Shown here one piece after another: positions 1 to 37,989 of a DNA stretch of 37,989 nt; the stretch's first letter is position 1; each line of letters begins with the position of its first letter. The notes under the pieces are model-generated. The model did no database searches. It was not told the origin of the DNA and was given only the letters and a program-made list of their open reading frames with translations. The stretch spans positions 1-37,989 of the forward strand of contig JALSUU010000067.1 in NCBI GenBank assembly GCA_027071075.1. The letters run 5' to 3'. The position numbers were made by a program, and so were the translations under genes. The DNA is from Sulfurimonas sp. (lineage in GTDB: Bacteria > Campylobacterota > Campylobacteria > Campylobacterales > Sulfurimonadaceae).

Positions 1-592
1 TTTGATATTTTAGGGGAACTTTAGAGATTGACCAAAAAATAGGAGTGACCCAAAAACCAAACTGAATGAGTATAGGAATAAGGTTTTTTAAATCTTGTAT
101 AAAAATAACAAAAGAGGAAAAAATCCATCCTAAACCACTTAAGAGGACTAATGATGCAAGCATATAGTACAAGAGTTGTATCCAGTATATATCAAGTGTT
201 AAACCATGTAAGAGAAAAAAGAGTGCAAGTATGAGCATCATGAAGATGTGCACTAGTAACTGAGAGAGTATTTTTACTATTGGCAAAATAATGGTTGGAA
301 AGGAGATTTTTTTTACAAGGTAGTTTTGTGTAAAGATAGAACTACTTGTCTTAGAGATAGAATTTGAAAAGAAGAACCAAGGGAGTAAACCTGAAGCAAG
401 CCATAGGACAAAAGGAATATCCTCTATAGGTTTTGCTTTAAAACCAACTTCAAAGACAAACCATAAAACAAAGACAATACTCACAGGCTGAATAAAAGCC
501 CATAGAAAACCAAAAGTAGAACCTGCATACTCTCTTTTAATATCGTTAAAAACCATACCTTTCATAAGTTTGTAGTATTCATTTAAACGCAA
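1..592 (-). CDS. Polysaccharide ABC-2 type export permease (Wzm-like), 3' end outside window
   Basis: This is the N-terminal 197 codons of an inner-membrane permease of the ABC-2/Wzm type, which exports O-antigen or capsule polysaccharide together with an ATPase. The reading frame runs off the left edge. The early segment has the family-like NDIKREYAGSTFGFLWAF stretch, followed by several hydrophobic helices and FWVTPIFWS before the edge. I chose a TTG start at 590-592 because AAAAGG lies about 5 nt upstream. The ATG at 563-565 has no Shine-Dalgarno and would drop conserved residues. The upstream gene stops 12 nt before this start, so the two are probably cotranscribed. The ATPase partner is presumably outside the window. 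Family call is firm; the exact glycan is unknown. Confidence 0.85.
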   Translation of the reverse strand, partial: MRLNEYYKLMKGMVFNDIKREYAGSTFGFLWAFIQPVSIVFVLWFVFEVGFKAKPIEDIPFVLWLASGLLPWFFFSNSISKTSSSIFTQNYLVKKISFPTIILPIVKILSQLLVHIFMMLILALFFLLHGLTLDIYWIQLLYYMLASLVLLSGLGWIFSSFVIFIQDLKNLIPILIQFGFWVTPIFWSISKVPLKYQ

Positions 593-604
593 AGAGTGCC
601 TTTT

Positions 605-1162
605 TTAGTTGGTATGCTGGAGTGTTGTTAAGCCACTAGTATTTACTAACATATCTTTTCGCCATAGTTCATTAGAAATTTTAGCAAGATTAGCTAGGTT
701 TTCTCTCTGGACATAAAAGTTTGCATCATTAAAGATGATAACATCTAAATCACGATAGGCATCCATTGAAGCATCATCTATCTCTTGTTCTTTGAGGAAT
801 TTAGTTACACACTCTCCATCATTTGGAAAGTTTTGTAGTATAAGAAGCGTTCCTGTAGTATCTTTGATGATGTCATATACAGCTGGAATCCATAACTGTT
901 GTTTTGATAGTGTAGGTGTATAGTAGAAGTGCATTCCATTGTTTTCTAAGATAATCACACTCTCTTGGTGTTGGGACACTTCTATAGCCTCTTGGAGTGA
1001 AAAACCAAAAACTTTATCTTTTGTTTTTAATACAACTTCATAGCCCATGTACGCGATTGGAACATCTTTTGTGTTAGATATTGGAAATTTTGTTACCTTA
1101 TCTAATGTTACAGAGCTAAGAATAGAACTTAACTCTCTTTGATACTCTTTTTTTAGTGACAT
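605..1162 (-). CDS. Hypothetical cytoplasmic protein, 185 aa
   Basis: I do not recognise this protein. It has no signal peptide and no membrane segment, and looks like a soluble mixed alpha/beta protein with alternating hydrophobic strands in the first 110 residues (for example VIILENN and TLLILQNF). A more polar C-terminal third follows. A YTPTLSKQQLWIPAVYDI segment near residue 85 is aromatic-rich. It sits 12 nt upstream of the polysaccharide export permease and 45 nt after the MORN-thioredoxin gene, all on the minus strand. It could belong to a surface-glycan cluster continuing leftward. No function is assigned. Confidence 0.7.
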   Translation of the reverse strand: MSLKKEYQRELSSILSSVTLDKVTKFPISNTKDVPIAYMGYEVVLKTKDKVFGFSLQEAIEVSQHQESVIILENNGMHFYYTPTLSKQQLWIPAVYDIIKDTTGTLLILQNFPNDGECVTKFLKEQEIDDASMDAYRDLDVIIFNDANFYVQRENLANLAKISNELWRKDMLVNTSGLTTLQHTN

Positions 1163-1207
1163 TTTGATTACCTAGATTTTTCGTAATTATAGCATTTTAA
1201 GCTTTAA

Positions 1208-2167
1208 TTATTTAGTAGTAGGATACTTTTTGAAAAACTCATTTGCATTATACTTGAAACCTTTTGTATCTATAAGTGTTGGAACACCTCGAACACCCAT
1301 TTCTGCTTGTATCTGTTGCGCTTTTAATATCTCTGTATTATTCACATAAGTATCTTTATAAGTGAGGGTTTTATTTAAATCGAGTGAACCATTTTCAGCC
1401 TCAATAAGTCTTTTTAGTTTTTCTTTAGCATAAGGCTCTCTATAAATAAGCTCAATTGTTTGTCTCTCTACCTTGTTTTTAGGATTTAAAGGGACAACAT
1501 AAATATAAAATGTTACATCTTTTGTATAGTTGTCAATTTTTGAAAAGAACTCTCTGCAGTGTGGGCATAGAGGGGACATAAAAAGATAGTAGATATCTTT
1601 CCCTGTTCCGTAAGTGATTAAAGCTCTTGTCTGCAGTTGCACATTATTAGGTGTTTTTGGTTGAATCTGTTTTACTGACTTTCCATTTTTATATTTTTCA
1701 ATAGATTCTATTTTTCCGTCTTTTGTGTAAATGGTTACAACTCCATCTACTTTTCCATCTTTAAAGAGGACATCATACTTGAGTTGATTGTTTTCATACC
1801 AAGCTTTTACATGACCATTTTGTTTTTCATTTTTCATATCAGCTTCATAGGCTTTTTTATTGTTTTTAAAATAACTTATTTGCTTACCATTTCGTTTGCT
1901 ATTTAAGTAGTCAATAGTCTGTTCAAGCTCACCTGTTTTATAAAAAGATTGGTAGGTACCATTGATACGCCCATTGCTAATGGGTATGATCTCTTTAAGT
2001 GTTCTGTTGTCATCATAGTAAGTTTCAAAAAGACCTGTTACAGGCTGGGTAGTTCCTTTTTTATAAACACTGTATCCAGAGTCTTGTTTGACATCAAGCA
2101 TATCTCGAGTAAAAGTAGTTGCATTGAGCATAAGTGTACATAAAGAAAGAGTTATAAGTTTTTTCAT
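1208..2167 (-). CDS. Periplasmic MORN-repeat / DsbC-like thioredoxin fusion
   Basis: This 319-aa exported protein has a signal peptide over about the first 17 residues (MKKLITLSLCTLMLNA). Residues about 40-165 hold several YwqK/MORN_2-type repeats with recurring G-x-Y/W-x-N/D-G-K patterns (NGTYQSFYKTGEL, NGKQISYFKNNK, NGHVKAWYENNQL). Residues about 180-319 form a thioredoxin fold with a CPHC active site following FMSPL and a cis-proline loop, GVRGVPTLI. CPHC plus the inserted helical region fits DsbC/DsbG-type thiol:disulfide isomerases or reductases. The MORN part may replace the usual DsbC dimerisation domain, which is inference. An SD (GGAG) lies 8 nt before the ATG. It follows the secreted cysteine-containing protein, separated by a terminator, so that protein is a candidate substrate. 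The fold is well supported; the substrate is not. Confidence 0.8.
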   Translation of the reverse strand: MKKLITLSLCTLMLNATTFTRDMLDVKQDSGYSVYKKGTTQPVTGLFETYYDDNRTLKEIIPISNGRINGTYQSFYKTGELEQTIDYLNSKRNGKQISYFKNNKKAYEADMKNEKQNGHVKAWYENNQLKYDVLFKDGKVDGVVTIYTKDGKIESIEKYKNGKSVKQIQPKTPNNVQLQTRALITYGTGKDIYYLFMSPLCPHCREFFSKIDNYTKDVTFYIYVVPLNPKNKVERQTIELIYREPYAKEKLKRLIEAENGSLDLNKTLTYKDTYVNNTEILKAQQIQAEMGVRGVPTLIDTKGFKYNANEFFKKYPTTK

Positions 2168-2190
2168 AGGTAATCTCCAAAAAATTAAGC

Positions 2191-2224
2191 AAAAAAAAAG
2201 GTGTGTGAGAAAAACTCACACACC
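2191..2224 (-). terminator. Rho-independent terminator after the surface-protein gene
   Basis: On the minus strand a perfect 10-bp stem (GGTGTGTGAG with CTCACACACC, 5-nt loop) is followed at once by nine T residues. It lies 35 nt after the stop of the secreted protein and only 24 nt before the ATG of the MORN-thioredoxin gene. Confidence 0.9.
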
Positions 2225-2258
2225 TAAGATATAGTTTGTAAAAAAAGTCTAACTGAGA

Positions 2259-3914
2259 CTATATTTTACCACCACCTGCAGCACCAAATACTGGAAGGTA
2301 TCTTTGAGAACCGTTAGCAGTTTGATATGCAACAGCATCAATATTACCAGTAGTTTTTACATAGATTGTAGCGTTAAATCTATTACCAGCACCAGCAAAA
2401 CCAGCATCTTTTGCTGAACGAAGGATATCTGCAGCTTCAACAACAGCAGCACCACCATTAGCACCAATACTTACAGCAGAACCATCAGCTTTAGTAATGT
2501 CAATTCTTGCACTACTCATACCATCTTCAGTAGTTACAACAGCTTGCATAGTTGCAGCTTTAGAAGAAGTAACTCTTACAAAAGTTCTATAATCAGGGTT
2601 AGCATTTAAGTAAGAAACAGTTAATGCTTTTCCTTGCTCTGTGAAAGCCATGAAGTTAGTAATAGTATCAACATCAATGTTAGTATTTACTTTAACATTC
2701 ATATCAAAAGTAGTTGGAGTGATTACACTTGTACCATCAGCAGTATAAGTAACTGAAACTTTATTGTTACCAGTACCTGCTAAACCAGAAATTAAACTAC
2801 CAGTAGCACTTTTCTTATCATTTGCTATAGTTAAGTCTAAAGAAGTTGCATTTAAATTTAAATTACCAGTTACTTTAGTAAGCTCACCCATAGTAGCAGC
2901 TGCATCTGTAGTAGTAAGTACAACATTTGTTAATGTAATACCTGAACGAAGATTTGCAGGAGCATTATATTTTAATAAGAAAGAACCATCACATGTTAAG
3001 TCAGCAGTACTTGTAGTTGAAGGTGTACAAGTAGGACATACCGTTTGGTTTACTGTAGCAGCACTTCCAAACGCTTTTTCAGCATCAGCTATACTGATTT
3101 GACAGCTAAATGTAGGACATGAAGTAGTTGAAGTAACTAGATTGTTACCACCAGGAAGTGTCTGACCTGTAAAACTTGTGTGACCAAAACCATCTTGGTT
3201 AAGAGCTACATAAACACCTTTAACAACAGTAATACCAGTTGTTGATTTACCAGCTGTATTTGGAACATTTGTGAAATCACCAGACTGATCTTTTGACTCA
3301 ATAACTTCAAGAGTCATGTTGTCAGCACATGCTAAACCTTGATCTACAACGATACCAAGAGCTGATGTTCTAGAACCTAGACCATAGTCAAGTGCAACAT
3401 CATTTTGTAATGTATTATTTGTATCAAATACATTAACAAGAGCAAGTTTAGCGTTTGTTTGAACTTGTTGAGCGAATTTGAAAGTCATTTGACCATAGTT
3501 ACCAGCTTTGCTTACGAAGTTAATCATTTTAGCAACAACAGGCGCTCCACCAGTAGCATTTTGCTCTAGAGATGAGTTTAAATCTACTAAAAATAATGCA
3601 TTAGCACTATTTTTAAGGATAGCACCATTATTTACTTTAATAGTAATAAGGTTTCCTTGACCAATCGCAATGTTTGGTACATAAGTGATAAAGTTTAATC
3701 CAGCAGCATCAGTTGTTAATGTACCAGCAGCTGTAGTCATATTTGAATCAGTAGCTAAAATAGTAGTAGTAGTATTTGCAATTGCAGCACTGTGAACAGT
3801 ACCGTTTACATCTGTACCAGCATAAATTACTGAAGTTCCTGGACCAGTAGCTGTAGCCATTAGGCTAGTTGTTACCATTGCCGCAGCAACAGTAGAAATA
3901 AGAATTTTTTTCAT
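2259..3914 (-). CDS. Secreted Ala/Thr-rich surface-layer-like protein
   Basis: This 551-aa protein has a clear Sec signal peptide (positive MKK, then hydrophobic residues, cleavage probably after residue 20, SLMA). The mature part is rich in Ala, Thr, Asn, Gly and Val, with many short predicted beta strands and almost no long helices. That composition is typical of surface-layer or filament-like secreted proteins. Six cysteines are visible, five of them clustered in the middle (SCPTFSC, CPTC and LTC, about residues 265-310), so up to three disulfides are possible. An excellent SD (AAGGAG) sits 5 nt before the ATG, and the gene has its own TATAAT promoter and a strong terminator, suggesting high expression. 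Its position right after the T2SS secretin makes it a candidate secreted substrate, which is inference. No enzymatic motif was recognised. Confidence 0.7.
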   Translation of the reverse strand: MKKILISTVAAAMVTTSLMATATGPGTSVIYAGTDVNGTVHSAAIANTTTTILATDSNMTTAAGTLTTDAAGLNFITYVPNIAIGQGNLITIKVNNGAILKNSANALFLVDLNSSLEQNATGGAPVVAKMINFVSKAGNYGQMTFKFAQQVQTNAKLALVNVFDTNNTLQNDVALDYGLGSRTSALGIVVDQGLACADNMTLEVIESKDQSGDFTNVPNTAGKSTTGITVVKGVYVALNQDGFGHTSFTGQTLPGGNNLVTSTTSCPTFSCQISIADAEKAFGSAATVNQTVCPTCTPSTTSTADLTCDGSFLLKYNAPANLRSGITLTNVVLTTTDAAATMGELTKVTGNLNLNATSLDLTIANDKKSATGSLISGLAGTGNNKVSVTYTADGTSVITPTTFDMNVKVNTNIDVDTITNFMAFTEQGKALTVSYLNANPDYRTFVRVTSSKAATMQAVVTTEDGMSSARIDITKADGSAVSIGANGGAAVVEAADILRSAKDAGFAGAGNRFNATIYVKTTGNIDAVAYQTANGSQRYLPVFGAAGGGKI

Positions 3915-3933
3915 TCTTTCTCCTTAAATTTTT

Positions 3934-3945
3934 TTTCGCGCGAAA
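3934..3945. repeat. 12-bp perfect palindrome in the surface-protein leader
   Basis: TTTCGCGCGAAA reads the same on both strands and lies between the -10 box and the SD of the secreted-protein gene. In this AT-rich window a CGCGCG core is conspicuous. It could be an operator half-overlapping the 5' UTR or a small RNA hairpin; the sequence alone does not decide. Confidence 0.5.
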
Positions 3946-3959
3946 CACTTAAGTTTCTT

Positions 3960-3977
3960 GACTGTCATTATACAGTC
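3960..3977 (-). promoter_or_regulatory. Promoter of the surface-protein gene with overlapping inverted repeat
   Basis: On the minus strand a perfect TATAAT (3967-3972) sits about 50 nt before the ATG of the secreted-protein gene. It lies inside a perfect 6-6-6 inverted repeat, GACTGT-N6-ACAGTC. The -35 region falls on the stop codon of the secretin gene and has no TTGACA match. The repeat is a plausible operator, since a bound protein would mask the -10 box. Confidence 0.6.
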
Positions 3978-3988
3978 TCAACTCTTAA

Positions 3989-6070
3989 CTACTCTTTAAA
4001 CTTTGTTATACGAGCAAATGAGTTGTAAATTGCATCGTTATTTTTTAATTTGTCTAGGATGTATGGCTTTACTATAAAAAGAAGTTCTGTCTTATCTGTA
4101 GTGTTTGAGTAAGTTTTAAAAAGCTCTCCCAACCAAGGTATATCACCTAAAAAAGGAACTTTTGATTCTGTATTACTCTTGTTCTCTTTTATAAGTCCAC
4201 CAATGATGAGTTCTTCTCCGTGTTTAAGGAGTACTTCTGTACTAATACTTCTGTTTACTATGATTGGAGAAGAGATATCTGATGTATTGTTGTTTTGTGC
4301 TTCACTTACGGTTTGATTTATCTTTAGCATAAGCGTATTGTCTGCTGTAATTGTAGGGGTGATAGATGTACTGATACCTGTACTCGTATAAGTTACATTT
4401 TGTACAAATGTTGGTGTTCCTCCTGCGTTAGCTCCTAAATCAGATGCAGTAGATTGTGATGTGATGATTGGAACCTGTGTCCCTACATTAAAAGAAGCTG
4501 TTTTGTTGTTAAGTACTACAAGCTTTGGTGAGGAGAGGATGTTGAGCACATTATCTTGAGCAAAAGCATTAAAAAGTGCTGTTACATTTTTTGCAGACAT
4601 AACACCTGTTATACCTCCTGAACCAAGTCCTAGGTTTCCTACCGTTTGTGCTATGATGTTAGTCCCATCTTTTGAAGGTGTATTTTGTAAATACCACTCT
4701 ATACCGTATTGGAGTTTATCTACTAAAGTGATTTCTGCTATTGTTACTTCTATGAGAACCTGTTGAGCTTTTGTGTCTATCTTTTTGAGCAGTTCAAAAA
4801 TGGTTTTATACTCAGAGGGTAGCATATAAAAAATCAACATATTTCTTTGTTCATCAACAGTAATTTTAGTATTCGTTGGTATTGAAGCAGTATCTGTTTT
4901 TGTAGGTGAAGCGATATTTGATTTTTTTGTTTTTAGTGTAGGTTTTTCTTTGACATTTGAAAGTAATTTTGATAAAAGGTCATTCACCTCTTTTGCTTGT
5001 CTATTTTTTGTTTTATAAACAAAAATTTGTTTTTTATTGTCAAGTTCATCAAAATTATCTAGTTTCTTTTTCCAATAGAGGACAGTATCTATTAACTCCT
5101 TTTTATCGGTTATAACAAAGAGTGCATTTATCTCATTTATTGGCATAAAGGCTATTGGTTCTCCACGGACTGTCGAAGCTACAGGTATGTTTAATATAGA
5201 AAATATTTTTTTCAATCTAGCATCAAATTTCTCTACATCGATATGTTCAAGGTAGATAAGTTTAAAGAGTTTGTTCTTCATATATGGATGGTCAAGCATG
5301 TTAATAAGTGCTACACCTTTTTTAATATTTGATGCATAATCTTTGATAAGTAGACCATTCACACTGCTCATATTATAGACACGAGCTTCATCTTTTGAGA
5401 GTGCGAACTCTTGTAAAACATCTCTAGCTTGTGCAACACTGATGTAGCTCAATGGTAAAATCTGATACACTACTTCATTTGATGGTACATTATTGTATTG
5501 AAATTTTTTCCCATAAGAGACCTTATAGTCAAGTTTTAGTTTATTTTGATTGCCTCCTGAGGATAAGAAGAGAACACCATCTTTACTGCTTATAGAAATA
5601 TTGTAGTTTGCAAGAATACCTTCAACAACGGAGTAGAATTTTTTAGAAGAGATTTTCTCATCCATTCTGAGTGTAACACTATCTTTTCTTCTCTCAATAT
5701 TTGCTGTAGCAGAATAGTTCAGCTTTAATATTTCACCAAACACAAGGTGTATAAATTTATTTAAAGGAATATCTTCAACAGAGATTTTTACTTTTTTATG
5801 GGGACTTTTTAAAAAACTTTTTTTTGATTGTCCCATTTTTTTAGGAAGATTACCTGGTTTAGAAAATTGAGGTACATTTTCATTACCAGTTGTTTTTTTT
5901 ACTATTTTTGATGCTTCAAAGTTTTGTGTATTATTTGCTTCTGGGCTATCATCATACTCTATGTTAAGCGAGAATCTATTGGGTTCATTAACTGGTTTTG
6001 GTCTCTCTGTAGCACATGCACTTAATAGTAAAATAGTTAAAATATATAATAATAAATTATTTAGTTTCAT
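3989..6070 (-). CDS. gspD: Type II secretion secretin, lipoprotein form (GspD/MshL-like)
   Basis: This outer-membrane secretin is the pore through which the T2SS releases substrates. The 693-aa protein begins with a lipoprotein signal (LLSAC, lipidated Cys at residue 19). A disordered linker, an STN-like N0 domain (about 90-165) and NolW-like N domains (about 200-390) follow. The secretin core (about 440-685) carries the family marks QVLIEVTIAEI, VGTQVPIITS, VLLKHGEELIIGGLI and a C-terminal VPFLGDIPWLGELF. The start overlaps the preceding GspC-like gene by 14 nt, so translation is coupled. Lipidation and domain order resemble MshL-type secretins, but the surrounding genes are T2SS. It is the last gene of the rfb-gsp string. 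Confidence 0.92.
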   Translation of the reverse strand: MKLNNLLLYILTILLLSACATERPKPVNEPNRFSLNIEYDDSPEANNTQNFEASKIVKKTTGNENVPQFSKPGNLPKKMGQSKKSFLKSPHKKVKISVEDIPLNKFIHLVFGEILKLNYSATANIERRKDSVTLRMDEKISSKKFYSVVEGILANYNISISSKDGVLFLSSGGNQNKLKLDYKVSYGKKFQYNNVPSNEVVYQILPLSYISVAQARDVLQEFALSKDEARVYNMSSVNGLLIKDYASNIKKGVALINMLDHPYMKNKLFKLIYLEHIDVEKFDARLKKIFSILNIPVASTVRGEPIAFMPINEINALFVITDKKELIDTVLYWKKKLDNFDELDNKKQIFVYKTKNRQAKEVNDLLSKLLSNVKEKPTLKTKKSNIASPTKTDTASIPTNTKITVDEQRNMLIFYMLPSEYKTIFELLKKIDTKAQQVLIEVTIAEITLVDKLQYGIEWYLQNTPSKDGTNIIAQTVGNLGLGSGGITGVMSAKNVTALFNAFAQDNVLNILSSPKLVVLNNKTASFNVGTQVPIITSQSTASDLGANAGGTPTFVQNVTYTSTGISTSITPTITADNTLMLKINQTVSEAQNNNTSDISSPIIVNRSISTEVLLKHGEELIIGGLIKENKSNTESKVPFLGDIPWLGELFKTYSNTTDKTELLFIVKPYILDKLKNNDAIYNSFARITKFKE

Positions 6071-6608
6071 TTGTTGTATCCTTTTGTTTTTTTGGTGTGT
6101 ATTTTGATATGTTTAAATCAAACATATTAATCTCTAAGCTTTTGTTAAAATCCAAATCATAAAATGTAACCTTATCTTTATCGACAGCTGTTACTAAAAT
6201 TTGATCGCTTAAGTAGTCATCTGCGTTTATTTGTAGAAAGCCTTCTTTATTTATATCATTCGTACCATAAAAAATGGCATGACCATTTTCAAAACCTATA
6301 AATTCAAAACACTCTTTAGAATCACAAATGGTGATAGGCATTGTAGTTAGATTTAAGACAAGAGGTGTTTCAATCGTTTTGTTTACATCTTTTTGTGATG
6401 TAGGTGCCTCTTTTTTTCTTTGTATATTCCAAGCTTCATCTGTAAAGATATAATCACTTTTATTGAGCTCTGCATTAAAAGTAAGAGCCTTAATGGGTTC
6501 TGTAGAAACTGTTTTCACTGTTTTATCTTCGGTTTTATTATAGCTAAAGTAGAGAGCTGATAATTTAACAAGAAAATAAATAATTATAAGAAGAGAGAAA
6601 AATTTCAT
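6057..6608 (-). CDS. GspC/PilP-like inner-membrane subunit
   Basis: This 183-aa single-pass protein has an N-terminal membrane anchor at about residues 3-21, a low-complexity periplasmic linker to about 85, and a compact beta-rich domain at about 88-165 (ITICDSKECFEFIGF, then GFLQINADDY and a VDKDKVTFYDL strand). The arrangement of anchor, linker and small beta homology region, placed directly before the secretin gene, is that of GspC or PilP, which connect the inner-membrane platform to the secretin. Sequence recognition is weak, so the call leans on topology and gene order. Two cysteines (C-x4-C) in the beta domain may form a disulfide. It overlaps the GspM-like gene by 4 nt and the secretin gene by 14 nt. 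Confidence 0.6.
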   Translation of the reverse strand: MKFFSLLIIIYFLVKLSALYFSYNKTEDKTVKTVSTEPIKALTFNAELNKSDYIFTDEAWNIQRKKEAPTSQKDVNKTIETPLVLNLTTMPITICDSKECFEFIGFENGHAIFYGTNDINKEGFLQINADDYLSDQILVTAVDKDKVTFYDLDFNKSLEINMFDLNISKYTPKKQKDTTNETK

Positions 6609-7141
6609 CTGTTTGTCTCTTTTTTATTTTTATGGAGATATATTTGCATATTGACAACTAAAGAAGTTTTTTTCTTTACTATAAAAAGTTGTTTTATGCT
6701 TATAGCTTTTGAATGTTCAAAAAGTTTTGTAAAAAAGTTATAGAACTTTTTTGGTTCTATCTCTATTATAAAAGTAAAAGGCATATTTGTGTATTTTGAA
6801 CCCTCTTCGCTAAAAGGTTCGCCCCAAAGGATATTAAGAAGCTTTGCCCTGTTTTCATGGACTAATTTCTTAACTTTAGACTGCATTGTATTAAATATAA
6901 TAGAATCTTGCTGTGTAGCAGTATAGAGAATTTTTTCGTTATTTTCTAAAGTGGTTTTGCTTTTTTTGATAAATTTTGATATTTTATCTTTATGAAGAAT
7001 AAATTCTTTTTCTGAAAGAAGTCTCTGCTTATATGTTGCAAGCTTTGCCATGTCTCTTTTGTTTGAAACAGTGAGTGGCTGATATACATTTACATAAGCA
7101 AATATAGCTACCAATAGTATTAAAAGATTCTTACTATCCAT
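6605..7141 (-). CDS. GspM/PilO-like inner-membrane subunit
   Basis: This 178-aa protein has one membrane helix at about residues 6-20 (LLILLVAIFAYVNVYQPLTV). A helical, Lys/Glu-rich coiled-coil region (about 25-100) follows, and then a ferredoxin-like alpha/beta C-terminal domain (strands TFIIEIEPKKFYNFF and ISIKQLFIVKK). This is the topology of GspM and PilO, the platform proteins that pair with GspL/PilN. The gene shares single-base and 4-nt junctions with its two neighbours, so it is cotranscribed and coupled. Family sequence similarity is too low to be certain by eye. Confidence 0.6.
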   Translation of the reverse strand: MDSKNLLILLVAIFAYVNVYQPLTVSNKRDMAKLATYKQRLLSEKEFILHKDKISKFIKKSKTTLENNEKILYTATQQDSIIFNTMQSKVKKLVHENRAKLLNILWGEPFSEEGSKYTNMPFTFIIEIEPKKFYNFFTKLFEHSKAISIKQLFIVKKKTSLVVNMQIYLHKNKKETNR

Positions 7142-8142
7142 TATCTTATCTTACCTGTTATAATTACTGACTCACCATCAGAATGTCTATTTTTTCTTGT
7201 TGTTTGAATTCTTAAATCTTTAAGATAGTTACTATTCACTATCTCTGAAAAAACTTTTGCTGTTTTATTTGTGTCTATTTTTAATCTAAATTCACTTTGG
7301 GATAGCCTTAAAAAGAGGAAGCTTGTATTGTTCTCTTTGAGTGTATTTGAGAGGTTTTCTATGATGTTAATAAACTTGTTATTTATTTTTAGCTCTTTAT
7401 CTAAAAGTATATATTTGTCTGTTTTATCTTCTATGGTATTCATTTTTTCTCTTAGTGTACTACTCTTTTTTCGTATAGTAGTATATTCTGATTTGACATC
7501 TGTTATTTGATTTTGTAAGTAGATATGATTTGCAAATTCAAAAAGCAGTAAAAGTGATATGAAAATTGCTACAGGTAGTGCAATTTTTTTAACTACTAAG
7601 TTTAAAAATGTTTTGTAGTTTAGCTCAAGAGATAAAAAATTAAAGATATTTATAAGGGGTAAACTTTCAATTGCTTTTTGAAATATACTTTTGTACTCTT
7701 CCTCAGAGTAAGAGTATACATCTGATATGGCAAACTCTTTCTTTAGCAGTGTAAGCTCATAGTTAGAAATATTTTTTTTACTAAGTTGGTACTTGAGTTT
7801 TGCATCTTTTACTAAGATTAGTTTTTGAGGAAAAGTGTCAAAAAAGAAAATGCCATCTTGATTCTCTTTTGCTAAATACTTAGCAAGTATGTAAGATTCT
7901 GGAAGAGTTATATTTGACTTTTGTTGTATGTCTGTAAACCATAAATTTATACTTTCATGGTTTTGTTCATAAATAATATCAAACTCTTTATAAGGAGAGT
8001 ATTCAGAATAGTTTAAAAACATAACCTCTTTAGAGGATTTTTTACTGTTTTTTACGATTACTCTCTTAAAAAAACTATTTTTAATATCTAAGATAGCAAT
8101 TAAATCTAACTTTAAAAATATTTTAAATAGTTTTTGTTTCAT
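7141..8142 (-). CDS. GspL/PilN-like inner-membrane platform protein
   Basis: This 333-aa protein has a cytoplasmic N-terminal part of about 185 residues, one membrane helix at about 188-208 (VAIFISLLLLFEFANHIYL), a periplasmic coiled coil (about 210-265) and a small C-terminal alpha/beta domain. This matches GspL or fused PilM/PilN, which binds the GspE ATPase on the cytoplasmic side and GspM in the periplasm. The cytoplasmic part is shorter than the roughly 230-250 residues usual for GspL and shows no clear actin-like nucleotide motifs, so it may be a reduced version. It ends where the GspM-like gene starts (shared base) and follows the DUF1566 lipoprotein by 3 nt. Confidence 0.65.
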   Translation of the reverse strand: MKQKLFKIFLKLDLIAILDIKNSFFKRVIVKNSKKSSKEVMFLNYSEYSPYKEFDIIYEQNHESINLWFTDIQQKSNITLPESYILAKYLAKENQDGIFFFDTFPQKLILVKDAKLKYQLSKKNISNYELTLLKKEFAISDVYSYSEEEYKSIFQKAIESLPLINIFNFLSLELNYKTFLNLVVKKIALPVAIFISLLLLFEFANHIYLQNQITDVKSEYTTIRKKSSTLREKMNTIEDKTDKYILLDKELKINNKFINIIENLSNTLKENNTSFLFLRLSQSEFRLKIDTNKTAKVFSEIVNSNYLKDLRIQTTRKNRHSDGESVIITGKIR

Positions 8143-8145
8143 TTA

Positions 8146-9192
8146 TTAGTGAGTCTCTCTAACACATCTTGGAGTTAAAAAGAGTTCTATAGGAGTAGCT
8201 TTAGATACACCCTCATAAAATTTTCCATTCCATGCTTTTGTACCATTACTTCCAGCAACCATTGTGGATGACCAGTAGTCTATAGCGAGATTTGCAAAAC
8301 TTTCTGGATGGGCACTCCCTGTTTTTCCACTAAAGTTTAAGAGTGTTCTTAACTCAATAGCATTTGGTAGTCTCCAGTCACTATATCCAGCAAGTTTCAA
8401 CTCTTCACAATAGTTTATAGCTTTTTTAAATCCCATTACATTGTTTTTGCTTACAGCTATATCATCTTGCCACATAAGCGTAGTGTTGTTGTCCATTACT
8501 ACTTCTTTACTGTCATCCCTTGTGAGGTCTTCTTTATAAGAATTTTCTCCTCTAATACATCTTGTATGAAACGAACTACTTACTTCATCAAAACTCATAA
8601 ATGTTCCAGTTACTTCTTCATAGGCAAATGTTTTAGCTTTACATATTGGACAAGGTGTTGAAGTCCAAAGAAATCCACTTCCTGTATTTTTGAATATAGA
8701 ATCTAATGCTGGAGTCTCTTTTGAGTAATCAATTAAACTCATAATATCATGAACAGTAGGGAGCCTCCAATCATCATAACCATCTTCGATGAGATAGTAG
8801 CAGTAAGTATCTGCTTCTGATTGTGTAAAACTTTTTTCTGTTACAGCACTACTATCTTGCCAATATAAATTTTGAGTAGCTTCATGAACTGTATCCCCAG
8901 ACTTTGTATATTTTCTTGCTCTTCCTGCTTGATACTCTCCATCATCTTTAGGATAATATATAGTTGTCTGTCCTGTTTTTAAAAGAAGGGAAGTACTCTT
9001 TGTCACTGTAGAAATGTTATTGTCTTGAGGTACTTCTGATGAGCTATTGTCTTCTACTGATGAGTTAGTATCTACTGAAGAGTTTTGATCAGTGGTGCTA
9101 GGAGTGTTCTGTATAGGTTGTGCAGTTGTAGAATCACTATTGCACGAGATTAGAAACAAACTAAGTAAGGGAATAAAGTATTTATAAGGCAT
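8146..9192 (-). CDS. DUF1566 (Lcl C-terminal) lipoprotein with two tandem domains
   Basis: This 348-aa lipoprotein has its signal at residues 1-17 (LFLISC, lipidated Cys). A Ser/Thr/Asn-rich linker precedes two tandem DUF1566/Lcl-type domains at about residues 80-215 and 220-345. Each holds the hallmark DWRLP motif, a W-Q-D strand (NLYWQDSS, TLMWQDD) and a closing RC(I/V)R. The first domain also contains a CPIC motif. The family is associated with cell-surface or extracellular roles and adhesion-like proteins; a precise function is unknown. It sits inside the T2SS operon between the GspK and GspL genes. A possible internal promoter precedes it. It could be an accessory T2SS lipoprotein or a surface substrate. 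Confidence 0.82.
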   Translation of the reverse strand: MPYKYFIPLLSLFLISCNSDSTTAQPIQNTPSTTDQNSSVDTNSSVEDNSSSEVPQDNNISTVTKSTSLLLKTGQTTIYYPKDDGEYQAGRARKYTKSGDTVHEATQNLYWQDSSAVTEKSFTQSEADTYCYYLIEDGYDDWRLPTVHDIMSLIDYSKETPALDSIFKNTGSGFLWTSTPCPICKAKTFAYEEVTGTFMSFDEVSSSFHTRCIRGENSYKEDLTRDDSKEVVMDNNTTLMWQDDIAVSKNNVMGFKKAINYCEELKLAGYSDWRLPNAIELRTLLNFSGKTGSAHPESFANLAIDYWSSTMVAGSNGTKAWNGKFYEGVSKATPIELFLTPRCVRETH

Positions 9193-9214
9193 AAATAACT
9201 CCTGTTTTTTCGCA

Positions 9215-9242
9215 ATTATACATTTTATATACTTAAAAGTAT
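9215..9242 (-). promoter_or_regulatory. Possible internal promoter before the DUF1566 lipoprotein gene
   Basis: On the minus strand TATAAT (9215-9220) lies about 23 nt before the ATG at 9192, which also has a good SD (AGGAG). An inverted repeat, ATACTT-TT-AAGTAT (9229-9242), covers the space just upstream, where a -35 element or regulator would sit. The 57-nt gap here is the largest inside the gsp gene string. Confidence 0.5.
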
Positions 9243-9249
9243 CTATGCT

Positions 9250-10155
9250 CTATTTTGTATATAATAAATTCCTATATACAGTATATGGTTTATCATACAG
9301 AGGTCTAAACATTATATTAAATGTGCGTTTTACGGAAGTTTTGTTTCTTTTAACTCTGATAGTACCATAAAGAGTGAGTGAGGAGCTTGTACTCTCTTCT
9401 GTATAGTTGTGCTTTTGTAATAATAGGTAAAGATATTCTTTATATTTTTGAAGGTCAGTTTTGTAAAGTGATTTGAGCTGAGTCGCATCAAACTCATCAA
9501 GTTCCATAATTCTATTTGCATAAGTGGGTGTTATAATATTTGGATTGATATTAGAATAGATACCAAAGTGAAAATTATCTAGTATGTTCTTTTGTGAACT
9601 TTTAGTAAGTTCTTTAAAATACTTAATCAAAAAAAGTTCTTCTGGATGTTGTAGTGTTCCGATATTTGAACTACTATAGGAACTAGAAACATTGTAGTAA
9701 CCGCTTTCTGCCCCATTTAATAGTGTAACAGAATCCAAATCAATCCAATCTGTAAAAACATCCTTAAAACTGAGCTTTTTGTCACTATATGATTTGGCTA
9801 ATATATTTATGGGCATGGAGTTTGAACTATAAAGAGAGAGCATAGCACCAGCCCCTTTTAATTTTAATGTAATATTATCATCTAGGGTTTGATTTGTATC
9901 TGTAAGATAAAGTTTATCTGGAAATCCTTTAAAGCTATTTTTGATGTAGTTATTTTCAAATTTTCCTGTTAAAGCGTAAAACTTTAGTTTTTCGATTGTA
10001 CTGTCTGCTTCTAATTCTACTGTCAATTTGTCATTTAAATTTTTTGCATTATCCACACTTTTTTTATACATAGATATTAAGTATAGGGTCGCAGCCATTA
10101 AAATAGCACTTATCCAGAGTGCCATAGCTAAGGCAAAAGCATCTCTTTTCATCAT
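9250..10155 (-). CDS. gspK: Type II secretion minor pseudopilin GspK
   Basis: GspK caps the tip of the T2SS pseudopilus as the largest minor pseudopilin. This 301-aa protein has a short prepilin leader (MMKRDA, cleavage before FALAMALWISAIL). It lacks the Glu5 found in other pseudopilins, a known feature of GspK. The family-typical DWIDLDS followed by NGAESGYY is visible at about residues 135-155. Later come HPEELFLIK and an Asn-Pro helical segment, as in the GspK alpha domain. It overlaps the upstream GspJ-like gene by 4 nt. Confidence is high from the combination of order, leader and DWxDxD/GAE motifs. Confidence 0.85.
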   Translation of the reverse strand: MMKRDAFALAMALWISAILMAATLYLISMYKKSVDNAKNLNDKLTVELEADSTIEKLKFYALTGKFENNYIKNSFKGFPDKLYLTDTNQTLDDNITLKLKGAGAMLSLYSSNSMPINILAKSYSDKKLSFKDVFTDWIDLDSVTLLNGAESGYYNVSSSYSSSNIGTLQHPEELFLIKYFKELTKSSQKNILDNFHFGIYSNINPNIITPTYANRIMELDEFDATQLKSLYKTDLQKYKEYLYLLLQKHNYTEESTSSSLTLYGTIRVKRNKTSVKRTFNIMFRPLYDKPYTVYRNLLYTK

Positions 10156-10778
10156 TCTACTGCTCTTTTTGATTTTAAAAATCTTTTGAGTTGATAAAAA
10201 TTATATTTGACGGCAAAAATATACTTAAAATGTTGCTCGTTTTTGTCAAATTCTAAAATGATTAATTTTGGTATATTTGTGGTGAAAGTTTTATCTTTTG
10301 GTAAATCAATAGGTGCTTCAAAGCTGAACTTTGCATCATGGATATCTGTCAATAGTTCGTATGTTTTTGTATTTTCTTTGAAACTAGGGTGTTTATAATC
10401 ATTGTGAGTATCGTAGATAGCTGACTCTTTATACAGGAGGGTATCATTTTCAAGTTTTAAATTTATAAGACTGAGCTTTTTGCTATAAATAGGTGCATCA
10501 GAGACAAAAGTTATCTCTTTGTCACCTTTTTCAAAGAGGTACAGATAATCAAAGAGATTAGGATTGTAAGGATCTTTTTTCTCTATAGTATAAAAATATG
10601 TTGCATTAAAGAGGTTTTTTAGTTGTGCAAATTGCATAGCATCATTAAAAGTAAGAGAACTTTGTTTATCTATTTGATTGAGTGCGAGTTTGAATGCAAA
10701 CATTCCTGTAGTAGTAATTAGTGAAACTATAACCATAGCAACGAGGACTTCAATAAGTGAAAAAGCAGCTCTATTCAT
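10152..10778 (-). CDS. gspJ: Type II secretion minor pseudopilin, GspJ-like
   Basis: This 208-aa pseudopilin has a leader of five residues (MNRAA) and the N-methylation motif FSLIEVLVAMVIVSL, including Glu5 of the mature form. The remaining 170 residues form a beta-rich domain. Size and position between the I- and K-like genes fit GspJ, a tip-complex subunit. The residue before the cleavage site is Ala rather than the usual Gly. It overlaps GspK by 4 nt and the GspI-like gene by 8 nt. The exact letter rests on order and size. Confidence 0.75.
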   Translation of the reverse strand: MNRAAFSLIEVLVAMVIVSLITTTGMFAFKLALNQIDKQSSLTFNDAMQFAQLKNLFNATYFYTIEKKDPYNPNLFDYLYLFEKGDKEITFVSDAPIYSKKLSLINLKLENDTLLYKESAIYDTHNDYKHPSFKENTKTYELLTDIHDAKFSFEAPIDLPKDKTFTTNIPKLIILEFDKNEQHFKYIFAVKYNFYQLKRFLKSKRAVE

Positions 10779-11196
10779 GAGATTCTATCTTGTTATACTT
10801 TAAAATTTCAAAAGAAGACTGAGAGTAAGAGTTGTTTTTACTTATAGTGAGTAGGCAAGTATAAAGTAAGATATTAAAAGCACCAAAATTACCACTTGAA
10901 GCCTCTGTATCACCTAAGATATAGGTTCTTTTTTGATTTGCTAATTTATAGTTTACAGTATAGTCAAAACCATTTATTTTTCCAGAAAATTTACCATTTT
11001 CTCCTTGAAATTCTCTATTTTCAAGCATCGCCTTTAGACTCAGTACTGTCGTATAATCCATCTCATACTTCTCTTTTTTGAGTTTAAAAAGTGTAAGTGT
11101 TCGGACAGATGAAGTTGTGAGAACAACGGCTGAGAACATAATGACTAGGGCAATAAGTACTTCAATAGTTATTACGGCTTGGCGTACTGTTTTGAT
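10771..11196 (-). CDS. gspI: Type II secretion minor pseudopilin, GspI-like, probable ATC start
   Basis: The first ATG in this frame (11139) starts in the middle of the membrane helix, so it cannot give a functional pseudopilin. Upstream, the frame continues through VITIEVLIALVI, a typical prepilin N-terminus with Glu at position 5, preceded by KTVRQA. It then meets a stop at 11206-11208. No ATG, GTG or TTG lies between. An ATC at 11194-11196 has AGGAG six nt upstream and would give M-KTVRQA, a normal 7-residue leader. With that start the protein is 141 aa, a usual size for GspI-type minor pseudopilins. It overlaps the GspH-like gene by 35 nt and GspJ by 8 nt. The gene call is firm, the start is inferred. 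Confidence 0.72.
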   Translation of the reverse strand: MKTVRQAVITIEVLIALVIMFSAVVLTTSSVRTLTLFKLKKEKYEMDYTTVLSLKAMLENREFQGENGKFSGKINGFDYTVNYKLANQKRTYILGDTEASSGNFGAFNILLYTCLLTISKNNSYSQSSFEILKYNKIESHE

Positions 11197-11419
11197 ACTG
11201 GGCTCCTAGTATTGAGATGTTGTACTCTTTATTTTGTGTTTGTGTTATAAAGGCATTAAACTTTGCTTCTTTTAAGCTCTCTGATTTCTCTTTTTTTGCT
11301 AAGTACTCTGTAAAACTGTTGTAGAGTCTGTAACCTGCTGGGGAGACAATAGAGATGATAAAGGCTAAAATAAGGATAACCACTAAAAGCTCAATAAGAG
11401 TAAAAGCTTTTCTTTGCAT
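11162..11419 (-). CDS. Short pseudopilin, GspH-like
   Basis: This 85-aa protein has a 5-residue prepilin leader (MQRKA) and the N-methylation segment FTLIELLVVILILAFIISIV with Glu5. A short helix and about 40 polar residues follow. It is shorter than typical GspH (about 150-180 aa), so most of the usual globular domain is missing. It may be a reduced GspH or another minor pseudopilin. It lies 3 nt after the GspF stop and its 3' end holds the start region of the next pseudopilin gene. No frameshift is needed to explain it. Confidence 0.7.
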   Translation of the reverse strand: MQRKAFTLIELLVVILILAFIISIVSPAGYRLYNSFTEYLAKKEKSESLKEAKFNAFITQTQNKEYNISILGAQYQNSTPSRNNY

Positions 11420-11422
11420 ACT

Positions 11423-12622
11423 CTAAGTTATATCACTTATGGAAATAACGGCAAGCATAATAGAGACAACAATAAAAGCAATAAATAAGCCCATGAGTAC
11501 AATAATGGCAGGTTCAAGTAGCGCTAAAACACTTTTAGTACTTTTTTGAAAAGTCTCAGAAAATCGAAATGCTAAGTTTAGAAAAACTTCATCGAGTTTT
11601 GCACTACTCTCACCAACACTAATCATTGATGCAACCTGTGGGGGTAAAAGAGAATTTCCAGCTAAGGTGCTGCTGAGTTTATTTCCTTTTTTTATCTCAA
11701 AGAGTGCCTCTTTAAAAATGGCTTGTATCTCAGGAATTTCTGTTAGTTTTATGCTTTGCTTGAGCGCTTTGTCTATCTTGATGCCCCCTTGAAGCATGAT
11801 ACCTATAGAGTTGAACATTCGAGAGAGTTCGATATAAACCGTTAGTTTCCCGACCATAGGAATATGTAAAATAAACTTGTGAATATTTTTTTTAATAAGT
11901 TTTATAATAAAAGGGATACTAAATAGAAGAAGTGCAAAACCTATGAGTATAACAGAAGAGTTTTCATTGACATAAAGTCCTGCTTTTAAGACCATTTGAG
12001 AGACCATAGGGAGATGATCAAGTTCATCTTTGTCAAAAATCTCTGTAAATTTGGGAACAATGAAGAAAAATACAAAAAATACCATAGTTGTACTCATAAT
12101 CATCAAAAATATAGGGTAAGAGAGCGCTTGTTTCACTTCTGTATTTATTTTTTCTTTAAATAATAAGTAGTTACTCAGTGTATTTAAAGCACCAGCGAGT
12201 GCCCCTACCTCCTCACCACTGGAGATAACGGAGATAGCAAGTCTGTTCTCTTCTATAGCGAGTTTTTTTTGTGCCATTTCAATTGATATAGAGAGTTGCT
12301 CACCTGTTTTAAGATTCTCTAAAATCAGTTTAATAAACTCATGTACACTCTCTTTTTGGGTATTTTTTATCAAAAGTTTCAGAGAATCATCTATCTTCAT
12401 CCCCGAGTCAATCAGGTAATATAACTCTTCTATAAAAGATTGAAAATCAGAATTTTTAAATTTTCCAGCTTTGAGTTTTTTCTTTTTTTCTTTAAATGAA
12501 ATAAGTGTGAGTTTATCAGTTTTTATAAACTGCTTGAAACCTTCTAAAGTTCCTTTATAAACACCATTAATCTGTTCATTGTTAGAACTGATTGCTTCGT
12601 ATGTTATTTCAGAGTTATTCAT
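11423..12622 (-). CDS. gspF: Type II secretion inner-membrane platform protein GspF
   Basis: GspF is the polytopic platform protein of the T2SS that works with the GspE motor to assemble the pseudopilus. The 399-aa length is typical. Two homologous T2SSF cytoplasmic domains (about residues 70-190 and 270-390) each contain helical repeats, with YYLIDSGMKIDDSLKLL and ILMQGGIKIDKALKQS-type segments. Three hydrophobic segments lie at about 165-190, 220-245 and 370-395. The start overlaps the GspE gene by 8 nt, so the two are coupled. Confidence 0.92.
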   Translation of the reverse strand: MNNSEITYEAISSNNEQINGVYKGTLEGFKQFIKTDKLTLISFKEKKKKLKAGKFKNSDFQSFIEELYYLIDSGMKIDDSLKLLIKNTQKESVHEFIKLILENLKTGEQLSISIEMAQKKLAIEENRLAISVISSGEEVGALAGALNTLSNYLLFKEKINTEVKQALSYPIFLMIMSTTMVFFVFFFIVPKFTEIFDKDELDHLPMVSQMVLKAGLYVNENSSVILIGFALLLFSIPFIIKLIKKNIHKFILHIPMVGKLTVYIELSRMFNSIGIMLQGGIKIDKALKQSIKLTEIPEIQAIFKEALFEIKKGNKLSSTLAGNSLLPPQVASMISVGESSAKLDEVFLNLAFRFSETFQKSTKSVLALLEPAIIVLMGLFIAFIVVSIMLAVISISDIT

Positions 12623-14270
12623 TTGTCACACTTACTATCTCTGAAAAAGTCGTTTTGCCTTGGAGAACCTTTAACAGTCCATCTTCATACATCGTTCTAT
12701 ACCCAAACTTAGAGAGATCATCTTCTGTTGCATGACCATCCTCAAATACCTCTTTTATGGTGTCATCAAACTCTGCCACTTCAGATATAGGAAGACGACC
12801 GAGATAACCACTGCCGTTACACTCACTACAACCTGGGGAGTGTGTGTAATTGAGTTCTACGAAACTATACTTCTTTAAAAGAGCATCTATTTTGTACTTT
12901 TCTCTATCTACTGCTGAAAGTTCTGCTGCTTGATTACAGTGAGGACAAGACCTTCTTACAAGTCTTTGTGCCATAAGTCCGACTACTGATGACTTGAGAA
13001 GAAAATAGTCGACTCCCATATCGAGAAGTCTTGTGATGGCTCCAAGTGCAGAGTTTGTATGTAGAGTAGAGATAACTAAGTGACCAGTTAATGCGGCTTG
13101 TACGGCTATCTGTGCTGTTTCAAGGTCACGAATCTCACCAATCATAATAATATCTGGATCTTGTCTTAAAATAGAACGCAATGCATTTGAAAAGTTAAAC
13201 CCAATATCGGCTCTTACCTGAATCTGAGATATACCATGAAGCTCATATTCTACGGGATCTTCAACAGTAATGATTTTTGTGTCTTCTGTGTGTAAGTCAT
13301 TTAAGAGTGAGTAGAGAGTAGTTGTTTTACCACTACCTGTTGGACCTGTTGTAAGAAAAATTCCATTTGGTTTTGCAGAGATTTTTGTAAGAAGTTCCAT
13401 AGAGTCTTCAAAAAAATCTAAACCAGCTAAACTATAAGAGATAGATTGTTTTCCTAAGAGTCTGAGGACAAAACTCTCTCCAAATGCAGTTGGAACAGAA
13501 GAGGAGCGCACATCAAACTCTTGACCCGCAATTTTGAGGCTTATACGACCATCTTGAGGGAGTCTGTTTTCTGATATGTTCATTTTAGAAATGAGTTTTA
13601 GACGAGCGATGATTGCTAGCTTCATATTCAGAGGAATTGACTCAACATCTTGTAGTTTACCATCTACTCGAAACCTAACTTTAATACCATTTTTGTAAGA
13701 CTCATAGTGAATATCTGAAACTCTCGCTTTTATGGCTTTAGCAAAAAAGTTGTTCACTAGTTTGATAACAGGAGCTTCTGATGCAAGTTCTTTAAGTTTT
13801 TCAGATTCATCTTCATCAACATCAAAAATATCTTGGGAATTATCGAGTTCATATTTGTTCTCAAACTGTCTAAGCTCATCCGAGTAGAGAAGGTAAGGTT
13901 TTATCTCTTTGTTTAATTGTGAGGATATAAAAGAGAAAGCATCGATTTTAAAAATATCATCAACTGCTACAAAAATCTCCTCTTTTGTTTCCTTAAAAGG
14001 AAAAATTTTATTATTTATAAAAAAAGAGGAGGGGATGCCCTCTAACTCTAAGATTTCAAAATCATCTAGTTTGAGAGAAGAGTAGAGATCTACTTCAAGC
14101 TGCTCAGAGAGTGCTTGAAGCAGTTGTATCTCAGAGATAACACCACTGTTAAGAAGTACTGTGCCTATCTTCCCTCCTATCTCTTTTTGGAAAGAGAGCG
14201 CTTCTTCTACTTCTTTTTCTTGGCATACACCATTTTTTATTAATATCTCTCCAAAGAGTTTTATTCCCAT
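12615..14270 (-). CDS. gspE: Type II secretion ATPase GspE
   Basis: GspE is the cytoplasmic AAA-like hexameric ATPase powering T2SS pseudopilus assembly. The 551-aa protein has an N-terminal MshEN/T2SSE_N domain (about 1-150), which in relatives can bind c-di-GMP or contact GspL. Walker A GPTGSGKTTT lies at about 306-315, then an Asp box, Walker B IIMIGEIRD, and a His box (LTGHLVISTLHTNSA). Two CxxC pairs (SCPHC at about 440 and GCSEC at about 480) form the zinc-binding C-terminal module of GspE/PilB proteins. The gene overlaps gspG by 10 nt and gspF by 8 nt. Confidence 0.95.
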   Translation of the reverse strand: MGIKLFGEILIKNGVCQEKEVEEALSFQKEIGGKIGTVLLNSGVISEIQLLQALSEQLEVDLYSSLKLDDFEILELEGIPSSFFINNKIFPFKETKEEIFVAVDDIFKIDAFSFISSQLNKEIKPYLLYSDELRQFENKYELDNSQDIFDVDEDESEKLKELASEAPVIKLVNNFFAKAIKARVSDIHYESYKNGIKVRFRVDGKLQDVESIPLNMKLAIIARLKLISKMNISENRLPQDGRISLKIAGQEFDVRSSSVPTAFGESFVLRLLGKQSISYSLAGLDFFEDSMELLTKISAKPNGIFLTTGPTGSGKTTTLYSLLNDLHTEDTKIITVEDPVEYELHGISQIQVRADIGFNFSNALRSILRQDPDIIMIGEIRDLETAQIAVQAALTGHLVISTLHTNSALGAITRLLDMGVDYFLLKSSVVGLMAQRLVRRSCPHCNQAAELSAVDREKYKIDALLKKYSFVELNYTHSPGCSECNGSGYLGRLPISEVAEFDDTIKEVFEDGHATEDDLSKFGYRTMYEDGLLKVLQGKTTFSEIVSVTNE

Positions 14271-14701
14271 ACAGAGATATCCTTGTCTCCATCACTTCCA
14301 CCGACTTTACCATCAGCTCCAAAAGAGAAGAGTTCATAAGGATTTCCATCTTTACTCTCTCCTGTATATTGGTATGGATTTCCCCATGAATCTTCTTTTA
14401 CAGGTTTTGGTAAGTATGGTCCATTAAAGCCTCTAATACTAGTGTTCTTCTTAGCCCATAAGATTTTTAAGCCTTCTGAAGTAGTTGGGTAGCGTCCTAC
14501 ATCAAGTCTAAATGCATCAAGTGAAGTTGCTAACATTTCAACTTGTGCTTTTGCGGTTTTCAGTTTTGCATCATCAAGTTTACCAAAAAGTTTTGGTGCA
14601 ACCAAAGATGCAAGGAGACCGATAATTACAATTACAACTAACAACTCTATAAGCGTAAATGCGCTTCTTTTAGTATTTCTTTTTCTCATATTATTTCTCA
14701 T
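14261..14701 (-). CDS. gspG: Major pseudopilin GspG
   Basis: GspG builds the T2SS pseudopilus. The 146-aa sequence has a basic leader ending in RSA, the N-methylation motif FTLIELLVVIVIIGLLASLVAP with Glu5, and the GspG-specific globular features GRYPTTSEGL, PYLPK, DSWGNPYQY and a calcium-site-like FSFGADGKVGGSDGDKDI at the C-terminus. Its ATG follows the rfbB stop by one base. A second ATG at 14687-14689 would give a shorter, more standard leader. It is the first T2SS gene of the string and has no obvious promoter of its own, so it depends on transcription from the rfb genes. Confidence 0.95.
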   Translation of the reverse strand: MRNNMRKRNTKRSAFTLIELLVVIVIIGLLASLVAPKLFGKLDDAKLKTAKAQVEMLATSLDAFRLDVGRYPTTSEGLKILWAKKNTSIRGFNGPYLPKPVKEDSWGNPYQYTGESKDGNPYELFSFGADGKVGGSDGDKDISVWE

Positions 14702-14702
14702 C

Positions 14703-15728
14703 TTATATATATTTTCCTAAATACCAATCAATAGTCTTTACAATCCCACTATCAAAGTTTTCATCTGCTTTCCAGCCAAGTTCATCTTCTAGTTTTGTTG
14801 CATCTATAGCATAGCGACGGTCATGACCAGCTCTATCTTCTACGAAAGTGATAAGCTCTTTATAACTCTCTTTAGCTATTCTTTCTTTTGGTGATACTTT
14901 TGCATCAAGTATTGAGCATATTGTATCTACTATTTGTAAATTTGTACGCTCATTCCTTCCACCAATATTATAAACATTTGCTTCTTTTCCTGTATGATAA
15001 ACAAGATCTATTCCCTTACAATGGTCAAGTACATAGAGCCAATCTCTAATATTTTTTCCATCACCATAGATAGGAATAGATTCACCTGCTAAACATTTAC
15101 GGATAATAGTAGGTATAAGCTTTTCATCATGCTGTTTTGGTCCATAGTTGTTTGAACAGTTAGTGATGACAGTATTCATTCCATAAGTCTCTTGATAACT
15201 CCGAACAATCATATCTGAACTTGCTTTGGAAGCCGAATAAGGAGAGTTTGGAGCATAGGGAGTCTCTTCTGTAAAGAGGTCAGTTTCGTTGAGTGTTCCA
15301 TATACTTCATCCGTGCTAATATGGTGAAAACGGCACCCTTGATACTCTGTTTTGTAAGTAAATGGTTTTTCCATCCACTGTTTTTTTGCAACATCTAAAA
15401 GAGTGAAAGTACCATTTACATTTGTTTCAATGAATACTCCAGGGTTTTTGATGGAGTTATCTACATGTGACTCTGCCGCAAAGTGAATAACACCTCTTAT
15501 ATCGTACTCATTGAAGATAAACTCTACAAGTTCACGGTTACAAATATCACCTTTGATAAATTTATATCTTGGGTTGTTCTCACACTCTTTGAGGTTTTCT
15601 AAGTCCCCTGCATAAGTGAGCAAATCCAAGTTAATAAGTCTGTACTCTTTATACTTTTCTAAAAAGTATGGTACAAAGTTTGAACCTATGAAGCCTGCTG
15701 TTCCGGTTAGTAGTATAGATTTTTTCAT
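14703..15728 (-). CDS. rfbB: dTDP-glucose 4,6-dehydratase
   Basis: RfbB converts dTDP-glucose to dTDP-4-keto-6-deoxyglucose, step two of dTDP-L-rhamnose synthesis. The 341-aa protein has the NAD-binding GTAGFIGSN motif at residues about 8-16, the TDEVYG catalytic segment near 135, and the SDR-type YSASK motif near 165. The start codon overlaps the stop of a 33-aa membrane ORF (ATGA), with AAAGG about 10 nt upstream. It is separated from the other rfb genes by two small membrane-protein genes and adjoins gspG directly. Confidence 0.95.
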   Translation of the reverse strand: MKKSILLTGTAGFIGSNFVPYFLEKYKEYRLINLDLLTYAGDLENLKECENNPRYKFIKGDICNRELVEFIFNEYDIRGVIHFAAESHVDNSIKNPGVFIETNVNGTFTLLDVAKKQWMEKPFTYKTEYQGCRFHHISTDEVYGTLNETDLFTEETPYAPNSPYSASKASSDMIVRSYQETYGMNTVITNCSNNYGPKQHDEKLIPTIIRKCLAGESIPIYGDGKNIRDWLYVLDHCKGIDLVYHTGKEANVYNIGGRNERTNLQIVDTICSILDAKVSPKERIAKESYKELITFVEDRAGHDRRYAIDATKLEDELGWKADENFDSGIVKTIDWYLGKYI

Positions 15729-15826
15729 GAATGATTTGCCTTTGTATCAATACTAAACTCTTTTATCATGTAAATAAACATACTGACAACACCAACTGCT
15801 GCACTTATTATTACTACTGTTTCCAT
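15725..15826 (-). CDS. 33-aa single-pass membrane microprotein
   Basis: This short ORF encodes METVVIISAAVGVVSMFIYM followed by a polar 13-residue tail (IKEFSIDTKANHS), a classic single-helix membrane microprotein. The evidence that it is translated is contextual. GAGGAG lies 8 nt upstream, its ATG follows the previous stop by one base, and its stop overlaps the rfbB start (ATGA). It therefore fills exactly the space between two genes of the operon. No function is recognised; it may assist the neighbouring 76-aa membrane protein or act in translational coupling of rfbB. Confidence 0.65.
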   Translation of the reverse strand: METVVIISAAVGVVSMFIYMIKEFSIDTKANHS

Positions 15827-15827
15827 G

Positions 15828-16058
15828 TTATAGCTCCTCAATTTCATCAGTTTTTAATCTGATTGTATGAATTATAATAAATCCTGAGATTAAAAATATA
15901 AAAAAGATTATTGTTGTTAACCAAAACAATAAACCAAAAATCTCTTTATTATATAAATTTCCTAAAACTCCACCCAAAGTAATTATAAAAGCAGAAATAA
16001 TACTTAAACCTACTCTAAGTGAGTTGAGTGTTTCTTTGATTTTATCAATTTTTGCCAC
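15828..16058 (-). CDS. Small two-helix membrane protein, 76 aa
   Basis: I do not recognise this protein. It has a polar, basic N-terminus (MAKIDKIKETLNSLR), two membrane helices at about residues 17-35 and 41-63, and a short acidic tail ending in EEL. The start is GTG and shares one base with the rfbD stop (TAGTG). It is embedded between rfbD and rfbB, which is unusual for the dTDP-rhamnose set, and it is followed by a 33-aa membrane ORF. A role with a membrane glycan step is possible but unproven. Confidence 0.7.
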   Translation of the reverse strand: MAKIDKIKETLNSLRVGLSIISAFIITLGGVLGNLYNKEIFGLLFWLTTIIFFIFLISGFIIIHTIRLKTDEIEEL

Positions 16059-16924
16059 TATCTTCTCTCGTCAAGTTTTCTCAAACAGGCATCCAAACTA
16101 TCTTTCCAGTAAGGAATAATTATAGCAAACTCTTCTTTTACTTTTGATTTATTAAGCAAACTAAAGTGTGGTCTTTTGGCAGGGGTAGGGTACTCTTTTG
16201 TCTCGATAGGGTTAACCGTACACTCAATCTTCGCCATTTTCATAATTTCTTTCGCAAAATCATACCAACTGAGTACACCCTCATTTGAGTAGTTGTATAT
16301 CTCTACTTTTTCGTTTTTCACTTTTGGAAGAATGTCTAAAATTGCTTGTGCTAAATCTTTTGCATAAGTAGGCGTACCTACCTGATCAAAGATGACACCC
16401 AAAGAGTCTCTCTCTTTCCCAAGTCTAAGCATTGTTTTTACAAAGTTCGCTCCAAAGCTGCTGTATACCCATGATGTTCTTATGATGATAGAGTTTTGAG
16501 GATTTATCTCTTGCATGGCTTTCTCCCCGGCAAGTTTAGTAACTCCATAGACTCCATTAGGATTTGTTGCATCATCTTCAGTGTAGGGCTTGTAATTTTT
16601 TCCATCAAAAACATAATCTGTTGAAATATGGATAAGTTTTAAACTCTTCTCTTTTGCTATTTTAGCAAGATTTTTTATCGCTAAGTGGTTTATTTTATCT
16701 GCATTCTCTGCATCATCTTCTGCTTTGTCTACTGCTGTGTATGCGGCTGCATTTATGATACAATTTATCTTGTTCTCTTCTATGAAATTTTGAACCTTGC
16801 TGATATCTGTAATGTCTAAACTCTCTCTATCTGTAAAGTAAAAGTTGTAATTATACTCTTTTGAGAGAGCCTGAAGCTCAGAACCTAGCTGCCCCTTTGC
16901 ACCTGTTACTAAGAGATTAAGCAT
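16058..16924 (-). CDS. rfbD: dTDP-4-dehydrorhamnose reductase
   Basis: RfbD performs the last step of dTDP-L-rhamnose synthesis, reducing dTDP-4-keto-L-rhamnose with NAD(P)H. The 288-aa protein has GAKGQLGSEL at the N-terminus (nucleotide binding), STDYVFDG at about 100-107 and YGVTKLAGE at about 125-133 with the catalytic Tyr/Lys pair. It overlaps rfbC by 8 nt. The length and all family motifs are normal. Confidence 0.95.
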   Translation of the reverse strand: MLNLLVTGAKGQLGSELQALSKEYNYNFYFTDRESLDITDISKVQNFIEENKINCIINAAAYTAVDKAEDDAENADKINHLAIKNLAKIAKEKSLKLIHISTDYVFDGKNYKPYTEDDATNPNGVYGVTKLAGEKAMQEINPQNSIIIRTSWVYSSFGANFVKTMLRLGKERDSLGVIFDQVGTPTYAKDLAQAILDILPKVKNEKVEIYNYSNEGVLSWYDFAKEIMKMAKIECTVNPIETKEYPTPAKRPHFSLLNKSKVKEEFAIIIPYWKDSLDACLRKLDERR

Positions 16925-17495
16925 TATAGTAGTTCACTCTGTAATCAAAAATATCTTTTGTTTCTTTGAGTTTAGGTTGTTTCGTGTCTTTTTGAGAAAG
17001 ATTAAGTTCTACATGAGGCACTTGCCAATCTATACTGAGACTTGCATCATCAAAAGCAATGCCTCTGTCATTTTCTGGTGAGTAGTAGTTATCTACTTTG
17101 TAAGCAAATACAGTATCATCTTCAAGAACGACAAAACCATGAGCAAATCCACGAGGGACTAAAAGCTGTCGTTTGTTTTCACTTGTGAGCTCTACTGAGA
17201 CATATTTTCCAAATGTTGGGCTTCCCTCTCGTATGTCAACAGCAACATCTAAAACGCGTCCTTGAATGACACGAACAAGTTTTGTTTGTGCTGCAGGTGC
17301 GAGTTGGTAGTGCAATCCTCTGAGTACTCCACGAGAAGATTTAGACTCATTATCTTGGCAAAAGTTGATTTTGTATCCTAAAAATTTTTGTAGTTTGTCT
17401 TCGCGAAAAGTCTCTACAAAGTACCCTCGTGCATCACCATGTACTTTTGGTTCTATGATAACAACATCTTCTATCTCAGTTCTTATAAACTTCAT
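16917..17495 (-). CDS. rfbC: dTDP-4-dehydrorhamnose 3,5-epimerase
   Basis: RfbC epimerises C3 and C5 of dTDP-4-keto-6-deoxyglucose. The 192-aa cupin has the family motifs [23 protein letters not shown] (catalytic His near residue 62), [16 protein letters not shown] and PRGFAHGF. It overlaps the rfbA stop by 4 nt and rfbD by 8 nt, giving a strictly coupled A-C-D order. No anomalies are seen. Confidence 0.95.
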
Positions 17496-18382
17496 CTTTC
17501 TACCGTTCCTTCATTTGCTCTTCTTATGAGATACTGACCATACTGGTTTTTCTTTAAAGGTTGTGCAAGTTCTAGTAGTTTCTCTTTTGAGATGTAACCC
17601 ATCTCGTATGCTATCTCTTCTATACAAGCTACTTTGAGTGATTGACGGTTTTCTATCGTTTGAATGAACATACTTGCTTCTAAGAGTGACTCATGTGTCC
17701 CCGTATCAAGCCATGCATACCCTCGACCCATAAGTTCTACTTTGAGTCTTTGCTCACTAAGATAGTCTTGATTGAGTGTAGTAATCTCTAACTCACCTCT
17801 ATCACTTGGTTTCACAAGTTTTGCTTTTTGCACTACATCATTTGGGTAAAAGTAGAGTCCAACAACGGCGTAGTTACTTTTTGGATTTTCAGGTTTTTCT
17901 TCTAAAGAGGTTACAGCACCTTTTGCATCAAATTCCGCAACACCATAACGCTCAGGGTCTTTTACATAGTAGCCAAAGACAGTAGCCTTTTTCTCTTCTT
18001 GTGCATTTTTAACCGAAGCTGCAAGTAAGTCTGTAAGTCCATGACCATAAAAAATATTATCGCCAAGAACAAGAGATACATCACTATCTCCAATAAACTC
18101 TTTACCTAAAATAAAAGCTTGTGCTAAACCATCAGGAGAGGGTTGCACTACATAAGAGAATTGCATACCTATGTCGCTCCCATCACCTAAAAGTTCTTCA
18201 AAGCGTGGTAAATCATGAGGAGTCGAGATAATAAGTACTTCTGTAATACCAGCAAGCATAAGAACTGAGAGTGGATAGTAAATCATTGGCTTGTCGTAAA
18301 TGGGAACAAGCTGTTTGCTTACACCTTTAGTAATAGGATAAAGTCTCGTTCCGCTTCCACCAGCTAGAATTATACCTTTCAT
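17492..18382 (-). CDS. rfbA: Glucose-1-phosphate thymidylyltransferase
   Basis: RfbA makes dTDP-glucose from glucose-1-phosphate and dTTP, the entry step to dTDP-L-rhamnose. The 296-aa protein has the nucleotidyltransferase signature GGSGTRLYP and the basic [12 protein letters not shown] segment, then [10 protein letters not shown] near 108 and [19 protein letters not shown] in the middle. It is the first gene of the rfb-gsp string. AGAGG lies about 7 nt upstream, and a TATAAT -10 element lies 30 nt upstream of the ATG. Confidence 0.96.
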
Positions 18383-18412
18383 TATTTACCTCTTTAAAAA
18401 TAATTTTTTTGC

Positions 18413-18418
18413 ATTATA
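18413..18418 (-). promoter_or_regulatory. -10 element of the rfbA / gsp gene string
   Basis: TATAAT on the minus strand (preceded by TG) lies 30 nt before rfbA in the 111-nt divergent spacer. The -35 region is only AT-rich, which is usual for Campylobacterota sigma70 promoters. It is the only clear promoter found upstream of the string that reaches gspD. Confidence 0.6.
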
Positions 18419-18460
18419 CAATGATTTATATTTTATATTTATTAGTTAAGAAAACTTTAC

Positions 18461-18466
18461 TATAAT
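18461..18466 (+). promoter_or_regulatory. -10 element of the 52-aa Cys protein gene
   Basis: TATAAT lies 27 nt before the ATG at 18494, in the spacer shared with rfbA. No convincing -35 match is seen. Confidence 0.55.
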
Positions 18467-18493
18467 ATGGGAAATTAATATTGGAGAGAAATT

Positions 18494-18652
18494 ATGGCAC
18501 AAGTTCCAGAAAACATAGGGTGCGAAAATCCTGAGTGTATAGCAAAAGATGAGTGTAAGAGACAGGTTATAGCGAAAGATGGTACAGCGGTTGAAGTGAA
18601 AGAGTTTGGTGGGAGTGCTGCAAAAAAATGTGGTAAGTTTATACAAAAGTAA
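18494..18652 (+). CDS. Small four-cysteine protein, 52 aa
   Basis: This ORF encodes a 52-residue soluble protein with cysteines at 10, 15, 21 and 46 in the pattern C-x4-C-x5-C-x24-C. It has a charged middle (KRQVIAKDGTAVEVKEFGG) and a basic end (KKCGKFIQK). The Cys spacing suggests metal or Fe-S binding, or a thiol-based function, but no family was recognised with certainty. Translation is supported by GGAG 7 nt before the ATG and by a TATAAT further upstream. Its stop precedes the TTG start of the downstream lipoprotein gene by 4 nt, so the two may be coupled. Confidence 0.75.
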   Translation: MAQVPENIGCENPECIAKDECKRQVIAKDGTAVEVKEFGGSAAKKCGKFIQK

Positions 18653-18656
18653 TTTT

Positions 18657-19127
18657 TTGAGGCTGCTTTTTTTATTACCTCTTTTTCTATTTCTTAGTGC
18701 TTGTAGTATAAAAAATTACAAGCATTCTGAGTCTAAATTTATAACATTCAAAACAGCAAAATTAAAATTTTCAGATTTTGGTTATTTGCATCACAATAAA
18801 AATGCTTTGAAGCTAGATATGTATGTTGCAGGAAGTCTAGCACAAAGCATAAGTATAAATCATTTAGTCTGTTTAAATACAGGGTGTACGAGTAAATCAA
18901 ATTTTAACAAATTGTTTTTAAATGCTTCTTACCCTGATGATTTACTCCAAAATATTATTCTTTCTTACCCTATATATAAGGGAGAAAATAGAGTTGAAAA
19001 GAGTGAAGGTTTTGAACAAAAGATTCAAAATGAAAATGTAAATATTATCTATAAAGTAACACGCAACTCGATAAGTTTTAAGGATAAAAAAAACCATATA
19101 CTCTTTAAAATGAGAAGTGTAGAATAG
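18657..19127 (+). CDS. Putative lipoprotein, 156 aa
   Basis: The protein begins with a strong lipoprotein signal (hydrophobic LLFLLPLFLFLSAC; Cys16 with the TTG start). An approximately 140-residue beta-rich periplasmic domain follows, with a conserved-looking LVCLNTGCTSKSNFNKLFL segment and YPDDLLQNIILSYPIY. I chose the TTG at 18657 because it gives a normal short n-region. An in-frame ATG at 18606 lies deep inside the upstream gene and would add 17 residues. SD support is weak, so coupling to the upstream gene is likely. It resembles small lipoproteins conserved in Campylobacterota, but I cannot name the family or function. It ends one base from the convergent SGNH-like gene. Confidence 0.7.
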   Translation: MRLLFLLPLFLFLSACSIKNYKHSESKFITFKTAKLKFSDFGYLHHNKNALKLDMYVAGSLAQSISINHLVCLNTGCTSKSNFNKLFLNASYPDDLLQNIILSYPIYKGENRVEKSEGFEQKIQNENVNIIYKVTRNSISFKDKKNHILFKMRSVE

Positions 19128-19128
19128 T

Positions 19129-20691
19129 TTATTTTTTCTTAATAATTTCATACAAAGAAAAGTCATTGAGTTTATACTTTCCAATGTTTGCAACTAAATC
19201 TACTCGCAAAGTATTGTTTATATATTTTGATGGAATAGACAAACTTATCTGATTTTTTCCTTTCTTAATTATTTTCTTAAAAGAGTTTATTTCACTGTAT
19301 TTATCTGTTAGCTTGTCTTTATAGAAAATTTGAAATTTTGTTCTTACTTTTGAATCTATATTATAGGTTAATTTTACAAATTTTGAGTGAGTTTTTAGAT
19401 TTTTTAAGTATAGGATTGGATCATTACCTGTGATAGTTAGCTCTGTGTTTAACAGGTTTAACTGATTATTTTTTTTATAGTGAGTTGCTTGTTTTAGATC
19501 AAATATTTTGTGACCACTATGATTGTAATTAATTTCAGTTATTGTATTAGAATAGGTTAATCTATCAATTTTATTTTGTAGATCAGGAAGATTATATTTG
19601 AGCGCTTTTTTAGTAAAAGTGTTTAAGTAGTTGTCTATGTTTGCACTATTTAATAAACCTTCTTTCTTTTTGATAGCACTTAACATCCATGAATTAATAG
19701 TGTTGTTGTAATGAATCGTATCCTTATAATTAGCAATATTATCAACAAATTTATGATTACCCCATCCATAAATTTCTACATTTTTATAAGCCTTTGTTTT
19801 ATTGAGTAATGACTTTATGCTGTAAATATATTTTGAATAATCATTTTTGTTTACTTGTGCATATATAGCCGCATGAAATCTAGGATATGGTGGAATTATC
19901 AAGATGAATTTTGTTTTGTTGTATCGTTTTATATATGTGAGAAGTGTACTCTGAAGGTAGTTGTCAATTGCCTTTTTATTAATTTTTTTTACTACTTGAA
20001 TCTTTTCATTTTTAAGTTTTTTTACTGTCTGCTTAATAGTTTTTAAGGTTTCACTCATTTGTAAGATATCTTTATGTTGTACCCAATTTTTTAATCCACC
20101 AAATCTACATTTGTTTTCTTCATTATTATACCAAGCAAAAGGTCTATCCATATTTACATTTTTTTCACCCATACATTTGCTTTTATCTCCTATTGAAAAT
20201 AGACATTTTAAGTAGTAAGGATTAATATATATAGAAAAGTCATCAAAAATGTTTTTATTATATAAAAAATTAAATTTATCAACACTGTAATCAATATGAC
20301 CTCTCCGTTGGTATACTAGACCATTATCATCCAGAGAAAAGAGAACTAATTTGATAGGTTTTTTTTCTAAAGCATATTTTAATACAATACTTCGTTCATA
20401 GTAATCTGAACCAGGGATAGAAATGTTAATAAATTGAGAACCTAAAATATTACTAGCATTTTTAGATGAAGTGTTTTCTAACATACTAGTTCCTAATATA
20501 ATTGAGTTGTAATTCATATTGTTCAACATCCCTGCGGCAGTAACGCGTTTATCATTTTTTAAATAATTTTTGTAAAACCAAGGTTTGTGAAATATCTTTA
20601 AAGGATCATATATAAATAAAGTGGCAAAAAATATTGTTGCTATTATAAATGATGAGATTATAAATGTAATTACAATGTGCTTATCTTTCAT
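19129..20691 (-). CDS. SGNH-like membrane-anchored partner of an MBOAT acyltransferase
   Basis: This 520-aa protein has an N-terminal membrane anchor (about residues 5-27). A periplasmic domain follows with an SGNH-like start, NSIILGTSMLENTS (nucleophile-type Ser near 70), and a D-x-x-H motif, KDTIHYNNTIN, near 340. The last 150 residues are beta-rich and may bind glycan. I chose the ATG at 20691 because AAGG lies about 9 nt upstream. A longer frame would overlap the MBOAT gene. Such proteins pair with MBOAT proteins (AlgI with AlgJ/AlgX) to O-acetylate exported polysaccharide. The gene directly follows the MBOAT gene by 10 nt. The catalytic assignment is inferred from motif spacing. Confidence 0.72.
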   Translation of the reverse strand: MKDKHIVITFIISSFIIATIFFATLFIYDPLKIFHKPWFYKNYLKNDKRVTAAGMLNNMNYNSIILGTSMLENTSSKNASNILGSQFINISIPGSDYYERSIVLKYALEKKPIKLVLFSLDDNGLVYQRRGHIDYSVDKFNFLYNKNIFDDFSIYINPYYLKCLFSIGDKSKCMGEKNVNMDRPFAWYNNEENKCRFGGLKNWVQHKDILQMSETLKTIKQTVKKLKNEKIQVVKKINKKAIDNYLQSTLLTYIKRYNKTKFILIIPPYPRFHAAIYAQVNKNDYSKYIYSIKSLLNKTKAYKNVEIYGWGNHKFVDNIANYKDTIHYNNTINSWMLSAIKKKEGLLNSANIDNYLNTFTKKALKYNLPDLQNKIDRLTYSNTITEINYNHSGHKIFDLKQATHYKKNNQLNLLNTELTITGNDPILYLKNLKTHSKFVKLTYNIDSKVRTKFQIFYKDKLTDKYSEINSFKKIIKKGKNQISLSIPSKYINNTLRVDLVANIGKYKLNDFSLYEIIKKK

Positions 20692-20701
20692 GCAAAATAC
20701 C

Positions 20702-22207
20702 TTAAAAATTAAAATAGATAAACTCTGAATATGTTGATAAAGACATATATAAAAGAGAAAACATAAATAGAATTGAAACAAAAACCGCATACTTTTTTGT
20801 TATGATTTTAGATTGATTGAAATCAGGATATGAAGTTATTTGATGCGAATTTTTGGAAGTGAAAACTATATACAGTACAATGATTATCCAAAAAAATGTG
20901 TTGAACTCAAACAATATAGTTTGATTGTTTGTTTCGAGTAAATTTGGCATAATAAATGATAAGTTCTTCAATGTAGCGTTATAAATATGAATAAATTTTT
21001 GAGTATACACTATACTGTTAATATCTACCATACCATGTAAAACTTTTATTGCATCACTCCACTCTTTTGCTCTGAAAAAAACCCATGCAATGTTGATAAA
21101 GTTAAAAGTAATAAACCACGCCAAGTAAGTCCAAAGTTTAAAACCCAACTGATTCCAAGCTCTATGGATAACTAATGCTACTCCATGAAGAAATCCCCAA
21201 AATATAAAAGTCCAACCTGCACCATGCCAGATACCACCGAGTAAAAATGTTGCTATTAAGTTAGTATATGTTCTAAACTCTCCCTTCCTGTTTCCCCCTA
21301 GAGGAATATAAATATAATCTTTTAAAAATCTACTGAGTGTAATATGCCATCTTCTCCAAAAGTCTTGGATGCTTAATGCTTTATAGGGACTGTTGAAATT
21401 TATAGGTAATTTAATGTTGAAAAGTAAAGCTACTCCTATCGCCATATCTGTATAGCCACTAAAATCAAAATACAATTGAAGTGTATATGATAAAGAGGTA
21501 GCCCAAGCTTCAAAAAAGTTAAGGTTTGTAGCAAGGTCAAACCCTTGATGTACCCAAACAGCAAAAGTGTCGGCAATAACAACTTTTTTAAATAAGCCTA
21601 TAGAAAAGATAAATAAACCTATCGTTATGTTTTTATAATTTTTAATCTTGTTTCTTGCCATAGCAAACTGTGGCATCATCTCTTTATGATGCACAATAGG
21701 TCCAGCAATAAGTTGAGGGAAAAAAGTTACGAAAAGGGCATAATTTAAAAAATCATACTCTTTTGTCTCTTGTCTATAGCTATCTATGAGGTAAGATATT
21801 TGTTGGAAAGTGAAAAATGATATGGCAAGTGGTAATGCTAAATGTAATAAAGAAATATTTGAATTTAGTGCTAGGTTAAGGTTTTGTAAAAAAAAGTCTG
21901 TATACTTAAAATAGGCAAGAAGCGCTATATTTGAAACTATACCAAAGCTAAGAAGGAATTTTTTAGATATTTTGTTATGCTTTGTACCCGCTTCTTTATT
22001 TAAACTATTACCAATGATATAATTAAAAAGCATAGACGATAAGATAATTGGTAAATATGTAATATTCCACCAACTATAAAAGAAAAGACTAGAAAAGACT
22101 AAAAAACCATTACTCGCTATTGTGAGTCTTTTATGATTGAGATAAAAATATATAAAAAAACTTATAGGCAAAAATGCAAATATAAATTCATAACTATTAA
22201 ATAACAA
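20702..22207 (-). CDS. MBOAT family O-acyltransferase (AlgI/DltB-like)
   Basis: This polytopic inner-membrane protein of 501 aa transfers acyl groups from a cytoplasmic donor to the periplasmic face, typically for polysaccharide O-acetylation. About ten hydrophobic segments are visible. The family signature FWRRWHITLSRFLKDYIYIP is followed by LGGNRKG. LLGGIWHGAGWTFIFWG near residue 330 contains the conserved active-site His. The start is TTG with GGAG 6 nt upstream. It is followed by the SGNH-like gene, forming a two-gene O-acetylation unit. The acceptor is unknown; the nearby rhamnose and glycan-export genes make a surface polysaccharide plausible. Confidence 0.92.
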   Translation of the reverse strand: MLFNSYEFIFAFLPISFFIYFYLNHKRLTIASNGFLVFSSLFFYSWWNITYLPIILSSMLFNYIIGNSLNKEAGTKHNKISKKFLLSFGIVSNIALLAYFKYTDFFLQNLNLALNSNISLLHLALPLAISFFTFQQISYLIDSYRQETKEYDFLNYALFVTFFPQLIAGPIVHHKEMMPQFAMARNKIKNYKNITIGLFIFSIGLFKKVVIADTFAVWVHQGFDLATNLNFFEAWATSLSYTLQLYFDFSGYTDMAIGVALLFNIKLPINFNSPYKALSIQDFWRRWHITLSRFLKDYIYIPLGGNRKGEFRTYTNLIATFLLGGIWHGAGWTFIFWGFLHGVALVIHRAWNQLGFKLWTYLAWFITFNFINIAWVFFRAKEWSDAIKVLHGMVDINSIVYTQKFIHIYNATLKNLSFIMPNLLETNNQTILFEFNTFFWIIIVLYIVFTSKNSHQITSYPDFNQSKIITKKYAVFVSILFMFSLLYMSLSTYSEFIYFNF

Positions 22208-22298
22208 AAATTCTCCGATGAATAATCAAGTAATTGAAATTTTACCATTATTAAATAAAATCTTTGATAAAATCATATAAAAAAGAAGGATATAAAGA

Positions 22299-23189
22299 AT
22301 GTCAATAAATAAGTTTGTAGGGGCACATGTGAGTGCTAGTGGTGGGGTTTTTAATGCTGTAAAAAATGCCCAAGCGATAGGGGCGAAGGCTTTTGCCCTT
22401 TTTACGAAAAATCAGAGGCAGTGGGTTGCTAAGGATTTAGATACAGAGACTATAGATAAGTTTAAATCCGCTCTTGATGCAAGTGGAATACTTCCAAAAC
22501 ATGTTTTGCCTCATGATAGTTATCTCATAAACCTTGGGCATCCTGAGGTGGAGAAGTTAGAGAAGTCTCGTGCGGCTTTTATTGATGAGTTGCAAAGATG
22601 CGAACTGTTAGGGCTCGATAGGTTGAACTTTCATCCGGGGAGTCACTTGGAGAAGGTTAAAAAGTCAGATAAAGAGAATTTGGAAATCATGAAGCCTATC
22701 GAAGATGTTTGTCTTGATAAAATTGCTGAGTCTATAAACATTGCTCTTGATGCAACGAGTGGGGTGAGTGCTGTTTTGGAAAATACTGCAGGGCAAGGGA
22801 GTAACCTTGGCTGGAGATTTGAGCATTTAGCACATATTATTGATAAAGTAGAAGATAAATCGCGTGTGGGTGTCTGCATCGATACTTGTCATATGTTTAC
22901 AGCGGGGTATGATATACGAACGAGAGAAACTTATGATAAAACTTGGAATGACTTTGAAAAAATAGTAGGCTTTAAGTATCTAATGGGAATGCACATCAAT
23001 GACTCAAAGCCACCTCTTGGAAGTCATGTAGATAGACACCACTCTTTAGGTGAGGGTGAGATAGGTCTTGATGCTTTTCGCTTTTTGATGAATGATGAGA
23101 GGATGGATGATATTCCTCTTGTTTTAGAGACTATAGATGAAACAATTTGGAAAGAAGAGATAGAACTTTTGTATTCTTTTATAAAATAA
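22299..23189 (+). CDS. nfo: Deoxyribonuclease IV (AP endonuclease)
   Basis: Endonuclease IV cleaves DNA at abasic sites in base excision repair using three zinc ions. This 296-aa TIM-barrel protein shows the metal-ligand motifs FHPGSH (about 110), [12 protein letters not shown] (about 150), [15 protein letters not shown] (about 190-205), MHINDSK (about 230), [11 protein letters not shown] (about 246) and LVLETI (about 275). AAGGA lies about 8 nt before the ATG. It is apparently monocistronic, divergent from the MBOAT gene, and of normal length. Confidence 0.96.
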
Positions 23190-23252
23190 TAAAATTTTAT
23201 ATATTTTTTTGTTAAACTGAACTCAATTTTTTAATAAAGGGAGGGTTTAGGT

Positions 23253-24593
23253 TTGAATAAACTTATGAAAAATGCTTCAAAGTATTTGATCGCGATATCT
23301 GCTTTGGCACTACTGAGTGCTTGTGGAACGGATGGAAATAGTGGAGCGAATAGTGTAGAGGATGGAAGTTCTCAGTTTATCAGTGCTACGGTTATAGATG
23401 ATGTAAATGCATCAGTAATGTTACAAATTGTAAAGGGAATAAAGCCTGATGCTGTGAATGCTTTTGGATATAAGGCTGTTAAGATTTCTTATATGACTGT
23501 TGGGCAAGATGACCAAAAAGTAAAGGCTTCAGGACTCTTAGTGATTCCTACTGCTACTGCTGAATATCAGGCATATAGAGCTTCTCAAGGTATGATACCA
23601 TTTACTGTTTCTATGATTTGTGATAATCATGGAACAATCTTTCTGAACTCGGAAGCACCTACAAATGTAGAAGTTGCAGATGGTATGCCTAACTATAAGC
23701 TTGCAATCTCCATGACTGGACTTGCAGGTTTTGCAGGTATTTACCCTGATTATGTAGGCTTTGGCGATTCAAATAGCACTGTGCATCCTTACATACTCAA
23801 AAAAGCGGCCGCACAAAATGCTGTGGATATGATTAAAGCGAGTATGAATTATATGGAATCAAATGGTATTGTTCTTAATCATCAACTCTATGTAACAGGA
23901 TACTCTGAGGGTGGTTATAATGCGATGGCAACAGCCCAGAGCATAGAGAATGGAGCGATTACAGATGTAAACTTAATGGGTGTAGCGCCAATGGCTGGAC
24001 CTTACAATGTAGAGGATTTAGCAAATCGTGAACTTAATGCAAGTCATACTATGGTATATCCTGCATTTTTAGGAGATTTGGCATACTCTTATGCGCATTA
24101 CTATGATGATCTAAATTTGGAAGATATTGCAGTTCCTACTTTAGGACAATTTCAACTTGCATTTAATGGTTATAATGATACTGTGCCTATTCATGTGATT
24201 TTAGGATTGGCAAATGGGACAACAGATTATGGATTTTATACACATACTGCTGATGAACTTTTTAAAAGCTCTTTTATTACAGAGTATCAAAATGATTTGA
24301 ACAATGGTATGCGACAAAAATTTATAGAGAATAATCTCGATACTTGGACACCAAAATCTAAGATGCATTTTATTCAGTGTTTGGATGATGAAATCATACC
24401 GTTTAGTGAGTCAAACAATACCTATAATCTATTTAAGTCCAAAGGTGCAGATGTGACCTTAACTGGCATTCCTACATCACGATTGTCACAACAACAAGAT
24501 GCAGGACACCCTTTTGTTCATGCAAACTGTGGTAGAGAGGCGTATGGTGCAGCAGTGCAATGGTTTGATGATATTAGACAGGGGAAAATATAA
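23253..24593 (+). CDS. Lipase-like alpha/beta-hydrolase lipoprotein
   Basis: This 446-aa lipoprotein has a signal ending in LLSAC and an alpha/beta-hydrolase domain resembling the secretory lipase group. The nucleophile elbow is GYSEGGYNAM (near residue 220), with candidate acid CLDDEIIPF (near 375) and histidine QDAGHPFVH (near 415). The family hydrolyses esters or lipids; the substrate is unknown. I chose the TTG at 23253 because a strong SD, AAAGGGAGGG, is 7 nt upstream. The ATG at 23265 is too far from it. The stop overlaps the FadL-type gene start (TAATG). Together they suggest surface or periplasmic ester hydrolysis coupled to uptake of the released hydrophobic product. Confidence 0.82.
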   Translation: MNKLMKNASKYLIAISALALLSACGTDGNSGANSVEDGSSQFISATVIDDVNASVMLQIVKGIKPDAVNAFGYKAVKISYMTVGQDDQKVKASGLLVIPTATAEYQAYRASQGMIPFTVSMICDNHGTIFLNSEAPTNVEVADGMPNYKLAISMTGLAGFAGIYPDYVGFGDSNSTVHPYILKKAAAQNAVDMIKASMNYMESNGIVLNHQLYVTGYSEGGYNAMATAQSIENGAITDVNLMGVAPMAGPYNVEDLANRELNASHTMVYPAFLGDLAYSYAHYYDDLNLEDIAVPTLGQFQLAFNGYNDTVPIHVILGLANGTTDYGFYTHTADELFKSSFITEYQNDLNNGMRQKFIENNLDTWTPKSKMHFIQCLDDEIIPFSESNNTYNLFKSKGADVTLTGIPTSRLSQQQDAGHPFVHANCGREAYGAAVQWFDDIRQGKI

Positions 24594-25795
24594 TGAAAAA
24601 CTTACTAAAACTAACAACACTTTCACTTGTTGCAACTACTGCTATGTATGCAGGTGGCTATAAAATCCCTGAGGTTTCAACAAATGGTGCAGCCCTGAGT
24701 GCTGCGAATATTGCACATACTACAGGGGCTGATGCGGCGTATTATAACCCTGCTAATATGGTTTTTATGGATGATACAAATAGCTTAGAAGTTGATGTTA
24801 TTAATATTAACCTTGATGCTACTAACTTTAAGGGGAGTGGTTCTCAAGCAGGTGATGATATAAGTGCAAAGAGTGAATCTTTTGTGATTCCATCTTTAAA
24901 CTATGTCTCTCCTAAACTTGGTAATGCTCGTGTGGGTGTGAGTGTTGTAGTACCTGGGGGACTCTCGAAAAGATGGAGTGACTCCCCAGCGGTAGATAAG
25001 GCTCAAGAGTTTACACTTCAAGTAGTAGAAATAAATCCTACTGTTGCTGTTCCTATTACTGATAAAGTTGCTTTTGCTTTTGGTTTAAGACTGCTTTACT
25101 CTGAGGGTATAGTAAAAAGTTCATCTGTTGCTTCTCGTGATATGATTGGGGATAGTTATGATGTAGGTTATAATATGGCACTCGCTTATAAACCTACTTC
25201 AAACATAGACTTAGGTGTAACATACCGTTCTAAAGTGAGTTTAACAGAAGAGGGAAATGCAAAGCTTTCTATTGGTAATGCAAAGGTATACGATGGTGGC
25301 TCAAGTGTTGCAGTACCACTACCTGCTACTTTAAGTCTTGCTGGTGCATACACATTTTCAACAGATACAACAGTTGAGGTAGTGTATGAGAGTGTATTCT
25401 GGTCTGCATACAAAGAGCTAGATTTTAACTATGTAAGTAAAATACCAAATATTTTAGTGCCTAAGTTTGATAATCCTATTGACAAAAGTTGGGAAAATTC
25501 GTATGCCCTTCGTTTAGGTGTGACTCAAAAGCTTAATGATTTGACACTTATGGGTGGTGCTGTCTATGATACTACTCCTGTCCCTGATGCAAAGTTAAGT
25601 TATGAGTTACCTGATTCTGACTCTGTTTCGGTTTCGTTTGGTGCTCGTTACGATATAAGTGATACAATAAATGTAGGTATGTCAGCCCTCTACTCAATGC
25701 GAAGTGATAGAGATGTAAAAAACGATGATATTGAAGGAACATTTTCAAATGCAAATGTTTTAATCATTACTGCGGGTGTGGGCTATAAATTTTAA
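24593..25795 (+). CDS. FadL/TodX family outer-membrane hydrophobic-compound transporter
   Basis: FadL-type beta-barrels carry long-chain fatty acids or hydrocarbons across the outer membrane. This 400-aa protein has a signal peptide (cleavage after YA, about residue 20). The mature N-terminal hatch is GGYKIPEVSTNGAALSAANIAHTTGADAAYYNPANMVF, split here as GGYKIPE and the hallmark ADAAYYNPANM. Alternating barrel strands follow to a C-terminal GVGYKF ending in Phe. It is translationally coupled to the preceding lipase-like lipoprotein and overlaps no other functional start. The specific ligand is unknown. Confidence 0.9.
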   Translation: MKNLLKLTTLSLVATTAMYAGGYKIPEVSTNGAALSAANIAHTTGADAAYYNPANMVFMDDTNSLEVDVININLDATNFKGSGSQAGDDISAKSESFVIPSLNYVSPKLGNARVGVSVVVPGGLSKRWSDSPAVDKAQEFTLQVVEINPTVAVPITDKVAFAFGLRLLYSEGIVKSSSVASRDMIGDSYDVGYNMALAYKPTSNIDLGVTYRSKVSLTEEGNAKLSIGNAKVYDGGSSVAVPLPATLSLAGAYTFSTDTTVEVVYESVFWSAYKELDFNYVSKIPNILVPKFDNPIDKSWENSYALRLGVTQKLNDLTLMGGAVYDTTPVPDAKLSYELPDSDSVSVSFGARYDISDTINVGMSALYSMRSDRDVKNDDIEGTFSNANVLIITAGVGYKF

Positions 25796-25811
25796 TCACT
25801 TAAGGATTGAT

Positions 25812-27548
25812 TTGAAAAACTTAGTTAATTTTCTGCAAGAAAAAAAGATTGAAAAATCTGATATTTACGAACACTTAAAATGTAATGTTGCTGAAGCTCT
25901 TATGCTTCAGTACCTTGCACAAGAGTATATGCAAGGGAAAGATGATGTCCTTGTTTTAGAGCTACTACAAGAACTTTATAATACTCAGGATTATGAGTAT
26001 TTAGAGCACTTAGGTGAGCTAAAAAATCTCCTTGAACTTGGCTGGATTCATCAGCAGAGTTTTACCCCTATAAAGATTTCCGAAGTCACACCACTTGAAC
26101 TTTTAAACACAGCAGTGGGACTTACACCCTCTTTTTTAAAACTCCTGCAAGAAGGTTCTTTAGAGTCTGATTTACCAGATGTAAAACCTTATGCCGATCA
26201 CTTAGAGTATCTGCAAGATCAGTTTTTTCGTATAGAGTTGTACCAAAAGATGAGTGTAATTCGCCAAAATGTGCATGAACACTCTTTAGGCATCGATAGA
26301 CTGCAAACAAAGATGAAACTGCTTGAGACAAGAATAGAGGAGCGAGTAGAGCAAACTTCTGAGAATCTTGTTTTAGATAAGTTTTTTAAACAAAAAAAGA
26401 TGAGTAGCTTAGAACAAGTTATTTTTATAGCACTGCTTCGTGAAGAGTATAGTGCTACTGATGCAAGTCTACGCGAAATGAATGCGCTTATTGACCTCAT
26501 ATCTTTGGATGATTATGATCGGATTAAAAACCGTTCTCTTTTGGAAGATGGAGCAAATCTTATAAGCAGTGAGATTATAGATTATGAGGAGATGTTAAAT
26601 CCTTTTGGTGGTATAAGTCGCTCTTTTTATATTGTTGATGAGGTGCTTCAAGGTATTATCCATCCGCAAAAGACAAAAAAAGTAACTCGACTCAAGCTCA
26701 ATGCCCTCATAGAAGAGCAAGAGATTTTTGAACTTATAGAGAGTGAAACCTCTTTAGATGATGTTGTTTTAAATGAGAAGACACGAGAGACACTCCATAA
26801 TCTGATGCAACAGGTAGATAAAGAGGTAGTTGCAAGGCTTGTGAAGTGGGGCATTAAAGAGAAAAAGAGTGGAATTGATGCACGGATTATCTTTTATGGT
26901 GCTGCTGGAACGGGTAAAACTATGACGGCCTACTCTTTGGCAAAATCGCTTAAACGACAGGTTTTAGCCTTTGACTGCTCGAAGATTCTCTCTATGTATG
27001 TTGGTGAGAGTGAGAAAAATGTTCGTAAGATTTTTGATACTTTTTATGAGTTGAGCGAGAAGACAAAAACAGAGCCGATTTTACTGCTTAATGAAGCAGA
27101 TCAGTTTTTGGGTGCTAGAAGTAGTGGGACTATAACGGGTGCAGATCAGATGCATAACCAGATGCAAAATATCTTTTTAGAGCAGATAGAGAACTTTAAA
27201 GGGATGCTAATCGCTACTACAAACCTGCTTGAAAATATAGATAAGGCATTTTCCCGTCGTTTTAACTACAAGATAGAGTTTAAGAAACCTGATGAAGCAC
27301 AGAGAAAAGAGTTATGGAAGTTAATGTTGCCAGAGGAAGCACCTTATGAAGAGGGCTTTGATTCGGATGCACTTGCATCGTATGCACTTACGGGTGGACA
27401 GATAAACCTTATAGTGAAAAATACCGCCTATAAAGTTGCGGTAAGAGAAGAACCTCTTTTTACTCTTAAAGATTTTATATCAGAAATAGCTAGGGAAAAA
27501 GATGCAAACTTTGATAGTGAAAAGTCTATGGGATTTTTAGCAAAGTAA
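25812..27548 (+). CDS. AAA+ ATPase of unknown role
   Basis: This 578-aa protein has a helical N-terminal region of about 330 residues with no recognised domain, then one classical AAA module. Walker A GAAGTGKTM lies at about 363-371, Walker B-like LLLNEADQF near 423, sensor-1 LIATTN, and the arginine-finger segment SRRF near 480. The Walker B aspartate is replaced by Asn (LLNE). This also occurs in some AAA subfamilies, so it is not proof of inactivity. I chose the TTG at 25812 because AAGGA is 5 nt upstream; the ATG at 25776 would lie inside the FadL-type gene. It lies just before fliD, whose promoter overlaps its stop codon. Confidence 0.8.
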   Translation: MKNLVNFLQEKKIEKSDIYEHLKCNVAEALMLQYLAQEYMQGKDDVLVLELLQELYNTQDYEYLEHLGELKNLLELGWIHQQSFTPIKISEVTPLELLNTAVGLTPSFLKLLQEGSLESDLPDVKPYADHLEYLQDQFFRIELYQKMSVIRQNVHEHSLGIDRLQTKMKLLETRIEERVEQTSENLVLDKFFKQKKMSSLEQVIFIALLREEYSATDASLREMNALIDLISLDDYDRIKNRSLLEDGANLISSEIIDYEEMLNPFGGISRSFYIVDEVLQGIIHPQKTKKVTRLKLNALIEEQEIFELIESETSLDDVVLNEKTRETLHNLMQQVDKEVVARLVKWGIKEKKSGIDARIIFYGAAGTGKTMTAYSLAKSLKRQVLAFDCSKILSMYVGESEKNVRKIFDTFYELSEKTKTEPILLLNEADQFLGARSSGTITGADQMHNQMQNIFLEQIENFKGMLIATTNLLENIDKAFSRRFNYKIEFKKPDEAQRKELWKLMLPEEAPYEEGFDSDALASYALTGGQINLIVKNTAYKVAVREEPLFTLKDFISEIAREKDANFDSEKSMGFLAK

Positions 27549-27572
27549 ACTATTTACCTTTTTTGCCGATTT
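27546..27572 (+). promoter_or_regulatory. Sigma28 (FliA)-type promoter of fliD
   Basis: TAAA (27546-27549), exactly 15 nt, then GCCGATTT (27565-27572) matches the flagellar sigma28 pattern TAAA-N15-GCCGATAA with two mismatches. It overlaps the stop codon of the AAA+ gene and lies about 54 nt before fliD. Confidence 0.7.
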
Positions 27573-27625
27573 AGTGGTTAAGAAATATTATAATAATGAA
27601 AGATTATTTGTAAAAAGGATTTGTT

Positions 27626-29053
27626 ATGGGTATAAGTTCATTAGGTGTGGGGTCGGGTATATTAACACAAGATTTGCTTGATAAGTTAAGAAAAGCAGAT
27701 GAGAGTGGACAACTAACTCCTGTAAAACTGAGTATAGCAAATGAGAAAGATAAACAATCTGCCTTAGAAGTTCTTGATGCAAATATGAAGAACTTTACAG
27801 ATAGCATCAATGAACTCAAATCAGGAACGCTGTATGATGAGAGATCAGCGACTGTTAGTGGAAGTAAGTCAGTTGCTATAACTGCATCAGCAAATAGTGA
27901 TATACAAGATTTTACAATGAGCGTGAATACTTTAGCAACGAAACAGATAGAAGAGTCGGGTGCATTTGATTTATCTGTTGCTGGGAATGATTCTATTGGT
28001 GCAACAGATGGAACATTTAAACTAGAGGTTGGCTCACAAAGCGTAAACATCGACTACAGTGCTGGAACTACACTCGATCAGATGAAAAAACTTATTCAAG
28101 AGCAAGCGAACAGTTTAGTGGATGCTACTGTCCTTCAGATTTCTCCTACAGAGTCACGCTTAGTTTTAAGTTCTAAAGCAACTGGTGCTTCGCAGGATAT
28201 CAAGATATCAGATGTGAGTGGAACGCTTGATACTAAACTCACTTCTGATTCGAGTTTTAAGGCAGATGGGACAGGGAATGCTCCTGTACAAACTGCTCTT
28301 GATAGTAGTTTTGATTTTAATGGACAGACAATCACTAGAAGCTCTAACACAGTAGATGATTTAATTACGGGGTACTCTATTGAACTTCTTAAAGCAGATG
28401 CTGTAGATGCATCTTCAGGCGTGAAAGAATCTTCCGCTGTGAGTGTTGCGCAAAACCGTGACAATATTATAAGTAGAGTAGATAGTTTTGTTGAAAAATA
28501 TAATGCAGCAATAACAGAGTTGGGAAAACTGACAAAATCAAGTAGTGGAAGTGATAAGGGTATATTTTCAAATGAGAGTATAGTCAAGGGGTTGAAAAGT
28601 TCCATAGAAAACATTATTGGTAGTGTTGGTGGTGGTGCTGGAACCTTGTATGACTATGGTTTTGATGTTGATAAAGATGGGGTGATGAGTATAGATAAAA
28701 CCATTTTTAATAAAAAACTTGATGAAAATCCTGCAAATGTTGAAGCGTTTTTTTCTGGAGGTACTTTTACAAAACCAGATAGTACAACAGTAGAACTTAC
28801 TGGTGCATTTACTGATATGGGAACAGAGATAGAGAGTTATACAAAGTATAATGCAATGCTTGATCAGCTTAATGATTCGATAACTACACAGATTTCTTCT
28901 TTTGAAGATAGAGAGAAAAGTGTAACAGATAGACTCGATTCAAAGTATGCGATACTTAAAAAGAAGTATGCTTCTTATGATGCGCTTATCAATAAGTTTA
29001 ACGCTTCATCAAGTATCTTCACACAGTTGGCAAATCAAAGAAGTAGTAACTAA
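27626..29053 (+). CDS. fliD: Flagellar filament cap protein FliD
   Basis: FliD (HAP2) forms the cap at the tip of the flagellar filament and folds flagellin monomers as they emerge. The 475-aa protein has the FliD N-terminal region (MGISSLGVGSGI, then heptad-like helices), a variable Ser/Thr-rich middle, and a C-terminal FliD_C domain with VDKYNAAITELGKL-type helix and a final coiled coil (about 400-465) ending near SSIFTQLANQ. AAAAAGGA lies about 6 nt before the ATG. It is followed by fliS with a separate promoter candidate. FliD in this lineage is often about 450-600 aa, so the size is normal. Confidence 0.93.
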   Translation: MGISSLGVGSGILTQDLLDKLRKADESGQLTPVKLSIANEKDKQSALEVLDANMKNFTDSINELKSGTLYDERSATVSGSKSVAITASANSDIQDFTMSVNTLATKQIEESGAFDLSVAGNDSIGATDGTFKLEVGSQSVNIDYSAGTTLDQMKKLIQEQANSLVDATVLQISPTESRLVLSSKATGASQDIKISDVSGTLDTKLTSDSSFKADGTGNAPVQTALDSSFDFNGQTITRSSNTVDDLITGYSIELLKADAVDASSGVKESSAVSVAQNRDNIISRVDSFVEKYNAAITELGKLTKSSSGSDKGIFSNESIVKGLKSSIENIIGSVGGGAGTLYDYGFDVDKDGVMSIDKTIFNKKLDENPANVEAFFSGGTFTKPDSTTVELTGAFTDMGTEIESYTKYNAMLDQLNDSITTQISSFEDREKSVTDRLDSKYAILKKKYASYDALINKFNASSSIFTQLANQRSSN

Positions 29054-29078
29054 AATATTAGACTTCTTTCATTTTAGC

Positions 29079-29105
29079 TACATTTATTTCTCTTTGTGCC
29101 GATAT
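29079..29105 (+). promoter_or_regulatory. Sigma28 (FliA)-type promoter of fliS
   Basis: TACA (29079-29082), 15 nt, then GCCGATAT (29098-29105) matches the sigma28 pattern with one mismatch in each box. It lies 45 nt before the fliS ATG, in the 97-nt fliD-fliS spacer. Confidence 0.65.
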
Positions 29106-29150
29106 ATTTAGCATAAAGAAAAAGAAAAATTATGTTTCAAAGGATTTAAG

Positions 29151-29522
29151 ATGTATGGAAGTGCTGCTTATAATATTTATGCTCAAAACAATGTAGGGAT
29201 TGAATCTCCTGCAAAATTAATAGAGATGTTATACGAGGGTGTTCTTCGTTTTAATGCCCAAGCGAAAAAAGCTATAAAAGATGGTGATGTAGAGAAAAGA
29301 GTCTACTGGATGAACCGCTCAACTGCGATTATAACAGAGCTTATTTCGACTATAGATATGAAACAAGGTGATATTTCTTTGTATTTAGAGGGTCTTTACA
29401 ATTATCAAATACAGCTGATAGCTGATGCTGGTTGTGACAATAGCATCGAAAAACTCAATGAGTGTAGTAATGTTTTCAAAGTACTTTTAGAAGCATGGCG
29501 TGAGACTACGGATGTGGCTTAA
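29151..29522 (+). CDS. fliS: Flagellar export chaperone FliS
   Basis: FliS is the cytosolic flagellin chaperone that prevents premature polymerisation and delivers flagellin to the export gate. The 123-aa, all-helical protein has the family opening AYNIYAQNNVGIESPAKLIEMLYEG (split: YAQNNV, then SPAKLIEMLYEG) and a four-helix bundle through WRET near the end. AAAGGA is 6 nt before the ATG. It follows fliD and overlaps a FliT-like gene by 11 nt, the usual fliD-fliS-fliT order. Confidence 0.95.
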   Translation: MYGSAAYNIYAQNNVGIESPAKLIEMLYEGVLRFNAQAKKAIKDGDVEKRVYWMNRSTAIITELISTIDMKQGDISLYLEGLYNYQIQLIADAGCDNSIEKLNECSNVFKVLLEAWRETTDVA

Positions 29523-29766
29523 AGAGCTTAAAATTGCTATTATAGAAAAAGATACAGATAAATTAAGTCTACTTATGGATTCTACCCCTGAACTCGGTGA
29601 TGCAGATGAGATAAATGAGGCTCTTTTTTTACTCAAAGAGGCGACAGCGATTGTAACAGGTTTGCGTGATGAGACGCAGAGTGTTATGATACAGATGAAA
29701 AAAAATATAGATTTTTTACAATCTACAAGCTCTCCAAAAACTTCAAAGTTTGATATAAACTCTTAA
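29512..29766 (+). CDS. FliT-like small helical protein
   Basis: This 84-aa helical protein is fused in expression to fliS by an 11-nt overlap. I use the ATG at 29512; a GTG at 29500 is an alternative that adds four residues. It has two or three amphipathic helices (KELKIAIIEKDTDKLSLLM, EINEALFLLKEATAIV) and no Cys. Position and size fit FliT, the chaperone of FliD, which in many genomes lies right after fliS. Sequence similarity to FliT is weak by eye, so it could be another flagellar chaperone. Confidence 0.6.
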   Translation: MWLKELKIAIIEKDTDKLSLLMDSTPELGDADEINEALFLLKEATAIVTGLRDETQSVMIQMKKNIDFLQSTSSPKTSKFDINS

Positions 29767-29767
29767 A

Positions 29768-30457
29768 CTACTTCTTTTTTATTCCAAAATTCAAACTTCT
29801 TAGTGTGTATTCACTCACAACTGCCCCTTTTCTCATACTGAGTATATGTTCTACTGCATCTGCTATATCCGAAGCATAGAGTTTTTCATCCTCTTTGAGG
29901 CTTACATTAAAACGCAAAGTATCATAAAAGTTTGACTCTGTCATATCTGGGTTAATGTTTGTTATACTAAGTTTACTTTTTCTTGTCTCTTCAAAGAGTG
30001 CATCGCTAAAGGCTCTGAGACCTGCTTTTGTGGCAGAGTAAACACCTGCAAATTTACTTGCACGGAGTGCTTCAATGGAGTTGATGTTTATAAGGTAGCC
30101 TTCATTTTTCTTGAGACTTCTTAGAAGAGTGTTTGTGAGAAGCATAGGTGCGGTGAGGTTTAAAAATGTCATCTGAGTGATAGTTTTTTGGGCTAACTCT
30201 TCGTGAGGTTCAAACTTTCCAAAACCAGCGGCATTGACAAGAAGAGTAATCTCCTCTTTTTTAAGTGTTTCGCAGAGGTGGAGTGTCTCTTTTTCATCTG
30301 AGAGGTCAGTTTGAATGGCTCTAAAGTTTGTTTCATTAAAGCTCTCCTCTTTCACAGAGCGACTTACCCCAATAACAAAATACCCAAGCCTTAATAATCT
30401 CTTACTAATCTCTCTGCCTATCCCCGAACTCGCACCTGTAACTACTGCTTTTTTCAT
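29768..30457 (-). CDS. Short-chain dehydrogenase/reductase
   Basis: This 229-aa NAD(P)-dependent oxidoreductase has the Rossmann motif TGASSGIG at residues 8-15, the NAAG motif at about 86-89, catalytic Ser in the SIEAL region near 126 and YSATK near 141-145. The substrate is unknown. GAGAGG lies 5 nt before the ATG. It is divergent from a HAD phosphatase gene, with overlapping promoter space of only 31 nt between the two starts, and is convergent with the FliT-like gene. Length and motifs are normal for a classical SDR. Confidence 0.9.
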   Translation of the reverse strand: MKKAVVTGASSGIGREISKRLLRLGYFVIGVSRSVKEESFNETNFRAIQTDLSDEKETLHLCETLKKEEITLLVNAAGFGKFEPHEELAQKTITQMTFLNLTAPMLLTNTLLRSLKKNEGYLININSIEALRASKFAGVYSATKAGLRAFSDALFEETRKSKLSITNINPDMTESNFYDTLRFNVSLKEDEKLYASDIADAVEHILSMRKGAVVSEYTLRSLNFGIKKK

Positions 30458-30476
30458 CTTTTCCTCTCTATTTAGC

Positions 30477-30482
30477 TATAAT
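30477..30482 (+). promoter_or_regulatory. -10 box placed 6 nt before the HAD gene start
   Basis: A perfect TATAAT ends 6 nt before the ATG at 30489, so the expected transcription start falls on or next to the A of the start codon. No SD precedes that ATG. Confidence 0.5.
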
Positions 30483-30488
30483 TTTCTT

Positions 30489-31325
30489 ATGAAAAAAAAT
30501 ATTTATATAACTGATTTAGACCATACATTTTTACAATCTGACTTATCAATAAGTGATTATACTAAAAAAATCTGGAACTCCTATGCAAAACACTCTATAA
30601 TGGGTGTTGCAACTGCAAGAACTTACTTAAAAACTATGCAGTTTTTAGAGGGCGTTACTATGAACGCTCCGATGATTTTACTTGATGGGGCTTTAGTAGT
30701 GGGTGCTGATAAGCAGATAATAGATACAAAGTTTATTTCGCAAGATATGGGAAATATGATTATAGATGAGGGGTCTAAGTTAGGGATTTATCCTTTTGTG
30801 ATTGCTTTAGAGGATGAAAAAACACTTCAAGAGACTTTTTTATACTCTAGTGTTTTAAACAAGTACCAACAAGAGGTGCTTACTCGCTACGCAAAAGATG
30901 ATAATCTTGTAGAGAGGGATGATATAGAAGCGATGGAGCAGAACTTTAAGATAGTTTACATGGGTGAAGAGGAGTTGCTTGAAGAGTTACATGAGAAATT
31001 GGCTTTGATATTTGGTGATGCTTTGAAGTTTATTTTAGCGCCTGAGGCATATGTAGGGTGTCATTTTTTAACTATCTTACATAAGGATGCAGATAAACGA
31101 CATGGCATAGAGAGCATCGCAAAACATCTCGGTTTGAAGTTCGAGAACTTAACTGTTTTTGGAGATAACTTCAATGACATTGGGATGTTTGAGTTAGCAG
31201 CAACTGCGGTAGCTGTAGCAAATGCACAAGAGGGTGTGAAAGAGAGAGCGGACATCGTTTTAGAATATAGTAACGATGCCGATGGTGTAGCAAAATATCT
31301 AGCGGGGTTAGATGCTACAGAGTGA
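30489..31325 (+). CDS. Cof-type HAD superfamily phosphatase
   Basis: This 278-aa cytosolic protein belongs to the Cof/class IIB HAD phosphatases, which dephosphorylate sugar phosphates or related metabolites. Motif I is DLDHT (residues 9-13), motif II the ATART-type segment (ATARTY, about 41), motif III includes KDADKRHGIE, and motif IV GDNFNDIGM near residue 222. The start is the ATG at 30489; an in-frame ATG far upstream (30315) lies inside the opposite-strand SDR gene and is rejected. The substrate cannot be deduced. Confidence 0.88.
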   Translation: MKKNIYITDLDHTFLQSDLSISDYTKKIWNSYAKHSIMGVATARTYLKTMQFLEGVTMNAPMILLDGALVVGADKQIIDTKFISQDMGNMIIDEGSKLGIYPFVIALEDEKTLQETFLYSSVLNKYQQEVLTRYAKDDNLVERDDIEAMEQNFKIVYMGEEELLEELHEKLALIFGDALKFILAPEAYVGCHFLTILHKDADKRHGIESIAKHLGLKFENLTVFGDNFNDIGMFELAATAVAVANAQEGVKERADIVLEYSNDADGVAKYLAGLDATE

Positions 31326-31333
31326 GATAGAGA

Positions 31334-32071
31334 CTAAAAATCATCATCATTTTCAAAATCTTCTAACTCTTTTTGATACTTTGCATCTTCAAGAGCCTTA
31401 AGTTCTGCATCAGACATAAGCATGACAGACATCACTTTTCCTATATGTGTTTTGTTCTCTAGTTTAAAAAAGTAGTTATAAAAAGATACTGTTATAATAA
31501 AAAAAGTGATGACTACGATAAACTTTTGGGCAGGGTTAAAGGTTTGGATTTTCTCTTTTTTGCGTATTTCACATACCCCACCCGGACAGTGTGAAGGGGC
31601 TGCTCTTAATAGTAGAGCGTAGAGTTTACACCCCACACAGATAGAAAAGGCAGACTCAGAGAGTAGTAGGAGCAGACAGATGATGCAGATAAGAACCTTG
31701 ATAGGATTTGGTTGCCAGTGGATAACTAAAAGATAAAACATTGGTAGAGCAAGGAGTAAACCTAAGCCCCAAGCAAATCTTTTTTGTGCTGCCCCTACAT
31801 ACTCAGGCGTTTGATTTTGTACAAAAAAACGCCCTAAAAGGAGAGAAGGGGAGTAGGAAGGATTTATCACTCTTATAAGAAAATCAAAGGTAAAAAAAGA
31901 GATAAAAAACTTTGTAACGATGCCATTTGAGAGCATGACTGCATTTGTTAAAGAGATAAGACCAAAGGCAAAGAGTATTCCAGCTCCTGCTCTTGCTTCA
32001 CGCTCATTGAGCACTCTCACATCATAGCCATCTACCTTCTCGCCATACGCGAAAAATTCTTTAAAATTCAT
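31334..32071 (-). CDS. DUF4395 membrane protein with cysteine motifs
   Basis: This 245-aa membrane protein of the DUF4395 family has about five hydrophobic segments (for example near residues 30-50, 95-115, 125-145 and 185-205). The first loop shows the family sequence VRVLNEREARAGAG and DFLIRVINPSYSP. A CVGC motif lies at the end of one helix and a C-x4-C (CPGGVC) follows about 15 residues later, near residues 145-165; these could take part in thiol exchange or metal binding. The C-terminus is acidic. It ends the arsR operon, 11 nt after the periplasmic thioredoxin. Family function is unknown; the operon suggests redox or arsenic homeostasis. Confidence 0.8.
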   Translation of the reverse strand: MNFKEFFAYGEKVDGYDVRVLNEREARAGAGILFAFGLISLTNAVMLSNGIVTKFFISFFTFDFLIRVINPSYSPSLLLGRFFVQNQTPEYVGAAQKRFAWGLGLLLALPMFYLLVIHWQPNPIKVLICIICLLLLLSESAFSICVGCKLYALLLRAAPSHCPGGVCEIRKKEKIQTFNPAQKFIVVITFFIITVSFYNYFFKLENKTHIGKVMSVMLMSDAELKALEDAKYQKELEDFENDDDF

Positions 32072-32082
32072 AGTTTTTCTCC

Positions 32083-32463
32083 TTAAAAGTTGTATGTACT
32101 AAAGAGCTCTTGTAGCTCTTTATCTGCTAAAAGTCCGATGTGTCTGTAGACTTCCTTCCCTTTTGCATCGTAGATTATTTGTGTTGGTATCATTCTTATT
32201 TTAAACTCATAGGCTGCTTCTCTCTCTCGTTTTACATTGATAAATTCGATATTAAAAGCAGGATTTTTTTGCTTGATGCGGTAGAGTTGTTTGCCCATTA
32301 TTCTACAACTATGACAGCTATCTGAGCCGAGTTCTATAAAGTGTGGTTTGCCTTTGCCTATGGCTTGCTGGACATATTTGTAGGGTGTAGCGCGGAGCAT
32401 TGGCTGCTCGGCTAAGAGTTGTGTTGTAAAGAGTAGGGTGAAAATGAGTGTTATAATCTTCAT
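32083..32463 (-). CDS. Periplasmic thioredoxin-like protein
   Basis: This 126-aa exported protein has a signal peptide (MKIITLIFTLLFTTQLLA) and a thioredoxin fold with active site SCHSC (C-x2-C, near residue 49) and cis-Pro MIPTQI near 94. It likely accepts electrons from the neighbouring CcdA-like membrane protein and reduces a periplasmic thiol target. It is 9 nt after the ccdA-like gene and 11 nt before the DUF4395 gene. The specific target is unknown. Confidence 0.85.
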   Translation of the reverse strand: MKIITLIFTLLFTTQLLAEQPMLRATPYKYVQQAIGKGKPHFIELGSDSCHSCRIMGKQLYRIKQKNPAFNIEFINVKREREAAYEFKIRMIPTQIIYDAKGKEVYRHIGLLADKELQELFSTYNF

Positions 32464-32472
32464 GAAAATTCC

Positions 32473-33147
32473 TTAATATTGTAAATATGCTTGATAAAAA
32501 AAGTATAAACCAAAGCCTCCAAGCATAAGGGCAAAGGTTTTGTTGAGGTAGTTTGAAAAATTACTTAGATGTTTGTTAGATGTCACACTCTGTGCAAAAC
32601 CTACTGAGACACCAGCCGCTAAAAGAAGCAGAGAATGACCAAGTGCAAAGGCTAGAATAAGCCCATAAGCGTAAATATAGCCACTACTTGCGGCAAGGGT
32701 TATGATGCTCACAAGAGGTGCCGATGCACAAGGCGTACTGACAAGCCCAAAGATGATGCCGATAAGAAAACCGCCAAAGAGACGAAACTTGATAAGTCTG
32801 AGCATAATACCAGACTTATTTACCTCTCCAAAAAGTCCCCAAGCATAGAGTGCTATAAATATACTTACAGCTCCTGCCGTTATGTACGCCCATGCAGGTG
32901 CTATACTTAAAAAACCATCAAATTTGGCGACAATAAGCCCAAGCACTGAAAAACTGAGCATTACCCCAAGTGCGAAGAGAGAGGCAAAGGCGTAAGTGTA
33001 GAGTACTTTTTTACGCCCCTCTAAATCTTTGTTCAGAGCAAGAGAAGCACCCACTAAAAGAGGAACAGATACAAGAGAGCAGGGTGCAAGAGCAGTTAAA
33101 CTTCCCGCACCAAAGGCACCTAAAAAAGCGAAAAGTGTCTCTTGCAT
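32473..33147 (-). CDS. ccdA: CcdA/DsbD-like thiol electron transporter
   Basis: CcdA passes electrons from cytoplasmic thioredoxin through the membrane to periplasmic thioredoxin-like proteins. The 224-aa protein has six hydrophobic helices, with conserved Pro-Cys sites LAPCSLVSVPLL in TM1 (near residue 22) and STPCASAPLVS in TM4 (near residue 138), the redox pair of the family. It sits between a cytoplasmic CKKC thioredoxin and a periplasmic CHSC thioredoxin, which would supply both sides of the relay. The gene symbol is by family, not by proven role in cytochrome maturation. Confidence 0.9.
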   Translation of the reverse strand: MQETLFAFLGAFGAGSLTALAPCSLVSVPLLVGASLALNKDLEGRKKVLYTYAFASLFALGVMLSFSVLGLIVAKFDGFLSIAPAWAYITAGAVSIFIALYAWGLFGEVNKSGIMLRLIKFRLFGGFLIGIIFGLVSTPCASAPLVSIITLAASSGYIYAYGLILAFALGHSLLLLAAGVSVGFAQSVTSNKHLSNFSNYLNKTFALMLGGFGLYFFYQAYLQY

Positions 33148-33159
33148 TCTAATCGCCTT

Positions 33160-33393
33160 TTATTTGTTGATGAAAGCTAAGACTTCATCGACTGAAAGTA
33201 CTTTACCAGTACTAACAACTTCGCCATCTATCACAAGACCCGGAGTGCTCACTACTTGGTACTCCATGATTTTCATGATATCTTCAACTTTTTCAAGCTG
33301 TACAAATTTGCCACTTTTTGCGATAGCTTGTTTAACTATCATCTCTAACTCTATACACTTTTTACAGCCAGTTCCTAAGACTTCGATTTTCAT
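33160..33393 (-). CDS. Small CKKC thioredoxin (redox-active disulfide protein)
   Basis: This 77-aa protein is a mini-thioredoxin of the TM0996/MTH895 glutaredoxin-like type, with active site GCKKC at residues 9-13, cis-Pro VSTPGL near 50 and a C-terminal helix. No signal peptide is seen, so it acts in the cytoplasm. Such proteins often accompany arsenic-resistance and permease genes. Here it lies between arsC and the CcdA-like gene and could reduce ArsC or feed CcdA. It starts one base after the arsC stop region. Confidence 0.9.
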   Translation of the reverse strand: MKIEVLGTGCKKCIELEMIVKQAIAKSGKFVQLEKVEDIMKIMEYQVVSTPGLVIDGEVVSTGKVLSVDEVLAFINK

Positions 33394-33394
33394 C

Positions 33395-33799
33395 TTAACA
33401 TACCTCTTTTTTGATTATAGGAAGAAGATTTTCATTGATAAGCTCTAGGGCTTTGACATACTCCCCCTCTGCTTTTCCACTTGGATCTTCAAAACCCATG
33501 TGGATTGTTTTTATAGCCTTTGGAAACATAGGGCAAGTCTCTTTTGCATTGTCACAAACAGTAACCACTAGGTCAAAAGGTGTATCTAAAACTGTCTCTA
33601 TTACTTTAGAGTGGTATTCATCTCTCCAAAATCCATTCTTTTCTAAAAGTGCTTGAGCAGTTGGGTTTACTTTACCACTTGCTTTAACGCCTGAACTTTG
33701 TGCGTGAACACAATCCCCAAGTTTTGCATTGATGAGAGCCTCTGCCATGATTGAACGGCAGCTATTTCCTGTACATAGGATTAAAACATTTTTTTTCAT
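33395..33799 (-). CDS. arsC: Thioredoxin-linked arsenate reductase
   Basis: ArsC reduces arsenate to arsenite for export. The 134-aa protein belongs to the low-molecular-weight phosphatase-like, thioredoxin-coupled class. The P-loop CTGNSCR has nucleophile Cys9 and Arg15. The two resolving cysteines, Cys82 and Cys89 in VCDNAKETCP, are at the same positions as the classic staphylococcal pI258 enzyme. It overlaps arsR by 4 nt. The companion thioredoxin genes downstream would provide the electrons. Confidence 0.95.
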   Translation of the reverse strand: MKKNVLILCTGNSCRSIMAEALINAKLGDCVHAQSSGVKASGKVNPTAQALLEKNGFWRDEYHSKVIETVLDTPFDLVVTVCDNAKETCPMFPKAIKTIHMGFEDPSGKAEGEYVKALELINENLLPIIKKEVC

Positions 33800-34119
33800 A
33801 CTTCACACTCCTTATTTGTGTTACAATTTTTAAACTCTGGAAGAGTTATATCTAAGTGACGAATCTCCTCTAAAGCTTCAAGGCGAAATCTATCAAGAGG
33901 TGTTCTGACCGAGTAGTACGCCCAAGTCCCTTTTCTCTGCACCTTTAAAAAACCTGCATCTTTTAAAATCTTGAGATGTCTTGAGAGACGCGACTGAATC
34001 ATCTCAAGAGAGTTCTGTAGATCGCATACACAGCACTCCCCATTTGCATCAATAAATCGCAGGAGTAAAACCCGTGTTTCATCATTGAGTGCTGATACTG
34101 TTTGTAGAAATATATCCAT
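33796..34119 (-). CDS. arsR: ArsR family arsenic-responsive repressor
   Basis: This 107-aa winged-helix repressor of the ArsR/SmtB family binds DNA without As(III)/Sb(III) and dissociates on metalloid binding. The metal-binding segment is ECCVCDL with Cys29, Cys30 and Cys32. It sits at the start of the DNA-recognition region (SRLSRHLKILKDAGFL), as in E. coli ArsR. It is the first gene of the leftward operon and is divergent from arsB. A perfect inverted repeat in the 114-nt divergent spacer is its likely operator. Confidence 0.93.
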   Translation of the reverse strand: MDIFLQTVSALNDETRVLLLRFIDANGECCVCDLQNSLEMIQSRLSRHLKILKDAGFLKVQRKGTWAYYSVRTPLDRFRLEALEEIRHLDITLPEFKNCNTNKECEV

Positions 34120-34140
34120 CTTGAATCCTCCATTTGCAAA

Positions 34141-34169
34141 ATTATATCAAAAAAAGATAACAATATCAA
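34141..34169 (-). promoter_or_regulatory. arsR promoter
   Basis: On the minus strand TTGATA (34164-34169), a 17-bp spacer, and TATAAT (34141-34146) form a near-consensus sigma70 promoter 22 nt before arsR. The -35 box is one arm of the operator. Confidence 0.8.
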
Positions 34170-34180
34170 CATATATTGAT
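34165..34180. promoter_or_regulatory. Shared ArsR operator between arsR and arsB
   Basis: A perfect inverted repeat, ATCAA-CATATA-TTGAT, matches the usual ArsR/SmtB style of operator. Its left arm is the arsR -35 box read on the minus strand and its right arm is the arsB -35 box on the plus strand, so one bound dimer could silence both promoters. Confidence 0.75.
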
Positions 34181-34204
34181 TTATCGAATAAATTTAGCTA
34201 TAGT
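34176..34204 (+). promoter_or_regulatory. arsB promoter
   Basis: TTGATT (34176-34181), 17-bp spacer, TATAGT (34199-34204) precede arsB, with AAAGGA about 7 nt before its ATG. The -35 box overlaps the operator. Confidence 0.75.
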
Positions 34205-34233
34205 TTCATCACAATTTATTATAAAGGAATAAT

Positions 34234-35496
34234 ATGGCATTAGCATTTGGTCTGTTTTTAGTGACACTGCTCTTTATCATCTGGCAACCAAAAGGTCTGC
34301 AGATAGGAACGACAGCAGTAGTGGGGGCAGTTGTTGCTCTTGTTATCGGAGTGGTTAGTTTTGAAGATGTGCTTACTGTAACTGGCATAGTATGGGATGC
34401 AACATTATCATTTATAGGTATTATTATTTTATCTATGGTTTTAGATGAGATAGGATTTTTTGAGTGGGCAGCTATTAAAATGGCGAAACTCAGTGGTGGA
34501 AGTGGGAATAAACTTTTTGTTTATATCTTACTTTTAGGTGCTTTTGTGGCAGCACTTTTTGCAAATGATGGGGCGGCGCTTATTCTTACACCTATTGTTC
34601 TTGCAAAGATGAAGTATCTTAAGATGAAACCGCTTGCAATTTTTGCTTTTTTAATGGCAGGTGGGTTTATAGGCGATAGTGCATCAAATCCTTTAGTTAT
34701 CTCAAATCTTACAAACATTGTGACTGCAGGCTATTTTCACATAGGGTTTATGGAGTATATGAAAAATATGTTCTTGCCAAATATTTTGAGTATCCTTGCA
34801 TCAATAGCAATACTTTTTATCTACTTCCGCAAAGATATACCTCTGCAAGTAGATGTAAATGCACTTCCTGAGGCTTCAAGTGTCATCAAAAATCAGACAA
34901 TGTTTAAACTCTCATGGGTGTTTTTAGGGCTTTTGATGCTTGGCTACTTTATTGGTGATGCATATCACTTACCTATCTCTCTGTTTGCCTTAGGTGGAGC
35001 TATCATTTTTTTACTTATAGCAAATCATTATAAGGCTGTCAAACCAATCATGACCATAAAAGCTGCACCGTGGCAGGTTGTTTGGTTTAGTATTGGGCTT
35101 TATGTTGTAGTGTATGGACTAAAAAATGCGGGGCTTACAGATATCATTGCATCATGGGTTGCGTTATTGATGCATCAAGGGGATACTATAGCTATCATTG
35201 GTACTGGTTTTTTATCTGCTGTAATTAGCTCTGTTATGAATAATATGCCTACGATTATGATTATGGATATAGCCATAGACAAGGTGGGGTATGTTGGAAA
35301 TGAAGCACTTGTCTATGCAAATATCTTAGGTTCAAATCTTGGACCAAAGATGACACCTATTGGTTCACTTGCTACACTTTTATGGTTACATGTTTTAGCA
35401 CAAAAGGGTGTAAAAATTGGATGGGGTGAATATATGAAAGTTGGACTTGTTGTAACACCTCCTGTACTTTTTGTGGCACTTCTTGGTTTATTGTAG
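34234..35496 (+). CDS. arsB: ArsB-type arsenite efflux protein
   Basis: ArsB is the inner-membrane arsenite/proton antiporter. The 420-aa protein has about twelve hydrophobic segments. It starts with a WQPKGLQIGTTA segment and has the ArsB-like GIIILSMVLDEIGFFEWAA and ALFANDGAALILTPIVL motifs in the first half and SSVMNNMPTIMI in the second. The size equals that of typical ArsB (about 425-430 aa), and the sequence is not Acr3-like. It is divergent from arsR under a shared operator, and would export arsenite formed by ArsC. No separate arsA ATPase is seen in the window. Confidence 0.93.
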   Translation: MALAFGLFLVTLLFIIWQPKGLQIGTTAVVGAVVALVIGVVSFEDVLTVTGIVWDATLSFIGIIILSMVLDEIGFFEWAAIKMAKLSGGSGNKLFVYILLLGAFVAALFANDGAALILTPIVLAKMKYLKMKPLAIFAFLMAGGFIGDSASNPLVISNLTNIVTAGYFHIGFMEYMKNMFLPNILSILASIAILFIYFRKDIPLQVDVNALPEASSVIKNQTMFKLSWVFLGLLMLGYFIGDAYHLPISLFALGGAIIFLLIANHYKAVKPIMTIKAAPWQVVWFSIGLYVVVYGLKNAGLTDIIASWVALLMHQGDTIAIIGTGFLSAVISSVMNNMPTIMIMDIAIDKVGYVGNEALVYANILGSNLGPKMTPIGSLATLLWLHVLAQKGVKIGWGEYMKVGLVVTPPVLFVALLGLL

Positions 35497-35516
35497 GTGA
35501 AAATAGTACATTTTTG

Positions 35517-35522
35517 TATAAT
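35517..35522 (+). promoter_or_regulatory. -10 element of the NAD(P)H-hydrate repair gene
   Basis: TATAAT preceded by TTTTTG lies 25 nt before the ATG at 35548, in the 51-nt spacer after arsB. The ATG also has AAGGA upstream. Confidence 0.5.
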
Positions 35523-35547
35523 AGACTTCTTTCATAAGGATTAGATA

Positions 35548-36939
35548 ATGCAAAAGCTCTTTGATGAAGTAGGTAGTTTAGATAGAAGATGTTATGAAAA
35601 GTTTGCCCTGAGTGAGGATATTTTGATGGAGCATGCTGCACAAGGTATGGCGGACTTTATAATGAAACACTACACAAAAAAATGCAAGATTGTAGTTATT
35701 TGTGGAAGTGGAAACAATGGTGCAGATGGAATCGCTCTTGCACGACTGCTTCATGGGGAGTATGATGTTGCTATCTTCTATGTAAAAGAACCAAAGTCAG
35801 AGATGGCAAAACTGCAACAAAAAAGAGCACAGCAAGTAGGTGTAAAGACAACTATCTATCTCAATGATTGTGATGTACTTGTCGATGCTGTTTTTGGAAC
35901 GGGTTTTAATGGAAAGTTAGATTATGAGCAGAAGGCAGTGATGCAGGCTGTAAATGATTTGAATGCTTATAAAATTGCTTGTGATATTCCCTCAGGTATG
36001 CGTAGTGATGGTAAGTGTGATGAAAATACCTTTGTAGCAGATGTATCACTCACTATGGGTGCACTCAAAAAGTCTCTTTATAGTGATATGGCTAAGGAGT
36101 ATGTTGGAAAGATTACAGTCTTGGATTTAGGTGTTTCACGGGCTGTTTATGAGGGTGAGACCTCATGGAAACTCTTGGACTTTAAGGATATGAAACTTCC
36201 TCATAGAACACAAAAAGATTGTCATAAGGGGAGTTATGGACACTTGGCACTTGCTTGTGGAGAGAAGAGTGGGGCGAGCATACTGAGTGCATCGGCAGCA
36301 CTTCGTTTTGGAACAGGCTTGGTAACGCTGATTGGCTTTAAAGAGATTGCTGTTCCGTACTCTATCATGTGTGCATCAGCATTACCAGAAAATGCAACAG
36401 CTTTAGCACTAGGAATGGGGCTTGGAAATGAGTTTAGCGAAGTAGAACTGGGTAAAATCTTAGATAATAACCTTCCGCTTATTGCTGATGCAGATATTTT
36501 TTATATGCCAATGTTAGAGGCTATATTGCAGAGAAAAGATGTCATTATTACACCCCATCCAAAAGAGTTTGTGACACTTTTACAACAGCTTAGATTAGCT
36601 GAAATAACAGTTGCCACACTCCAAGCAGATAGATTTCACTATGTAGAGCTTTTTTGTAAGGCATATCCAAATGTTGTTCTGCTTTTAAAAGGTGCAAATG
36701 TCATCATCGCAAAGTATGAGAACTACTATGTCAACCCACATGGTTCTGCTGTCCTAGCAAAAGGTGGAAGTGGGGATGTCCTTAGTGGGCTTATAGGAGC
36801 ACTTTTAGCGCAGGAGTATTCACCACTTGAAGCGACAATCTCTGCATCATTGGCACATACGCAGTTGGCGAAAAACTACACGGACTCTGATTTTTCTCTT
36901 ACGCCTGAGGATTTGATAGCGGGTATTGGTAATCTATAA
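35548..36939 (+). CDS. nnrD: Bifunctional NAD(P)H-hydrate epimerase / ADP-dependent dehydratase
   Basis: This 463-aa enzyme repairs NAD(P)H damaged by hydration. The N-terminal YjeF_N epimerase domain (about 1-205) has GSGNNGADGIALARLL and DAVFGTGFNG. The C-terminal ribokinase-like NnrD domain (about 215-463) has KGSYGHLALACG, the GMGLGNE segment, the HPKEF loop and NPHGSAVLAKGGSGDVLSG, the ADP-site and catalytic Asp motif. This is the standard fused bacterial arrangement (NnrE-NnrD). It is expressed from its own promoter candidate and ends 174 nt before thiG. All key motifs are present. Confidence 0.94.
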   Translation: MQKLFDEVGSLDRRCYEKFALSEDILMEHAAQGMADFIMKHYTKKCKIVVICGSGNNGADGIALARLLHGEYDVAIFYVKEPKSEMAKLQQKRAQQVGVKTTIYLNDCDVLVDAVFGTGFNGKLDYEQKAVMQAVNDLNAYKIACDIPSGMRSDGKCDENTFVADVSLTMGALKKSLYSDMAKEYVGKITVLDLGVSRAVYEGETSWKLLDFKDMKLPHRTQKDCHKGSYGHLALACGEKSGASILSASAALRFGTGLVTLIGFKEIAVPYSIMCASALPENATALALGMGLGNEFSEVELGKILDNNLPLIADADIFYMPMLEAILQRKDVIITPHPKEFVTLLQQLRLAEITVATLQADRFHYVELFCKAYPNVVLLLKGANVIIAKYENYYVNPHGSAVLAKGGSGDVLSGLIGALLAQEYSPLEATISASLAHTQLAKNYTDSDFSLTPEDLIAGIGNL

Positions 36940-36975
36940 GATTGCTTATGCTATAAATCTGATAAATAAATATCA

Positions 36976-37099
36976 TAGTGTTACCGCTTATTAAAAGTGT
37001 ATGCGACAGAGGACAAATCCTCGCTTTGCTCTGAGCCTCTATCGTACACACTTTTAAACGCTAACTTGAAAGCAATTTAGTAATCGGGACGGTAAACTA
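36976..37099 (+). promoter_or_regulatory. Structured leader RNA candidate upstream of thiG
   Basis: The 174-nt spacer between the nnrD stop and thiG folds by eye into a three-way junction. A closing stem pairs TAGT-g-TTACCG (36976-36986, one bulged G) with CGGTAAACTA (37090-37099). Inside it is a long hairpin of 22 possible pairs (36991-37012 with 37036-37057, two mismatches and one G-T) and a short hairpin (37061-37068 with 37073-37080, loop AAAG). The thiG SD (AAGGA, 37101-37105) starts directly after the closing stem. It could be a metabolite-sensing leader, an attenuator-like element or a separate small RNA. It does not show the conserved TPP riboswitch boxes. Confidence 0.55.
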
Positions 37100-37113
37100 C
37101 AAGGAAAAAAAGA

Positions 37114-37893
37114 ATGGATAACATCTTAAAAATTGGAAAATATGAACTTGGTTCAAGACTTATCGTTGGAAGTGGAAAGTATGACTCTTTTGAAACTACA
37201 AAAGAGGCGACTCTTGCATCAGGAAGCGAGTTAATTACAGTTGCTGTAAGACGCTTAAACATTACTGACCCAGACAAGGAAAACCTAAGAGATACTTTTG
37301 CAGGAACAAATGTAAAGTTTCTACCAAACTCTGCTGGGTGTGTTACGGCTGAAGAGGCTATCACTACTTTTAGACTGACTCGTGAGGCTACAGGGATTGA
37401 TTTAATCAAGTTAGAGGTGATTGGAGATACTACAAAAACTCTTTACCCTGATGTTTTAGAGACTATTAAGGCGTGTAAAGTTTTAGCGGATGATGGTTTT
37501 ACTATCATGGCATATACTTCGGATGATCCAATAATGGCAAAAAGACTTGAAGATGCAGGTGCTCACGCTATTATGCCTCTTGCTGCGCCTATTGGAAGTG
37601 GTTTAGGGATTCAAAACCCTTACAATGTTGTCTTTGTAAGAGAAGCTGTAAATCTTCCTATCATTGTTGATGCAGGGATTGGATGTGCTAGTGATGCTGC
37701 TTATGCTATGGAGTTAGGTGCTGATGGTGTTTTAACAAATACTGCTATCGCTCAAGCTCAAAACCCTATGATTATGGCTGAAGCTATGAAACATGCTGTT
37801 ATCTCAGGTCGTATGTCTTACCTAGCTGGAAGGATTCCTAAAAAACCTTATGCTACTGCATCGAGTCCTGTAAATGGAATGATACAGTTTTAA
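37114..37893 (+). CDS. thiG: Thiazole synthase
   Basis: ThiG forms the thiazole ring of thiamine from deoxyxylulose-5-phosphate, dehydroglycine and ThiS-thiocarboxylate. The 259-aa TIM-barrel protein has the Schiff-base lysine in LIKLEVIGD (Lys99), [21 protein letters not shown] for phosphate binding and [26 protein letters not shown] lies about 8 nt before the ATG. No thiS, thiF or thiH is seen next to it in the window. The region before it has a possible structured leader. Confidence 0.97.
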
Positions 37894-37908
37894 TCCTTAC
37901 ATTATAAA

Positions 37909-37934
37909 ACTTCATAAGTCTCAGCTTATGAAGT
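37909..37934. terminator. Hairpin after thiG, better as a minus-strand terminator
   Basis: A perfect 10-bp stem, ACTTCATAAG with CTTATGAAGT and a 6-nt loop, lies 15 nt after the thiG stop. Read on the plus strand it is followed by GCTAGATTATT, a poor T run. On the minus strand it is followed by TTTTAT. It may serve both directions or end a convergent gene beyond the right edge. The last 55 bases show no gene. Confidence 0.55.
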
Positions 37935-37989
37935 GCTAGATTATTTATATATTTAACCTATAAAATCCCCCATAAATATTTTCTAAGAT

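Follow-up and report, generated by a model that had tools for sequence, protein, structure and literature searches.

Intergenic palindromes usually conserve their stem. In functional RNAs, G.U pairs are the usual intermediates of stem change, and among DNA structures the mini-hairpin d(GCGAAGC) is extraordinarily stable. REP stems are specific to their family, are mostly 6–9 bp long and often contain G.T pairs, and the elements have a GTAG or CGTC end; palindromic repeats with these tags have been reported in epsilonproteobacteria (PMC3733652). The attC sites are conserved at the base, in their R boxes, and variable at the tip (PMC2727003). We compared with these systems a hairpin element located upstream of thiG in a 37,989-nt stretch of Sulfurimonas sp. 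DNA, referred to here as the window, and followed its relatives through the Campylobacterota.

All features of the locus lie on the forward strand of the window. The element is an 82-position unit at 36984–37065, matched by cmsearch with the R1 covariance model at 70.5 bits (E = 2.7e-14; family alignment A1). It consists of the 5' arm of a variable stem (36987–37008, including the 3-nt side of an internal loop beside the tip), a conserved tip GAGG-A-CAAATCCTC-S-C-TNY-G-S-TCTGAG-CCTC (37009–37039), and the 3' arm (37040–37061). Both arms were assigned from pair counts and the fixed-register pairing in 145 copies; the 5' arm has a fixed length and a sequence that differs from copy to copy. Within the tip, GAGG at 37009–37012 pairs with CCTC at 37036–37039, and the two S positions, 37023 and 37029, form a further pair. 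The gene upstream encodes a bifunctional NAD(P)H-hydrate epimerase/dehydratase (35548–36939; NCBIfam TIGR00196/TIGR00197), and thiG follows downstream (37114–37893; Pfam PF05690, ThiG, 343.5 bits). A probable thiG -10 box, TATAAA (36952–36957), was identified by comparison of 30 thiG leaders and occurs in related leaders both with and without the element; a probable Shine-Dalgarno sequence, AAGGA, is read from the sequence at 37101–37105. This copy thus sits between a likely promoter and the Shine-Dalgarno sequence, and any effect on thiG expression would be incidental or secondary. No T-run typical of an intrinsic terminator follows the 3' arm, where CTAACTTGAAAGC stands after 37061, and the other inspected copies likewise have none.

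Folding of the thiG leader yields -39 kcal/mol, compared with -26.3 kcal/mol for shuffled sequences (z = -3.6, 0/200). This agrees with the structured leader of the sequence-only reading as far as the long imperfect hairpin directly upstream of thiG is concerned. The same reading had enclosed this hairpin in a three-way junction whose closing stem ran straight into the Shine-Dalgarno sequence. The closing stem, TAGT.TTACCG/CGGTAA.ACTA, does appear in the minimum-energy fold of the window sequence alone, with the AAGGA behind it, but the orthologous thiG leaders of G001, G009 and G014, which bear the long hairpin, have neither this stem nor the AAAG-loop hairpin, and there is therefore no conserved three-way junction. 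Nor did the two competing pairings suggested for a switch persist in the family: GAGGA/TCCTC is broken in glmM-type copies, which read GAGAG and whose outer pair changes in step (GAGA/TCTC), and CAGAG/CTCTG involves a variable column and has no support as a conserved alternative. No Rfam family, TPP (RF00059) included, reached its gathering score in the window or at five other loci. Spot_42 was the best sub-threshold Rfam match by E-value, at 21 bits against a cut-off of 80, and is attributed to chance. The robust part of the thiG leader is the hairpin at 36984–37065, and this single hairpin is the real unit.

Most Sulfurimonas thiG leaders do not contain the element by sequence comparison. 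In other Sulfurimonas species, four thiG leaders (L020, L021, L025 and L033, from G035, G025, G017 and G031) carry a different repeat, roughly GCAAAGCCC...GGCTACGCT..CCGCTAAGGCACTAAAGCTAGG, at the same place, and repeats of at least two families have thus accumulated between these genes. The thiG gene of G004 (L037) has an in-frame TGA in a draft genome, which marks either a pseudogene or a sequencing error.

We next consider how widely the element occurs. The source genome holds three copies, in front of thiG, glmM and an autoinducer-2 (AI-2) kinase gene; a BLAST search of this genome with the leader as query gave two more significant places, with the apical part alone in common. When 41 relatives were searched with a tip pattern, 7 of them yielded 19 copies in total (reversed control pattern, 0); in a phylum-wide set of 397 genomes the pattern matched 15, of which three had a single imperfect match each. 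A scan of 84,980 species gave, among the matches listed, Campylobacterota records throughout, from Sulfurimonas, Sulfurovum, Sulfurospirillum and vent or sediment lineages. With the R1 model, 46 of 135 Sulfurimonas genomes contained 1–19 copies, a few of the 46 resting on one weak match, and 89 contained none; matches in the phylum sample came from 13 of 397 genomes and 6 of 68 genera, and occurrence was patchy in three other Campylobacterales families. Plasmid and phage searches gave no match to the element. Two IMG/VR matches are probably due to chance, because they cover the short core only, without the stem. A literature search for the tip sequence returned unrelated papers only. Some copies form inverted pairs about 80–180 bp apart, each with its own stem (L076, L127, L148, L184, L198), and a GNT triloop replaces TNY in several inverted pairs and in other genera. 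The element is thus one of a dispersed, previously uncatalogued family of approximately 80-base hairpins that deep-sea and sediment Campylobacterota carry between genes unrelated to one another.

The genes behind the element include thiG, glmM, the AI-2 kinase gene, transketolase, fdhA, mogA, queD, hemN, truD, ovoA, mqnE, sdhA/frdA, pstS, metH and efp, among others, and have no pathway in common. The sequence-only reading had proposed a new thiamine-pathway leader class, and the element does precede thiG in several Sulfurimonas species. A thiG-specific riboswitch or leader is nevertheless refuted by this gene distribution: the neighbors are unrelated genes, which excludes a thiamine-specific leader, and the near-fixed tip, the free but paired stem and the scatter of copies between unrelated genes do not fit a thiamine sensor. 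Together with the many thiG leaders that have no element and the failure to match TPP, this makes such a leader class barely credible.

Common to the copies are a tip of 31 nt that hardly varies, a small internal loop, and a stem that keeps its length of about 19 bp but is free in sequence. In 145 copies the pairing register is fixed, running from GAGG/CCTC beside the tip through an internal loop of about 3 nt into about 19 bp, and the stem stops sharply at position 27 from the core, with the register shifted by at least one base in roughly a fifth of copies. The tip loop is CAAATCCTC-S-C-TNY-G-S-TCTGAG. Since the copies were collected by their tip, part of its invariance follows from the way they were sought; no selection was made on stems or flanks. 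No clearly conserved sequence was found outside the stem, and the stem base has no conserved letters. Stems are mostly unrelated between copies, also within one genome. The covariation that the sequence-only reading expected of its leader was strong: standard pairs filled 91.8% of paired cells (60% in shuffles), doubly changed, compensated cells numbered 435 against 126.5 expected, and the covariation score was 0.728 against 0.150. The S-S pair in the tip covaries as well (C-G, G-C or A-U). At the glmM locus alone, compared across 12 species, the doubly changed cells numbered 78 against 24.7, and the long stem showed no one-sided wobble. These results indicate that what is conserved is the hairpin geometry, a tip carried by a spacer stem about 19 bp long.

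As short, scattered intergenic palindromes that can occur as inverted pairs, the copies resemble REPs. In contrast to REPs, they have a free stem sequence, a conserved tip and no terminal tag, and whereas many REPs go with RAYT transposases, copy number here is not tracked by Y1 transposases: G030, G062 and G325, with 12–19 copies, have no PF01797 match. Reverse transcriptases do not track the elements either. With attC sites the element shares a sequence-poor, structure-defined palindrome with unpaired bases and internal loops, a frequent position directly behind a stop codon, and a preference for bottom-strand folding, which for the element is indicated indirectly by an excess of A.C over G.T and by bottom-strand stability. 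It differs from attC in its conserved tip, in a base without conserved letters or R'/R'' boxes, and in that G062 and G030 (15–19 copies) have no integron integrase match. Such a match is also missing from G009, and the integrase is present in many element-free genomes. The integron integrase model TIGR02249 scored above its curated cut-off in 17 of the 30 genomes searched, 27 of which are Sulfurimonas. The bottom-strand tip contains S-C-RNA-G-S, which in some copies is exactly GCGAAGC; unlike the free mini-hairpin, this motif forms the end of a structured loop of 22 nt, which itself sits on a long stem. The 5'-leader position, the covariation and the conserved core with a variable stem recall riboswitches and protein-bound leader RNAs, from which the element differs by its lack of sense-strand wobble tolerance, its unrelated genes and its unfixed orientation outside Sulfurimonas.

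Wobble pairs in the stem bear on whether the hairpin is selected as DNA or as RNA. In tRNAs at the same loci, 37 of 380 pairs were G.U. The stem, read on the sense strand, had G.T or T.G in 35 of 2499 cells, a share among non-Watson-Crick cells equal to that expected from independent letters. A.C or C.A, which correspond to wobble pairs on the opposite strand, filled about 106 of the 2499 cells, approximately three times as many as G.T. Among nonredundant copies the counts were 95 A.C and 30 G.T (p = 5e-9), and the asymmetry ran the same way whether copies were sense or antisense. The few polarized cases were mostly A-T to A.C changes and, with small counts, did not support deamination as the source of the A.C excess. 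The bottom strand was the more stable one in 113 of 132 copies with DNA parameters, and 128 of 132 had the bottom-strand triloop C-RNA-G. The stability comparison alone cannot separate DNA from antisense RNA, because RNA parameters favor the bottom strand too, and part of the signal would also be expected from an antisense RNA; no clear peak of bottom-strand promoters was found near the element. Taken together with the orientation data given below, the strand asymmetry suggests selection on a folded DNA strand.

Alternatively, the element could be a cis-acting leader or intercistronic hairpin in mRNA, on which a global regulator or an RNase would act through the sense RNA of many metabolic genes, thiG being one. 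Between codirectional genes of Sulfurimonas, 51 of 52 copies were in sense orientation (51:1), and the element lies between the stop codon and the Shine-Dalgarno sequence, usually 18–60 nt ahead of the start codon. On the sense strand of a subset of copies, a -10 box ends 19–20 nt upstream of the hairpin base (21 copies, about 3 expected); this large peak emerged from looking at all distances on both strands, and although orthologous promoters such as that of glmM supply part of it, it comes from many different genes in several genera. The bias and the spacing suggest a transcript-linked role, and occupation of the same loci in distant species also speaks for the mRNA reading. Sense placement may, however, simply reduce structure in the mRNA, since the sense strand forms the weaker hairpin. 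The near absence of sense-strand G.U, with A.C exceeding G.T, and the lack of a common pathway argue against an mRNA leader, as do copies outside Sulfurimonas, where 23 sense and 17 antisense copies lie between codirectional genes and where antisense and in-place inverted copies retain intact tips and stems. Because of the sense bias and the -10 box spacing we keep an mRNA role as a possible but doubtful explanation. A folded DNA element is favored over an mRNA switch, and the element probably acts as folded DNA.

Active mobility, with most copies being recent insertions of a MITE- or REP-like palindrome, would account for the patchy distribution, for the inverted pairs, and for clean presence/absence at glmM, where the close relatives G003 and G010 have an empty site (left flank 97% identical, about 93 bp missing) and G018 also cleanly lacks the unit. 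The empty site reflects either loss or gain. A few loci whose flanks differ, such as L106 and L181, have stems that resemble each other, which also points in this direction. On the other hand, most stems of one genome bear no relation to each other, the element has no link to plasmids, phages or transposases, and stem arms copied from the insertion site were not seen at thiG or glmM. The glmM copies, gathered by a pattern in which the 3' half was obligatory, have in 12 of 12 species the tip variant GAGA...TCTC, which is a minority variant among other copies, and G062 and G030 share many occupied loci (sdhA/frdA, dedA-like, AI-2 kinase, mqnE and others). Because the tip variant of a given locus recurs in different species even though the stems there have diverged, inheritance appears to be mainly vertical, and we read this as vertical descent with very fast, compensated stem change. 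At the orthologous atpE/tRNA-Leu site, an element is inverted in place in sequence that is 91% identical. On balance, a currently mobile element is improbable.

A search aimed at the hairpin nuclease SbcD turned up a second, Mre11-Rad50-like pair of 372 and 789 aa, with Metallophos and AAA_23/SMC_N domains, in 40 of 135 Sulfurimonas genomes (about 30%; e.g., L287, L289, L292); the pair was read in three genomes and called in the others from a weak SbcD-model score and frame length. It was present in 1 of 46 element-bearing and 39 of 89 element-free genomes (Fisher 6e-8, uncorrected for phylogeny), and the sole genome with both has one weak element copy. As the pair occurs in at least three lineages of the thiG gene tree, the effectively independent cases are few. 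SbcD proper showed no association with the element (Fisher 0.63), and the source genome has SbcD along with its three copies. At least one genome (G031) has both the Mre11-Rad50-like pair and SbcD. Mre11-Rad50 enzymes, including SbcCD, cleave DNA hairpins (PMC6265447, PMC4245961), which makes a causal link between nuclease and element plausible, albeit unproven.

The explanation that we somewhat prefer is that the thiG hairpin belongs to an old family of palindromic DNA elements, located between Campylobacterota genes and passed on mainly by vertical descent. Its recognized tip on the spacer stem would be best formed by the bottom strand, the complement of the mRNA-sense strand; a putative protein would bind the tip in folded single-stranded or cruciform DNA, and stem complementarity would be kept because the DNA has to fold. 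An Mre11-Rad50 nuclease may make such hairpins costly, so that lineages having it would lose them. More tentatively, the family could represent a new class of chromosomal DNA-hairpin sites, in which a protein recognizes the folded bottom-strand tip at up to 10–20 places per genome and nothing is demanded of the stem except that it be a duplex of fixed length; such a system could not coexist with an Mre11-Rad50 hairpin nuclease in the cell.

Strong folding and covariation of a leader are not in themselves evidence of a riboswitch for the gene that follows. This family conserves the tip while the stem drifts under near-strict Watson-Crick pairing, which offers a natural test of hairpin selection at the DNA versus the RNA level, and its pattern of presence and absence suggests a connection of hairpin DNA with the loss of an Mre11-Rad50 nuclease that can be tested directly.
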